From the NCBI GenBank assembly GCA_003646995.1, contig QMLZ01000003.1, positions 1-52,153 of the forward strand: a stretch of 52,153 bases of DNA, read 5' to 3'. This stretch comes from Deltaproteobacteria bacterium (GTDB lineage Bacteria > Desulfobacterota > DSM-4660 > Desulfatiglandales > Desulfatiglandaceae). The notes under the pieces are model-generated. The model was given only the letters and a program-made list of their open reading frames with translations. It made no database searches and was not told the origin of the DNA. Position 1 is the stretch's first letter, and each line of letters opens with the position of its first letter. Below are positions 1 to 52,153 of the stretch, piece by piece. Both the position numbers and the translations under genes were made by a program.

Positions 1-49
1 GAGTAGAACGCTGGCAGGTAGCTTTAAGGGCCTGGATCATAGTTCGCTG

Positions 50-304
50 TCATAAGTCAAGCGCCTTTTTTATCTCGTCATCACGGTGTCCTATGATAAT
101 GGTATCACCAATAATTATTGTCGGGAAGGAGCAACTGGGATTAACCTTCCTGACCTCATCCAAGACCGCGGCCCTTTCCTCCCCTTCCAGTAGGTCTACA
201 TCCGTGTAATCAAACTTTACCCCCGAATCCTTTAAAAGCTCTTTGGTGGCTCTACAGTGCCCGCACGTGCTCAAGGTGTAAATCTTTATTGGTGGCTGCC
301 CCAT
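50..304 (-). CDS. Glutaredoxin-like thioredoxin-fold protein
   Basis: Small 84-residue cytoplasmic thiol-disulfide protein. A CGHC redox motif sits near residues 14-17, after the first beta strand, and a cis-Pro segment (SFPTI) sits near residue 60, as expected for the glutaredoxin/thioredoxin fold. The length matches stand-alone glutaredoxins of anaerobes, which often work with ferredoxin- or NADPH-linked thioredoxin reductases. A strong ribosome site (GGAAAGGAG) precedes the ATG by 6 bases. The reading frame ends at the TGA at 52-50; fewer than 50 bases remain to the window edge, too few to identify the next gene. The physiological partner is unknown. Confidence 0.85.
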   Translation of the reverse strand: MGQPPIKIYTLSTCGHCRATKELLKDSGVKFDYTDVDLLEGEERAAVLDEVRKVNPSCSFPTIIIGDTIIIGHRDDEIKKALDL

Positions 305-658
305 ATTATTTCTCCTTTCCGATCAATGTTGTGACATTAATGGGCATTATTTTATTTCTGCTCTACATCTTTTTCTCAATTATTTGATACCTCGACCAAG
401 ATTAATGAGGCAGAGTAAAATTTTCAAGAACATATGTAACCGACAGGCAACCCAAAGCTCGTCGAGACCCGGGGGCCCTGATTTGCGGAGCGTTTGTTCT
501 TGACTTCAGGAATGCACTCAGTATTTATTGTAAAATTCATACAACTGCCTCCGGCGCCGATGAGGGATCCAGCAGGATCAAGGTTCAGCACGCAAAGTGA
601 CCGCAAATGAAAAGATTGCCGAGTCTCTTATGGTCTTGGCCTCTGTATCTTGGTCGTA
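305..658. other. Intergenic region, no gene recognised
   Basis: This 350-base gap separates the minus-strand glutaredoxin gene from the plus-strand ABC exporter pair, so promoters for both directions are expected here. I see no convincing coding sequence, RNA gene or strong hairpin. The open frames in it have no recognisable composition or ribosome site. Confidence 0.4.
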
Positions 659-2425
659 ATGTCTTTCAAAAAAACACTTTTCCCCTTTAGAACCATACTG
701 CCGTTGTTTAAGGCCAATATGTGGCCACTGTTGGTGGGTCTTGTCTGCCTGCTGCTCGTCGATCTCCTGCAACTTTTGATCCCTCTTGTAATAAAGCGGG
801 GCATTGATTTGCTTACGCTCGGGATTGCCTCTACAGCAACCCTATTGCAGTTGGGTGGACTTATTTTGGCTATAGCCCTATTCATGTCATTATGCAGGTA
901 CACATGGAGACACTTGATTTTTGGTCATTCCCGGAAGGTTGAAGAGGCGCTCCGCAACAGGTTATTTTCGCATCTTCAGAGCCTTTCGCAATCATTCTTT
1001 CACAAATACAAGACCGGTGACCTAATGGCCCGGGCTATTAACGACATGAATGCTGTTCGGATGGCTGCCGGAATGGGACTGGTAGCGCTAACAGACGGCC
1101 TGATCCTCGGCCTTGCTGCCGCTTTCTTCATGATCTCCATAAATCCCAGGTTAGCCTTGATCGCCTTAATCCCTGCACCAATCATCGTCTTTCTTACGCG
1201 CATATTGACTCGGCGTATGTCCGTGGGATTCGAGAACGTGCAAAGGCAATTCTCTGAACTGACCGAGAGAGTGAGGGAAAGCTTTGCGGGCATATGGGTC
1301 ATCAAGGCATTTAACCGCGAGCAGTGGCAATACGGAAAAGTCAGAACCGAGGGAGAGTGTTACCTGAAATACAACTTGAATCTCGCTAAGACACTTGCTC
1401 TATTCTTCCCACTCATGGCTGTTTTCACCAATACCGGCCTGGCCGTTGTCATATGGCTCGGCGGAAGAGAGGTGGTCCTGGGCCAGATAACCACGGGTGA
1501 TTTTGTTGCATTTACGAGCTACCTCAACCTCCTCACTTGGCCTATGATGGCCATGGGATGGGTAACAAATCTTTTCCAAAGGGCAGCTGCCTCCATGAAA
1601 CGTATCAATACCTTGTTGGAGGAGGACCCCGAGATCCGTGCTCCTTCCTCGCCTATTCCCCTAAAAGACATCAAAGGAAAAATCAGGATCACTAACCTCA
1701 GCTTCAGCTATGACGACCGTCTCAGTCCCATACTGGTAAATATATCGCTCAACATTGAAGCAGGCCAAACCCTCGCCCTTGTCGGCCGAGTAGGATGCGG
1801 GAAGACAACTCTGCTCATGGCTATGGTCAGAATGATAAAGGTTCCTCCTGCCACTGTCTTTTTGGATGATGTTGACGTGGTCAAGCTAGACCCTAAGGAC
1901 CTGCGGCAGACTATAGGCTTTGTGCCGCAACAAACTTTCCTTTTTTCAGATACGGTTCGGAACAACATATTGCTTGGGCGTAAAGACATCTCCGAAGCCC
2001 AGATACAACGTGCTCTTCACATAGCCCGGGTTGCCGAAGAGATTGAGGAACTAGAAAACGGCATTGACACTGTCCTAGGGGAGAGGGGAGCCACCCTTTC
2101 TGGTGGTCAAAGACAGCGCATCATGCTCGCGCGAGCCATCGTTACGAACCCGCCCGTGCTGATACTCGACGACCCTTTGTCTATGGTGGATGTGCAAACC
2201 GAAAATGACATTCTCTCAAACCTTTTTAAAATCAGGCAGGGAAAAACAACCATTGTGGTGTCCCACCGCACCACAGCCCTTTCCAAGGCAGACAAAATCG
2301 CGGTGATGGACAAGGGGATAATTGTTGACATAGGACAACACTACACACTCCTGAGGAGAAGTGCTTTATACAAACGTCTTTATGAAAAAGGGAAATACTC
2401 GGAAGAATTGGAGAGTATGAACTAG
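659..2425 (+). CDS. ABC exporter half-transporter, degenerate-site subunit
   Basis: Membrane-fused ATPase of the multidrug/lipid exporter class, about 588 residues from the ATG at 659 (an in-frame TTG lies at 650; neither has a clear ribosome site). An N-terminal six-helix exporter domain (about residues 15-300) is followed by an ATPase domain with Walker A (GRVGCGKTT, near 375), signature LSGGQ (near 480), Walker B LILDDP (near 500) and an H-loop (VSHR). Asp replaces the usual catalytic Glu after Walker B. This is typical of the non-hydrolysing site in heterodimeric exporters such as TM287/288 and BmrCD. It abuts the next ABC gene with no gap, so the two very likely form one transporter. Substrate unknown. 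Confidence 0.9.
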   Translation: MSFKKTLFPFRTILPLFKANMWPLLVGLVCLLLVDLLQLLIPLVIKRGIDLLTLGIASTATLLQLGGLILAIALFMSLCRYTWRHLIFGHSRKVEEALRNRLFSHLQSLSQSFFHKYKTGDLMARAINDMNAVRMAAGMGLVALTDGLILGLAAAFFMISINPRLALIALIPAPIIVFLTRILTRRMSVGFENVQRQFSELTERVRESFAGIWVIKAFNREQWQYGKVRTEGECYLKYNLNLAKTLALFFPLMAVFTNTGLAVVIWLGGREVVLGQITTGDFVAFTSYLNLLTWPMMAMGWVTNLFQRAAASMKRINTLLEEDPEIRAPSSPIPLKDIKGKIRITNLSFSYDDRLSPILVNISLNIEAGQTLALVGRVGCGKTTLLMAMVRMIKVPPATVFLDDVDVVKLDPKDLRQTIGFVPQQTFLFSDTVRNNILLGRKDISEAQIQRALHIARVAEEIEELENGIDTVLGERGATLSGGQRQRIMLARAIVTNPPVLILDDPLSMVDVQTENDILSNLFKIRQGKTTIVVSHRTTALSKADKIAVMDKGIIVDIGQHYTLLRRSALYKRLYEKGKYSEELESMN

Positions 2426-4525
2426 ATGCTTAAGGATTACGGGTACATTGAAGATGGCAAGTTAGGGAAGCCGTACGACATAAGGCTATTGAAAAGGCTT
2501 CTCAGGTATGCCAAGCCTTATCGCTCGGCGGTGGTACTAGCCCTTTTCTTTTCCCTTGTAATAACTGCTGCTGATCTTGCCATGCCCTATTTTTCAAAGA
2601 TAGCAATAGACAGGTTTATTACTCCCTCGTGGTACAAGATAACGGTAGGAGCAGAAAGCGCCCAACTCATAGACAAGCTTAAGCCTTTGCTTTTAATGGA
2701 AAAGAATGGCAGATTTTTCGTTATTTCCAACTCTGACCTCAGGAAAATCGACCCGAGGGATCTACACAAATACAAAAAAAGCCATGTCATCGGAGAAAAA
2801 CGCTTTTACCTCATTTCCAAAGATACGGACATTACCAGGGTGCCCGGTCATGTGAAAGAATCTATTGAACTCATGGCCGATGGCTCAAGGCTAATGCCTC
2901 TGGCTCAACTCAACACCCTTTCCTCGACATTGGTGGCCACCATCCGGCGAGGAGATCTCCGTGGACTGGGAATGGTGGGCGCGGTTTTGTTTTGCCTAAT
3001 TATTGTTTCATTTACGTTTGGCTACTTTGAATACTACTTATTGGAGTATACAGGGCAACACATCATGCGGGACATCCGAACAAGCCTTTTTCGGAATATC
3101 CAGGCCCAGTCAGTCGCGTTCTTCAACAAGCATCCTGTGGGAAGGCTTGTCACAAGAGTCACTAATGACGTTGAAAACCTAAACGAAATGTTCAAGTCCG
3201 TGGCCATAACCCTCTTCAAGGACTTCTTTGTCCTGACCGGGATCCTCGGGGTCTTGTTCTACATGAATTGGCCCCTGGCACTTGTATGCGTTATACTTGT
3301 TCCGATTATCTCTTTTTTCACCTTTTTTTTCAGCTCCTTGGCCAGAGAGGCTTTCAGAGAGTTGCGGGCCAAAGTAGCAAAGATCAACGCATTTCTGAGT
3401 GAGAGAATTAGTGGAATGGCCATAATACAACTGTTCGCTGCAGAACGGGCCCAACAAGAAGACTTTATGCGAATTAACCATGAAAATTTTCTGGCAGGGA
3501 TGAAGCAAATTAGGGTCTTCGCGGTTTTCATGCCACTGATGGAACTGCTGAGTTCTTTTGGGGTAGCTCTTATCCTTTGGTACGGCGGCAGCAAAGTGAT
3601 TCAAGACCGCATGACATTGGGGGCACTTGTAGCCTTTATCAGTTATATACAAATGTTTTTCAAGCCCATACGAGACATCTCTGAAAAATATAACATCATG
3701 CAGTCCGCCATGGCATCCACGGAAAGGATTTTCCAGTTCATGGACTACAGGGAAATCATGCCTCAACCCAGAAATCCAGCAAAACCTCAGGTCATCAATG
3801 GACACCTCCTGGCAAATGACCTCTGTTTTTCCTACAAAAGGGGAGACCAAGTATTGCGGCATATTTCCTTGGAGATAAAGCCGGGCCAGACCGTAGGGAT
3901 CGTGGGACCGACCGGAAGCGGGAAAACAACACTGGCAAATCTGCTCCTGAGAATGTACGATCCTGATGAGGGCTTTGTCTACATGGATGGGGTTGATTTG
4001 CGGGACTGGCCTCCTGGGTTACTACGCAAGCACCTAGCCCCTGTCATGCAGGATGTTTTCATCTTTTCAGGAACACTCAGAGACAATATCACCTTGGGAA
4101 GAAAGGATATTTCACCCCAGGATCTTGAACGGGCTTTACGGATAGCTAATCTCCAGGATTTCTTAAATAGACTTCCCGGCGGTCTTGATCATCCGGTGGG
4201 GGAAAGGGGATCCAATCTCTCATCAGGCCAAAGGCAGCTAGTATCATTTGCCCGGGCTTTACTAGGTAACCCCACAATATTGATACTTGATGAAGCCACC
4301 TCCAACGTAGACCCTGAAACGGAAGATTTGATACGAAATGCAGTCAGTAAGATAATCACCAATCAGACAACGCTTATAATAGCCCATAGACTCTCAACTG
4401 TAAGAAATGCAGATCAAATTCTGGTCCTACACAGGGGGAGAATTATCGAGCGCGGGACCCACCATGAATTGTTAGCCCTCCAGGGCGCCTACTATCGATT
4501 AAACAAGCTCCAAGAAAACTTCTGA
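2426..4525 (+). CDS. ABC exporter half-transporter, catalytic subunit
   Basis: 699-residue partner of the preceding exporter; its ATG directly follows the upstream TAG. The membrane domain carries an insertion of roughly 120 residues between the first two helices (about residues 55-180). It has hydrophilic character and is absent from the partner, as in YheH/BmrD-like subunits. The ATPase domain has Walker A GPTGSGKTT (near 493), a signature with Ser (LSSGQ, near 597), Walker B LILDEAT with the catalytic Glu (near 618) and an AHR H-loop. The altered signature and the partner's altered Walker B would fall in the same composite ATP site, leaving one active and one degenerate site. Substrate unknown. 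Confidence 0.9.
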   Translation: MLKDYGYIEDGKLGKPYDIRLLKRLLRYAKPYRSAVVLALFFSLVITAADLAMPYFSKIAIDRFITPSWYKITVGAESAQLIDKLKPLLLMEKNGRFFVISNSDLRKIDPRDLHKYKKSHVIGEKRFYLISKDTDITRVPGHVKESIELMADGSRLMPLAQLNTLSSTLVATIRRGDLRGLGMVGAVLFCLIIVSFTFGYFEYYLLEYTGQHIMRDIRTSLFRNIQAQSVAFFNKHPVGRLVTRVTNDVENLNEMFKSVAITLFKDFFVLTGILGVLFYMNWPLALVCVILVPIISFFTFFFSSLAREAFRELRAKVAKINAFLSERISGMAIIQLFAAERAQQEDFMRINHENFLAGMKQIRVFAVFMPLMELLSSFGVALILWYGGSKVIQDRMTLGALVAFISYIQMFFKPIRDISEKYNIMQSAMASTERIFQFMDYREIMPQPRNPAKPQVINGHLLANDLCFSYKRGDQVLRHISLEIKPGQTVGIVGPTGSGKTTLANLLLRMYDPDEGFVYMDGVDLRDWPPGLLRKHLAPVMQDVFIFSGTLRDNITLGRKDISPQDLERALRIANLQDFLNRLPGGLDHPVGERGSNLSSGQRQLVSFARALLGNPTILILDEATSNVDPETEDLIRNAVSKIITNQTTLIIAHRLSTVRNADQILVLHRGRIIERGTHHELLALQGAYYRLNKLQENF

Positions 4526-4997
4526 CACGACAATTACCCCTTGACATGGTACTTCCATTGGATATTTAATGAAAAAAGCTGTCTAAGCTCTTCAATTCTA
4601 GCTGGTTTTCAGGCTGCATAAGCTGCAGAGGAAAATGCAATGGGCATTTACTACCGCAAGGTACCGATACTATGGCCCCTGGAGGGATAACATCTCCCCA
4701 GGGGCTTCTCATTTTGTCAGGCTTGTACCATGTATTCGTCCTAGTTGTCCTCCTCCTGTTACTTGGGTGATTAGTGTCAATGCGGCTGTGAAAATTATCA
4801 AGCGTGTGACCGTGTGCTTACTGCTACCGGCCCTGACGCATGCTCGAGCAATCCCGTTAACCTGCCCCCTCCCGTAGATATCTTTGTTGTCGAGAATCCC
4901 CACTCCAGCCTCTGATCCCGTTTGGTGAGTGGCCAAAAAGCCAGAGCCTGGATAATTATCTGAAGATTTTTCAAGAAATCTAATAAAGGAGGAAACC
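4526..4997. other. Intergenic region before trpB2
   Basis: This 470-base gap holds a terminator-like hairpin (4675-4705). Just before and across the hairpin, an ATG at 4635 with a passable ribosome site (AGAGGA) opens a frame whose first 20 codons include two Trp, three Tyr and one Phe. The frame runs on for 80 codons and has no protein-like features later, so I do not call it a gene. No other gene is visible. Confidence 0.4.
4675..4715 (+). terminator. Probable Rho-independent terminator
   Basis: Arms GCCCCTGG (4675-4682) and CCAGGGGC (4698-4705) are perfect complements around a 15-base loop, followed by a moderately T-rich tail (TTCTCATTTT). It may end the ABC exporter transcript or act as an attenuator ahead of trpB2. 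Confidence 0.5.
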
Positions 4998-6362
4998 ATG
5001 AAAAGAGCAATGTTTTTCCTTGATCAAAAGGATATGCCTACCCATTGGTATAATATACAAGCAGACCTCCCCGAACCTCTTCCTCCGGTTCTACACCCAG
5101 CTACTGGGAAGCCCATAGGGCCTGAAGATTTGGCGCCCCTCTTTCCGATGGAACTCATAAAACAGGAGGTGAGCACAGAGAGGTGGATTGAAATTCCGGA
5201 AGAAGTGCAGGATGTATATAGGTCATGGAGACCTACTGTGCTCCACCGAGCTTACCGACTTGAAAAGGCCCTCGATACACCGGCAAAGATATTCTATAAA
5301 TACGAAGGCACCAGCCAGGCCGGCAGCCACAAGCCCAATACTGCAGTGGCACAGGCATACTATAACAAGAAAGAAGGCATAAAGCGTCTGACCACCGAAA
5401 CCGGTGCAGGGCAGTGGGGGAGCGCTTTGGCTATGGGTTGCTCCTTTTTCGGGGTGGAGCTGAAGGTTTACATGGTGAGGATAAGCTATGACCAAAAGCC
5501 GTATAGAAGAATCCTCATGGAGACATGGGGCGCCAAATGCGTCCCGAGCCCAAGCCCCGATACCAAAGCCGGCAGGGAAATGTTAGAAAAATGGCCTGAT
5601 TGCCCTGGAAGCCTGGGACTGGCCATCAGTGAGGCTGTAGAGGATGCTGTTACCCGTGATGACACCCATTATTCCCTGGGCAGCGTGCTGAACCACGTGC
5701 TTCTGCATCAGACCATCATTGGAGAGGAAACCCGCAAACAGATGGAAATGGCTGATGCCTATCCTGATATTATTGTGGGGTGCATAGGAGGAGGATCCAA
5801 TTTTGCGGGACAATTCCTGCCTTGGATCAGGGACAAGATAAGCGGGGACAAGCCAGACCTCAGGATCATATGTGTTGAACCTGAAAGCTGCCCAACCATG
5901 ACACGCGGAATCTATGCATATGACTTTGGAGACACTGCTGGGATGACACCGCTGCTCAAGATGCATACTTTGGGTCACTCTTTTGTTCCACCGCCTATTC
6001 ATGCCGGCGGCCTTAGATACCATGGCATGGCCCCAATAATATGCCATTTGTACAACCTTGGCCTGATAGAGGCCGTTTCTGCTCCGCAGACAGCGGTATT
6101 TGAGGCAGGTGTAAAGTTCGCTAGGACAGAAGGCATAATAACAGGGCCCGAACCATGCCACGATATCAAGGTGGCGATAGACGAAGCCCTCAAGTGTAGG
6201 GAGTCTGGACAATCTAAAACGATCCTTATCGCCCATAGCGGTCACGGTCACTTTGATCTAGCCGCTTATGACGCCTATCTTTCCGGGAAACTCCGTGATT
6301 ATGCCTTGCCTGAAGAAGAAATCAGAAAGGCGCAGGAGGAACTGCCCAAAGTAGGCGAATAA
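4998..6362 (+). CDS. trpB2: TrpB2-type tryptophan synthase beta chain
   Basis: 454-residue pyridoxal-phosphate enzyme that joins indole (or free indole pools) to serine to make tryptophan in the cytoplasm. The family is recognised by the cofactor Lys in GSHKPNTA (K112), the ETGAGQWG loop and the glycine-rich phosphate-binding [10 protein letters not shown] segment. The length and the N-terminal extension are those of the TrpB2 subfamily rather than of TrpB1, which pairs with TrpA. No trpA or other trp gene is adjacent, which is common for TrpB2 and suggests an indole-salvage role. A clear ribosome site (AAAGGAGG) precedes the ATG. Confidence 0.93.
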
Positions 6363-6452
6363 TGTTAAAAGATCGGTCTGGGAGGGATTTCAGGTCAATG
6401 CCTGAAACCTCTCCCATTAACCTTGGTCAAGACCCTTGTCTTGAGGATGGAA

Positions 6453-6710
6453 ATGAGAAGAACCAGCAAGCCCCCTTCCAGCAACACGGCAGTATATTGT
6501 CCCGAGCTGGGGCAAATTGTGCAATTTTCCTATTGCAGGAATGGTGGTGAGGGAGTTCCATGTCCCAAGATCACAATGTGCTGGTATGATGTGTTCTTGG
6601 TCGAGCAATATCTGAGGGAAAATCTTTCCTCCTGCGAATGGGACAAGTTTCTCGCTCAAAGGGCCAAACACAGGTTTGCGGTGGTGCTGGAGGCCATGGC
6701 AAAATATTAA
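6453..6710 (+). CDS. Small Cys-containing protein, unknown function
   Basis: An 85-residue protein if started at ATG 6453, which has a TTGAGG ribosome site at good spacing; in-frame alternatives at 6423 (TTG) and 6447 (ATG) exist. It contains conserved-looking cysteines in CPELGQIV, SYCRNG, PCPKITMCW and a later SSCEWD, which could bind a metal or cluster. The rest is helix-like and ends without a membrane segment. It follows trpB2 in the same direction by about 90 bases. I do not recognise a named family. Composition and Cys/Trp content make it look real. Confidence 0.6.
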   Translation: MRRTSKPPSSNTAVYCPELGQIVQFSYCRNGGEGVPCPKITMCWYDVFLVEQYLRENLSSCEWDKFLAQRAKHRFAVVLEAMAKY

Positions 6711-6742
6711 AGATTGAATGTCCCCCTACCCCTCATACGTGA

Positions 6743-8260
6743 TTATTCTCTGCCACGATAAAACTTCCAGTATTGCACCATTCTGGCCAGTACATTGACC
6801 GCCGTCTCAGGGGTTTGATAAAAAACTCCGCTGTATCGTTTTCCCTCAACAGGTCTTACTGTGCCCTTGTCTGATCTGGTCAATGAGACACCGATAACCG
6901 GTTTTTTGTACCTCTCCATCAGATCCACCATCGTGGCAACGTACTCTTCCTCATAAGAATCGACAAAGCTCACTATCTCATCCAGTTCCTCCTGTGATGC
7001 ATCTGGGTCTGCCCTCCGTGTAGAGTCCACCAGCAGCCGCACCAGCTCTGTTCTACCAATAATGCCCAAGCTTATCACTGCATCTATCCGATCGGTTTTC
7101 AGCAGCTCTTCCACAGCTACAACAGGAACTTCCGTATCCCTTGTCCCCACGAGGTCAACCGGGTTCCCCTTACTCCAGAATGGGGGAAGATACTTGTTAA
7201 GCCGTTTTATTATGGAATCAGGAATGGGCGGTACCCTTAGGCCCTTTTCGTTGCAGGTATCAGCTGTTACAACCCCCCAACCTCCGCCCAGGGTCACAAT
7301 CCCTACCCTGTCACCCTTGGGCAACGGCAAGGAAGAAAAGCCCGCTGACAGATCCAGAAGTTCGGCAGGGGCATCTACACTCAAGATACCAGCCTGCCTG
7401 CAGGCGGCACGAAATATTGGATATTCACCCCCCATCGAGCCTGTATGAGAGGCTGCTGCTGCCTTTCCTGCAGAGGTCCTTCCTCCTTTCAGGACAATAA
7501 CCGGCTTTTTCCTGTTCACTCTTCTTGCCGCCTCTAAGAAGGTTCTGCCTTGGCCCACATTTTCCATATAAAGCATTATAATCCTAGCCCGATCGTCCTG
7601 CTCTAAGAATTCAAGGTACTCGGCACATCCGAGCATGGCCTCATTGCCTGATCCCACGAACTGGGAAATGCCTATGCCTTGGTGACTGGCCCAGTGAACA
7701 AGCTGGTTGCCAAGGTTCCCTGATTGGGATACAAAAGCAACTCCTCCAGCCCGCGGTCTCGTGTGTGCACCGGTGGCAAAAAGTTTGGCATAAGGAGAAA
7801 TGATTCCCATGGTATTGGGTCCCACCAGAGCCATTCCGTAGTGCCGGCAGATCCCAACAATCTTTCTTTCCAACTCGGCGCCCTCTGCGCCTACTTCACT
7901 AAATCCAGAACTTATAACTACAACGCCTTTGACTCCCTTTTTTCCACAATCCTCTACCACTGAAGGCACCAAAGACGCAGGAACCGTTACAAAGGCAACA
8001 TCAACATGTTGAGGGATATCAGTGACTTTTTTGTATGCTTTCAAGCCACAAAGGGATGATTTCTTGGGATGCACGGGAAATATCTTCCCTTCAAACCCTC
8101 CCGCAATAATGTTGGTTAAAATCAACTGCCCCCACTTTCCAAACGACAAGGACGCGCCAACAACTGCTACTGCCCCTGGATACAAAACAGCATTCAAGTC
8201 CGCCCGGCCCATGTGTCCCTGTACGTCCATATAGCGATCAACGCTTGCACTCGCTTCCAT
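6743..8260 (-). CDS. NDP-forming acyl-CoA synthetase, alpha chain only
   Basis: 505-residue protein of the ADP-forming acetyl/acyl-CoA synthetase family, which interconverts acyl-CoA plus phosphate and acid plus CoA with NTP synthesis. The CoA-binding Rossmann domain starts near residue 22 (VAVVGAS), followed by two flavodoxin-like ligase domains. The phosphorylated histidine is H272 in AASHTGS. The ATP-grasp (beta) part that completes the reaction is absent, and no adjacent gene supplies it, so it must be encoded elsewhere or this is a partner-dependent or diverged form. Nothing indicates truncation. It is convergent with the preceding small gene, and a GGGGGTG ribosome site precedes the start. 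Confidence 0.85.
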   Translation of the reverse strand: MEASASVDRYMDVQGHMGRADLNAVLYPGAVAVVGASLSFGKWGQLILTNIIAGGFEGKIFPVHPKKSSLCGLKAYKKVTDIPQHVDVAFVTVPASLVPSVVEDCGKKGVKGVVVISSGFSEVGAEGAELERKIVGICRHYGMALVGPNTMGIISPYAKLFATGAHTRPRAGGVAFVSQSGNLGNQLVHWASHQGIGISQFVGSGNEAMLGCAEYLEFLEQDDRARIIMLYMENVGQGRTFLEAARRVNRKKPVIVLKGGRTSAGKAAAASHTGSMGGEYPIFRAACRQAGILSVDAPAELLDLSAGFSSLPLPKGDRVGIVTLGGGWGVVTADTCNEKGLRVPPIPDSIIKRLNKYLPPFWSKGNPVDLVGTRDTEVPVVAVEELLKTDRIDAVISLGIIGRTELVRLLVDSTRRADPDASQEELDEIVSFVDSYEEEYVATMVDLMERYKKPVIGVSLTRSDKGTVRPVEGKRYSGVFYQTPETAVNVLARMVQYWKFYRGRE

Positions 8261-8289
8261 TCAGGTTTCACCCCCGCTCAATGTTATTT

Positions 8290-8634
8290 CTAATCAGAGG
8301 TCTCTTTCTGTTCCTTCCCCACAACCAGACCGTTCTTGAAATTCACAACGTAGCCATCAGGATAAAAATAATGAACAGTCCACCGGTTACGTCTCCTGTG
8401 TTCCTTGGTGATCTTTATCGGCTTGCCAAGTAACTCAAGAACCTGCTTCTGGCTCATGCCTTTTTCTATTTTTGCGAAGTTGTCCACTTCGAAAGGGATT
8501 TCCTCATACGGTTGCATCTCTTCCTCACTCAGGGGAAATCCTTTTCCCCTGGGTTGGCCGGCAACATCCGCACAGACACCTAGGCAAATCGCCATTAGGC
8601 CTACCACTAAAACCATTGCCATTGCCTTTTTCAT
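8290..8634 (-). CDS. BamE/SmpA-like secreted protein
   Basis: 114 residues with an N-terminal signal peptide (lysines then a hydrophobic stretch to about residue 22). A domain beginning FAKIEKGMSQKQVLELLGKP matches the start of the BamE/OmlA/SmpA fold, found in outer-membrane assembly proteins and in many small periplasmic proteins. A lipobox-like region (CLGVCAD) is weak, so lipidation is uncertain. A GGAGGTG ribosome site sits before the ATG. It lies 30 bases downstream of the acyl-CoA synthetase alpha start and on the same strand, so co-transcription is likely. Its exact role is unknown. Confidence 0.7.
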   Translation of the reverse strand: MKKAMAMVLVVGLMAICLGVCADVAGQPRGKGFPLSEEEMQPYEEIPFEVDNFAKIEKGMSQKQVLELLGKPIKITKEHRRRNRWTVHYFYPDGYVVNFKNGLVVGKEQKETSD

Positions 8635-8808
8635 CTTTCACCTCCGAGCTATCGAAAATTCCGCTCTGTAAAATATAAACATCATCGCAAGGTTTTGCTA
8701 ATTGGTCAATAATTCAGTCATCTCATTTCCGCACCAGGTCATTTGTGCTATGATGATTTTGTATATAGGTCTGAAATTCACCATACGGGAGAATCGACAG
8801 TTCGAGCC

Positions 8809-9741
8809 ATGGAACGTTATCGGGACTTTAATCGATTTCTTCGTGAAAGGTTCGGTGAGCGAGTCCATAAGATCGCTTTGGACGCGGGGCTAACCTGCCC
8901 AAACAGAGACGGAACCATTTCCACTAAAGGATGCATTTTCTGTGATCGCTTGGGGTCTGGAACCGGGGCGTTCTTGGATCACGGTCTTAGCATCTCGGAG
9001 CAAATGGCCCGTGCAAAGGCCTTCATTCAAAAACGTTACAAGGCCAGCAAGTTCATAGCCTACTTTCAGTCTTTCACCAACACTTATGGGCCGGTGGATA
9101 CGCTGAAAAAGCTGTATGATACAGCACTTTCCCACAGCGAGGTTGTAGGATTAGCCGTAGGCACACGGCCGGATTGCATAGACAAAGAGGTATTAACCTT
9201 GCTCCAGTCATACGCGGATCAATACATGGTGTGGTTGGAGTTGGGGCTTCAATCTGCTCATGACGAAACGCTGAGGCGAATAAACAGGGGGCATGACGTA
9301 GGCTGCTTTGTGGACGCTGTTGAACAGGCCACCCAATTTGAGCTGAATATCTGCGTCCACGTTATATTGGGATTACCTGGTGAAGATAGAAATGCGATGA
9401 TGGATACGGCCAGGTTTATTTCAAGGTTGCCTGTCCAGGGGATAAAGATTCACCTCCTATACGTAGTCGATGATTCACCGTTAGCAACTCTGTACAAACA
9501 AGGCAAAATAAGGTGCCTTGAAAGAGAAGAATATGTGGACCTTGTGGTTGACTTTCTGGAACTATTGCCGCCCGGCTTGATAATCCAACGCCTTACGGGT
9601 GATCCCCCAAGGCATTCGAAATTACTGGCACCTCAATGGGCCAGGCATAAACTACGAACTTTGGAACTCATCAGAACCAGACTTGAGGAGAGAGATACAT
9701 GGCAAGGGAGGCTACACAAGAGTTGTTCATCTACAGAATAA
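8809..9741 (+). CDS. Radical SAM protein, TIGR01212/YhcC type
   Basis: About 310 residues from the ATG at 8809, chosen because family members begin with a short R-Y-x-x-F-x-x-F-L sequence just before the cluster motif; an upstream ATG (8743) would add an unlikely extension. Cysteines C-x11-C-x2-C in a CPNRDGT...GCIFC context bind the [4Fe-4S] cluster that cleaves S-adenosylmethionine. The remainder is a TIM-barrel-like core with GLQSAHDETLRRINRGH and HVILGLPGE elements typical of this family. Its substrate is not settled in the family. The end overlaps the next gene (alkyltransferase) by 43 bases, so the two are translationally coupled. Confidence 0.88.
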   Translation: MERYRDFNRFLRERFGERVHKIALDAGLTCPNRDGTISTKGCIFCDRLGSGTGAFLDHGLSISEQMARAKAFIQKRYKASKFIAYFQSFTNTYGPVDTLKKLYDTALSHSEVVGLAVGTRPDCIDKEVLTLLQSYADQYMVWLELGLQSAHDETLRRINRGHDVGCFVDAVEQATQFELNICVHVILGLPGEDRNAMMDTARFISRLPVQGIKIHLLYVVDDSPLATLYKQGKIRCLEREEYVDLVVDFLELLPPGLIIQRLTGDPPRHSKLLAPQWARHKLRTLELIRTRLEERDTWQGRLHKSCSSTE

Positions 9742-10214
9742 GGCACAAAGATCTATTGTTGTACTTGGCATCTTCAAAAAGAGGGGCAGTAAGGGTATGC
9801 ATCCGAATGAATGAAGCACCCGAGCCCGCAGAGCTTTTTGCTCGGATGTTCCCCGGGGCCAAAATTTTTCCCGGTGCCGAGGAAAATTCAAACTTAGTGA
9901 AGGCGCTAAAATCTGCCCTCGAGGGAAAGGCTATGGATGAATTGCCTCTCGACGTGAGGCTGACACCCTTTCAGCACGCAGCATACATGGCCATTTCCCG
10001 CATTCCTTATGGTCACACCTTGACATACGGCCAAGTCGCCAAGACCATGGGGCACCCGTCAGCGGCGCGGGCAGTTGGACAGGCGATGAAATCCAACCCC
10101 CTGCCTCTCATATTTCCTTGACACCGCGTGGTGGCCGCCGGTGGACTCGGCGGATTTAGTGGGGGAATAGCGATTAAGAAGTATCTGCTTCGCCTTGAAG
10201 GTATAATAATCTAA
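9699..10214 (+). CDS. ogt: O6-alkylguanine-DNA alkyltransferase, selenocysteine at catalytic position
   Basis: Suicide DNA-repair protein that moves an alkyl group from O6-alkylguanine to its own active residue. Conventional translation stops at the TGA at 10119-10121, exactly where the catalytic Cys of the P-C-H-R-V motif belongs. The same frame then continues with HRVVAAGGLGGFSGG and K-K-Y-L-L-R-L-E, the normal C-terminus of the family, to TAA at 10212. Read with selenocysteine it is 171 residues with Sec141. Before it are the family's Tyr (TYGQVA), the Arg finger (AARAVGQA) and the Asn hinge (NPLPL). A SECIS-like hairpin follows the TGA. A good ribosome site (GAGGAGAG) precedes the ATG. 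A sequencing error or nonsense mutation cannot be excluded from one sequence, but either would have to hit precisely this codon. Confidence 0.85.
10135..10153 (+). promoter_or_regulatory. Candidate bacterial SECIS hairpin in ogt
   Basis: Arms CCGCC (10135-10139) and GGCGG (10149-10153) enclose a loop starting GG (GGTGGACTC). The loop begins about 18 bases after the TGA, within the spacing used by bacterial SelB-dependent selenocysteine insertion. Predicted by eye only. Confidence 0.5.
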
Positions 10215-10284
10215 AGTTAGGCCATTTGCCAGGGTTTCGCTGTTTCAGGCCAAAGCCATAAACTGTACGGGATCCGGCTTTGCC

Positions 10285-11223
10285 TCAGAAGGCGGCCAAG
10301 AATTCCTCTATCCCCTTGAGGTCGCCAACTGGCCAATAATGAACTTCTCTATCCTTGGGCGCAATTTTTTTCACCAATCCTATTAAGACGGTCTTCGGCC
10401 CCACCTCCACGAAATGCACAACCCCCTCTGATAACATCTTCATTACTATATCGTACCACCGCACCGGGCTAACCAGTTGGTTAGCCATGAGATCTTTCAT
10501 AGCGTAAGGATCGCTTTCCTCTTTGGCCGTAGCATTGAAAAGGATTCGAGACTGCGGGGGAGAAAAGCGCACACTTTCCATAAATTCGCGGAATTCATTT
10601 ACAGCTCCCTTCATGAGAGGAGAATGCCACGCTCCGCTAACCTTAAGCGGTATAGCCTTCTTTCCTTTCTCTTTTACCATAACAGTGGCCCTTGATAAGG
10701 CCTGCCTTTCACCAGTAATCACTATTTGCTCGGCAGTATTATGGTTTGCAATGGCTATAGGTCCTTCGCGCGAGGCATCCCTTACAATCGCTTCCACTTC
10801 TTCGATTCCCATTCCCATTACAGCCACCATCCCCCCTGGGTTCGCCTCTGCCTCCCGTTGCATCAGCTCTCCACGCTTGCTTACCAGTCTCAGCGTGTCT
10901 TCTTGGCTCAATACACCAGCCCCGGCAAGGGCTGCATATTCACCTAGGCTGTGGCCGGCGGAGATATCCGGCTTTATGCCAGAGTCATTAAGAATCTGGA
11001 GACAGGCAAGACTCACAACGGAAATGGCGGGTTGAAGATTCTCCGTTATCGTCAACTCCTCCATTGGACCATCGAAACATAGTCTTGATATGGGCTTGCC
11101 ACATATGGAGTCCACTTTCTCAAACAGCTTCCGAACATCCGGAAATCGTTCACAAAGATCCTTCCCCATTCCCACAATCTGGGAACCTTGCCCTGGAAAC
11201 AGAAATGCTATCTTCCCTTGCAT
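10285..11223 (-). CDS. fabD: Malonyl-CoA:ACP transacylase
   Basis: 312-residue enzyme that loads malonyl units from CoA onto acyl carrier protein for fatty-acid synthesis. It starts with the FPGQGSQ oxyanion segment, has the nucleophile Ser in GHSLGEYAAL (near residue 91) and the catalytic His in the SGAWHSPLM region (near 200), and is full length. A ribosome site (GGAGGAG) precedes the ATG. It is isolated from other fab genes in this window and converges with the alkyltransferase gene, with only 70 bases between the two stops. Confidence 0.95.
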   Translation of the reverse strand: MQGKIAFLFPGQGSQIVGMGKDLCERFPDVRKLFEKVDSICGKPISRLCFDGPMEELTITENLQPAISVVSLACLQILNDSGIKPDISAGHSLGEYAALAGAGVLSQEDTLRLVSKRGELMQREAEANPGGMVAVMGMGIEEVEAIVRDASREGPIAIANHNTAEQIVITGERQALSRATVMVKEKGKKAIPLKVSGAWHSPLMKGAVNEFREFMESVRFSPPQSRILFNATAKEESDPYAMKDLMANQLVSPVRWYDIVMKMLSEGVVHFVEVGPKTVLIGLVKKIAPKDREVHYWPVGDLKGIEEFLAAF

Positions 11224-11336
11224 AAAGATCTCCTCCGTTGCTCAATCTTGTCTACCTAATAGTCAAATTAGCCTGATATGGCAATAAAAATAGGATAATT
11301 TGTCAGACGTGGAAAAGAAGTGAAAGAAAGATTCCC

Positions 11337-11885
11337 TTAGACCTCTTGCGGCTCTCCCACCTTTTGTTTGAAGAGTTGATCCAGGGCGATTTCATATTCT
11401 CTGGTGCCAGGTATCAGGGAGCGATTCCTGGCCAGCTGCGCCATAACTTCTTCCTCAGCCTTTTCAAACTGAACGTTGATCTTGCTGATGACATCATTGA
11501 TGACTTTGTATATCTCTTCGTCGGTGCCATAGACGTCTATCACATTGGGATCATTTATCAGCACCTCCATTACATACTGGGTCATGTACAGAGAGTATGG
11601 GTTAGGCCTGGGAACAAGATTTCTTATGGGAGCAATAAAGTATTTAAAATCGAACTCAGAACTCTTGAGCGCCTTTTTCAGTCCTTGCAGAACCAGCTCG
11701 CTGACTGCAGCCGGATTATCAGTTTCAATTATCTTGTTCATCAAAAGGGCTTGGGTAAGCTTGTTATGGATCTCATTCAACTTAAACTTAAAAAATCGGT
11801 CGCGTTGAAACGCTTGTTGTCGTTCCTTCCTCTCCAACCGATTAATCAGCTTATCCTGAACCCTCCCGCTGTCAAATCTTCTCAT
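11337..11885 (-). CDS. Hypothetical helical protein
   Basis: 182 residues with no signal peptide, membrane segment or cysteine. It is rich in charged residues and predicted-looking helices, with a basic N-terminus (RLERKERQQ) and an acidic C-terminal half. A central proline-rich stretch (PIRNLVPRPNPYSLY, near residue 90) is distinctive and may be conserved. I do not recognise a family. It lies 60 bases downstream of the FmdB-type gene on the same strand, with a 12-bp hairpin between them. The ribosome site is weak. Function unknown. Confidence 0.6.
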   Translation of the reverse strand: MRRFDSGRVQDKLINRLERKERQQAFQRDRFFKFKLNEIHNKLTQALLMNKIIETDNPAAVSELVLQGLKKALKSSEFDFKYFIAPIRNLVPRPNPYSLYMTQYVMEVLINDPNVIDVYGTDEEIYKVINDVISKINVQFEKAEEEVMAQLARNRSLIPGTREYEIALDQLFKQKVGEPQEV

Positions 11886-11907
11886 ACCTATTCCGTAACC
11901 AGTTTGC

Positions 11908-11938
11908 GCGGTGACACCCCTCCTGGGGGTATCACCGC
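11908..11938 (-). repeat. Strong inverted repeat between two genes
   Basis: Arms GCGGTGA and TCACCGC pair perfectly and continue past one mismatch with A-C-C-C-C/G-G-G-G-T, giving about 12 pairs. No T-run follows on the minus strand, so it is not a classical terminator. It may be an RNA-processing or attenuation hairpin between the FmdB-type gene and its downstream neighbour. Confidence 0.55.
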
Positions 11939-11944
11939 TGTGAG

Positions 11945-12217
11945 CTAAGAATCTTTCCCGCCTGTCTTATCCTTCTTTTTTTCAGACGCTGAGACCTGTT
12001 TTTTGTCTTCTTTTGACTTTGAAGTTGTGCTTGTTGACCTAGACCCATAATCGGTCACATACCAACCACTGCCTTTAAGGTGAAAGGTACTGTGTGAAAT
12101 CAGCTTTCTCATTTTCCCACCACAAACCTCGCATTTCTCCAGCGGGGGATCTGAAAATTTTTGCCAGGCTTCTGTCTGATGACCACATTTAGTGCATTCA
12201 TATTCATATATAGGCAT
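11945..12217 (-). CDS. FmdB-type zinc-ribbon protein
   Basis: 90-residue protein that starts MPIYEYEC, the hallmark of the FmdB/CxxC_CxxC_SSSS putative regulatory family. Two Cys pairs (CTKC near residues 8-11, CEVC near 29-32) form a zinc ribbon. The tail after residue 60 is a low-complexity Ser/Thr/Lys/Asp region, probably disordered. Start 12217 was chosen over an upstream ATG three codons earlier because GGGAGGTG lies at proper spacing. The family's role is poorly defined; members accompany amidase and formamidase genes or stand alone. Confidence 0.85.
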   Translation of the reverse strand: MPIYEYECTKCGHQTEAWQKFSDPPLEKCEVCGGKMRKLISHSTFHLKGSGWYVTDYGSRSTSTTSKSKEDKKQVSASEKKKDKTGGKDS

Positions 12218-12294
12218 TCCTCGCACCTCCCTACATCAAGCAGCCTCTAATGTTTTATTCAACACCCTACCACAGGATGAATACTTACGGTCAC

Positions 12295-12843
12295 TTAGTT
12301 TGTCTGGGCTCCCAACCCGACTCTACAAACCCTGTGCCCTTCGTAGCAGCCCAAAACATAATCTAGATCTCTTATCGGCACTTTTCGTAAGATCCGGTAA
12401 GTCAGTTCATGGACCCGCTTTTCTTCCTCTTCTTTTACCTCTGCAGCCACATCAAAGCGCTGTATAAAACTACTGAAACGTACAATGTGAATAAGCTCAT
12501 GTGTAAATATGTAAAGCATCAGGGGCAGCAGTCTGAGCCTTCGGTCCCCTGCTATGGCTGAAAGTATCTTTTCATCTTCCAGAAGGATAAAATAGTAGTC
12601 TTTTCCTCTTACCCTCGGCCACAGCAATTCTCCTGCATTTAACCCTTTGTTCAAAATAGCAAAAACATCTTGAGGCACCGCTAAATGCTGCCACGCGGCC
12701 TTAGGTTTCACATCATAGGGATGACGTCTCCACTGGCCCGACGAGAACTTATAATAATCGGAAATTATCTCCTCGGCAATCCACAATGCCTCACTAACAG
12801 TGGCCATCTCTTGATGTGAAAAAGACCATAGTTCCATGTTCAA
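12295..12843 (-). CDS. Putative HExxH metal-dependent protein
   Basis: 182-residue protein without signal peptide. Residues near 115-119 read HELIH in a hydrophobic helix (YIFTHELIHIVRF), the zinc-binding and catalytic motif of zincin metallopeptidases. A Glu-rich helix about 20 residues later (KEEEEKRVHELTYRIL) could supply the third ligand, as in minimal gluzincins. The rest is unrecognised. A good promoter (12862-12889) lies directly upstream, after the tRNA gene. Peptidase activity is an inference from the motif. Confidence 0.65.
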   Translation of the reverse strand: MNMELWSFSHQEMATVSEALWIAEEIISDYYKFSSGQWRRHPYDVKPKAAWQHLAVPQDVFAILNKGLNAGELLWPRVRGKDYYFILLEDEKILSAIAGDRRLRLLPLMLYIFTHELIHIVRFSSFIQRFDVAAEVKEEEEKRVHELTYRILRKVPIRDLDYVLGCYEGHRVCRVGLGAQTN

Positions 12844-12861
12844 AGACCTTGGCTCGGGAAA

Positions 12862-12889
12862 AAGATAGGAGCTAAGTCAGGAATGTCAA
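12862..12889 (-). promoter_or_regulatory. Sigma-70-type promoter
   Basis: On the minus strand TTGACA (12889-12884) and TATCTT (12867-12862) are separated by 16 bases. It lies between the tRNA gene and the HExxH protein, and would start transcription about 12 bases before that ATG. Confidence 0.55.
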
Positions 12890-12900
12890 TGGAAAAAATG

Positions 12901-12977
12901 TGGTGGCGGTGACTGGACTCGAACCAGTGACTCTGCGGATATGAGCCGCATGCTCTGACCAACTGAGCTACACCGCC
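12901..12977 (-). tRNA. tRNA-Met (CAU)
   Basis: A complete 77-base cloverleaf can be drawn. The acceptor stem is GGCGGTG/CACCGCC, followed by a D arm GCTC...GAGC, an anticodon stem TGCGG/CCGCA with loop CTCATAT, a T arm ACTGG-TTCGAGT-CCAGT and an encoded CCA end. The anticodon CAU is complementary to 12941-12943. The acceptor lacks the 1-72 mismatch of initiator tRNA. Elongator Met is most likely, although CAU is also used by the lysidine-modified Ile tRNA. Confidence 0.93.
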
Positions 12978-12993
12978 ACAACCATAAATTTAT

Positions 12994-13021
12994 AGTTTAT
13001 CTAATCTGCCCTCAATGTCAA
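12994..13021 (-). promoter_or_regulatory. Probable promoter of the tRNA gene
   Basis: A minus-strand TTGACA (13021-13016) and a weaker TAAACT (12999-12994) with 16-base spacing lie just upstream of the tRNA 5' end. Predicted initiation is about 10 bases before the mature tRNA. Confidence 0.4.
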
Positions 13022-13384
13022 TAGAAAAGCCATTCCAGCCTATCCCAGATCTGCCTAGGCCCAAGTTCTCCTGCCGCGTCAAAAGCGCCATACTGTGGCG
13101 CATTCGATACGGCCCATGTGGCTAACAGGTTACACCTTGCAATTGCTGGATATTGGTAATAAGTTGAAATAACAGGCTTTTTTATTTTAAACATCCCTGG
13201 CACGTAAATTGCGTAAATACATCTTAGATCTGGGGTGTTCGTTATACCGTATTTGGGGGATTCTCCATTATCTTAGGAGAAAAGAGGAAAGATTTAATTT
13301 TGGTAGACGGCACTTCCGGATCTTTTTTGTTAAGGGGCAGGCAATGCCTGCCCCTTTTCTCTGACAACCATTACGAGCAGCAAA
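13022..13384. other. Intergenic region between tRNA and etfA
   Basis: No gene is supported in these 360 bases. It contains a short inverted repeat TTCTCC/GGAGAA (13261-13281) and the GC-rich hairpin at 13332-13358. The one minus-strand frame of about 60 codons has no ribosome site. Confidence 0.4.
13332..13358. terminator. Hairpin terminator beyond etfA
   Basis: GGGGCAGGC and GCCTGCCCC are perfect 9-base arms around a 3-base loop, with AA before and TTTT after on the plus strand. It lies 27 bases past the etfA stop. The T-run is better on the plus strand, but the location favours ending the minus-strand fadR-etfBA transcript. Confidence 0.6.
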
Positions 13385-14368
13385 TTAGAGGTACTTTTTT
13401 ACTTCCTCGGTCAGGGCAGGAACCACTTCAAATAAATCTCCCACAACACCGTAGTCTGCCTTTTGAAAGATAGGTGCATCGGGATCCTTATTGATCGCCA
13501 CAATGATCTTGGATGTACCCATTCCAGCCAAATGTTGAATCGCACCGGAGATTCCGCAGGCTATATACAGGTTAGGGGAGACCACCTTACCTGTTTGTCC
13601 CACTTGGTCAGAGTGAGGTCTCCATCCAGCATCGACCGCCGCACGGCTCGCTCCTACTGCAGCCCCTATCAGGTCTGCAAGCTCTTCCAAAATCTTGTAG
13701 TTTTCAGGGCCTTTCATTCCACGGCCGCCTGATACTATCTTGTCTGCCTCCGTAAGCTCTATCCTTCCACTCTCATCCTTCATTACTTCCACGACCTTGG
13801 TTTTCAGCACATCGTCTGAAAGCTGCAAGCTGGCATCGATGATTTCAGCAGTTCTCGAAGTGTCCGGCTCATTTACCGCCATAACATTTGGTCTTGCAGT
13901 GGCCATATTCGGCCAGCTGTTTTCAAAGGCCACCTTGGCATAAGCCTTTCCTGCATAGATAGGCCTAATGGCTATAAAATTACCGTCTTCTACCTTAAAG
14001 GCCGTGCAATCTTGGGCCATGGCCACACCTAGTCTCGCTGACAACCTCGCTGATAGATCTTTTCCTTGTGCTGAGGCACCCATTAACAGCACCGCAGGAT
14101 CATTCTCCTTGACCAACTGTGCGATTACCTCAGTGTATGCATCGGTAGTATAAGGATCCAATTTTGGGTCATCTGCCACGATTACTTTATGCGCCCCATA
14201 ATGAGCCAGCTCTGCAGCCTTTTCCTTTATATTGGAACCCAGCAAGACAGCAGTGAGCTCCTGGCCAAGGGCATCAGCAATCCTCCGCCCTTCACTTACA
14301 ACCTCATACGTAACCTTGCGCAGTTCTCCATCTCTTTGTTCTGCAATCGCCCATACTCCTTGTGCCAT
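13385..14368 (-). CDS. etfA: Electron transfer flavoprotein alpha subunit
   Basis: 327-residue FAD-binding subunit that, with EtfB, takes electrons from acyl-CoA dehydrogenases. The C-terminal FAD domain carries SGGRG (near residue 210), GASRAAVDAGW, QVGQTGK and the GISGAIQHLAGM segment; the N-terminal domain is the usual nucleotide-binding-like fold. It is full length. It is the last gene of fadR-etfB-etfA, 83 bases after etfB. Next to a fatty-acid regulator it most likely serves beta-oxidation. Nothing in the sequence by itself proves a bifurcating type. Confidence 0.95.
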   Translation of the reverse strand: MAQGVWAIAEQRDGELRKVTYEVVSEGRRIADALGQELTAVLLGSNIKEKAAELAHYGAHKVIVADDPKLDPYTTDAYTEVIAQLVKENDPAVLLMGASAQGKDLSARLSARLGVAMAQDCTAFKVEDGNFIAIRPIYAGKAYAKVAFENSWPNMATARPNVMAVNEPDTSRTAEIIDASLQLSDDVLKTKVVEVMKDESGRIELTEADKIVSGGRGMKGPENYKILEELADLIGAAVGASRAAVDAGWRPHSDQVGQTGKVVSPNLYIACGISGAIQHLAGMGTSKIIVAINKDPDAPIFQKADYGVVGDLFEVVPALTEEVKKYL

Positions 14369-14451
14369 TTTATCACTCCTTATGCAAAAGTTTGTCTTTG
14401 CTTATTATCATGCCTGAGTATTGAGTTTCGTTGACCATCCGAGGCTAAGCC

Positions 14452-15246
14452 TTACAACACTTTCGCCTCTTCATGAAGCAACCTCGCCAACTCTGCAGCC
14501 TTTTCCTGTGGGGTTTCACCTTCAATGATCTTGCCCGGCTTCCTTTCAGGTGGCGGAGTAAGCTCCACGATCTTCAGCTTCCTTGCCGCTTCGCCGAACT
14601 CCCCTGCATCAAGCCCCAGGTCCGCAAGGCTCTTCTCCTCCAAAGGTTTCTTCTTGGCTTTCATGATGCCAGGTAGGGATGCATACCTGGGCTCATTAAG
14701 GCCCTTTTGGGCCGTTATCAGAACCGGAAGACTTGACTCTATCACGAGCGTCTGCCCTTCAACCGGCCTGTGCACCTTAACTGTGCTCTGATCCTCGGCG
14801 ATTTCGACCTTTATGCCCAGGGAAATGTGAGGGATGCCCAGGAACTCCGCCACACTTGCACCTACAAGACCCAAGTCGTCATCTATACCTCTTTGACCAG
14901 TAAAGATTATATCATATTCAAGATCTTTGATAGCCGCAGCAAGGGCCTTGGCTGTAGCCAGGGAGTCACTTCCTTCAAGGGCTTCGTCAGTGATCAAGAT
15001 CCCCTTATCGGCCCCCATGGCCAAGGCGGTTCGGATCGCCTCGGTAACCCTTTTTGGGCCCAAGCCTACTATTGTCACCTCGCCGCCGAATTTCTCCTTT
15101 ATGCGCAATGCTTCCTCTACACCAAACTCATCATAGGGATTCATTATCCATTTGATGTCATCCTCGACGATTGACTTTCCATCCGGAGCGATTTTTATTT
15201 GTGTCTCCGTATCAGGTACCTGTTTTAAGCAAACTATGATATTCAC
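14452..15246 (-). CDS. etfB: Electron transfer flavoprotein beta subunit
   Basis: 264-residue partner of EtfA. It begins MNIIVCLKQVPDTE, the standard start of the family, and contains the AMP/FAD-binding region (GQRGIDDDLGLVGASVAEFLG, given here as residues about 117-137) and the recognition-loop region near the RYASLPGIMKAKKK stretch. Full length, with a GGAGGAG ribosome site. It lies 22 bases after the TetR regulator and before etfA, forming one operon. Confidence 0.95.
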   Translation of the reverse strand: MNIIVCLKQVPDTETQIKIAPDGKSIVEDDIKWIMNPYDEFGVEEALRIKEKFGGEVTIVGLGPKRVTEAIRTALAMGADKGILITDEALEGSDSLATAKALAAAIKDLEYDIIFTGQRGIDDDLGLVGASVAEFLGIPHISLGIKVEIAEDQSTVKVHRPVEGQTLVIESSLPVLITAQKGLNEPRYASLPGIMKAKKKPLEEKSLADLGLDAGEFGEAARKLKIVELTPPPERKPGKIIEGETPQEKAAELARLLHEEAKVL

Positions 15247-15268
15247 TTTTCTCCTCCTTTCGTGAGCG

Positions 15269-15892
15269 TTACTTGGTTTGACCTGGGAGCATGTCCTGGG
15301 CCGGTGCCTTCATACCCTCCAGGAAATACTGACTGATTTGGAAAGCAGCAGTCTTAATATCATAATCCTTTCTAGATGACAACACCCAAAACCTCGACAT
15401 CTCATCCAACGCACCAAAAAAGGCCCTTTTTGCTATTCCTGGCACTACGTCTGACCTAAACAGGCCTTTTTCTTGTCCTTCACGAATTATCCCAGCGATG
15501 ATGTCGAGGTACTTAGCAAATTGCTCGTTTTTGTATTCCTTTATAAATTTACTGCTTTGGCGAAGTTCGACCTGGATGATCTCCGCCATACTCTGGTTTT
15601 CTTCCACCAGTCTTAAGTGAGTCAAAGCAAAGGTCCTGAGCTTCTCCGCAGGATCATCAAGGGCTGAAAGCTTGGCCTCCATGTTCTCTAAAACCAGCCT
15701 CATTTGTTCCTCGAAAAGGGATATAAGAATATCATCCTTGTTTTCGAAATATATGTATATGGTACCGTCGGCCACTCCTGCTTCCCTTGCAATATCAGCG
15801 ACCCTTGATTGAAAGAAGCCCTTTTCGGCAAAGACCTTTGTTGCCGCCTCTATAATACGCAAGTACTTCTCACTGTCCCTTTTTTTTGCCAT
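15269..15892 (-). CDS. fadR: TetR-family regulator, FadR-like
   Basis: About 207 residues from the ATG at 15892; an upstream in-frame GTG (15910) would add six residues, and neither has a strong ribosome site. The N-terminal helix-turn-helix (residues 10-55, with VADIAREAGVADGTIYIYFENKDD, about residues 31-54) is typical TetR. The C-terminal half resembles FadR-type ligand domains that sense long-chain acyl-CoA. It heads the operon with etfB and etfA, and a palindrome matching the Bacillus FadR operator sits over its predicted start site, so autorepression relieved by acyl-CoA is likely. Confidence 0.85.
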   Translation of the reverse strand: MAKKRDSEKYLRIIEAATKVFAEKGFFQSRVADIAREAGVADGTIYIYFENKDDILISLFEEQMRLVLENMEAKLSALDDPAEKLRTFALTHLRLVEENQSMAEIIQVELRQSSKFIKEYKNEQFAKYLDIIAGIIREGQEKGLFRSDVVPGIAKRAFFGALDEMSRFWVLSSRKDYDIKTAAFQISQYFLEGMKAPAQDMLPGQTK

Positions 15893-15914
15893 TTGCAGTC
15901 CGATTCCCACTTTA

Positions 15915-15932
15915 TGAATGATTATTCATTCA
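15915..15932. promoter_or_regulatory. FadR-type operator
   Basis: An 18-base palindrome with perfect 7-base arms, TGAATGA and TCATTCA, around a 4-base spacer. Read on the minus strand it fits the Bacillus subtilis FadR consensus as I remember it (TGAATGA, then M-T-A-N, then TCATTCA). It overlaps the expected transcription start of fadR-etfBA. Confidence 0.75.
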
Positions 15933-15936
15933 AAAG

Positions 15937-15965
15937 TTTTTAACACTGAAGAGGCCTCAAGTCAA
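15937..15965 (-). promoter_or_regulatory. Promoter of fadR-etfBA
   Basis: Minus-strand TTGACT (15965-15960) and TAAAAA (15942-15937) with 17-base spacing place the start site inside the FadR-like operator. Confidence 0.45.
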
Positions 15966-16009
15966 GCTTTGTAGGCTCTTGCTTGCAAAAAAAACCATGG
16001 TATTATATC

Positions 16010-16039
16010 TTGACAATTAAAGGGGGAATAAATTAGATT
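16010..16039 (+). promoter_or_regulatory. Promoter of the liv/acyl-CoA ligase operon
   Basis: TTGACA (16010-16015) and TTAGAT/TAGATT (16033-16039) with 17-18 base spacing, about 100 bases upstream of the binding-protein gene. Confidence 0.5.
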
Positions 16040-16141
16040 CCTTCAGTCTATCCCACTACGAAAGGCTGGTGATAAACTGGTAAGTATCGTGAGGTTAAGG
16101 GCTAATTGGGCATAAACATTATTGGATAAGGAGGAGGCGTC

Positions 16142-17347
16142 ATGCGGAAATTCTTAATTTCGGCAACGGCACTTGTATTTGTCATCTCTTTCATGGTTTT
16201 TGGCCTGGGCCCGGCTCATGCTAAAACCATTAAGGTAGGAGCAGTAATCAATCTGACCGGGCCTGCATCCACATGGGGCCAATTTCATGCAAAGGGCATG
16301 AAAGATTACATGAGGTACGTTAATGAGGTCAAGGGTGGTGTTGCCGGAAACAAGATCGCTCTTACCATAGTGGACCACGGGTACAAGGTTCCTGAAGCCA
16401 TCAAGTATGTAAAGAAATTCTGTACCCAGGACAAGATGGACATGATTGCCACCTGGGATGCGGGCTCAGGAATCATGTGCAAGCCCATATTCCAGAAATA
16501 TAAGGTGCCCGACATCAACTTTTCTACTTACCAAGGCTTCCTCAAAGCTCCTATTGATTACGCATACCTGCCTTTCGGCAGCTACATAATGGATAGTTAC
16601 GCCCTTCTGGAATACATCAAGAATATCCACAAGGGATCCGGAGCTCCTAAAGTGGGACTTCTCACCTACAACAATGCTTACGGGAAGTACATTCACAGCC
16701 CGTGCAAGGCCTATGCTGCAAAACACAACATCAATATTGTTGGCATTGAGGAATTTCCTCCCAAGACCCTGGATCTCAACACGGAGCTTTTGCGGCTTAA
16801 GCAAAAGGGAGCCCAGTACATCGTTGTGCAAATGCTGCCCTCAGCAATCATCATGGCCCTTCAATCGGCAGACAGGGTAAATTACAAGGTTCCTTTCTTT
16901 GGTACATGGACATCAACTGACCCCGATTTCTTCCGTCGCGGAAAGGGTCTTATCAGGGATCGTGTTTTCATGCAGTTTCCTGGCTGCCTGCCTGCCGACA
17001 ACAACGCAGGATACAAGCTGCTCAAGACCCTCTGGGATAGCTACAAGACTGTCAGCTCCTTTGATTCATCTTACTGGGAAGGCGTAGTCATTGCAGCCAT
17101 TATGGTGAGGGGGTTCGAGAGGGCGCACGAAAAATTTGGCAAGGTCAACAACATAACCATAAACCAAGCCCTGCAGACCTTTAGAAATGAAGACTTCGGA
17201 GGCCTTGTCCCACCTGTGACTTACACCAATACTGATCACAGTGCCTCTTTTAAGGCAAGGATAGTGCAAATTCATGAGGATGGGACCTACACCCCCTTGA
17301 CCAACTTCTGGGAACCAGGGAAAGAAAAGGTACAAATAATTCGATGA
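16142..17347 (+). CDS. livK: Branched-chain-type ABC transporter binding protein
   Basis: 401-residue periplasmic solute receptor of the Leu/Ile/Val-binding (type I fold) family. The signal peptide ends near residue 27 (AHA-KT). Mature domain starts IKVGAVINLTGPASTWG, the family's N-terminal strand and loop. A GGAGGAGG ribosome site precedes the start. It is the first gene of livKG-ligase-livHMF, and its stop overlaps livG by the ATGA arrangement. The embedded acyl-CoA ligase suggests a carboxylic acid substrate rather than an amino acid, but the ligand cannot be read from sequence. Confidence 0.9.
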   Translation: MRKFLISATALVFVISFMVFGLGPAHAKTIKVGAVINLTGPASTWGQFHAKGMKDYMRYVNEVKGGVAGNKIALTIVDHGYKVPEAIKYVKKFCTQDKMDMIATWDAGSGIMCKPIFQKYKVPDINFSTYQGFLKAPIDYAYLPFGSYIMDSYALLEYIKNIHKGSGAPKVGLLTYNNAYGKYIHSPCKAYAAKHNINIVGIEEFPPKTLDLNTELLRLKQKGAQYIVVQMLPSAIIMALQSADRVNYKVPFFGTWTSTDPDFFRRGKGLIRDRVFMQFPGCLPADNNAGYKLLKTLWDSYKTVSSFDSSYWEGVVIAAIMVRGFERAHEKFGKVNNITINQALQTFRNEDFGGLVPPVTYTNTDHSASFKARIVQIHEDGTYTPLTNFWEPGKEKVQIIR

Positions 17348-18171
17348 AAGCGTTCCGTGGTGAACCGAGCATCTTCGCCTCCGCTCGCCCGGAAGACCGC
17401 CGGGCCGAGTTGGAGGTGAAGAATTTGACCCTGAGGTTCGGCGGCATAACGGCCCTTAATAAAATTAATCTGTCGGTCCACACTGGCGAGCTTGTTGCCA
17501 TCATCGGCCCCAACGGGGCCGGAAAGACGAGCCTCTTGAACTCCATCACTGGGTATTACAAGCCCCAGGAAGGCCAGATCTTCTTCAACGGTGAAGAGAT
17601 CACCCGTATGCCACCACACCACCTCACCAAAATAGGGATTGGCAGAACCTACCAAAACATCGAGCTGTTTCCCGGCATGACGGTTTTGGCCAATATGCTT
17701 TTGGCCCGTCATGTACATTCTCATTACAGCGTTGCCAAGGCCGCATTTTTTACCAAAGGTGTTCGAGAAGAGGAAGTCAGTCACCGCAAGGTTCTTGAAG
17801 AATTAATAGACTTCCTGGAAATGCAGTCTATTCGAAAGCAATTGGTCGGTTCTCTCCCTTACGGCATGAGGAAACGAGTGGAACTTGGGCGGGCATTGGC
17901 TCTAGAGCCCAAGCTGCTTATTCTTGATGAGCCATTTGCGGGCATGACCTTAGAAGAAAAAGAGGACATGGTCAGGTTCCTGATGGAGCTCAATGAGGCA
18001 TGGAATCAGACCATGATCTTGGTCGAGCACGACATGTCCATAGTTATGAGCATATCCCAGCGCATCGTGGTCTTGGATTTTGGGGTAAAAATCGCAGAGG
18101 GAGCACCTGACTTTATCCAGAATCACCCTCAGGTGATTAAGGCCTACCTGGGTGATACCCATAAACTATAA
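17344..18171 (+). CDS. livG: LivG-type ABC ATPase
   Basis: 275-residue ATPase powering the Liv-type importer. Walker A GPNGAGKTS (near residue 58), the LivG-type signature SLPYGMRKRVELGRAL (near 175-190) in place of LSGGQ, Walker B LLILDEPFAGM and the H-loop VEHD are all present. The protein begins with about 20 residues before the usual start, and its start codon overlaps the livK stop, so coupling decides the start. It partners with LivF on the LivHM membrane pair. Confidence 0.93.
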   Translation: MKAFRGEPSIFASARPEDRRAELEVKNLTLRFGGITALNKINLSVHTGELVAIIGPNGAGKTSLLNSITGYYKPQEGQIFFNGEEITRMPPHHLTKIGIGRTYQNIELFPGMTVLANMLLARHVHSHYSVAKAAFFTKGVREEEVSHRKVLEELIDFLEMQSIRKQLVGSLPYGMRKRVELGRALALEPKLLILDEPFAGMTLEEKEDMVRFLMELNEAWNQTMILVEHDMSIVMSISQRIVVLDFGVKIAEGAPDFIQNHPQVIKAYLGDTHKL

Positions 18172-18193
18172 AACCTGTGAAAAATAGCTTACG

Positions 18194-20140
18194 ATGAACA
18201 AGGGCAAGAACATCCAAAGAGCAGACCCCGAATTTCTGGGTTCTATGGAGCAGTACACCATTCCCCAGATACTCTCCAAACAGGCCGAACGACTTGGAGA
18301 CTCCCACACAGCCCTTCGAGAAAAGGCTTACGGCATATGGGAAACCTTTACGTGGAAAGATTATTTCAGGTACTCCAAGATGGTTGGTCTTGGTCTAAAG
18401 TCCTTGGGCCTTAAAAGGGGAAACAATGTAGGCCTTATACTAGATAACCATGTGGAATGGTTATTTAGCGAAGTGGGGACCCAAGCTGTCGGCGGGGTGA
18501 CAATACCATTATTCACTTCTGCGGTAGCCAAAGAGTTGGTCTACGGCCTCAACAGAGTGAAGGCACGGTACGTTGTCGTCCAGGATCAAGAGCAAGTGGA
18601 TAAACTCTTAGGAGAGCGCGACCAACTTCCTGACGTTGAAATGGTGATCTATATTGATCCCACAGGAATGAGGAATTACCGTGATAATCCCTGGTTGATA
18701 AGTTTTGCCCAGTTACTCGAGCTTGGCCAGGAGCTTGACGAGGAGCAACCCGAGCTTTTTATAAAAGAGCTCTGGGAAGGCAAACCCCAAGATATTGCCC
18801 TGATGCTGATGACCTCCGGTACCACGGGGCTTCCCAAGATGGTTATGCTGGCCCATGAAAATATCCTGGAAATGGGTAGGAAATGGCTTGAGACTGCGCC
18901 TGTCGGGATTGGGGATAACTGGATCTCCATAACGCCTACCGCATGGATCGTTGATCAGATGTGGGGCCTTGGCATCACCCTGCCGGGGGGAATGGTGATG
19001 AATTTCCCCGAGACCCATGAAACCGCAACCCAGGATTTTAGGGAGATAGGCCCAACTGTAATAGTGACGTCATCCAGATTCTGGGAGGATCTGGCCTCTA
19101 CCATCAGGGTTAAGATCAGTGACGCAGGATTCATCAAGAGATGGCTATATAGCCTTTCCCAAAAAGTTGGAACCTCTGTGGTCGACTTGGAATCCGAAGG
19201 TAAGGAAGTGCCCGTTCATCTAAGAGCGTTAAAATGGTTAGCTTATAGAATAGTATCTCTGCCTTTAATGGACAGAGTTGGCTGCCTGGGATTTCGCGCC
19301 GCGTACACGGGGGGGCACCCCATTAGTCCCGACGTGATAAGGTTCTTCCGAGCTAACGGCCTGAACCTAAAACAATGTTATGGCCTCACTGAAGCGGGCG
19401 GTATCTTCCAGGTACAACCTGACGGCGAGGTGAAGCCTGAGACAGTGGGCAAACCTCTACCTAGGACCGAGGTCCGTATAGCCGAGGATCAAGAGGTTAT
19501 TGTAAAGAGCAAATCTGTGTTCAAGGGATACTACGAGAATCCGGAAGCAACGGAAGAAGCCCTTAAAGACGGTTGGTTTCATACAGGAGATGCGGGGTAC
19601 CTTGATGATGATGGCCATCTCCTTATCATCGGCCGGAAACAAGACATTATGCGCACCAGGGATGGAGAGGCGTTCTCTCCTGACTTTATTGAAACTAGGT
19701 TGAAGTTTAGCCCTTATATCAAAGAGGCGGTGATATGGGGTGAAGGCCAACCTTATATTACCGCATTTATTAATATAGACTTCGGGAACGTGGGAAATTG
19801 GGCCGAGGAGAGAAGAATACCTTATACCACTTACACGGACTTGTCTCAGCAGCCTGCAGTGGAAGAATTGATAAGGGGAGAGATCAAAGAGGTCAATACC
19901 CAGCTTCCCGGACCGATGCAGATCGTTAAATTCATACTTTTGTACAAGTTGCTTGATGCCGACGACGAGGAACTCACTCGTACCGGCAAGGTACGACGCG
20001 GTTTCGTCTTCAAGCAATATAGAGAGCTCATCGACGCCATGTATTCAGACAAGAAAGAACTGCCTGTCAAAGGAGAGGTCCGTTACAGGGACGGGACGGT
20101 GGGAACAATCGAAACCACAGTAAGAATCTTGGAGGTTTAG
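18194..20140 (+). CDS. AMP-forming acyl-CoA ligase
   Basis: 648-residue adenylate-forming enzyme that activates a carboxylic acid to its CoA thioester with ATP. The P-loop-like TSGTTGLPK (near residue 210), YGLTEAGG (near 396), HTGD (near 462) and a GRKQD hinge (near 480) identify the ANL superfamily. The size and order match long-chain fatty acyl-CoA synthetases (FadD15/FAA1-like). It lies inside the liv operon between livG and livH, which points to uptake coupled to CoA activation. The substrate could be long-chain, aromatic or other. Confidence 0.9.
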   Translation: MNKGKNIQRADPEFLGSMEQYTIPQILSKQAERLGDSHTALREKAYGIWETFTWKDYFRYSKMVGLGLKSLGLKRGNNVGLILDNHVEWLFSEVGTQAVGGVTIPLFTSAVAKELVYGLNRVKARYVVVQDQEQVDKLLGERDQLPDVEMVIYIDPTGMRNYRDNPWLISFAQLLELGQELDEEQPELFIKELWEGKPQDIALMLMTSGTTGLPKMVMLAHENILEMGRKWLETAPVGIGDNWISITPTAWIVDQMWGLGITLPGGMVMNFPETHETATQDFREIGPTVIVTSSRFWEDLASTIRVKISDAGFIKRWLYSLSQKVGTSVVDLESEGKEVPVHLRALKWLAYRIVSLPLMDRVGCLGFRAAYTGGHPISPDVIRFFRANGLNLKQCYGLTEAGGIFQVQPDGEVKPETVGKPLPRTEVRIAEDQEVIVKSKSVFKGYYENPEATEEALKDGWFHTGDAGYLDDDGHLLIIGRKQDIMRTRDGEAFSPDFIETRLKFSPYIKEAVIWGEGQPYITAFINIDFGNVGNWAEERRIPYTTYTDLSQQPAVEELIRGEIKEVNTQLPGPMQIVKFILLYKLLDADDEELTRTGKVRRGFVFKQYRELIDAMYSDKKELPVKGEVRYRDGTVGTIETTVRILEV

Positions 20141-20201
20141 TACCAAGAACTGTTCATACGGCCTGTGACCTCATTGGTGGTAAAGGAGGGAGTTTTGTGA
20201 C

Positions 20202-21080
20202 ATGGAATTCTTTTTTCAACTTTTGGTAAACGGCCTTTCCATTGGGTTCCTGTATGCCCTCTCTGCACTGGGCTTTGTAATGATCTTCAAGTCCAGTAGT
20301 GTACTCAATTTTGCCCACGGAGAACTCTTGGCCATAGGAGCTTTTATCTTCTTGGCTCTATCGGTTTGGGCAAAGCTCCCGATTATTGTTGCCTTCGGAC
20401 TCACCCTTATAGGAAGTTTCGCCTTGGGATTCATAATTGAAAGATTTTTTCTAAGGCCCCTAATAGGGGAGGCTCTGATCGAGGTTATTATGCTCACCGT
20501 CGGCCTCGCCGCCATGTTCAAGGGCCTGCTGCTGTTCATTTTTGGTGGCGACACCCAAAGCTACCCCCAATTTTTGCCTGAAAGCCTCTCAATCCATTGG
20601 GGAAACATTGAGATACCCTCTGTCTATGTTGCCACTTTTATTATCGGCCTTATTTTCCTGGGGCTCTTTGGCTTTTTCTTTAAATACTCCTCTCAGGGGA
20701 TCTACATGAGATCTGTGGCTGACAATCAACCGGCAGCACTGTCTTTAGGTGTTCACGTGCGCAGGGTGTTCGCACTGTCTTGGGCGATTGCTGCACTTGT
20801 CTGCGCCATGAGTGGTATCGTTTTGGGAATTATCAATGGCGTCAATGTTCACGAGCTCAGTTCTATAGGATTGAAAGTCTTTCCTGTAGTTATATTAGGG
20901 GGCCTGGACAGTATTGGAGGGGCCATATTGGGAGGAATTATAATAGGCCTATTGGAAACCTTCACCGGCGGCTACGTCTCCACATCCCTTAGGGAAGTGA
21001 TCCCTTATATTGCTCTTGTCTTCATCCTTATGGTCAAGCCCTATGGATTGTTCGGCCTTGTGGAGATAGAAAGAGTCTAA
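20202..21080 (+). CDS. livH: LivH-type ABC permease
   Basis: 292-residue inner-membrane permease with about eight hydrophobic helices. It shows family signatures GLSIGFLYALSALGFVMIFK at the start, LNFAHGE (near residue 37) and a C-terminal LGGLDSIGGAILGG segment. A GGAGGG ribosome site precedes the ATG. It works with LivM to form the transport path. Confidence 0.93.
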   Translation: MEFFFQLLVNGLSIGFLYALSALGFVMIFKSSSVLNFAHGELLAIGAFIFLALSVWAKLPIIVAFGLTLIGSFALGFIIERFFLRPLIGEALIEVIMLTVGLAAMFKGLLLFIFGGDTQSYPQFLPESLSIHWGNIEIPSVYVATFIIGLIFLGLFGFFFKYSSQGIYMRSVADNQPAALSLGVHVRRVFALSWAIAALVCAMSGIVLGIINGVNVHELSSIGLKVFPVVILGGLDSIGGAILGGIIIGLLETFTGGYVSTSLREVIPYIALVFILMVKPYGLFGLVEIERV

Positions 21081-21103
21081 TTCAGGAGAGGTTCTAACTG
21101 CAA

Positions 21104-22174
21104 ATGCGAAGACTCCGATTTCACCCTTGCGGGAATTTCAGAGAGACATACCAAGAGGAACTGACGATTTTTGAAACCGACTTTGGAAGGCTCTGGCTCA
21201 TTATAGGCCTGATCCTTCTATTTGGAGTTATACCGTTTGTATCCTCTTCCTATCTCCTTTATGTTCTGAACTTGGTCGGAATTTACGCTATTGCAGCCAT
21301 TGGGTTAAATATTCTTATTGGTTACACCGGCCAAATCTCACTCGGCCACGGCGCCTTTTTCGGAGTCGGTGCTTACACAGCGGCTATACTTGCCACAAAA
21401 GCGAACCTTCCCTTCTGGGCCGCAGTCCCGCTTGGCGGAGTAATGACGGCGGCAGTGGGAATGATCTTCGGCATACCTTCAGGAAGACTCAAGCATCTTT
21501 ACCTCACCATAGCCACACTCGCTGGACAGTTCATTATGGAATACGTTTTTGTGCACTGGGACAGTCTTACCGGCGGGGCAGACGGCATAGTGGTCACTGG
21601 AGCTACACTGTTCGGTATAGACCTCGGAAATGACAGAAGCTTTTATTTCGTAATATTTGTGTGTTTCGTTCTCATGACATGGATCGCTGTAAACCTCATG
21701 CGGACCCGTTATGGCAGGGCCTTCATAGCAATTAGAGACAATGACAGGGCAGCAGAGGGAATGGGCATACCCCTTTTTGGGTATAAACTTCTTTCATTTG
21801 CCATCAGCTCCTTTTATGCTGGTTTTGCTGGTGCCCTTTTTGCTTACTATACCATGAGTATAACCCCCGAGCCGTTCAATCTGTGGCTTTCCATAGAATT
21901 TATAGCCATGATCATCATCGGGGGTCTGGGAAATATCCCCGGTTCAGTATTCGGAACAATCTTTATCGTTGCACTCAATGAATCCCTTAGTGCTCTTACC
22001 CAGTATCTTATGAACTTGGGCGCCGCCTCAAACATAGCGATAACGATTGCCCCACTGAGGGAATTCGTCTTTGGAATGGCTATCATCCTTTTCATCATAT
22101 TTGAACCCAAGGGCTTGGCGGAGGTTTGGAGAATCGTACGATCCAGCTTCAGACTGTGGCCTTTCTCGTACTAA
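21104..22174 (+). CDS. livM: LivM-type ABC permease
   Basis: 356-residue second permease with about nine to ten hydrophobic helices. Family markers are the NILIGYTGQISLGHGAFFGVG segment (about residues 66-86), IAIRDNDRAAEGMGI (near 210) and IIIGGLGNIPGSVFG (near 272). The N-terminus has about 35 hydrophilic residues before the first helix. An AGGAGAGG ribosome site sits 12 bases before the ATG. It follows livH by 23 bases. Confidence 0.93.
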   Translation: MRRLRFHPCGNFRETYQEELTIFETDFGRLWLIIGLILLFGVIPFVSSSYLLYVLNLVGIYAIAAIGLNILIGYTGQISLGHGAFFGVGAYTAAILATKANLPFWAAVPLGGVMTAAVGMIFGIPSGRLKHLYLTIATLAGQFIMEYVFVHWDSLTGGADGIVVTGATLFGIDLGNDRSFYFVIFVCFVLMTWIAVNLMRTRYGRAFIAIRDNDRAAEGMGIPLFGYKLLSFAISSFYAGFAGALFAYYTMSITPEPFNLWLSIEFIAMIIIGGLGNIPGSVFGTIFIVALNESLSALTQYLMNLGAASNIAITIAPLREFVFGMAIILFIIFEPKGLAEVWRIVRSSFRLWPFSY

Positions 22175-22213
22175 GCTGGTATAATATATTTAGATTAAGC
22201 CAAGGTAAAAGCC

Positions 22214-23020
22214 ATGACAGACAATAATCTGACACTTCTAATTAATAACATTAGTGTTGTCTATTCTGACGTCATTCAGGTCTTGAAAGGCGTCTCTCTA
22301 AAAGTATTGAAAGGCCAAATCGTGTCGCTACTAGGTAGCAATGGGGCAGGCAAAACCACCACACTGAAGGCCATTTCCGGATTATTAAAACCTGAAAACG
22401 GAAAAGTCACCGAAGGCTCCATAGAGTACGAGGGTAAGCCCATCCACAATGCCGCACCCGAGGAAATCACCCGCAAAGGAATAATCCAGGTTCTGGAGGG
22501 GCGACAAGAGTTCAAATACCTAACAGTGGAAGAAAATCTCAGAGTAGGAACTGCCACCAGGTGGGGAAAACCTTACCAGAAAGATCTCGAAATGGTTTAC
22601 CATTATTTTCCCGCATTACTCGCACGCAAAAAGTCCCTTGCAGGGTATTGCAGCGGTGGCGAGCTCCAGATGCTGGTTATCGGGCGTGCTCTGATGGCCC
22701 ACCCCAGACTATTATTGCTCGATGAGCCTTCCCTGGGCCTTGCTCCCTTGTTGGTGAAGGAAATCTTCCAAATCATTCGCAGGATTAACGAGGAGCAGGG
22801 AACGACCCTCATGGTGGTGGAACAAAACGCCAATATGGCTCTTCAGATAGCCCATTATGGTTATGTTATGGAAAATGGCAAGATCGTCATGGAAAGTGAT
22901 GCAGAGGACTTGAGGGAAAACCCTGATGTAAAGGAATTTTACCTTGGCACCGCCGCATCGGGGGCTCTCAAATCCTACAAAGATGTTAAGGCATATAAAC
23001 GGCGCAAAAGATGGCTTTAA
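22214..23020 (+). CDS. livF: LivF-type ABC ATPase
   Basis: 268-residue second ATPase of the importer. It has Walker A GSNGAGKTT (near residue 43), signature CSGGELQML (near 143, Cys for the usual Leu), Walker B LLLLDEPSLGLAP and the VEQN H-loop (Gln-Asn variant normal for LivF). A C-terminal extension of about 20 basic residues (KDVKAYKRRKRW) goes beyond typical LivF. It is followed 44 bases later by the 1564-residue gene. Confidence 0.92.
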   Translation: MTDNNLTLLINNISVVYSDVIQVLKGVSLKVLKGQIVSLLGSNGAGKTTTLKAISGLLKPENGKVTEGSIEYEGKPIHNAAPEEITRKGIIQVLEGRQEFKYLTVEENLRVGTATRWGKPYQKDLEMVYHYFPALLARKKSLAGYCSGGELQMLVIGRALMAHPRLLLLDEPSLGLAPLLVKEIFQIIRRINEEQGTTLMVVEQNANMALQIAHYGYVMENGKIVMESDAEDLRENPDVKEFYLGTAASGALKSYKDVKAYKRRKRWL

Positions 23021-23064
23021 TATCCTAAAACTATATCTTACCATTATTGTGAGCTCCGCACAAA

Positions 23065-26000
23065 ATGAACCCCGAGAATTACGTACCGGGTAATGGATTT
23101 CCTACCAGGGATACTTTCAGATTTATCAAGCCCAGCGAATATGAATCCTTCGGAATAGATCCCAATGATATCCCTATCGGTACCTTTCCTGCCTTAAAGC
23201 ATCCCTCTCACCTCCCAAGTAGGTTTGGAGGCAATGCATATGGATCCGGTTTGTTCGAGATATACGACCGCCTAAAACCCGATGACATTAAGCTCTTGCA
23301 GGAGATATCGCTCGAACATCCCGAGCAACTGGAAAAGCGCTACAAGGTCATAAACAGAATTTACAAGAAAATGGGGCTGCTTATCAGGGTGAGCAGATTG
23401 GGAAAGCCTTATTATCTGATACCGGCCCACCTTGTTTCAAATACCTTACAAGACGTACGTGCAAAACTGGAGGAAATAAGCAAGGTTGTTGAGCTCCACA
23501 AAAAGAAATTCCTTAAGGAAAGATATTCTATTGGCCTGCTTACACTCAAAGACGACCTTATCTTCAATGAGCTTTCCTACCGTTTTCGTGAACACCATTT
23601 CCTGCTTATTGACTCAATAGACAAGCTCAAGGCAATACCTGAGAGATTGGACCTGATTGTTCTCACTCGTGACATACATGAGCTGCTTCTTCTGGAGGAT
23701 TTCGTACCTCTTATCACGAAAAAGCCTTCTAAAGGGAGGCTGAACGAACTTGCCCACTATCTGATGTGGAAACTTCACAGGATACTTAACGACGAGGGGG
23801 AGTTGTTCATTGTAGCGGATAGGCAGATACCCAGGAGCGATCAAGTAGCCCGTGTTACTTTCAAGACAGAGCACGAAAAGAAAAATTTCATCCTTTTCTC
23901 CCACATCTTTAAAACACAGCAAAGGTACAAGCTTAACGGACGCCCCCTGGAAATCAAGATTTTTGATTTACAAGAGTACTTAAAGGGATTCTATGTTGAA
24001 CCAGAAATAATCGATCGCCTCCTTAACGGCACCGACATAGATACCCTAACCCTGCAACAACTTAATGAGCTTCCCTACCTTGACTATCCTTTGCGCAGGC
24101 TGCCTTTTTCGGGAGTCCAAGAAAAAACATGGTCAAAGCTACTCGACACCTTTTTTGATCAGGGTTTCCTGCGATCCATTGTACCAGAGACAATCAAAAA
24201 AGAATGGGATACACGGTTTAAAATTGAGGGTTATGACCCGCAATACATGCTCGTGTTCCTTGGGCAAAGAAAAAAACCGGACCCCACTGCCGAAGAAATA
24301 AAGACCAAGGCAACGGAATCAAGATTACTGGGCTCGCCCTTTGATTTAATTGCAGACTATCGTGACTCTTTTTCTTATGTGATTGACACCCTATCGGTCA
24401 TTGCCGACATTAGAAAAGATACCCGTGAAGGCTATCCTGAACTCCTGATGGACCGGCTCAGGCAGCCGCTTGTGAACAAGAGAAGGCGTCACCCGGGTCT
24501 GGGCCATGTCCTAAAGTTGGTAAGCAAAATCCCCAGCTTGAGAAAACTGGAAGCATATCTCAACCCGGAAGGTATTGAAGGGCCACAAACAAGGGTTCTG
24601 AAGAATCTAGAAGCCCTTTCACTTATGGGTTTCTCCGCAGATGAATTAGTGGAAATCGTCTATATAGTGGCCGGCCATACACCAATGGGGCGTATACTTT
24701 CTGGAAAAGTCAACGAAAAATCCCTAAAGCCACTATCAGACCTGGCAAGGACCCTGGAGACCCAGCAAGCCCTAAACTTACTTCGGTACTGCCGCCTCAT
24801 GACATTGGCTGAACTCGAGGCCTCTAGAGGCAGCAGGCTCTCCCCGGAGCAGCTAAAGGAATTATTTGAGCTGTATGAAGCGACCGTAAGGGTTGTTGTG
24901 AATCGGGATATGACATGGGATCAACTGCTGGACGAGAAGATAACGGCAATCGGCGGAATCCACAATGAAATAATGGATAAGCTGCTCAAGATGATGAACT
25001 ACTATGAATTCAGGGACAACTGGCGGGAATTGGCTGACAAAGGGCCGATGGAGAAAGAGGCCCTTGCTGACTACGACCCCGGGAAAATCGCTAAAATAGA
25101 AAACGTTATTGAGCTCATGTCTACTGTTGACGAATTTGAAAAGAAGTTTTTGGAGGGTGACCCTCTAAGACTAGCCTCATTTTACAGAAAGCTGCTAAAT
25201 GTGGAATTTCACGGAACAGGCAGGATCTTCTCCAGGCTTAGGGGTAAGTTGATTTTTACCCTCATCTGGATATCCGTAAACATCCTCAAGGAAGAAAATA
25301 TCGTTAATTTGAATCCCTTGTTGTTACGGCTCTCACATGACGAAATTGAGGAACGGATCCAAAGGATTGAAAAGGAGGGTCAGCTTATAAAACTGGAGTA
25401 TCTTGACCTGCCTTTTTTGGCTCTCCTGGCAGAGCAGCTCTATGAAGATAAAACTACCTTTATTGTTGGAACAGGATTTCAGCTCCAGATCAACACCCAT
25501 ACCCACTCACTGGCACTCGATTATGTAGATTTGGATTCGGACATCGAAAAACTTCACTCAATGATTGATCTGATATCCAGTACGCGACTCGCCGACCTGC
25601 CAAATCCAAAGTTAAAGGAGCTGGAAGAACTATTTTTTGACCTTGAAAGCTTTTATCAAAGCCATAACACATTGTTGAACTATGCAAAATCAAAAATCCC
25701 TTTGCCTTCTAGGCAGACCAGACGCTTCGAGGCTATTTCACAACTTCGGGAATCTCTTCGTAGCAAAATGTTGGCCGTGATTTTCGAGCCAGAGTACTTT
25801 CACACTCATCTTGATCTGCTATACAAACACGCCCCCAGCCTGCTCAGATTCATATTGCCCGAGTTTATTGCCCTGGATGAGCTGGAACTGTCAGGGAACC
25901 TATACATAAAACCCCCTGTTACTCGTTACATTCTCACAAGTGCCAAAAAAGTCCAAGCCCTAGTTAACAAGGACAGGAGCAGCTTTCAAGACCAACTTTA

Positions 26001-27759
26001 CCTGCATCAGTTGGCTCAGCGTGAATTCGGGCCCATGGCCGCGGGCATCATAGGCATAAACGAACAACAGATCGAACAACTGGAAAATATCGTTGAGAGA
26101 CTACGAGCCAACAAGTCACTGTTTGATGCCTTTCTCAAGGCCTTCCTCTTCCAAGACATAGGAAGGATCCCAGAGTTAAGGCAAAAGTATTCTTCTGAGA
26201 TAAACCCTTCAGATCTTTCAGACGCTGCCGCCCTCTTCCTAAAGAAGGAAGGGTTTGCAGAGCGATACCAACTTGACGAGCGCGGTTTCCAGTATCTTGT
26301 ATTCTTAGTACGGCATCATGATCTCATCCACCACATCATTCGCGGAGAAGCTCACTTTGATGCGTTGAAAGAAGTCTTGGAGCCTCGTGATCGTGAGCTG
26401 CTTGATGCCCTTTTTCTATTTTCACTGATCATGTTGTCGGCGATCAGGGAAGACCTGATTGTCGAAGATCTTGCCCAAAGACTTTTTCGTGTAAGAGAAA
26501 TATGTTTGCAGATACTCGATGGTGAGACCAGTTTCGAGCGAGAACTGGAAAATATCCATTTTCAAAGGGGCAAATTATATTACGCAGTATCAAGCTTCCA
26601 GTCCTCCGATTCCCAAACACAGGGTACACCCTTAGAACAGCTTGACTCCATTGCCAAAAGTGTCGGGAGAGAAAAGTGTATCAAGTCCGGCAGTATGGTG
26701 TTCGCAATGGAGAGGCTTTTCAGGCTTCGTGGTATCCGTTACATTGAGTTTGTAGACATTGCCCAATTTATGATGAAAACGCCGTTACCATATATTTACA
26801 AGAAGAGGGCCTTCTCGAGTATAGGATATCCCACCTTTGAGAAAGAACTCTTCGAGGCCATTAGGCTTTACAATACCATGCAAAATCTGGCAGAACCGGT
26901 TCGCCATACTATATTCAATTACCTCTCGGGCGACAAGGTTCGCATATTTGGATATGAAAAGGTCAGTGGATATTTGAGCTATGAAAACCAGATAAAGATA
27001 CTCCTTCTCACCCTCCTGGCCTGCAACAAACTGAGGCATGGACACAAGACGTGCCATCTCAATTTCCTGCCTTTGAGCGCGAAAATAGAAAAAAGGTACG
27101 AAGCGCTAAATCATTTCCTCAACTCTTTGCCAGTAGAAAAAATTTGGAGAAACGGCCAACAGATTGCCCAGCTCTTAAAAGCAAAAAGGGGCCTCATATT
27201 GACAAAGAACGAAACTTACAACGTTTTGTCCATAGACTTTCGGGACCGGGTAGATATAGATCAGAAGTTGACTTATATGGACACCATTACCAATCCTGAC
27301 CAGTTGAAAAACTATTATTACTATAGTCTGCGATCACTCAGAAAATATCCGTTCTACACTGATGATTATGAAAAACGTCTAGAAGAGGCATATGAAAAAC
27401 GCATGAAGGTTATCATTGACTCGATGGTGGAAAAATTCCAAGAACAGATGCAAATGGTGACTGAATTTTCGGAATTGCACAGTCTAACAGAAAACTTGCT
27501 CTCACGATCCTATGAGATAGGCTTTACCAATGAGCAGAGGCAAAAGATACTGGACTTGTATGATCTTAGAAAGGAAGAATTGACAAGGGATAAACTGACG
27601 GAGATAAACCACGTGCTCGAGAACATACATGACCGTGTCGAGCTTGAAGATTATTGGAATAGTGTAAAGTGGTACCTCTTGGAAAACAGAACCGTGCTTG
27701 GTAAAGAGTTCGAAATCCTTGTGGCAAGGCAATTTGATGAAAAACTGAAAAACCTTTGA
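23065..27759 (+). CDS. Giant 1564-residue protein with GlnD-like HD region
   Basis: Very long soluble-looking protein, unrecognised as a whole. There is no signal peptide, few cysteines and no clear membrane domain (one hydrophobic stretch near residue 735). Around residues 1025-1130 the order FLFQDIGRIPEL, VFLVRHHDLIHHI and RELLDALFLFSLIMLSAIRED resembles the HD phosphohydrolase part of GlnD-type PII uridylyltransferases. The first His of the HD pair is Gln here, so activity is doubtful. The C-terminal 150 residues are charged helices. It ends the liv operon and converges with hdrB2 with only three bases between stops. No function is assigned. Confidence 0.85.
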   Translation: MNPENYVPGNGFPTRDTFRFIKPSEYESFGIDPNDIPIGTFPALKHPSHLPSRFGGNAYGSGLFEIYDRLKPDDIKLLQEISLEHPEQLEKRYKVINRIYKKMGLLIRVSRLGKPYYLIPAHLVSNTLQDVRAKLEEISKVVELHKKKFLKERYSIGLLTLKDDLIFNELSYRFREHHFLLIDSIDKLKAIPERLDLIVLTRDIHELLLLEDFVPLITKKPSKGRLNELAHYLMWKLHRILNDEGELFIVADRQIPRSDQVARVTFKTEHEKKNFILFSHIFKTQQRYKLNGRPLEIKIFDLQEYLKGFYVEPEIIDRLLNGTDIDTLTLQQLNELPYLDYPLRRLPFSGVQEKTWSKLLDTFFDQGFLRSIVPETIKKEWDTRFKIEGYDPQYMLVFLGQRKKPDPTAEEIKTKATESRLLGSPFDLIADYRDSFSYVIDTLSVIADIRKDTREGYPELLMDRLRQPLVNKRRRHPGLGHVLKLVSKIPSLRKLEAYLNPEGIEGPQTRVLKNLEALSLMGFSADELVEIVYIVAGHTPMGRILSGKVNEKSLKPLSDLARTLETQQALNLLRYCRLMTLAELEASRGSRLSPEQLKELFELYEATVRVVVNRDMTWDQLLDEKITAIGGIHNEIMDKLLKMMNYYEFRDNWRELADKGPMEKEALADYDPGKIAKIENVIELMSTVDEFEKKFLEGDPLRLASFYRKLLNVEFHGTGRIFSRLRGKLIFTLIWISVNILKEENIVNLNPLLLRLSHDEIEERIQRIEKEGQLIKLEYLDLPFLALLAEQLYEDKTTFIVGTGFQLQINTHTHSLALDYVDLDSDIEKLHSMIDLISSTRLADLPNPKLKELEELFFDLESFYQSHNTLLNYAKSKIPLPSRQTRRFEAISQLRESLRSKMLAVIFEPEYFHTHLDLLYKHAPSLLRFILPEFIALDELELSGNLYIKPPVTRYILTSAKKVQALVNKDRSSFQDQLYLHQLAQREFGPMAAGIIGINEQQIEQLENIVERLRANKSLFDAFLKAFLFQDIGRIPELRQKYSSEINPSDLSDAAALFLKKEGFAERYQLDERGFQYLVFLVRHHDLIHHIIRGEAHFDALKEVLEPRDRELLDALFLFSLIMLSAIREDLIVEDLAQRLFRVREICLQILDGETSFERELENIHFQRGKLYYAVSSFQSSDSQTQGTPLEQLDSIAKSVGREKCIKSGSMVFAMERLFRLRGIRYIEFVDIAQFMMKTPLPYIYKKRAFSSIGYPTFEKELFEAIRLYNTMQNLAEPVRHTIFNYLSGDKVRIFGYEKVSGYLSYENQIKILLLTLLACNKLRHGHKTCHLNFLPLSAKIEKRYEALNHFLNSLPVEKIWRNGQQIAQLLKAKRGLILTKNETYNVLSIDFRDRVDIDQKLTYMDTITNPDQLKNYYYYSLRSLRKYPFYTDDYEKRLEEAYEKRMKVIIDSMVEKFQEQMQMVTEFSELHSLTENLLSRSYEIGFTNEQRQKILDLYDLRKEELTRDKLTEINHVLENIHDRVELEDYWNSVKWYLLENRTVLGKEFEILVARQFDEKLKNL

Positions 27760-27762
27760 TTC

Positions 27763-28638
27763 TTACTCCGGAATCTTTTTCATCAAATCTTTGGTCTTCA
27801 CCACATTCATATTCAGTCCCAATTCTTTTCGTTCAAACCCCATGGCCAGTCCCAGAATCTGCGTCAAATACAATACGGGCAGATTGTAATTTACTTCGAA
27901 CTCGCTCTCTATACTTTTCTGGTTGCCGTCGTACATCACAGAGCAAAATGGGCAAACAAGGCAAATGGCATCTGCACCTGCCTCTTTGATATCATCTAGT
28001 TTTTCCTTTGCAACCGAAAGAGCAACCTTTTCGTCCACAGGCAGTACCGGTCCGCCGCAACATCTTTTCTTCCCTGGGTAATCAACTACTTGAGCACCGG
28101 TAAGGGCTACGAGTGCCTCAAGGGTGTTGGGCTGTTCCACTTGGTCAAATCCTTCATAAATTTCTGACGGCTTTAGATAGTGACATCCATAATGAACAGC
28201 AATCTTCAACCCAGACAAGTCCCTTTTGAGCAAGGGCTTTATTTGATCCATTCCAATATCCTCGTACAGGATCCTGGCGAAATGCTTCACCCAAGCTCCG
28301 CCCCCGTATTGTACCCCCGAACGCATCAGGCGTTCATTTACGGAGTCCCGCTTAGCTGGCTCGTTGTCCAGCTCGTGCGAGACTTCTGTTAGGGCAGAAG
28401 TGCAGGAACTGCAAAGGGTACAGATTCCCAGCCCATTTTGGGATCCAATAGCCAGATTGTAGCCCGCTAGAACCTCGGATGAGAATTGATTACTTCCCTT
28501 TATTGGAAATCCGCAACACACAAATCGCTCTTCATCCACAAACTCTATTTCAACGGCCTCTGCAACTTTTCTTGCAGACAGTTCATAGTTTCTGGCCCTC
28601 GCCGGTATGGTGCAACCCAAAAAGAGTACGTACTTCAT
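27763..28638 (-). CDS. hdrB: HdrB-like subunit (second Hdr module)
   Basis: 291-residue protein with two CCG domains, the ligands of noncubane [4Fe-4S] clusters in heterodisulfide reductase HdrB. These are GCTIPAR near residue 9, CCGFPIKG near 41, CTLCSSC near 73, YGCHYL near 148, RCCGGPV near 192 and CPFC near 228. HdrB uses them to reduce a disulfide or carry electrons; the substrate in sulfate reducers is not settled. Last gene of the minus-strand redox cluster, 20 bases after the second hybrid gene. Confidence 0.88.
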   Translation of the reverse strand: MKYVLFLGCTIPARARNYELSARKVAEAVEIEFVDEERFVCCGFPIKGSNQFSSEVLAGYNLAIGSQNGLGICTLCSSCTSALTEVSHELDNEPAKRDSVNERLMRSGVQYGGGAWVKHFARILYEDIGMDQIKPLLKRDLSGLKIAVHYGCHYLKPSEIYEGFDQVEQPNTLEALVALTGAQVVDYPGKKRCCGGPVLPVDEKVALSVAKEKLDDIKEAGADAICLVCPFCSVMYDGNQKSIESEFEVNYNLPVLYLTQILGLAMGFERKELGLNMNVVKTKDLMKKIPE

Positions 28639-28658
28639 AGATGAATCTCCATATTTCT

Positions 28659-30215
28659 CTAAATCCAGGCCTTTACTGCCGCCTTATTAATCAGTCCTGC
28701 AAACTCTTTTGCCATCCCAGAAGCTAGGGTCACAAAGACCAATCTTTCCTCACCAAGACCCAGCTCTGATAACAGGCCGTTTACCACACGTGATCTACCC
28801 TCGCTAAAGCGACTACCCTCTATTGACTTACAACTATCATGGGGGCATGCGGCAATGATTACGGTCTTTGCGCCATAGGCAAAAGCCGACGCAATACTTT
28901 CATGGTCTATGCTTCCTGCACAGGGCACCTTGAATATCTGAAAATCGCCCTCTGCTACGAACCCCATCCGCCTTGCAAGTTCATATGCTTGATACCCAGA
29001 ATTTTGGCATGCAAATATAACCAACTCCGGCAAGGGTTCTTCAAGTCTGGGCCTGAGGCGCCATCGCAGCTCATCCCCACACTTTTCATCTTCGATCAGA
29101 TCAATAGCGTTCATGGGGCAAAAGGCCACGCATATCCCACATGATCTACACGCCAATGGATAAAACATGGGCTTTCCATCGGAGAACACGATGGCCCTAT
29201 GAGGACATACCCTATAACAGGTTAGACATGAAGCACACTTATCGCTGTCCCAATAAATGGTGGGCTTAAGATCTTCAGTATCGAAGAGTTCCAAAAGCTT
29301 TGCTACTTCAAGAGCGACGGCTTTTGCCTCGGAAAGCGCCCGATCTTTTCCAATAGGTCCCTTGCAAGACCCAACAACATAGATGCCGTTACGGCTTGTA
29401 AAGATAGGGAAATTGTGGACAAAGTCGCCTTGAAAAAATCCCGAAGTATCTAACTCGATATCCAGTATTCTTGAAATCTCGGCTGCATAGTTCGGTGGGT
29501 AAATACTGTCTTCCAACACCAGCATATCAACGCCCAGCTCTATTTCGCTACAAAAGGCTTCATCATAGTATGAAATCAAAAGTCTGTCGCCCTCCACAGT
29601 CACACGGGGCCTTTGATCCACCATCTTTACAAACACTATGCCCGAATCTCTTGCCTCGCGCAGCTCCCTTTCAAGTCCAGCTTCTGCGACCTTGAAGTGC
29701 TCTGTGAGTACAAATACTTGGCAGTTTACGTGCCTCCTAAGGTCACGGGCAACCCTCACCAATCTTGCTTGGCAAACAGCATTGGACTGTCCATTGAACT
29801 GTGAAATAAAGCACACCTTGCCATCTTGTCCCAGTGCCAAGTCATTTGTGCTCAAGAGGGATACCATGTCTTCCAGGGAAAGGATATTGTTCTTGCGCTC
29901 CAGTCCCCATTTATCAAAATCAGCTCTCTGGTCCGACTCCAAAGCCACCACTGTTGAGCCAACTTCTCTAGTTATCCTGTTTCCATCGTTGAGTTCAACG
30001 ACTGCCTCAAATCTACCTGTAGTACCTTGAAAATCCACCAAAGTGGCGGGGGAAAAAAACTCTATCGGCACTGATCCCTCGACAGGCCCAGGGCTCACCA
30101 ACGGCCGCCGACTTATAAGTGTCACAGGAACTCCAATAGATACGATTTCTGAGGCAACCTTAAGGCCATACTCGCTATTTCCTATTACAAGTGCTCTGTT
30201 CGACAACAAATCCAC
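28659..30215 (-). CDS. HdrA/MvhD-like hybrid protein, copy 2
   Basis: 518-residue protein paralogous to the 527-residue protein at 30809-32392. Residues about 1-300 look like an HdrA flavin domain, but the nucleotide loop is altered (VIGNSEYGLK instead of GGGxAG). Two ferredoxin clusters follow (CASCLTCYRVCP near 322; CRSCGICVAFCP near 355). The C-terminal 140 residues are MvhD-like (FACQNS, VPCAGSID, AACPHDSCKS), with four Cys suited to a [2Fe-2S] centre. The start appears to be GTG at 30215; a TTG two codons on is an alternative. It lies between hdrC2 and hdrB2 and probably joins them in one complex. Confidence 0.8.
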   Translation of the reverse strand: MDLLSNRALVIGNSEYGLKVASEIVSIGVPVTLISRRPLVSPGPVEGSVPIEFFSPATLVDFQGTTGRFEAVVELNDGNRITREVGSTVVALESDQRADFDKWGLERKNNILSLEDMVSLLSTNDLALGQDGKVCFISQFNGQSNAVCQARLVRVARDLRRHVNCQVFVLTEHFKVAEAGLERELREARDSGIVFVKMVDQRPRVTVEGDRLLISYYDEAFCSEIELGVDMLVLEDSIYPPNYAAEISRILDIELDTSGFFQGDFVHNFPIFTSRNGIYVVGSCKGPIGKDRALSEAKAVALEVAKLLELFDTEDLKPTIYWDSDKCASCLTCYRVCPHRAIVFSDGKPMFYPLACRSCGICVAFCPMNAIDLIEDEKCGDELRWRLRPRLEEPLPELVIFACQNSGYQAYELARRMGFVAEGDFQIFKVPCAGSIDHESIASAFAYGAKTVIIAACPHDSCKSIEGSRFSEGRSRVVNGLLSELGLGEERLVFVTLASGMAKEFAGLINKAAVKAWI

Positions 30216-30275
30216 TCCCCTTATCCAGTGTAGGTTCCATGCACGAAAAAATTCCTAAATGGTTTCTCTCAAGCT

Positions 30276-30761
30276 CTACCCCAGTAATTCTTTTATCACG
30301 TCACATGAGGTGGGCAGTTCCGGGAGACCCGCTTTGGCCCTTTTCTTATTGTCAAAATCATCCAAAGGATAAATTCTTCCCGCTTGCTTGACTATATCCA
30401 TCTGCGCCCTGATGCCAGCGGGCGCGTGCCCCTGTTTAACCGCCATGTTTTTAAGCGCTGTCATAAAATCGGTTATGTGTATACCTTGTGGGCATCTTTC
30501 CTGGCACGAGTAGCAGCTTGTGCAAAGCCACACGGATTCGCCACTCAACACCTCTTCCAACAGCCCGTAATGAACCATGCGAATGATCTTAAGGGGATTG
30601 AACCTCGAACCCACCATGGTAACGGGACAACTGGCAGAACAAGTGCGACACATGAAACATGAAGCCACCTTATGCGGCCCCAACCGCTCCAAAAGCTCCT
30701 GCACTCTTTCTCTTTCAATACTTTCAAGATTTATTTTTCCTGCTGATCCAGTGTTCATCAT
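30276..30761 (-). CDS. hdrC: HdrC-like ferredoxin subunit (second Hdr module)
   Basis: 161-residue iron-sulfur protein with two [4Fe-4S] motifs, CFMCRTCSASCP (near residue 35) and CTSCYSCQERCP (near 80), spaced as in HdrC. It carries electrons from the HdrA-type flavoprotein to HdrB. It starts with two consecutive ATG codons; which is used is unclear. It lies between the two hybrid HdrA/MvhD-like genes on the same strand. Confidence 0.9.
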   Translation of the reverse strand: MMNTGSAGKINLESIERERVQELLERLGPHKVASCFMCRTCSASCPVTMVGSRFNPLKIIRMVHYGLLEEVLSGESVWLCTSCYSCQERCPQGIHITDFMTALKNMAVKQGHAPAGIRAQMDIVKQAGRIYPLDDFDNKKRAKAGLPELPTSCDVIKELLG

Positions 30762-30808
30762 CCCTCACCCTTATGTTAAGTCTCAAATGGCCGATTTATA
30801 CCATCGGA

Positions 30809-32392
30809 TTATCGCTCTTCAAGCTCCTTTGCCACTTGATTAACCAGGTCCACAAACTCCATTGCTGAGCCAGGTCCCAAGGTATCAAAAATGAGCCTCC
30901 CCGCATCAATACCCGTCTCCTCCAGCATCTCATGAAGTACCTCAATTGTTTGGCTGCAGGCCATACTCCCATCGGAAGACTTGCAGCTGTCGTGAGGACA
31001 CGCCAGTACCATCACGCAGTCGATTCCATTTGCAAAGGCCTTTAGCACTGTTTCTGAATCCACTCTTCCCCCGCAGGGTATTTTCACCACGCCCGTGTGC
31101 GCCTGAATATCAAGGCCGCGCTGTCTCGCCAAAAGATAAGCATCATATGCGGAATTTTGACACGCAAGGACTACAATATGGGGCAAATGATCCCTCGTGC
31201 CTTTAATAAAACGATGAGTGACTCCTTTCAATTCCGCAACAACATCCTCCCTTCTGGAGGCCTCCAGTTCAATAGCATTCATGGGACATACCGCGACGCA
31301 CATGCCGCAGCGTTTACATGCAAGAGGAGAAAATTCCGGCCTCCTGTTGCGGTGAGAAATAGCCCTATGGGGACAGACCCTGTAGCAGGTCAAACAAATT
31401 GCACACTTTTTCTTTTCTAGATTTATCGAAGGCTGCCCTAAGGCATCCTCAAATCCTTCTAAGAGTTTGGCAACTTCCACGGCCACTGCCTTGGCCTCTG
31501 TTTTGCTTTGGGCCTCTGAAATAGTACCTTTCCCTGATCCGACTACAAATACCCCTGTCCTGTTGCAGTATATAGGAAGATTGTGTAGGGAATCGGCTTG
31601 GAAGAATCCTTGATTGTCAAGGCGCACCTCCAAGGCCCTTGACAATACTTGAGCCTCTGGGGGGGGATAGGAAGATTCTTCTAATACCACGGCATCGGGA
31701 GAGAACTCCACCCAGCCCCCTAGTCCTTCGTCATAGTACTTTATGACGATCTTGTCACCGTTCACTAGAATATCGGGCCTGGACTCTGAAAATTTTACAA
31801 ATACTACCCCCTGGTCCCTGGCCCGTCTGATCTGCTTCTCAACTCCTTGTTCACTTACCTTGAAATGCTCCATAAGAACATAAACGTGTAAGTCAGGCCG
31901 TTTCGCTAGTGTACCTGCGATCTTTGCCACCTGACGCTGGGTAAAGGAATAGGAATTCTGTACAAATCCACAAACAAAGACAATCTTTCCCCCGTGGTCC
32001 AGCTTACCCATGAACGCTTCTGGATCAGAGCACACCTGGGAAAGACTTAAGACATTTTCTCTGGGAGGTAAATTCCACGCCTTGCGAGCCGAAACCCATG
32101 AGCACTCCATGGCTACAATAATACATCCGCAGGTTCTTCGTGCTTGTGAGCCATCCCCGAACCCCAAAACCACCTTGAAATCTCCAGGGCCCCCCTTTAC
32201 ATCAACTAAAACAGAAGGCATCAAGATCTCGATTTCCCCAGCTTTTTCGTCACTAATATAGTCAGATGGTTCTGTGATAGATAGGATTACCGGATAGCCG
32301 TTGTCTCTAACATGGGCAGCCACCTGATAACCGTAGCTACTGTTGCCAAGAACCAAGACGTTTTTAGAGATATGGAGTTCCTTCCCGTTCAT
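30809..32392 (-). CDS. HdrA/MvhD-like hybrid protein, copy 1
   Basis: 527-residue paralogue of the 518-residue protein at 28659-30215, with the same domain order. An N-terminal flavin-domain relative has an altered loop (VLGNSSYGYQ), and an HdrA-like GVFVVGSGKG segment lies near 290. Two [4Fe-4S] motifs follow (CAICLTCYRVCP near 330; CKRCGMCVAVCP near 362). An MvhD-like C-terminus has ACQNS, IPCGGRVD and ACPHDSCKS. Fusion of HdrA-like and MvhD-like parts would let one chain replace two subunits. It sits downstream of metF and the QmoA-like gene, 41 bases after the latter. Confidence 0.8.
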   Translation of the reverse strand: MNGKELHISKNVLVLGNSSYGYQVAAHVRDNGYPVILSITEPSDYISDEKAGEIEILMPSVLVDVKGGPGDFKVVLGFGDGSQARRTCGCIIVAMECSWVSARKAWNLPPRENVLSLSQVCSDPEAFMGKLDHGGKIVFVCGFVQNSYSFTQRQVAKIAGTLAKRPDLHVYVLMEHFKVSEQGVEKQIRRARDQGVVFVKFSESRPDILVNGDKIVIKYYDEGLGGWVEFSPDAVVLEESSYPPPEAQVLSRALEVRLDNQGFFQADSLHNLPIYCNRTGVFVVGSGKGTISEAQSKTEAKAVAVEVAKLLEGFEDALGQPSINLEKKKCAICLTCYRVCPHRAISHRNRRPEFSPLACKRCGMCVAVCPMNAIELEASRREDVVAELKGVTHRFIKGTRDHLPHIVVLACQNSAYDAYLLARQRGLDIQAHTGVVKIPCGGRVDSETVLKAFANGIDCVMVLACPHDSCKSSDGSMACSQTIEVLHEMLEETGIDAGRLIFDTLGPGSAMEFVDLVNQVAKELEER

Positions 32393-32433
32393 CCAAGAAC
32401 CAAATACAACTCTTGAGCAGATAGAATTCCTGT

Positions 32434-33699
32434 TTAGATGCCTTCAATATACTTTTTCATGTCTAAGGCGGCACGCTTGGCATCGCAAATGCATTCGGCC
32501 ACATCCATGGGCCCCTGCGCCGTACCCGCTACCACGACACCTTGCTTTAAATTCTCCTCTCCTGCCACAAGGAATCCGTCTTCATTAACCTTCAAACCTA
32601 TTTCTTCACCCAGGGCCCGTCCTTGCTCGTTCGGGGACAGGCCGACTGTGAGAATGACTAAATCAAAGGCCTCTGAAATGGTCTTGTCTTCTACCTCAGA
32701 GAAATAACTAACCAAGATCTTGTGATCCTGCCATCCATAAAAGTCTCCGGGCAGGCACCTGACCATTCGGAGCTTTTGTTTTGCCTCATTATAATAACGT
32801 TCAAAATCCTTGCCGAAGTTCTGGACATCCATGTAGAACACGGTAATTTCCATGTCAGGAACCGTGTGAATCATACGTAGAGCCATGCGTAACGAATACC
32901 CGCAACAAACGCGGGAGCAATATTCCCTTCCGAGGCGTCTGTCCCTACTTCCAACGCACTGGACAAAAGCCACCTTCTTTGGCACATCATCGTCGGAAGG
33001 GCGAAAAATCCCCCCCCTTTCACGAAGCATCCTGTCTGCTTGCTCAGTGGTTATTACATTGGGCAGGTGACCGTATCCATACCGGTTGGGCGCTTCCGGC
33101 TCATAAGGACGAAAACCGGATGCTAACAAAACCCCTTTACCTTGTACCTGAAAAGACTCCACCTTGTCTGAAATGGTTATAGCCCCCTCTTGGCAGGCAC
33201 TTATGCAAGGAGGGGAAACCCCCTCACTTAAACACGTACACAGCTCCTGCCTAATGCCATAAAAGGGATGAATATTGATTGACGGCGCATGCGTGATAGC
33301 CTGATGTCCTGAACTCAGGCACGCCTCTAAGCACGCCCCACAGTCTGTACATTTTTCCTGGTCAATAGAACACCAACTTGGCTCTACTGTTATGATGAAA
33401 TTTCCCCCGTTCTTTTTGATACCAGTAACCTTTGCGTAATTCTTTACCTCTAGCGGACTGTTATTCTCTCTTACCTGCCTTAGCGCCTCTTCGACCAGGC
33501 AGTCATTACACTTGAGACAACGATCAGTAGCTTTGCAAGGCAAATTTGCAGCATGACCACCTATGAAAGGGCCTTTTTCAAGTAAAAGGATATCCTTTCC
33601 CATTTGTCCCAGCTCAAGTGCTGCAGTTAAGCCCGTTATCCCGCCTCCAACTATGATGACCCGGTCTTTTTTGACTGTCAGCTCGCTTTCGCCCGCCAT
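32434..33699 (-). CDS. QmoA/HdrA-like FAD oxidoreductase
   Basis: About 421 residues from the ATG at 33699, which has GAGGAG at ideal spacing; a TTG at 33723 would overlap metF. A normal FAD loop (VIIVGGGITGL) opens the protein. Cysteine clusters CLKCNDC, CTDCGAC and CLCT-like pairs follow, with the HdrA-type CVGSRDRR...YCSRVCC motif near residue 258-275 and an ATP/FAD end segment. The length equals that of QmoA and short HdrA proteins. It may be the flavin subunit that serves the two hybrid proteins, whose own flavin loops look altered. Confidence 0.8.
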   Translation of the reverse strand: MAGESELTVKKDRVIIVGGGITGLTAALELGQMGKDILLLEKGPFIGGHAANLPCKATDRCLKCNDCLVEEALRQVRENNSPLEVKNYAKVTGIKKNGGNFIITVEPSWCSIDQEKCTDCGACLEACLSSGHQAITHAPSINIHPFYGIRQELCTCLSEGVSPPCISACQEGAITISDKVESFQVQGKGVLLASGFRPYEPEAPNRYGYGHLPNVITTEQADRMLRERGGIFRPSDDDVPKKVAFVQCVGSRDRRLGREYCSRVCCGYSLRMALRMIHTVPDMEITVFYMDVQNFGKDFERYYNEAKQKLRMVRCLPGDFYGWQDHKILVSYFSEVEDKTISEAFDLVILTVGLSPNEQGRALGEEIGLKVNEDGFLVAGEENLKQGVVVAGTAQGPMDVAECICDAKRAALDMKKYIEGI

Positions 33700-33712
33700 T
33701 GTACTCTCCTCG

Positions 33713-34603
33713 TTATTTGCCAAGTCCTGCTTGTTCCAGTATCTGTGGAATCAACTCTTCATGGCCATTCATTGTAAGGTGAATTCCTGACCATCTATTT
33801 TCAGCTCTTATGTCTTTTATCATTGCCACCAAGAACTCTTGTGCTCTTGCCAAGGCCTCCACGTCTGTGGAAGCGCTCTTTATCTCGGAGATAACTTCAG
33901 AAGGTATTTCATTGCCGACAACTCTCCCCTTTTCATTTTGCTCAATATCTGCCATGGTAACAAGCCTCAATCCTGCTAGGGCCTTTACACCCTTGTCTTC
34001 CAGGAAATTCAAAAACTCTGCAGTACCCTCAACGCTGTATAGATCCAGAGTCTGGATAAAGTCCACCCCCGCCGTCAATTTCTTTTGGAGCTTTAATAAA
34101 TGAGGTTCTATGGGATCGGCAATGGGATTTGCCACGCAGCCCACGAAAAACTTGGGGCTTCCCTTCAACTCATTTCCGCCGATATCCTGCCCTGCTTCCA
34201 TCTGCCTTATCATGTTTATGAGTTGTACTGAGTCCAGATCATATACGGGCTTTGCCTGGGGCACATCACCCAAACTAACATAGTCACCGCTTACGCAAAG
34301 TACGGTGTCTATGCCAAGCGCATGAGCCCCCAAAAGGTCAGCACTTATGGCTATCCTGTTTCTATCCCTGCACGACACGGTCATAACAGGCTCTAAACCT
34401 TTTTCCTTTGCAAGGATTGAGGCGGAAAGTGCACTCAGACGGATGCTTGCTCCCCGGGAGTCCGGTAAATTTATGGCATCAACCTTGCCCGCCAACTTGC
34501 TCAGTATGGCCAAAAACTCACCTGTATCGGCCCCCCTAGGGGGATAGAGCCCAACTGTAACCACAAATTCACCTGATTCCAGTTTTTCTTTAAGTTTACT
34601 CAT
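33713..34603 (-). CDS. metF: Methylene-tetrahydrofolate reductase
   Basis: About 296-residue TIM-barrel flavoprotein interconverting methylene- and methyl-tetrahydrofolate in the methyl branch of the Wood-Ljungdahl pathway. ATG 34603 was chosen because AAGGAG lies 10 bases upstream; a longer frame to 34672 lies inside metV. Recognisable segments are VTVGLYPPRGADTGEF at the start, VMTVSCRDRNR (near 75), DTVLCVSGDYVSLGD and GVDFIQTLDLYSV. It overlaps metV by 8 bases and lies between metV and the QmoA-like gene. Electron donor or acceptor is expected to be the Hdr/MvhD complex rather than NAD(P)H directly. Confidence 0.92.
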   Translation of the reverse strand: MSKLKEKLESGEFVVTVGLYPPRGADTGEFLAILSKLAGKVDAINLPDSRGASIRLSALSASILAKEKGLEPVMTVSCRDRNRIAISADLLGAHALGIDTVLCVSGDYVSLGDVPQAKPVYDLDSVQLINMIRQMEAGQDIGGNELKGSPKFFVGCVANPIADPIEPHLLKLQKKLTAGVDFIQTLDLYSVEGTAEFLNFLEDKGVKALAGLRLVTMADIEQNEKGRVVGNEIPSEVISEIKSASTDVEALARAQEFLVAMIKDIRAENRWSGIHLTMNGHEELIPQILEQAGLGK

Positions 34604-35276
34604 GGGCCGAATATCTCCTTCTGTACGCCTTGTGGCTGAGCACTGCTGGCGTCGTGGTTCTTGAATAGTCACTAGGTGCCATTACCCTCCGCAGTTGCTC
34701 GACGCGACCCGTCTCCTTCATTCGCTCATATATCAGTACCCATGCACAGGTCCTTTCCGGGTCAACTTCACACCTGCCATTGGCCATACCTGAACATGGT
34801 CCGTTCAGCAGCCCTTTTGGACACATGGTGACAGGACATATGCCACCAGTAAATGCCAAGTAGCATTGGTTACACATCCTGCATCGCTCTGTCCAAAACC
34901 CCACGTCGTCATTGGAACCAATGAAACACGTGTCAACGCCTGGCAGCACCACCTTCTGTGGATACATCTCAGAGACAAATTGGATCCCCACTCCACAGGC
35001 CAGCGACAGGATAACAGGGTAGTCATTCAGCCGATTCCGTAACTCCTCGATGAATTCCCTGTCACATTGTCTCTCCACTGTTGCCTCGCCAATGTCTAAG
35101 GCCTTACCCCTTAACTCCGCGGCAATGGAAAGCTGGGCTGAGAGGATTCCTACCTCTTTCTCTCCCCCGGCCAGGCACACTGCAACGCAGGTGCCACAGC
35201 CAAGTATCAGTACTCTGTCATATCCTTCCAGACTCTCCATTATCTCGCTAAAGGGCTTTCGTCTGGCTACTATCAT
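34596..35276 (-). CDS. metV: MetV-type MTHFR partner protein
   Basis: 226-residue cysteine-rich protein, the small partner of MetF in acetogens and other Wood-Ljungdahl bacteria. It shows LGCGTCVAVCLAGG near residue 26, ACGVGIQ near 93, CFIG, and a dense C-terminal Cys set (CRMCNQCYL, CPVTMCPKG, GPCSG, CEVD, CAW) that binds Fe-S clusters and probably zinc. The protein links MetF electronically to HdrA in the MetFV-HdrABC-MvhD arrangement. The stop overlaps the metF start (ATGAGTAA), so the two are coupled. Confidence 0.88.
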   Translation of the reverse strand: MIVARRKPFSEIMESLEGYDRVLILGCGTCVAVCLAGGEKEVGILSAQLSIAAELRGKALDIGEATVERQCDREFIEELRNRLNDYPVILSLACGVGIQFVSEMYPQKVVLPGVDTCFIGSNDDVGFWTERCRMCNQCYLAFTGGICPVTMCPKGLLNGPCSGMANGRCEVDPERTCAWVLIYERMKETGRVEQLRRVMAPSDYSRTTTPAVLSHKAYRRRYSAHE

Positions 35277-35349
35277 CTTACTGATTCTCCTTCATTAACT
35301 CCGCGCCACCTCACCCGAACGGGCAAGGCCCATGCCAAGCCAGCCAAAT

Positions 35350-35802
35350 CTACCTCCCACCAAACTCCGGTATCGCTCCCTGGCTCTTTCTTACCAATTT
35401 CAGAGGATTAGGGCCCAAGCTCTTAATCTTATCTGTCATCTCTTTGACCTTTTCAGCCCATAATGGAGCATCAGAAGCACCGATGTGATACATTTCCAGT
35501 CTGTCCGCTCCTATTTCTATCTCCTCCAGTAACTCCTTTGCGTGCTCCACTCGTTCCTTGGCCCTCAAATTTCCTTCCAGGAAATGGCAGTCGCCAATCT
35601 CTCATCCCCCCACAAGAACCCCATCAGCCCCTGCTTGAAAACTCTTAAGGATATGAATAATGTCGACCCTTCCCGTGCAAGGAAGCTTCACAATCCTCAC
35701 ATTGGGAGGGTATTGAAGCCTCATGGAACCGGCCATATCCGCCGCCGTATAGGTGCAGTACGTACACACCATCGCGATTATTTTGGGTTCAAATTCATCC
35801 AT
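35350..35802 (-). CDS. mvhD: MvhD-type electron transfer subunit with selenocysteine
   Basis: 150-residue [2Fe-2S] protein that links HdrA to an electron donor (hydrogenase, formate dehydrogenase or MetFV). Conventional translation stops at TGA 35604-35602. The same frame then continues EIGDCHFLEGN and a normal C-terminal half. MvhD proteins read G-C-H-x-G-D-C-H-Y at this place, so the TGA replaces the first of two ligand cysteines (Sec67). The other ligands are intact: MVCTYC (near residue 12) and LPCTGRVD (near 42). A perfect hairpin follows the TGA. Selenocysteine here has precedent in VhuD of Methanococcus. The start overlaps the hdrA stop by 8 bases. Confidence 0.88.
35569..35585 (-). 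promoter_or_regulatory. Candidate bacterial SECIS hairpin in mvhD
   Basis: Arms ATTTCC (35585-35580) and GGAAAT (35574-35569) pair perfectly around the loop TGGAA. The loop starts 23 bases after the TGA, close to the spacing in E. coli fdhF, and carries the GG expected for SelB recognition. Confidence 0.6.
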
Positions 35803-38800
35803 ACAGTGCCATCTCCTTAGCCAATATCTGGTCGTCTTTCATGTGCTGCACCTGGATCAATTTCCTCGGGCATGCACTAGCACATATACCGCATCCATGG
35901 CATTCTGCAGGGTCAATGCGTATGAAACCATCATCACCGACCTTGGGCACGCCAAACGGACATGAACGCGCACATGTCATGCACAAAACACATTTTTCCC
36001 TGTCAACAACCGCCACCTGGGCCTCAACCATCATATGATCTTTGGAAAGAATCTCTGCTGCCCTAGCGGCGGCGCCCTTGGCTTGCGCGATGCTTTCGTC
36101 TAAGAATTTCGGCCCATGCGCTAATCCACACAAGAAGTAGCCTGCATTTGCAAAATCCAACGGTCTCAGTTTGACATGTGCTTCTAGGAAAAAGCCGTCC
36201 TCGTCAAGGGGAAGCTTGAGAGTTGTTGCAAGCTCTCTTGTAGATTCTTCTGGTCTTATGGCCACGCTCAAAACCAAATAGTCAGCCTTAAGCGTCATCT
36301 CCTCGCCCAAACTTTGGTCAAAAACCTTGACCTCCAACCCATTATCCCTTTCCCTGACACTGGGCATCTGGGAGGGATCATACCTTATAAATTGGACACC
36401 CGCCTCCCTTGCCTCCTTATAAAGCAGCTCATACAGCCCAAATGTCCTAATATCTCTGTAAAGAACGAATACTTCGGTCTCAGGATCATTGCTTTTCACC
36501 CTGAGAGCGTTTGTAACCGCTTGTGTACAGCAAAGCCGGCTGCAGTATGGATTGCGCTCGTCCCGTGAGCCCACACACTGTATCATCACGACATTTGTTG
36601 CTCTTGGAAATTTATCGCCTTGTGCAAGGATTGCTTGAAATTCCCGCTGCGTGAAAACCTTAGGACTTTTGCCGTAAAGGTATTCTTCCGGCTTATACTC
36701 AGACCCGCCCGTGGCTATGATGGTCGCACCGTGAGATATTACCTCTTGGCTTTCGCCGACCTTTATGGTTGAAAGAAATTTTCCCACGTGCCCCGAAGTA
36801 CCTATAACCTGGGCCCCAGTGTATATTGTTATCCTCTGATCCTTACTAACATTGTCAATAGTCTCCTGCACAAGGCTCCTTATATCCTCACCCCTGGGCC
36901 CATAATAGAGCTTCAATGCATTGCCACCCAGCTCGCGATCCCTTTCCACTAGGTACACCCTGAACCCTTGATCAGACAGGTTCAGAGCCGCCGTCATTCC
37001 GGCCATTCCCCCTCCAATCACCAAGGCAGACTGTGAGACCTCGAACGGGAACTCGTAAAGAGGCTCCAATAACAGGCTGCGGGCCACTGACATGCGGACC
37101 AGATCCTTGGCCTTTTCCGTCGCCGCCTCTGGAACATTCGAATGGACCCAAGAGCACTGGTCCCTGATATTTGCCATCTCCACGAGATATTTATTTAAAC
37201 CAGCCTTTCGCGCAGTGTCCTGAAACAAAGATTCATGTGTCCTTGGAGAGCATGACGCGATAACAACCCTGTTAAGACTATACTCAGCGATAATATCCTG
37301 TATCTTTGTTTGAGTATCAGTGGAACAGGTAAATAGAAAATGATCCGCAAAAACAACATTTGGCAATGTCAAGGCATACTCTGCAACAGATGCCACATCC
37401 ACTACTGAGGCGATGTTGTTGCCGCAGTGGCAAACAAATACTCCAATTCTGGGCTCCTCTCCTAAGGTAGGTATCTCATCAAGATACTTGTCCTCTGATA
37501 TTAAGGTATTCCTGGCTTCTCCCAGCATGGCCATGGCCTCTGCAGAGGCACTGCTCGCTTGGGTTACGGAATCCGGTATGTCCTTTGGTCCCTGAGCTAC
37601 CCCGCATACGAATATGCCTTCCCTATCGGTAGATACGAGGTCCATGGGCTGGTTTTCAAAAAAGCCAAACCTGTCCAGGCTTACGCCTAGCTTTTCAGCC
37701 ACATCACGGCAATACGTATTAGGCGAAAAACCGACCGATAGTACCATCAAGTCAAAAACTTCATCCTTAAATTCACCGTCCTGGTCAAGGTAATGGACCT
37801 CAAGGTCATGGGTCACTGGATCCTCGGTTATCCGCGAAATCATACTTCTCACGTATCGAACTCCATGCTCCCTCTTGGCTCGCTCGTAGTATCTATCAAA
37901 ACCTTTCCCTTGAGCCCTTATATCAATGAAAAATATGGTGGGTTGTATTCTGGGATCATGTTCTCGAGCTATGATCGCCTCCTTAGTGGCGTACATGCAG
38001 CAGGCATAAGAGCAATAATCCTTACCCTTAGAGGCATCTCTGGATCCAACACACTGAATCCACCCGATCTTTACCGGCTCCTTACCGTCAGAAGGCCTCT
38101 GTATGTGCCCCTCGAATGGCCCTGCTGCAGAAAGAAATCGCTCGAATTCAATGCTGGTTATCACATTGGGATAGCGGTCATAACCGTATTCGGGCCTGAG
38201 CATTGGGTCAGTAACTTCAAACCCGGTAGCAAGTATTATTGCGCCCGCATTCACTTCACTGATGCGATCCTTTTGGCCGAAGTCAATAGCATTGTTCTCG
38301 CAGAATTTTTCACAGGCCCGGCACTTTCCCTTTTGGAAGTAAGCACATCTTTCAGCATCAATGGTGTAGACAGATGGGATCGCCTGCGTAAAGGTGAGGT
38401 ATATTGCTTTCCTATCGTTCAACCCCTCATTAAACTCATTGGGCACTGTCCTAGGGCACTTGGAAGCGCAAACACCGCACGACACGCACTTATCTTCATC
38501 AACATATCTGGCCCTCTTGTTGATTCTTATCTTAAAGTTACCGGCTTGACCCTGTGCTTCCACGATCTCACAATAGGCCATTATTTCTATGTTGGGGTGC
38601 TTGGCCACTTCAATCAGCTTTGGAGATATGATACAAGTAGAGCAATCGTTGGTAGGAAAGGTCTTGTCCAGTTGCGGCATTATACCGCCTATGCTGGCCC
38701 TTCGCTCAACCAGATAGACCTTGAAACCTGCGTTTGCCAAGTCAAGGGAGGCCTGCATGCCCGAGATGCCGCCACCCACTACCATGACAGAGCCTACTTT

Positions 38801-38821
38801 TTGCAACCCAATATTGTCCAT
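35795..38821 (-). CDS. hdrA: HdrA, double-headed flavoprotein
   Basis: 1008-residue flavin/iron-sulfur protein, about 1.5 times a usual HdrA. Residues 1-430 form an HdrA-like unit with its own FAD loop (VGGGISGM near 15), CVSCGVCASKCP (near 113) and a CVGSRD...YCSYACC motif. Residues about 455-600 match the HdrA N-terminal domain (CHCGNNIA). A second FAD unit follows (IGGGMAGM near 608; CVGSRDERNPYCSRLCC near 757-773). The C-terminus has two [4Fe-4S] motifs (CVLCMTCARSCP, CHGCGICASACP). Two FADs in one chain suggest electron bifurcation or dual entry points. It lies between hdrB and mvhD. Confidence 0.92.
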   Translation of the reverse strand: MDNIGLQKVGSVMVVGGGISGMQASLDLANAGFKVYLVERRASIGGIMPQLDKTFPTNDCSTCIISPKLIEVAKHPNIEIMAYCEIVEAQGQAGNFKIRINKRARYVDEDKCVSCGVCASKCPRTVPNEFNEGLNDRKAIYLTFTQAIPSVYTIDAERCAYFQKGKCRACEKFCENNAIDFGQKDRISEVNAGAIILATGFEVTDPMLRPEYGYDRYPNVITSIEFERFLSAAGPFEGHIQRPSDGKEPVKIGWIQCVGSRDASKGKDYCSYACCMYATKEAIIAREHDPRIQPTIFFIDIRAQGKGFDRYYERAKREHGVRYVRSMISRITEDPVTHDLEVHYLDQDGEFKDEVFDLMVLSVGFSPNTYCRDVAEKLGVSLDRFGFFENQPMDLVSTDREGIFVCGVAQGPKDIPDSVTQASSASAEAMAMLGEARNTLISEDKYLDEIPTLGEEPRIGVFVCHCGNNIASVVDVASVAEYALTLPNVVFADHFLFTCSTDTQTKIQDIIAEYSLNRVVIASCSPRTHESLFQDTARKAGLNKYLVEMANIRDQCSWVHSNVPEAATEKAKDLVRMSVARSLLLEPLYEFPFEVSQSALVIGGGMAGMTAALNLSDQGFRVYLVERDRELGGNALKLYYGPRGEDIRSLVQETIDNVSKDQRITIYTGAQVIGTSGHVGKFLSTIKVGESQEVISHGATIIATGGSEYKPEEYLYGKSPKVFTQREFQAILAQGDKFPRATNVVMIQCVGSRDERNPYCSRLCCTQAVTNALRVKSNDPETEVFVLYRDIRTFGLYELLYKEAREAGVQFIRYDPSQMPSVRERDNGLEVKVFDQSLGEEMTLKADYLVLSVAIRPEESTRELATTLKLPLDEDGFFLEAHVKLRPLDFANAGYFLCGLAHGPKFLDESIAQAKGAAARAAEILSKDHMMVEAQVAVVDREKCVLCMTCARSCPFGVPKVGDDGFIRIDPAECHGCGICASACPRKLIQVQHMKDDQILAKEMALYG

Positions 38822-38849
38822 TTTCCAGTCTTAGCAGATAGCAGTAACC

Positions 38850-39728
38850 TCAGGCTAGTGCACCCTCAAGTCCATCAGCCAGCAGGGCCGAAGAATCAAC
38901 AAAGTGCATCTTGATCCACTTTCTCGCGTCTTTGTGCCCCAAGGCTAATCCAATAAGCTCTGTGAAGTAGAAAACTGGGAGAGATCCTTTCAAGCCCTGT
39001 TCCTTCATAATCCTTTCCTGATATAAATCAAGGTTGGCGTGACACATTTGGCAAGATACAATGATACAATTGGCTCCTGCACGAAAAGCCCTCTCAAACA
39101 GTTTACCCACCAACTTTGAAACAAGATCCGGCCTAGCAACCACGTGACTTGCCCCGCAACAATCTGTCTTGTGGGACCAAGGCCTCACTTTCACTCCTAG
39201 GGCAGAGATAATGAGGTCCATACTAACGGGATCTTCATAACGTTTTTCACCTGTAATCTTTGGCGGTCGGCTCGCCATGCATCCGTAGTAGCACACTGCC
39301 TTAAGGTGCCCCAATTCCCGGGCCTTTAATTCTTTGATTCGATCAAGTATCTCGCCTCTGGCAAGGAAGGTTGCCAAGTCCCATATCTGGATCTTCCCTC
39401 CTTTGATCTTCACATCGTACAAGTCTTTCCTTTCCCCGGTTAGCTCCCTTTCAGCGGTCTTGAGCCTATTAAAACAAAGCGGGCAGGGAACCACCATATC
39501 TTTCCCTGCCTGCTCAGCAAGCATCACGTTCCTACCAGCGAGATTTATTGCAACCCTCTTGTTAAGGCTATGGGCCGCTGTTGCTCCACAACAATTCCAA
39601 TCTGCAAGTTCCTGGAGCTCAATATCAAGCATATCACAGACTGCTTCTACTGACTTAGCATAGTCCCTCGCAGTCCCTCTCAGAGAGCACCCTGGGTAGT
39701 AACTTACCTTTTGGATGCGCTCTTTCAT
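38850..39728 (-). CDS. hdrB: HdrB
   Basis: 292-residue subunit with the two CCG domains of heterodisulfide reductase. The ligands are YYPGCSLRG (near residue 12), NCCGATAAH (near 46), CPLCFNR (near 82), YYGCMAS (near 146), DCCGASHV (near 190) and CQMCHANL (near 229). These bind noncubane [4Fe-4S] clusters that in methanogens reduce CoM-S-S-CoB; bacterial substrate unknown. It is coupled to hdrC by an ATGA overlap and precedes hdrA by 28 bases. Confidence 0.93.
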   Translation of the reverse strand: MKERIQKVSYYPGCSLRGTARDYAKSVEAVCDMLDIELQELADWNCCGATAAHSLNKRVAINLAGRNVMLAEQAGKDMVVPCPLCFNRLKTAERELTGERKDLYDVKIKGGKIQIWDLATFLARGEILDRIKELKARELGHLKAVCYYGCMASRPPKITGEKRYEDPVSMDLIISALGVKVRPWSHKTDCCGASHVVARPDLVSKLVGKLFERAFRAGANCIIVSCQMCHANLDLYQERIMKEQGLKGSLPVFYFTELIGLALGHKDARKWIKMHFVDSSALLADGLEGALA

Positions 39729-40312
39729 TTACTACTCGGCCCTCGCTGCCCCTTCATTAGGTCCCTCACCTCCCGTCTACCCTTAATCCTCTCTGGAAGA
39801 AGAGGTAACCTCCCTTTGAAAAAAAGCCTTTGACCCATCTTCACATCTTCCCAAATGGAACCATTCTTCACCTTTGAAAACAGCTCCCCGCTCCTGAGCA
39901 TGTAACTTTGCATCAGGCCTCCTTCGAAGACGCGTCCCCTTTTCTCTATTTCTTTCAGGAAGCTCTCATGAAATGCCAAAGTCTTGCGTTCAGGGGGTTG
40001 GATGCCAGATCGAACGGCCGACTCCTTTAAAAAATCCATCACAGCCGCTATGTCAACCTCGTTCGGGCACCTAGTAGTGCAGGTCTCACACGAAGAGCAA
40101 ATCCAAATAGTGCTACATTTCATCACCCTGTCCAGTTGCCCCATAGCGACCCGTCGAATTACTTCGTCGGGATAGAGGTCCATTGCAAAGGTCACAGGGC
40201 AACCGTTAGTGCACCGCCTGCACTGAAAGCAGGATGAAACTTTTAATAACTTATGGAGCTCCTCTTTTATGGCATCAGAGTTTTCTGTGAAGCTTTTCTC
40301 TCCGATCTCCAC
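39725..40312 (-). CDS. hdrC: HdrC
   Basis: About 195-residue ferredoxin-like subunit with two [4Fe-4S] motifs, CFQCRRCTNGCP (near residue 30) and CSSCETCTTRCP (near 73). The start is probably the GTG at 40312, because GAGGTGG lies five bases upstream; another GTG at 40318 is inside that ribosome site. It is the first gene of the long minus-strand redox cluster and overlaps hdrB by four bases. A C-terminal extension of about 70 basic residues follows the cluster domain. Confidence 0.9.
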   Translation of the reverse strand: MEIGEKSFTENSDAIKEELHKLLKVSSCFQCRRCTNGCPVTFAMDLYPDEVIRRVAMGQLDRVMKCSTIWICSSCETCTTRCPNEVDIAAVMDFLKESAVRSGIQPPERKTLAFHESFLKEIEKRGRVFEGGLMQSYMLRSGELFSKVKNGSIWEDVKMGQRLFFKGRLPLLPERIKGRREVRDLMKGQRGPSSK

Positions 40313-40324
40313 AACCACCTCATT

Positions 40325-40343
40325 ATAGTCATATTCTGACTAT
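40325..40343. promoter_or_regulatory. Palindrome upstream of hdrC, possible operator
   Basis: Perfect 7-base arms ATAGTCA (40325-40331) and TGACTAT (40337-40343) with a 5-base spacer. It lies directly before the hdrC ribosome site and just downstream of a possible minus-strand promoter (TTTACA 40370-40365, TATAAC 40349-40344, short 15-base spacing), around the expected start site. Confidence 0.5.
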
Positions 40344-40393
40344 GTTATAGCCGTGCCCTACAAATGTAAAGGCGAAATATTTTTAAAAAAATG

Positions 40394-40422
40394 TTGACAA
40401 ATGGGCCCGATTTTTTTTATTT
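40394..40422 (+). promoter_or_regulatory. Promoter of the hydrogenase genes
   Basis: TTGACA (40394-40399) followed after 17 bases by TTATTT in an A/T-rich tract. It lies about 60-90 bases before the hydrogenase small-subunit start, in the divergent region shared with hdrC. Confidence 0.5.
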
Positions 40423-40481
40423 GTAACGCCGGAAATGGCTGGTCTAAGGAGGTTTAACCAACTGTAATAGGGAGGTGCCGC

Positions 40482-41429
40482 ATGAATAGTGAGGAAAAGG
40501 ATTTTTACGAAAGGTTATCCGAAAAAGGAGTCTCACGAAGAGACTTCATGAAGTACTGCGGCATGCTGACAGCTACACTTGGGCTTTCATCCTCTTTTAT
40601 CCCCAAGGTAGCCGAAGTCTTCGCCGCACCCAAACAGCGTCCTCCGGTAATTTGGCTGCAATTTGCTGAATGTACGGGATGCTCAGAAGCTCTCCTTAGG
40701 ACAATGTACCCCTGGATGGATGAATTAGTTCTAGAGATCCTTTCCGTCGAGTATCATGAAACCATTATGGCTGCAGCCGGCCACCAAGCAGAAGAAATCC
40801 TGAAATCTTCCGTAGAGAAGTACAAAGGCAAATTTATTTGCGTAGTCGAAGGGGCCATATCGACAAAGGACAACGGAGTGTATGGGAAGATTGGTGGCAA
40901 AACTTTTCTAGAAATTGCCAAGGAAGTTTGCCCCAAAGCAGCTGCCGTTGTCTGCATGGGCACATGCTCTTCTTACGGAGGTGTCCAGGCAGCAGCCCCA
41001 AACCCCGGCGGTTATAAGGGTGTAGGCGAGGCACTCGGTATCAAGACAGTAAATATCCCGGGTTGTCCACCAAATCCTATTAATCTCGTTGGCACCGTGG
41101 TCAACTATCTCCTCCTAGGAAAGTTGCCTGAACTTGATGAACTGGGCAGACCACTGTTCGCTTATGGAAAAACCATTCACGATCAATGTCCCAGAAGATC
41201 ACATTATGAAAACGACGAATTTGTTGAAGAATTCGGCTCTGAAGAAGCGGCCCAGGGATATTGCCTGTACAAGATGGGTTGCAAGGGGCCGGATACTTAT
41301 AACAACTGCCCGATTGCAAAGTTCAACGACGGCACCAGCTTTCCAATTGAGGCTGGACATCCTTGCATCGGGTGCAGTGAACCGGATTTCTGGGACAAAA
41401 TGAGCCCATTTTATGTTGAGAGCGAATAG
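40482..41429 (+). CDS. hynB: Periplasmic [NiFe] hydrogenase small subunit
   Basis: 315-residue iron-sulfur subunit. An N-terminal Tat signal (SRRDFMK at residues 18-24, hydrophobic to about 49) exports the folded dimer to the periplasm. Proximal-cluster ligands begin in CTGCSEALL (near residue 65) with MGTCSSYGG (near 160) and PGCPPNP. The distal His/Cys ligands lie around HDQCPRRSH, and further Cys in KMGCKGPDTYNNCP and HPCIGCSEPDFW. It ends there without a membrane anchor. A GGGAGG ribosome site precedes the ATG. It is followed 53 bases later by the large subunit. Confidence 0.95.
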   Translation: MNSEEKDFYERLSEKGVSRRDFMKYCGMLTATLGLSSSFIPKVAEVFAAPKQRPPVIWLQFAECTGCSEALLRTMYPWMDELVLEILSVEYHETIMAAAGHQAEEILKSSVEKYKGKFICVVEGAISTKDNGVYGKIGGKTFLEIAKEVCPKAAAVVCMGTCSSYGGVQAAAPNPGGYKGVGEALGIKTVNIPGCPPNPINLVGTVVNYLLLGKLPELDELGRPLFAYGKTIHDQCPRRSHYENDEFVEEFGSEEAAQGYCLYKMGCKGPDTYNNCPIAKFNDGTSFPIEAGHPCIGCSEPDFWDKMSPFYVESE

Positions 41430-41482
41430 CTAGGAGCACTGCCTAATATGTACTATCCAATATAAGAAAGGAGAGGAGAACG

Positions 41483-43123
41483 ATGGCCAAAAAAATAACT
41501 ATAGATCCGATTACCCGAATTGAGGGACATCTTAGAATCGAGGTAGAAATCTCTGGTGGCAAAGTCATAAACGCCTGGAGCTCTGGACAGATGTTCAGGG
41601 GAATTGAGATCATCTTGCAGGGGAGGGATCCAAGAGATGCACCGCTTATAACGCAACGCGTCTGAGGCGTCTGAACGATGACGCATTACCTGGCCTCGGT
41701 GAGGGCAGTGGAAAACGCGGTAGGAGTTCAGATTCCCGACAACGCCAGAATAATCAGGAACATGTTGCATGGTGCGCAATTCCAACATGACCACATTGTG
41801 CATTTTTATCATCTTCATGCCTTAGACTGGGTTGATGTGGTCAGTGCTTTAAAGGCAGATCCCAAGAAAACCGCCTCTCTTGCTGACAACGTGAGTGAAG
41901 CCCCTTGGGGTGGTACCTCTTACTTCAAGCAGGTCCAACAGAGAATAAAGACCTTCGTGGAAAGCGGCCAGCTAGGCCCCTTTAATAACGCCTACTGGGG
42001 TCACCCCGCCTATAAGTTGCCTCCGGAGGCTAATCTTATGGCGGTCTCCCACTATATAGAGGCACTAAGGCTTCAGGCCAAGGCTGCAAGAATGCATGCT
42101 GTATTTGGCGCAAAAAATCCTCATCTGCAAAGCTTTGTTGTTGGCGGCGTGACCTGTGTGGGCGACCTTACCCCCGATCGAGTGGCAGAATTCCTTTACC
42201 TATGGAAGGAAACACAGGATTTTGTGAAAAAAGTTTACTTGCCAGACATACTGGCGGTCGCCTCATTTTACAAGGAATGGGGAGGCATAGGCGGCACCAC
42301 CAATTTCCTAGCCTGGGGTGACCTGCCCGAATCAGACAAGGAACCAGAAAGCTTGTTTATGCCAAGGGGAGTGATAATGAAGCGAGACCTTGCAGGTGTT
42401 AAGATGGCTGATCCTGCCAAGGTTACCGAACATGTGGCCCATTCTTGGTACAAGGGCGATGTCGCCAGACATCCTTCAAAAGGGGTAACTGACCCACAAC
42501 CTGGAGACTACGATACCACAGATAGATATAGCTGGTTCAAGGCACCCAGGTATGAGGGAGAGCCGTGCGAGGTCGGTCCTTTGGCAAGAGTGCTCGTAGC
42601 CTATTCTTGGGGCAAAAAAGAGATTAAGGAAATTGTTGACAGTGTTGTCAGCAAACTAGGGATTCCTTTGACAGCCCTCTTCTCTACCCTGGGTCGAACT
42701 GCAGCTAGATGCATCGAGACCGTGGCAATTGGAAATGCCATGGAAAAATGGACAATGGAGCTGGTTGGAAACCTCAAGAAGGGCAACACCAAGACTTATG
42801 AGTCTTGGGAGATGCCAAAGAGCGCTATGGGCTGCGGATTAAACGATGTGGCTAGAGGGTCACTAGGGCACTGGATAGAAATTGAAAACAAAAAGATAAA
42901 AAATTACCAGCTAGTTGTTCCTTCTACATGGAACCTTGGTCCTCGTTGCAAAAACGGCAAACTTGGGCCGGTTGAAGAGGCCCTCATTGGAACACCAGTT
43001 GCAGACCCCAAGCGGCCTCTTGAGGTTCTTAGGACGGTACATTCCTTTGATCCTTGTGTCGCCTGCGGTGTCCATGTGATAGATCCGGATTCCAACCAGG
43101 TCTATAAGATCAGAGCGACATAA
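41483..43123 (+). CDS. hynA: [NiFe] hydrogenase large subunit with two selenocysteines in L1
   Basis: Catalytic subunit, 546 residues when two in-frame TGA codons are read as selenocysteine. The N-terminus (ITIDPITRIEGHL) is normal. At the L1 site, where the family has R-x-C-G-x-C-x-x-x-H, the DNA encodes R-V-TGA-G-V-TGA-T-M-T-H (TGA at 41663 and 41672; Sec61 and Sec64), and the frame continues intact with YLASVRAVENA. Those two residues bind nickel terminally and bridge Ni-Fe. L2 is ordinary DPCVACGVH (C525, C528), followed by a 15-residue tail for protease removal. In known NiFeSe enzymes Sec sits in L2, so this pattern is unusual. Ribosome site GGAGAGGAG is good. Ordinary translation would give a useless 60-residue peptide. 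Confidence 0.88.
41690..41708 (+). promoter_or_regulatory. Candidate SECIS hairpin in hynA
   Basis: CTGGCC (41690-41695) pairs with GGGCAG (41703-41708), with one G-G mismatch, around the loop TCGGTGA. The loop begins about 22 bases after the second TGA and 31 after the first, so one hairpin could lie in the working range of both. A second small stem (GCGTC 41667-41671 with GACGC 41680-41684) places the second TGA at the start of its loop. Drawn by eye only. Confidence 0.4.
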
Positions 43124-43138
43124 AAATTCAAAATAGCA

Positions 43139-43185
43139 CAAAAGGCCCCTTTTCACCTTGCGTTGAAGGGGGCCTTTTGTTTTTC
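43139..43185 (+). terminator. Rho-independent terminator after hynA
   Basis: CAAAAGGCCCC and GGGGCCTTTTG form a long GC-rich stem with flanking complementary bases and a T-run (TTTTT) at the end. It starts 15 bases past the large-subunit stop. Confidence 0.85.
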
Positions 43186-43298
43186 ATGTGTGACTCGATG
43201 GAGACCTGCAACAAACGCCATGGAAGACAGAGAACTGGAAAGGGATAACATTGCGCGGATAGGTTAGTACGCGCAGCTCGAGTATAGCGAGAAAATGT

Positions 43299-43328
43299 TT
43301 GATTTGAAGCGTTCTTTTTATATATACT
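43299..43328 (+). promoter_or_regulatory. Promoter directly abutting hynC (leaderless start)
   Basis: TTGATT (43299-43304), 16 bases, then TATATA (43321-43326, overlapping TATACT to 43328). Initiation would fall at 43333-43335, that is at or next to the ATG of the protease gene, which has no ribosome site. Confidence 0.5.
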
Positions 43329-43334
43329 AATATT

Positions 43335-43880
43335 ATGAAGACTGAGGAAATAACCAGAAGCCCCCAAATAATCGTCCTTGGAGTGGGAAATCTGCTTCTG
43401 CGTGATGAAGGCCTTGGAATCAGGGCGTTGGAGCTACTTGGGCAGCGCTATCGTTTTCCAGATAATGTTTCATTAGAAGACGGCGGCGTATTAGGTATTC
43501 ACCTCCTTGGAACTATCACAAGAGCTGATTACCTTATTGTAATAGATGCCATAAAAAACGGCCAGCCACCCGGTACCTTATATAGGCTGAAAGGTGAGGA
43601 CATTCCCCAAAGAATCCTTGCAAAAAACTCCCTCCATGAAATCGACCTGCTTGAGGCACTTACTCTTTGCCATGCATTTGACAAGGTACCCGATACCGTT
43701 ATCTTGGGTATTGAACCCCATGACATTGAGACAATCAGCCTGGATCTTACTCCAGTGGTAAAGGATAAACTAGAAGAATTGTTGGATATGGTTCTGGAGG
43801 AATTGAAAAACCTTGGTATTGAACCTATTGAGAAAATCGAAAAGGAGCACTTCAAATATGTGTCTTGCGATCCCTGCTAA
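43335..43880 (+). CDS. hynC: Hydrogenase maturation protease
   Basis: 181-residue endopeptidase of the HyaD/HybD family that removes the C-terminal tail of the large subunit after nickel insertion. GVGNLLLRDEG (near residue 16-26) carries the first nickel-sensing acid, VIDAIK (near 73) the second and GIEPHD (near 132) the His. The C-terminus extends about 20 residues and ends in CDPC, inside the overlap with hypC. There is no ribosome site, and a promoter abuts the ATG, suggesting a leaderless message. Separated from hynA by a terminator, so it is expressed independently. Confidence 0.92.
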   Translation: MKTEEITRSPQIIVLGVGNLLLRDEGLGIRALELLGQRYRFPDNVSLEDGGVLGIHLLGTITRADYLIVIDAIKNGQPPGTLYRLKGEDIPQRILAKNSLHEIDLLEALTLCHAFDKVPDTVILGIEPHDIETISLDLTPVVKDKLEELLDMVLEELKNLGIEPIEKIEKEHFKYVSCDPC

Positions 43881-44091
43881 GATAATAGATATTCAGGATG
43901 GAATGGGAACCATCGATATGGATGGCACAAAGAGACAGGTAAGCCTTCTTCTGCTAAGCAATGCACAGGTGGGCGATTATGTGATTGTCCACGCAGGTTT
44001 TGCCATCCATAAAATAGACGAAGAAGAAGCCATGGAATCCCTGAGGGTCCTGCGGGAAATGGCTGAAATGATAGATGAAGACCAAACTTGA
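43858..44091 (+). CDS. hypC: Hydrogenase assembly chaperone HypC
   Basis: 77-residue chaperone that carries the Fe(CN)2CO unit to the large subunit. It begins MCLAIPAKI, where the Cys after the initiator Met is the functional residue. The start at 43858 is fixed by this motif and by AAAGGAG upstream. It overlaps hynC by 23 bases. No other hyp genes are in the window, so hypABDEF must be elsewhere. Confidence 0.95.
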   Translation: MCLAIPAKIIDIQDGMGTIDMDGTKRQVSLLLLSNAQVGDYVIVHAGFAIHKIDEEEAMESLRVLREMAEMIDEDQT

Positions 44092-44104
44092 CAGGAGATA
44101 GTTC

Positions 44105-44134
44105 TTGACATCTTCCGCTTCTTTTTACTATAGT
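44105..44134 (+). promoter_or_regulatory. Promoter of the tetraheme cytochrome gene
   Basis: TTGACA (44105-44110) and TATAGT (44129-44134) with 18-base spacing, about 60 bases before the cytochrome start. Confidence 0.65.
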
Positions 44135-44197
44135 CCACCTTTGGAGGCGCCAGCGAGAAACTGTATTAATTAGGTGTGAAAGGAGGTGAGATAGCGG

Positions 44198-44623
44198 ATG
44201 AGGAAAAAAGGTTTTGGGCTTCTGGTAGTTTTGCTCATGGGCCTCCTTTTCTTGGTGGTGGGGGTTTTGTGTGCGGCTGATAAGGGCCCGGACACTATCT
44301 GTATACAAAACACAGGGTACAAAGCTGACAAAAAGGGTCCCGTCACTTTCAGCCACAAGAAACACCACGATGATTACGGAATCGCCTGCACAGAATGCCA
44401 TCATAATTATCAGAATGGCAAGAATGTGTGGAAAGAAGGCGATCCTGTAAAGCATTGTAAGGACTGCCACAACCCACTCAAGAAACAAGGTAAGGTGCTA
44501 AAACTCCAGAACGCTTACCATAAAAACTGTAAGACCTGTCACAAGAAACTGGCAAAAGAAGGGAAAAAGACCGGCCCTTACAAGAAATGTAGTAAGTGCC
44601 ATGCAAAGAAGAAAAAGTCTTAA
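44198..44623 (+). CDS. Tetraheme cytochrome c (class III, cytochrome c3 type)
   Basis: 141-residue periplasmic electron carrier. A signal peptide covers about residues 1-26. The mature part has four CxxCH heme sites (CTECH, CKDCH, CKTCH, CSKCH) and extra axial His residues in FSHKKHH near residue 53 and AYHKNC. Spacing and size fit cytochrome c3, the usual electron acceptor of periplasmic hydrogenases in sulfate reducers. The C-terminal region is highly basic, suited to docking. It has AGGAGGTGA as ribosome site and its own promoter downstream of hypC, and is closed by a strong terminator. Confidence 0.93.
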   Translation: MRKKGFGLLVVLLMGLLFLVVGVLCAADKGPDTICIQNTGYKADKKGPVTFSHKKHHDDYGIACTECHHNYQNGKNVWKEGDPVKHCKDCHNPLKKQGKVLKLQNAYHKNCKTCHKKLAKEGKKTGPYKKCSKCHAKKKKS

Positions 44624-44642
44624 GCTGAATTATTGATATAAA

Positions 44643-44675
44643 AAAGAGCCGCTTGTTTAAAGCGGCTCTTTTTTT
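44643..44675. terminator. Strong bidirectional terminator
   Basis: AAAGAGCCGCTT (44643-44654) pairs perfectly with AAGCGGCTCTTT (44660-44671) around a 5-base loop, with a run of T after and A before. It lies between the convergent cytochrome and ferredoxin genes and can end both. Confidence 0.93.
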
Positions 44676-44720
44676 ACCTTATGTTATCTACAAACAATAA
44701 CCCAAAGACAGAAAAAGGAG

Positions 44721-44909
44721 CTATACCTCGGTTACGGTAATGGCCTCTTGGTCACATACCTCTACGCAGCTTTCACAGCCCAGGCACTCCTCAGCATTTA
44801 CAGGCACGGACTTTCCGTCCTGCATCTCATAGACATCCACAGGGCACACTTCCACACACTCTTCACATCCTTCACATTTGTCGTGATCGACTACTACTTC
44901 ATAAGCCAT
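44721..44909 (-). CDS. 2[4Fe-4S] ferredoxin
   Basis: 62-residue cytoplasmic ferredoxin with two cluster motifs, CEGCEECVEVCP (residues 12-23) and CLGCESCVEVC (42-52), in an acidic protein. It is a low-potential electron carrier, probably serving the Hdr-type and other oxidoreductases. AGGAGG precedes the ATG. It stands alone between a terminator and the dsr region. Confidence 0.93.
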   Translation of the reverse strand: MAYEVVVDHDKCEGCEECVEVCPVDVYEMQDGKSVPVNAEECLGCESCVEVCDQEAITVTEV

Positions 44910-45226
44910 AATTATTCGTCCTCCTCATATGAAAAATTTCAGCAGCACTCAAGCAACCCTCCTCTGAGTCCTGCTCAAAACATTAAGGCGTGAGAACCTC
45001 TTGTGCATTACTATCCCCCGCCTATATCAGACAGCGGCTTTAATAACAAACGGGATTTTAGGTGTCAAGTCTTTTATTGGGCGAATTTTGTACAATGCGT
45101 GCAATTAATAAAGGCCCCTTGGAACATCTAGTATCATTAGTACCAGGGGCCTTTTTAGCGAAGCTGATCCCTGCGCATCAAGTCGATATTGTTCGGATGT
45201 TCTGCACCCAGAGTTCTACGTGCGTG
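44910..45226. other. Intergenic region between ferredoxin and dsrP
   Basis: No gene is supported in these 317 bases. It contains the dsr terminator (45110-45156), and the ferredoxin promoter should lie in its left half. Open frames here have no ribosome site or recognisable content. Confidence 0.5.
45110..45156. terminator. Terminator of the dsrMKJOP operon
   Basis: AAAGGCCCC (45110-45118) pairs with GGGGCCTTT (45146-45154), extended by T-A and GG/CC pairs past a bulge. T-rich sequence occurs on both outer sides. It lies 72 bases beyond the dsrP stop. Confidence 0.8.
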
Positions 45227-46390
45227 TTACGCTGCCACTTCCTCTTTAATTGACACTGCAATCTTAAACAGGACCGTGAGCACGAAGAAGCCAGTCGCCC
45301 ATACTCCCACAGAGATCAAAACCTCTGGTACAGTAGGCCAGTATTCAAATACCCTCTCAAAGGGATTGGGCACAAAGCCACCAATGATCAGCCCAAGGCC
45401 CTTGTCGATCCAGGTAGCAATAACAACGCAAGCAGCGGCCACGACCAAAGTGTCCTCTTTCCTGCGGGTGTACGGTACAATCAGCAGTATCAGGGCTACA
45501 ATTGAGAAAAACACAAATGTCCACATCCATGGCGCCAACCTGCCGTACCCATCAAGTCCCCTGAACAGGTATATGAGCGAATCCATATGGGCAGGTATCT
45601 GGCTGTAAAAGGAGGTGAACAGTTCCATTAGGAAAAAGAATATGTTCAAAATAAACGCATAGGCTATGATACTCCCTAGTGTCCTCATCTGTTCCTTACC
45701 TGGGTCGAACTTGGTCAGTTTCCGGATAATAAAGCAAATAAGCAGCAAAATCGCAGGGCCGGAACAGAACGCGGATGCCAGAAAGCGGGGTGCCATAATG
45801 GCGGTTAGCCAAAAATGCCTTCCCGGTAGACCCGCGTACAAAAAGGCCGTGACAGTATGGATACTAAACGCCCAAGGTATGGAGATATAGGCAAGAACCT
45901 TGACCCATGTACGATAGTGAATTCCCTTTCGTTCAGCTGCCAAGGCATTCCACCCGACCAGAATATTCAACAAAAGATAGCCATTTAACACGATCATGTC
46001 CCAAAATAGGATAGACTTTGGATGTGGGTACATGATGACATTAACTAGTCTCGGCAACCTCCCTAAGTCAACCATGATAAAGAGAAGGCACATTAATACT
46101 GCTGCAATGGCCATAAACTCACCAAGGACTGTCATCCTCCCAAACGCCTTGTAGTCATGCAGGTAATATGGAAGCACAACCATTACGCCCGAAGCAGCCA
46201 CACCAACAAGGTAAGTGAACTGCGCGATGTAAAACCCCCAAGATACATCGCGGCTCATACCCGTGATCTTCAGGCCTACCTTAAACTGATAGAGCCAGAG
46301 GACAAAGCCGATGCCCATAAGAATAAGCAAAAATATCAACCATCCCCAGTACCTGCTACTACCTTTTAATGCCCTGTCAAGCATAACCAC
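45227..46390 (-). CDS. dsrP: DsrP, NrfD-type membrane subunit
   Basis: 387-residue integral membrane protein of the NrfD/PsrC family with about ten hydrophobic helices, the menaquinone-interacting partner of DsrO and DsrJ in the DsrMKJOP complex. The N-terminus (SSRYWGWLIFLLILMGIGFV, about residues 11-30) begins the first helix. It has no cofactor motif of its own, as expected. Last gene of the operon, one base after dsrO. Confidence 0.93.
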   Translation of the reverse strand: MVMLDRALKGSSRYWGWLIFLLILMGIGFVLWLYQFKVGLKITGMSRDVSWGFYIAQFTYLVGVAASGVMVVLPYYLHDYKAFGRMTVLGEFMAIAAVLMCLLFIMVDLGRLPRLVNVIMYPHPKSILFWDMIVLNGYLLLNILVGWNALAAERKGIHYRTWVKVLAYISIPWAFSIHTVTAFLYAGLPGRHFWLTAIMAPRFLASAFCSGPAILLLICFIIRKLTKFDPGKEQMRTLGSIIAYAFILNIFFFLMELFTSFYSQIPAHMDSLIYLFRGLDGYGRLAPWMWTFVFFSIVALILLIVPYTRRKEDTLVVAAACVVIATWIDKGLGLIIGGFVPNPFERVFEYWPTVPEVLISVGVWATGFFVLTVLFKIAVSIKEEVAA

Positions 46391-46391
46391 C

Positions 46392-47186
46392 TCACGCTAC
46401 TATGTAATAAATATTAGGATGAGTTCCCAGTTCGGTCTTTCGCCTAATGGAATAGTGTTTTCGCAAGGCCTTCCTCACGTTGGAATCAGGATCAGAAAGA
46501 TCTCCGAATATAAAGGAGTCTTTCTCTATTTTGTTTGCTGTCTCCACGCAAATGGGGAGCTGTCCCTTGGCCAGCCTTTCGTTGCAAAATGTGCATTTCT
46601 CCACAACACCTACTTCCCTTGTCGGGAATTCCGGGTTGGTGGGGAAACCCGGATTCAATTCCTTTGGCGCCTTCCTTGGGTCACCCCAATTAAAACTCCG
46701 AGACCCATACGGGCACCCTGCCATACAGAACCGGCACCCGATACACCGGTGCCAATCCATCATTACAATTCCATCTTCGCGCTGCCATGTGGCACCCGTA
46801 GGGCATACCCTGCAGCACGGAGGGTTCGAGCAATGATTGCAGAGAAGTGGAAACTCGAGGCTCTTTATTAAGTCGCTGACATATTCATGCTGTTGGTCTG
46901 GAAAGGCATGCTCAAATTCTTCTCCCCAAATCCACTTGATCTCCACCTTTGGATTATCGAATTCCGGCACATTGTGGTAATGATGGCATGATTTTTTACA
47001 TTCCTCTATAATCTCAGGTGTAACCTTCCGCATATCAATGGCCATGGCCCAACGTTTCCCCTTGGTAAGTGGGATCGAAGCTTCCACCTGACCTGGGCGA
47101 AGCAATTCAAAACCAGATTTTCCTAGTGCCGCCATCAGAGCGGAAAGACCTGCAACCTTTAGGAAGCCTCTTCTGCTGATACCCAT
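46392..47186 (-). CDS. dsrO: DsrO, periplasmic iron-sulfur protein
   Basis: 264-residue ferredoxin-type subunit. A Tat signal (SRRGFLK, residues 4-10) places it in the periplasm. Cluster ligands lie in CKKSCHHYH, CNHCSNPPCCRVCP, CIGCRFCMAGCPYG and CTFCNERL, the FeS pattern of the DMSO-reductase-B/HybA group. It passes electrons between DsrJ hemes and DsrP. Its ATG shares one base with the dsrJ stop (TAATG). Confidence 0.93.
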   Translation of the reverse strand: MGISRRGFLKVAGLSALMAALGKSGFELLRPGQVEASIPLTKGKRWAMAIDMRKVTPEIIEECKKSCHHYHNVPEFDNPKVEIKWIWGEEFEHAFPDQQHEYVSDLIKSLEFPLLCNHCSNPPCCRVCPTGATWQREDGIVMMDWHRCIGCRFCMAGCPYGSRSFNWGDPRKAPKELNPGFPTNPEFPTREVGVVEKCTFCNERLAKGQLPICVETANKIEKDSFIFGDLSDPDSNVRKALRKHYSIRRKTELGTHPNIYYIVA

Positions 47187-47572
47187 TATTTATTCTCCTT
47201 CGGCTCAAGATGGCAGTCCCAACAGTAGGGATCCATGCCAATATAGTTGTGACATTGATCACAGAACTTAGTCTTGTTGGAATGGCAGTCCAAGCATGTT
47301 ACCTGCAAACTCTTATAATAAACCTTGCCGTCTGCCGATTCATAATACCTCTCAGCATTTCTTACCACTGTTTGACGCCATTTATCCAATAAGTGCATGT
47401 GGTTGTTTCTCATGTACTCCTTCGACGCCACGCAGACCTTGGCCTCTTTAGCCTTGGGAGTCAGTTCCGGCTCCGGAGGCTTTAGCGCCTTACCGGCATT
47501 GTAAAAAAACGGGGAAAGCAACAGCCCGATGCCAATTATGAGGCCAACAATAATCTTACCTCCGTCATACAT
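47186..47572 (-). CDS. dsrJ: DsrJ, triheme cytochrome c
   Basis: 128-residue periplasmic cytochrome anchored by an uncleaved N-terminal helix (residues about 6-27). It has three CxxCH heme sites: CLDCH near residue 93, CDQCH near 105 and CWDCH near 118. A lone Cys in KVCVAS (near 47) matches the family's rare Cys ligand to one heme, described for DsrJ. It overlaps dsrK by eight bases. Confidence 0.93.
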   Translation of the reverse strand: MYDGGKIIVGLIIGIGLLLSPFFYNAGKALKPPEPELTPKAKEAKVCVASKEYMRNNHMHLLDKWRQTVVRNAERYYESADGKVYYKSLQVTCLDCHSNKTKFCDQCHNYIGMDPYCWDCHLEPKENK

Positions 47573-49193
47573 CCTCTTCTTCCTCCATTCCTGGAAGCGG
47601 CTCGCCGCGCAAGTTGGTTGTTCTTTCCTTTTCGCCTTCCAGAATCAATGCATTCGCTACAAGTTCATGTATACCAGTGATATCCACATCAGGCACCCAG
47701 TACTCCATCAACGTTGGAAAAACTGCCCTATCAATGGCGCATATGCAGGCCATCATGTTTACACCGTATTTTTCGTGTACGTATTTGACGGCATTGGCCC
47801 TTGGGAGTCCACCTCTCATTCGGAGCTCCATGTTTTCTCCTGCATTGAGCCCGGCACCACTGCCACAGCAGAATGTCTGCTCCCTTATGGTCTCGGGGGG
47901 CATCTCGTAGAAGTTATTACAAACGTTCTTGATAATGTATCTTGGCTCCTCGAACAGTCCCATTCCACGGGCAGGATTACAGGAGTCATGGAAGGTTACC
48001 ACCAAGTTATCGTTCCGGCTAGGATCCAATTTCAGCTTATCATGTTTTATCAAATCCGCGGTAAACTCTGTAATATGTACCATCTTGGTGGATTTTGCAT
48101 TTTCGAACTTCGTGCCCGTGATCGGTGACACCGGCTCTTCGAGAAAATCCGCCGGCCCATTAAATGTATCCATGTACTGGTTAATCACGCGCCACATATG
48201 CCCGCACTCGCCGCCAAGAATCCATTTGACGCCCAGCCGCTTGGCCTCGGCATACATTTTTGCGTTTAACCTCTTGGCCATCTCATGGGACGTAAAGTAA
48301 CCAAAGTTACCTCCTTCAGAGGCATATGTGCTCCAGGTTATGTCTAGTCCCATACTTTCCAGATAATGGAACAGCATAAGGTAACCCATGGCTGTGTAAG
48401 TACCTGGGTCAGCAAACACGTCACCTGAGGGTGTTATGAAAAGGATTTCCGCACCTTTCCTGTTAAAAGAAGGATTTACCCTGACCCCGGTCACCTCCTC
48501 AATCTCATCCACAAAGAATTCTATCATGTCCTTATAGGCATGGGGTTGAATGCCCAAGTGGTTTCCTGTCCTGTAACAGTTAGCGACGGGGGCCTGGATC
48601 CAGTCAGTGTTGAGACCGAGGAGATTTGTAAGTTCCCTGCCTATTATTGTAATCTCCGCGGTGTCAATACCATAAGGGCAGAACAGCGAGCATCGCCTAC
48701 ATTCCGTACATTGATAAAGATAATACCACCATTCTTTTAAAACCTGCTCAGTCAAGTCCCTGGCACCAGCAAGCTTGCCGAAAATCTTGCCACCCAGGGT
48801 GTGATAGCGCCTGTAAACCGAACGAATCAGTTCCGCCCTCAGCACAGGCATGTTCTTAGGATCGCCTGAACCTATAAAAAAATGGCACTTGTCCGCGCAA
48901 GCTCCACACCGCACACATATATCCATGAAAAGTTTGAAGGAACGGAATCTGTCAAGGCGCTCATCCATTCCTTCCTTCACTATGTTCTCCCAGTTGTCGG
49001 GTAGCTTCCAGTCTTCGTCCGTAGGATTCCAGTCCCTAGCATTGGGCATCCCGACCGCAGCAAGGTTTTTGCCCTTTGCACCATAGCAGTAGATACCCTC
49101 CTTGAATTCCGGAGGACTGTCCATCCATGGCTTAAATACTGGTGGCCGATGATCAATCTGGGCCAATTCTTCTGGTTTAGGAACGTCCGCCAT
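47565..49193 (-). CDS. dsrK: DsrK, HdrD-like catalytic subunit
   Basis: 542-residue cytoplasmic iron-sulfur protein related to HdrD. Two ferredoxin motifs (CVRCGACADKCHFF near residue 92; CTECRRCSLFCPYG near 160) are followed by CCG-type cysteines, including FCCGSGAGLNAG near 440, that bind the special [4Fe-4S] centre. It is thought to reduce the trisulfide on DsrC in the sulfite reduction pathway, taking electrons from DsrM. Full length. It starts two bases after dsrM. Confidence 0.95.
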   Translation of the reverse strand: MADVPKPEELAQIDHRPPVFKPWMDSPPEFKEGIYCYGAKGKNLAAVGMPNARDWNPTDEDWKLPDNWENIVKEGMDERLDRFRSFKLFMDICVRCGACADKCHFFIGSGDPKNMPVLRAELIRSVYRRYHTLGGKIFGKLAGARDLTEQVLKEWWYYLYQCTECRRCSLFCPYGIDTAEITIIGRELTNLLGLNTDWIQAPVANCYRTGNHLGIQPHAYKDMIEFFVDEIEEVTGVRVNPSFNRKGAEILFITPSGDVFADPGTYTAMGYLMLFHYLESMGLDITWSTYASEGGNFGYFTSHEMAKRLNAKMYAEAKRLGVKWILGGECGHMWRVINQYMDTFNGPADFLEEPVSPITGTKFENAKSTKMVHITEFTADLIKHDKLKLDPSRNDNLVVTFHDSCNPARGMGLFEEPRYIIKNVCNNFYEMPPETIREQTFCCGSGAGLNAGENMELRMRGGLPRANAVKYVHEKYGVNMMACICAIDRAVFPTLMEYWVPDVDITGIHELVANALILEGEKERTTNLRGEPLPGMEEEEDV

Positions 49194-49195
49194 AA

Positions 49196-50272
49196 TTACT
49201 CCTTTTCTTCTTCTGTATCAGCAGTTGTTTCAGGCTGTTTTTCAACCGGTAAGCCTGCTTCCACCATCAATTCCCTGAATTCCTCCTCATACTCCTCATA
49301 CGTATGAACCTTGACTGGATAATTCCAAGGATTTATGTGTCTCTTAAATCTACTGTTATTAGAAAGGTTCCGTGTTGGGCTCAGGAATATTCCAGCAAAG
49401 TGCATCAGCTTGCTGAAAGGAAAATACGCTATGAGCGTGGAAATGCAAAAGAGGTGGATGTAGAATATTACCCCTATACCTTCTGGTGTCTTAGGGTGAA
49501 ATTTGAACAGCCCCACAGCAAGTGTTTTTACAGCCGTGATATCAACCCTGATGAAATATCTCATCAAGATGCCCGTCGTACCAAGGGCCAATATAAGAAA
49601 CAATGGAAAATAGTCTGCGGGAAGCGATACATAGCGCACCTGGTGAATGTAAAGGCGTCTAACAAAGAGGTATGTAAGAGCAAGCATCAACAAAAGATCG
49701 GTTTGATATACCGTAGGCACACCCAAGCCATTAATGAAGGGTAGGATACCCAACTCTAGGAAGCCGTCTATTTTATCTAGTATCTGAACAAAATAAGGTA
49801 TGGGCTCCATGAAAAAGCGGAAGTGCCTTAGAAAGATAATAAAGAATGAGTAGTGAAAAACGAGGGCGGCGAGCCAAAGCCATTTCTCCCATTCATAGTC
49901 CACCTTGGGAGCCCCTTCTACCCTTCTATACTCCAACCGAGTGTTTCTGAACAAAGAACGGAACGTAACCACCTCGAAAAACATCCTTAGGATTACTCCC
50001 CAGGTGCTCTTGGGATTGTCGATTCTGTTGTGTTTGATCCAGGGAAATGACCATTCTTGACCCGCAGTAGTGGGAATCCTGAAAGGGACAGGGGATCGAG
50101 CCCAGTCAATAACCCGTATCACCACCCCTATAAAGAAAATCGCCATTGCAGCGTAGGGCACCACTATTCCAAACAAAAACCTAAGGTCCAGTGCCCCAAC
50201 CCCAATCCATGGGACCGCCACCACCACAATTACCGCGAAAAATGAAAAGAGGATACTAACGATAAAGCCCAT
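49196..50272 (-). CDS. dsrM: DsrM, cytochrome b membrane subunit
   Basis: 358-residue NarI-like membrane protein with about six hydrophobic helices and His residues for two b-type hemes. It is the quinone-interacting partner of DsrK. The N-terminal hydrophobic region (residues about 1-55) is followed by a soluble loop, a core of helices and a charged acidic tail (TADTEEEKE). First of the five dsr genes, 43 bases after the RsbRD-N gene. Confidence 0.93.
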   Translation of the reverse strand: MGFIVSILFSFFAVIVVVAVPWIGVGALDLRFLFGIVVPYAAMAIFFIGVVIRVIDWARSPVPFRIPTTAGQEWSFPWIKHNRIDNPKSTWGVILRMFFEVVTFRSLFRNTRLEYRRVEGAPKVDYEWEKWLWLAALVFHYSFFIIFLRHFRFFMEPIPYFVQILDKIDGFLELGILPFINGLGVPTVYQTDLLLMLALTYLFVRRLYIHQVRYVSLPADYFPLFLILALGTTGILMRYFIRVDITAVKTLAVGLFKFHPKTPEGIGVIFYIHLFCISTLIAYFPFSKLMHFAGIFLSPTRNLSNNSRFKRHINPWNYPVKVHTYEEYEEEFRELMVEAGLPVEKQPETTADTEEEKE

Positions 50273-50315
50273 AAACCCTTACCTCGCTTATTAGAACCTG
50301 TTCCCGTTTTAGCCT

Positions 50316-50843
50316 CTAATGATCCTCAATCACATCAGGGATCTCACAGATAAGATTTGCCCTTTCCATTAATCTTGAAACTTGCCTCTTGACCTCGTTG
50401 ACTCTAAGTTCATAGATCTTTTGCTTACACCTGTTATAGATGTCGAAGGCCTCTAGGCAGATTTTGTCCATTTTGAGCTCAAATTCCCTCAGCTCCTCAC
50501 TCGAGATCCCACTAGATCCCTTACTGTTCACCTCGTTGCGGACTATCCCTTTCAAATCAAGGATGAATCGCACCGCCTCTGAAGGCTTGAGATCTTGTAC
50601 TGCCCTTATTTTCAGTATACTCTCCAAACTTGACCTGGCCTCACTCGTCAGATCTTCTTTGGCAATTTCTCCGAAAAGCCTTTCAAGTTCGGTGCTAAGG
50701 GTATAGCCCACCGGGTTTGCAAATCTCTCTTTTTTATTCTTCAGGAACCCGTGGGATCCTGGAGGATAAACGTCAAAGAGCGAGTCCCGCCAAAGCGGCA
50801 AAATCGAGCCCTTTCGCTCAATTAGGAAACTTTCGAGACTCAT
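50316..50843 (-). CDS. RsbRD N-terminal domain protein
   Basis: 175-residue soluble helical protein resembling the RsbRD_N (globin-like sensor) domain of stressosome proteins: ESFLIERKGSILPLWRDSLF at the start, a PGSHGFLKN segment and a predicted helical bundle to the end. There is no STAS domain or other output. Such genes are found directly upstream of dsrMKJOP in several sulfate reducers, and here it shares strand and is 43 bases from dsrM. Its role, perhaps sensing or regulation, is unknown. Confidence 0.7.
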   Translation of the reverse strand: MSLESFLIERKGSILPLWRDSLFDVYPPGSHGFLKNKKERFANPVGYTLSTELERLFGEIAKEDLTSEARSSLESILKIRAVQDLKPSEAVRFILDLKGIVRNEVNSKGSSGISSEELREFELKMDKICLEAFDIYNRCKQKIYELRVNEVKRQVSRLMERANLICEIPDVIEDH

Positions 50844-50920
50844 TGCAATACACCTACTCGCAAAATTGAGCCCCGTTTCCCTCAGGCTTTAGGGCCCATA
50901 ACTAATCAAATTTTTTGGGG

Positions 50921-50936
50921 AATGGCCAAAGCCATT
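50921..50936. repeat. Short inverted repeat upstream of the dsr operon
   Basis: AATGGC and GCCATT are perfect 6-base arms around CAAA. It lies between sdhB and the RsbRD-N gene, about 80 bases before the latter's start. No T-run follows on the minus strand. Confidence 0.35.
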
Positions 50937-51011
50937 GAAGTGGCTGTATAGAAAAATTAAGAAAGGCTGTCAAGCAAAAAATGACTGGTTACAAGGGCTG
51001 GGAACGTATGG

Positions 51012-51776
51012 TTACTTTTCAGTCGAGCCAAAGCTCGCCTTGATGAACTCCCTATTGAACCGGGCAATATTACTTATTGAAATCTCCTTGGGGCACACGG
51101 CCTCACATTCCGTGTGGTTAGTGCAATTTCCAAATCCTAGTTCATCCATTTTCCTGAGCATATTAATAGCTCTTCTTGCCGCCTCAGGTCTTCCCTGCGG
51201 TAATAAGGCCAAATGGGAAATTTTGGCCCCAACAAACAACATTGCAGAGGCATTGGGGCATGCCGCCACGCAAGCCCCGCAACCGATGCATGCAGCCGCA
51301 TCCATTGCGAGTTCTGCACGATGGGCGGGCACAGGAATTGTGTTTGCCTCTGGTGCCTGGCCTGCATTTACAGATATGTAGCCTCCTGCCTGTATGATCT
51401 TATCAAAGGCGCTCCTGTCCACCACCAGGTCTTTAATGAGCTTGAATGCCCGCGCCCGGAAAGGCTCAATCACGATAGTATCCCCGTCATTGAAATGCCT
51501 CATGTGTAACTGGCAAAGCGTTGTGCCTTTCATGGGGCCATGGGCGATTCCATTCACAACAGCCCCGCACGCCCCGCAAATGCCTTCCCGGCAGTCATGG
51601 TCAAATGCCACTGGCTCTTTTCCTTCCAGTGTCAGCCTTTCGTTAAGTACATCCAACATTTCCAAGAACGACATGTCTGTTGATACGTCTTTCATTTCAT
51701 ATGTTTCCAAATGGCCCTTGTCATGTGGCCCTTGTTGTCTCCAAATCTTCAACGTCAGGTTGATGGTGTTGCTCAT
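51012..51776 (-). CDS. sdhB: Succinate dehydrogenase/fumarate reductase iron-sulfur subunit
   Basis: About 254 residues from ATG 51776, which overlaps the sdhA stop (ATGA) and has AGGAG upstream; the frame continues to 51884 without need. A [2Fe-2S] site ([16 protein letters not shown] near residue 63-78, plus a later Cys), a [4Fe-4S] site ([12 protein letters not shown] near 164) and a [3Fe-4S] site ([12 protein letters not shown] near 217) are in the normal order. It links the flavoprotein to a membrane cytochrome b that would lie outside the window. Direction of use (succinate oxidation or fumarate reduction) is not evident. Confidence 0.93.
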
Positions 51777-52153
51777 TTGTAGCTCCTCTGGATCAGATCT
51801 ACATATTCGAAAACCAACGGCTCTTTGTGTAGGATCTCCGGCTGGCCATCTCCCCTGTACTCCCAGGCTCCTACATAGCAACAAGTCTCATCGTTCCTTT
51901 TAGCTTCATGGTCCTCTGTCTGGTAAGCCACATTAAAATGACATCCACATGACTCGTCTCTGGAAAGGGCGTCATCCACCATAAGCTCGGCAAATTCCAA
52001 AAAGTCGGCCACCCTTCCAGCCCTCTCCAGGCTTTGGTTCAATTGCTTACCGTCCCCTGGCACTATGGCCTCCTCCCAAAATGTCTCCCTAAGTGCTGGG
52101 ATAAATTCTTTGGCCTTGTTAAGCCCATCATAGCTCCTCGCCATACCGCAGTA
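51773..52153 (-). CDS. sdhA: Succinate dehydrogenase/fumarate reductase flavoprotein, C-terminal part
   Basis: Partial gene; the open frame runs off the right edge of the window. The roughly 126 visible residues are the helical C-terminal domain of the flavoprotein ([21 protein letters not shown] helix, then [11 protein letters not shown], where the family usually has S-C-G-G/A-H-F, and a GEPLVFE-like end). The stop overlaps the sdhB start. FAD and substrate residues lie upstream outside the window. Confidence 0.88.

Follow-up and report, generated by a model that had tools for sequence, protein, structure and literature searches.

In the [NiFe] hydrogenase of Desulfovibrio vulgaris Miyazaki F, Cys81 and Cys546 are the terminal nickel ligands, and Cys84 and Cys549 bridge nickel and iron. 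Selenium is part of such a site in the [NiFeSe] enzyme HysAB and in the Vhu/Fru/Mvh selenoenzymes, which have a single selenocysteine (Sec), located in the L2 motif at a terminal ligand. To our knowledge, a single terminal ligand, in L2, is the only place where selenium occurs naturally in the active site of a hydrogenase. In Escherichia coli Hyd-2, Sec has been engineered singly at positions 61, 64, 546 and 549, and all four variants were reported to be active, at levels below that of the native enzyme (PMC11212049). An inventory published in 2026, whose Table 1 covers 119 families and subfamilies of prokaryotic selenoproteins, has hydrogenase large-subunit rows with one Sec, in UxxC, and shows no hydrogenase with Sec in L1 (PMC13188914); the inventory is not complete for hydrogenases, because classical HysA has no separate row. 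A search of the open-licence literature, with preprints outside its scope, found no publication on Sec in L1 of a natural hydrogenase.

The large subunit and its L1 and L2 motifs

The window analyzed here, a stretch of 52,153 nucleotides in all, contains a gene for a group-1 [NiFe] hydrogenase large subunit at 41483-43123 on the plus strand (PF00374, 743 bits, residues 39-531 on profile positions 1-508). The initial annotation had described this frame as intact apart from TGA at 41663 and 41672, and frame reading agrees: the only stops before the TAA are TGA at codons 61 (UGA 1, 41663-41665) and 64 (UGA 2, 41672-41674), and the protein has 546 residues if both are read. Both TGAs are in the L1 motif, RV*GV*TMTH. 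The best PDB chain for the large subunit is 1h2a, the D. vulgaris Miyazaki F enzyme, and the alignment places residues 61/64 on 81/84 and residues 525/528 on 546/549, which upholds the earlier claim that the TGAs fall exactly on the two L1 Cys positions. Residue 61 is presumably the terminal Ni-ligand position of L1 and residue 64 the Ni-Fe bridging position. The L2 motif (43049-43075, plus strand) reads DPCVACGVH, with both Cys positions present as TGT and TGC codons, and is thus all-Cys, as had been stated.

The window gene resembles the D. vulgaris Miyazaki F type (1h2a) in its large-subunit fold, as judged by sequence, its L2 cysteines, and its small subunit, protease and HypC. It differs in having UGA at both L1 Cys positions and a SECIS-like hairpin behind them. 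Features of group 1 at the locus are a large subunit matching PF00374, its Tat-type small subunit, the L2 pattern DPCxxCxxH, a C-terminal extension after the His, and a matching protease; in the L1 pattern RxCGxC, both Cys codons are replaced by TGA. Taken together, these sequence features place the gene by descent with the group-1 [NiFe] hydrogenases, the L1 cysteines being the sole point of departure.

HysAB and the Vhu/Fru/Mvh selenoenzymes likewise have a [NiFe] large subunit in which UGA encodes a nickel-ligand position, but they have one Sec, in L2, whereas the window gene has a Cys L2 and two UGAs in L1. Identity as a HysA-type [NiFeSe] enzyme was ruled out by the Cys-Cys L2 and by a score of 424.7 with NF045518, for which the cut-off is 780. 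The engineered Hyd-2 variants share the numbering 61/64 with the window gene; they carry one Sec at a time, reportedly inserted via UAG, whereas the arrangement in the window is natural, has both positions together, and uses UGA (PMC11212049).

The hydrogenase cluster

A small subunit, protease, HypC and cytochrome partner had been reported beside the large subunit, and all four are present on the plus strand. Three of them score above curated cut-offs: the small subunit with a Tat signal at 40482-41429 (TIGR00391, 427 bits, cut-off 179.5; TIGR01409, 26 bits, cut-off 16.7; also PF14720 and PF01058), the HupD/HyaD-type maturation protease at 43335-43880 (TIGR00140, 159.9 bits, cut-off 151.8) and the HypC chaperone at 43858-44091 (TIGR00074, 88 bits, cut-off 48). 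The fourth, a TmcA-like tetraheme cytochrome c3 with four CxxCH motifs at 44198-44623, exceeds the Pfam cut-off (PF02085, 50 bits, cut-off 22.9) and falls below that of the TmcA model (NF045722, 75 bits, cut-off 114). With codon states given in the order residue 61/residue 64, relatives of this cytochrome stand in 7 of 10 UGA/UGA loci, 4 of 26 Cys/UGA loci and 2 of 43 Cys/Cys loci, counts that are only a hint of a partner because the locus lengths differ.

There is no general reassignment of UGA, since the neighboring hypC gene uses TGA as its ordinary stop codon. Within the large-subunit gene, UGA occurs only at the two Cys positions. A reading of UGA as a sense codon (Trp or Gly) across the whole organism, for which no evidence was found, can therefore be given almost no weight.

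Further along the window, on the strand opposite to the hydrogenase, the DsrMKJOP genes are present, with every subunit over its cut-off; the host is therefore probably a sulfate reducer. At 32434-40318 on the minus strand there are genes resembling those for HdrA, HdrB, HdrC and MetF, none of which reaches its curated cut-off; they possibly encode a methylene-THF reductase complex.

Distribution of UGA codons in L1

In a scan of species-representative genomes, the best 80 of 128 confirmed relatives were kept. Homologues with Cys or UGA at both L1 positions, proposed in the initial annotation as a check, do exist. The 79 of 80 loci that cover L1 are UGA/UGA in 10 cases, Cys/UGA in 26, Cys/Cys in 43 and UGA/Cys in none (L042, whose 5' end is missing, was left out of the codon counts). 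The in-frame UGAs are thus aligned with Cys in 43 Cys/Cys homologues. Separately assembled relatives among the 10 UGA/UGA loci carry the identical TGA pair, and chance or read error as the source of the TGAs is ruled out by recurrence in 10 of 79 loci and, far from these, in L142 and L151.

At first sight, a gene with two stops resembles a decayed one. However, identical stops are found in many species, and none of the 50 coding sequences with UGA has a further stop between its ATG and its end, which is a stop codon or, in 8 of the 50, the end of the stretch. Nor is dN higher before the UGAs than after them: in comparisons of the window gene with other UGA/UGA genes, dN over residues 2-58 was lower than over residues 67-546 in 9 of 9 cases. 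The synonymous and dN analysis kept 52 rows and left out 41 distant or partial ones, and dN/dS was dropped in favor of dN because synonymous sites are saturated in most pairs. UGA/UGA genes occur in 12 genomes (G001-G010, G323 and G676), and nine of these (G001-G009) have no other PF00374 match, and hence no other recognizable [NiFe] hydrogenase. A decayed pseudogene, or a pair of assembly errors, is extremely improbable in view of these results.

Translation might also stop at UGA and restart at Met66, yielding the 481-residue protein that gene callers write. An ATG does stand one codon behind UGA 2. Among the 120 listed matches to public proteins (8000 scored), 118 are Cys/Cys and two, P0001 and P0071, start behind the UGAs at Met66 (compare 41678-43123 in the window), from which it follows that gene callers cut these enzymes short. 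A restart product would have only two of the four Ni ligands, however, and position 66 is Tyr, not Met, in 23 of 27 Cys/UGA genes. The region before the UGAs is as conserved as the remainder, and restart is accordingly quite improbable. Met66 and Phe218, and less sharply Ser393, mark the UGA/UGA genes of the main clade, although these residues may only follow the tree; at the set thresholds, no residue marks all UGA genes of the main clade against its Cys genes.

Genomes were searched at the DNA level with the pattern R-x-[Cys/UGA]-G-[V/I/M]-UGA-[T/S/P/A]-x-x-H. Matches lacking a hydrogenase frame or L2 were counted as chance; L139 and L163, which end before L2, were retained as hydrogenases on their profile match. 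After this filtering, genes with the L1-UGA pattern were present in 21 of 85 genomes from G002's class, in 13 of 395 genomes in its phylum (Desulfobacterota, inferred) and in 5 of 400 genomes in the phylum of G035 (Chloroflexota), with the centre genome counted in each case. The classical L2-Sec pattern matched in 130 of the 395 genomes, chance included, and at least 50 genomes were read by eye as having a hydrogenase L2 of this kind, as against 13 with the L1-Sec pattern. UGA at the terminal position only (UGA/Cys), seen in 0 of 79 loci, gave matches in 8 of the 395 genomes of G002's phylum, all of them lacking a hydrogenase frame or L2. The most L1-like of the terminal-only matches, L187 and L188, were read out and are not hydrogenases.

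The two UGA/UGA genes outside the window clade, L142 and L151, are distant from it and belong to two phyla, one in each; each adjoins a small-subunit gene and a cytochrome b gene. L128, L157 and L168 are Vhu/Mvh-like large subunits of group 3 with Cys/UGA in L1, and their scores of 417-419 bits with the VhuA model are below its cut-off of 800. The best PDB match of L168 is MvhA, and L168 lies downstream of genes for a large HdrA-like FAD/Fe-S protein, a FlpD protein and a small-subunit-like protein. With L128, L157 and L168 (L212), L1 UGA thus occurs separately in another group of hydrogenases.

A SECIS-like hairpin behind the second UGA

The bacterial SECIS follows a distance rule, with the hairpin close behind the UGA. 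In the window, a SECIS-like hairpin occupies 41690-41708 on the plus strand, with the loop GGU at 41698-41700 and one G-G mismatch in the stem. All 39 UGA genes of the main clade can form this hairpin; the loop is GGU in 37 and GGC in 2, and its first base is 24 nt downstream of UGA 2 and 33 nt downstream of UGA 1. Six of the eight stem pairs are invariant in these genes. Of the other two, pair 6-24 is C-G in 33, U-G in 4 and U-A in 2, and pair 9-21 is U-G in 34 and G-U in 1, while the remaining 4, including the window gene, have a G-G mismatch.

Relative synonymous diversity over residues 69-75 is 0.06 in 37 UGA genes, where the gene median is 0.92 and none of the 315 segments compared has a lower value; of the six residues scored between 70 and 75, five lack any synonymous variation. 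In 15 Cys/Cys genes of the main clade, diversity over residues 69-75 is 0.84, from four scored residues, and the constraint is absent. When hairpins were compared with synonymous shuffles, the mean z was -2.12 for UGA/UGA, -1.64 for Cys/UGA and -0.39 for Cys/Cys genes, and single genes reached p <= 0.05 in 11 of 13, 16 of 37 and 3 of 43 cases, respectively; the hairpins of L142 and L151 were not significant in this comparison (p 0.24 and 0.65). Lying close behind the UGAs, with G in the first loop bases and under selection, the hairpin has features of a bacterial SECIS and represents a putative SelB site. An Rfam scan of the window at gathering cut-offs matched nothing but a tRNA in another part of the stretch.

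Genes of the Chloroflexota type and of group 3 have hairpins of a different build, with the loop 23-24 nt after UGA 2, which suggests that their L1 UGAs are of separate origin. L011 and L080, which are now Cys/Cys, still carry the hairpin letters and are likely to be recent Sec-to-Cys reversions with a fossil signal.

Selenocysteine machinery and the possibility of cysteine insertion

The machinery scan took 50 of the 80 loci, comprising all 10 UGA/UGA, all 26 Cys/UGA and 14 of the 43 Cys/Cys loci. In the 12 UGA/UGA genomes, tRNA-Sec scores above 70 bits in 10, and matches over the cut-off were obtained for selB in 11, selA in 10 and selD in 11. The eight main tRNA-Sec genes that were read have the anticodon UCA and G73. 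The exceptions all concern draft genomes: no tRNA-Sec was found in G001, where the best match is a tRNA-Leu, and only a U73-type tRNA in G009; selB is below the cut-off in G006 and selD in G008; and selA was not found in G009 and G010. A selD match over the cut-off was present in 16 of 19 genomes, and in all 16 it has one in-frame TGA.

The UGAs might be read as Cys, always or under selenium scarcity, by a tRNA-Sec-like tRNA-Cys (selC*, with U73 and UCA) together with a second-type SelB and, in some species, a special CysRS, which would leave an ordinary or an S/Se-switching site. Reviews describe the selC* tRNA-Cys/selB*/cysS* system in Desulfobacterales and its translation of Sec UGA codons as Cys (PMC7609411, PMC11415595); what it inserts is thus Cys, not Sec. 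Its hallmarks, U73, UCA and a second-type SelB, recur in the genomes of the relatives: ten selC*-type tRNA genes (88-92 nt, T at the discriminator position) stand with a second-type SelB, their UCA anticodon being assigned by ARAGORN in nine and by eye in L214. The selC*/selB* cassette is present in at least 5 of the 12 UGA/UGA genomes (G002, G007, G009, G010 and G323), and in G007 and G010 the SelB of the cassette is the only one over the cut-off. In G323, the cassette is followed by a cysS-like gene (TIGR00435, 405 bits), of which none was found in the other cassette stretches.

On the other hand, 7 of the 12 UGA/UGA genomes showed no such cassette, although the weaker tRNA matches were read only in part and one of the seven, G004, does have a second-type SelB (L099). 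The tRNA-Sec matches above 70 bits in 10 of the 12 genomes, with G73 in the 8 that were read, also argue against this reading. Permanent decoding as Cys would, moreover, leave unexplained why UGA and the hairpin are retained and why they are restricted to redox ligands. Insertion of Cys in place of Sec is thus unlikely, though it deserves more weight than restart, decay or a general reassignment of UGA.

A selC*-type tRNA (U73, UCA) with a second-type SelB was recorded at L089-L097, L099, L214 and L215. Neighbors of the cassette in G323 and G007 include a double-cubane reductase and its activase. In G323 it is also accompanied by YedF, a selD match and the cysS-like gene, and in G007 by YedE.

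History of the L1 states

A tree was made by a quick method from 88 of 93 large subunits, with the two UGA sites removed; L139 and L163 (cut short) and L128, L157 and L168 (group 3) were left out. UGA/UGA requires at least six changes on this tree, five of them forced by well-supported branches, and the three L1 states together require 19 changes, compared with a shuffle mean of 36.4. The window's set and L142 group with Cys/UGA genes, and L151 is placed in a group of five Cys/Cys genes and one Cys/UGA gene. The simplest reading for the main clade is that Sec would have arisen at the bridging position, together with the hairpin, before it arose at the terminal position. The terminal UGA is nine bases upstream of the bridging UGA and, on the simplest reading, within reach of the hairpin that serves the latter. 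The history of the main clade would then have run from Cys-Cys to Cys-Sec (bridging) and, more than once, to Sec-Sec, with losses back to Cys.

Proposed decoding and its implications

The best explanation, to which we assign a probability of about 0.87, is that both L1 UGAs are decoded as Sec via one downstream SECIS-like hairpin, with a Ni site predicted to have a terminal and a bridging selenolate. SelB would bind the hairpin behind UGA 2 and supply Sec-tRNA for both UGAs. The Ni-Fe center would be matured by HypC and the protease, and electrons would exit through the small subunit to the c3 cytochrome. A more far-reaching proposal is a hidden class of hydrogenases with a selenolate Ni-Fe bridge, spread over two phyla and two hydrogenase groups, repeatedly with two selenolates and one SECIS for both UGAs; together with selC*/selB*, it would include a chalcogen switch that gives [NiFeSe2] if selenium is available and plain [NiFe] if not. 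This broader proposal is speculative, and we consider it doubtful in its full extent.

If the Sec reading is true, nature has made bridging and second terminal selenium variants of the hydrogenase site many times. The effect of a bridging selenolate on catalytic bias, oxygen recovery and Ni-Fe coupling would then become testable, as would the service of two UGAs nine bases apart by one SECIS. Because gene callers truncate such enzymes, the H2 metabolism of these bacteria may be under-annotated.
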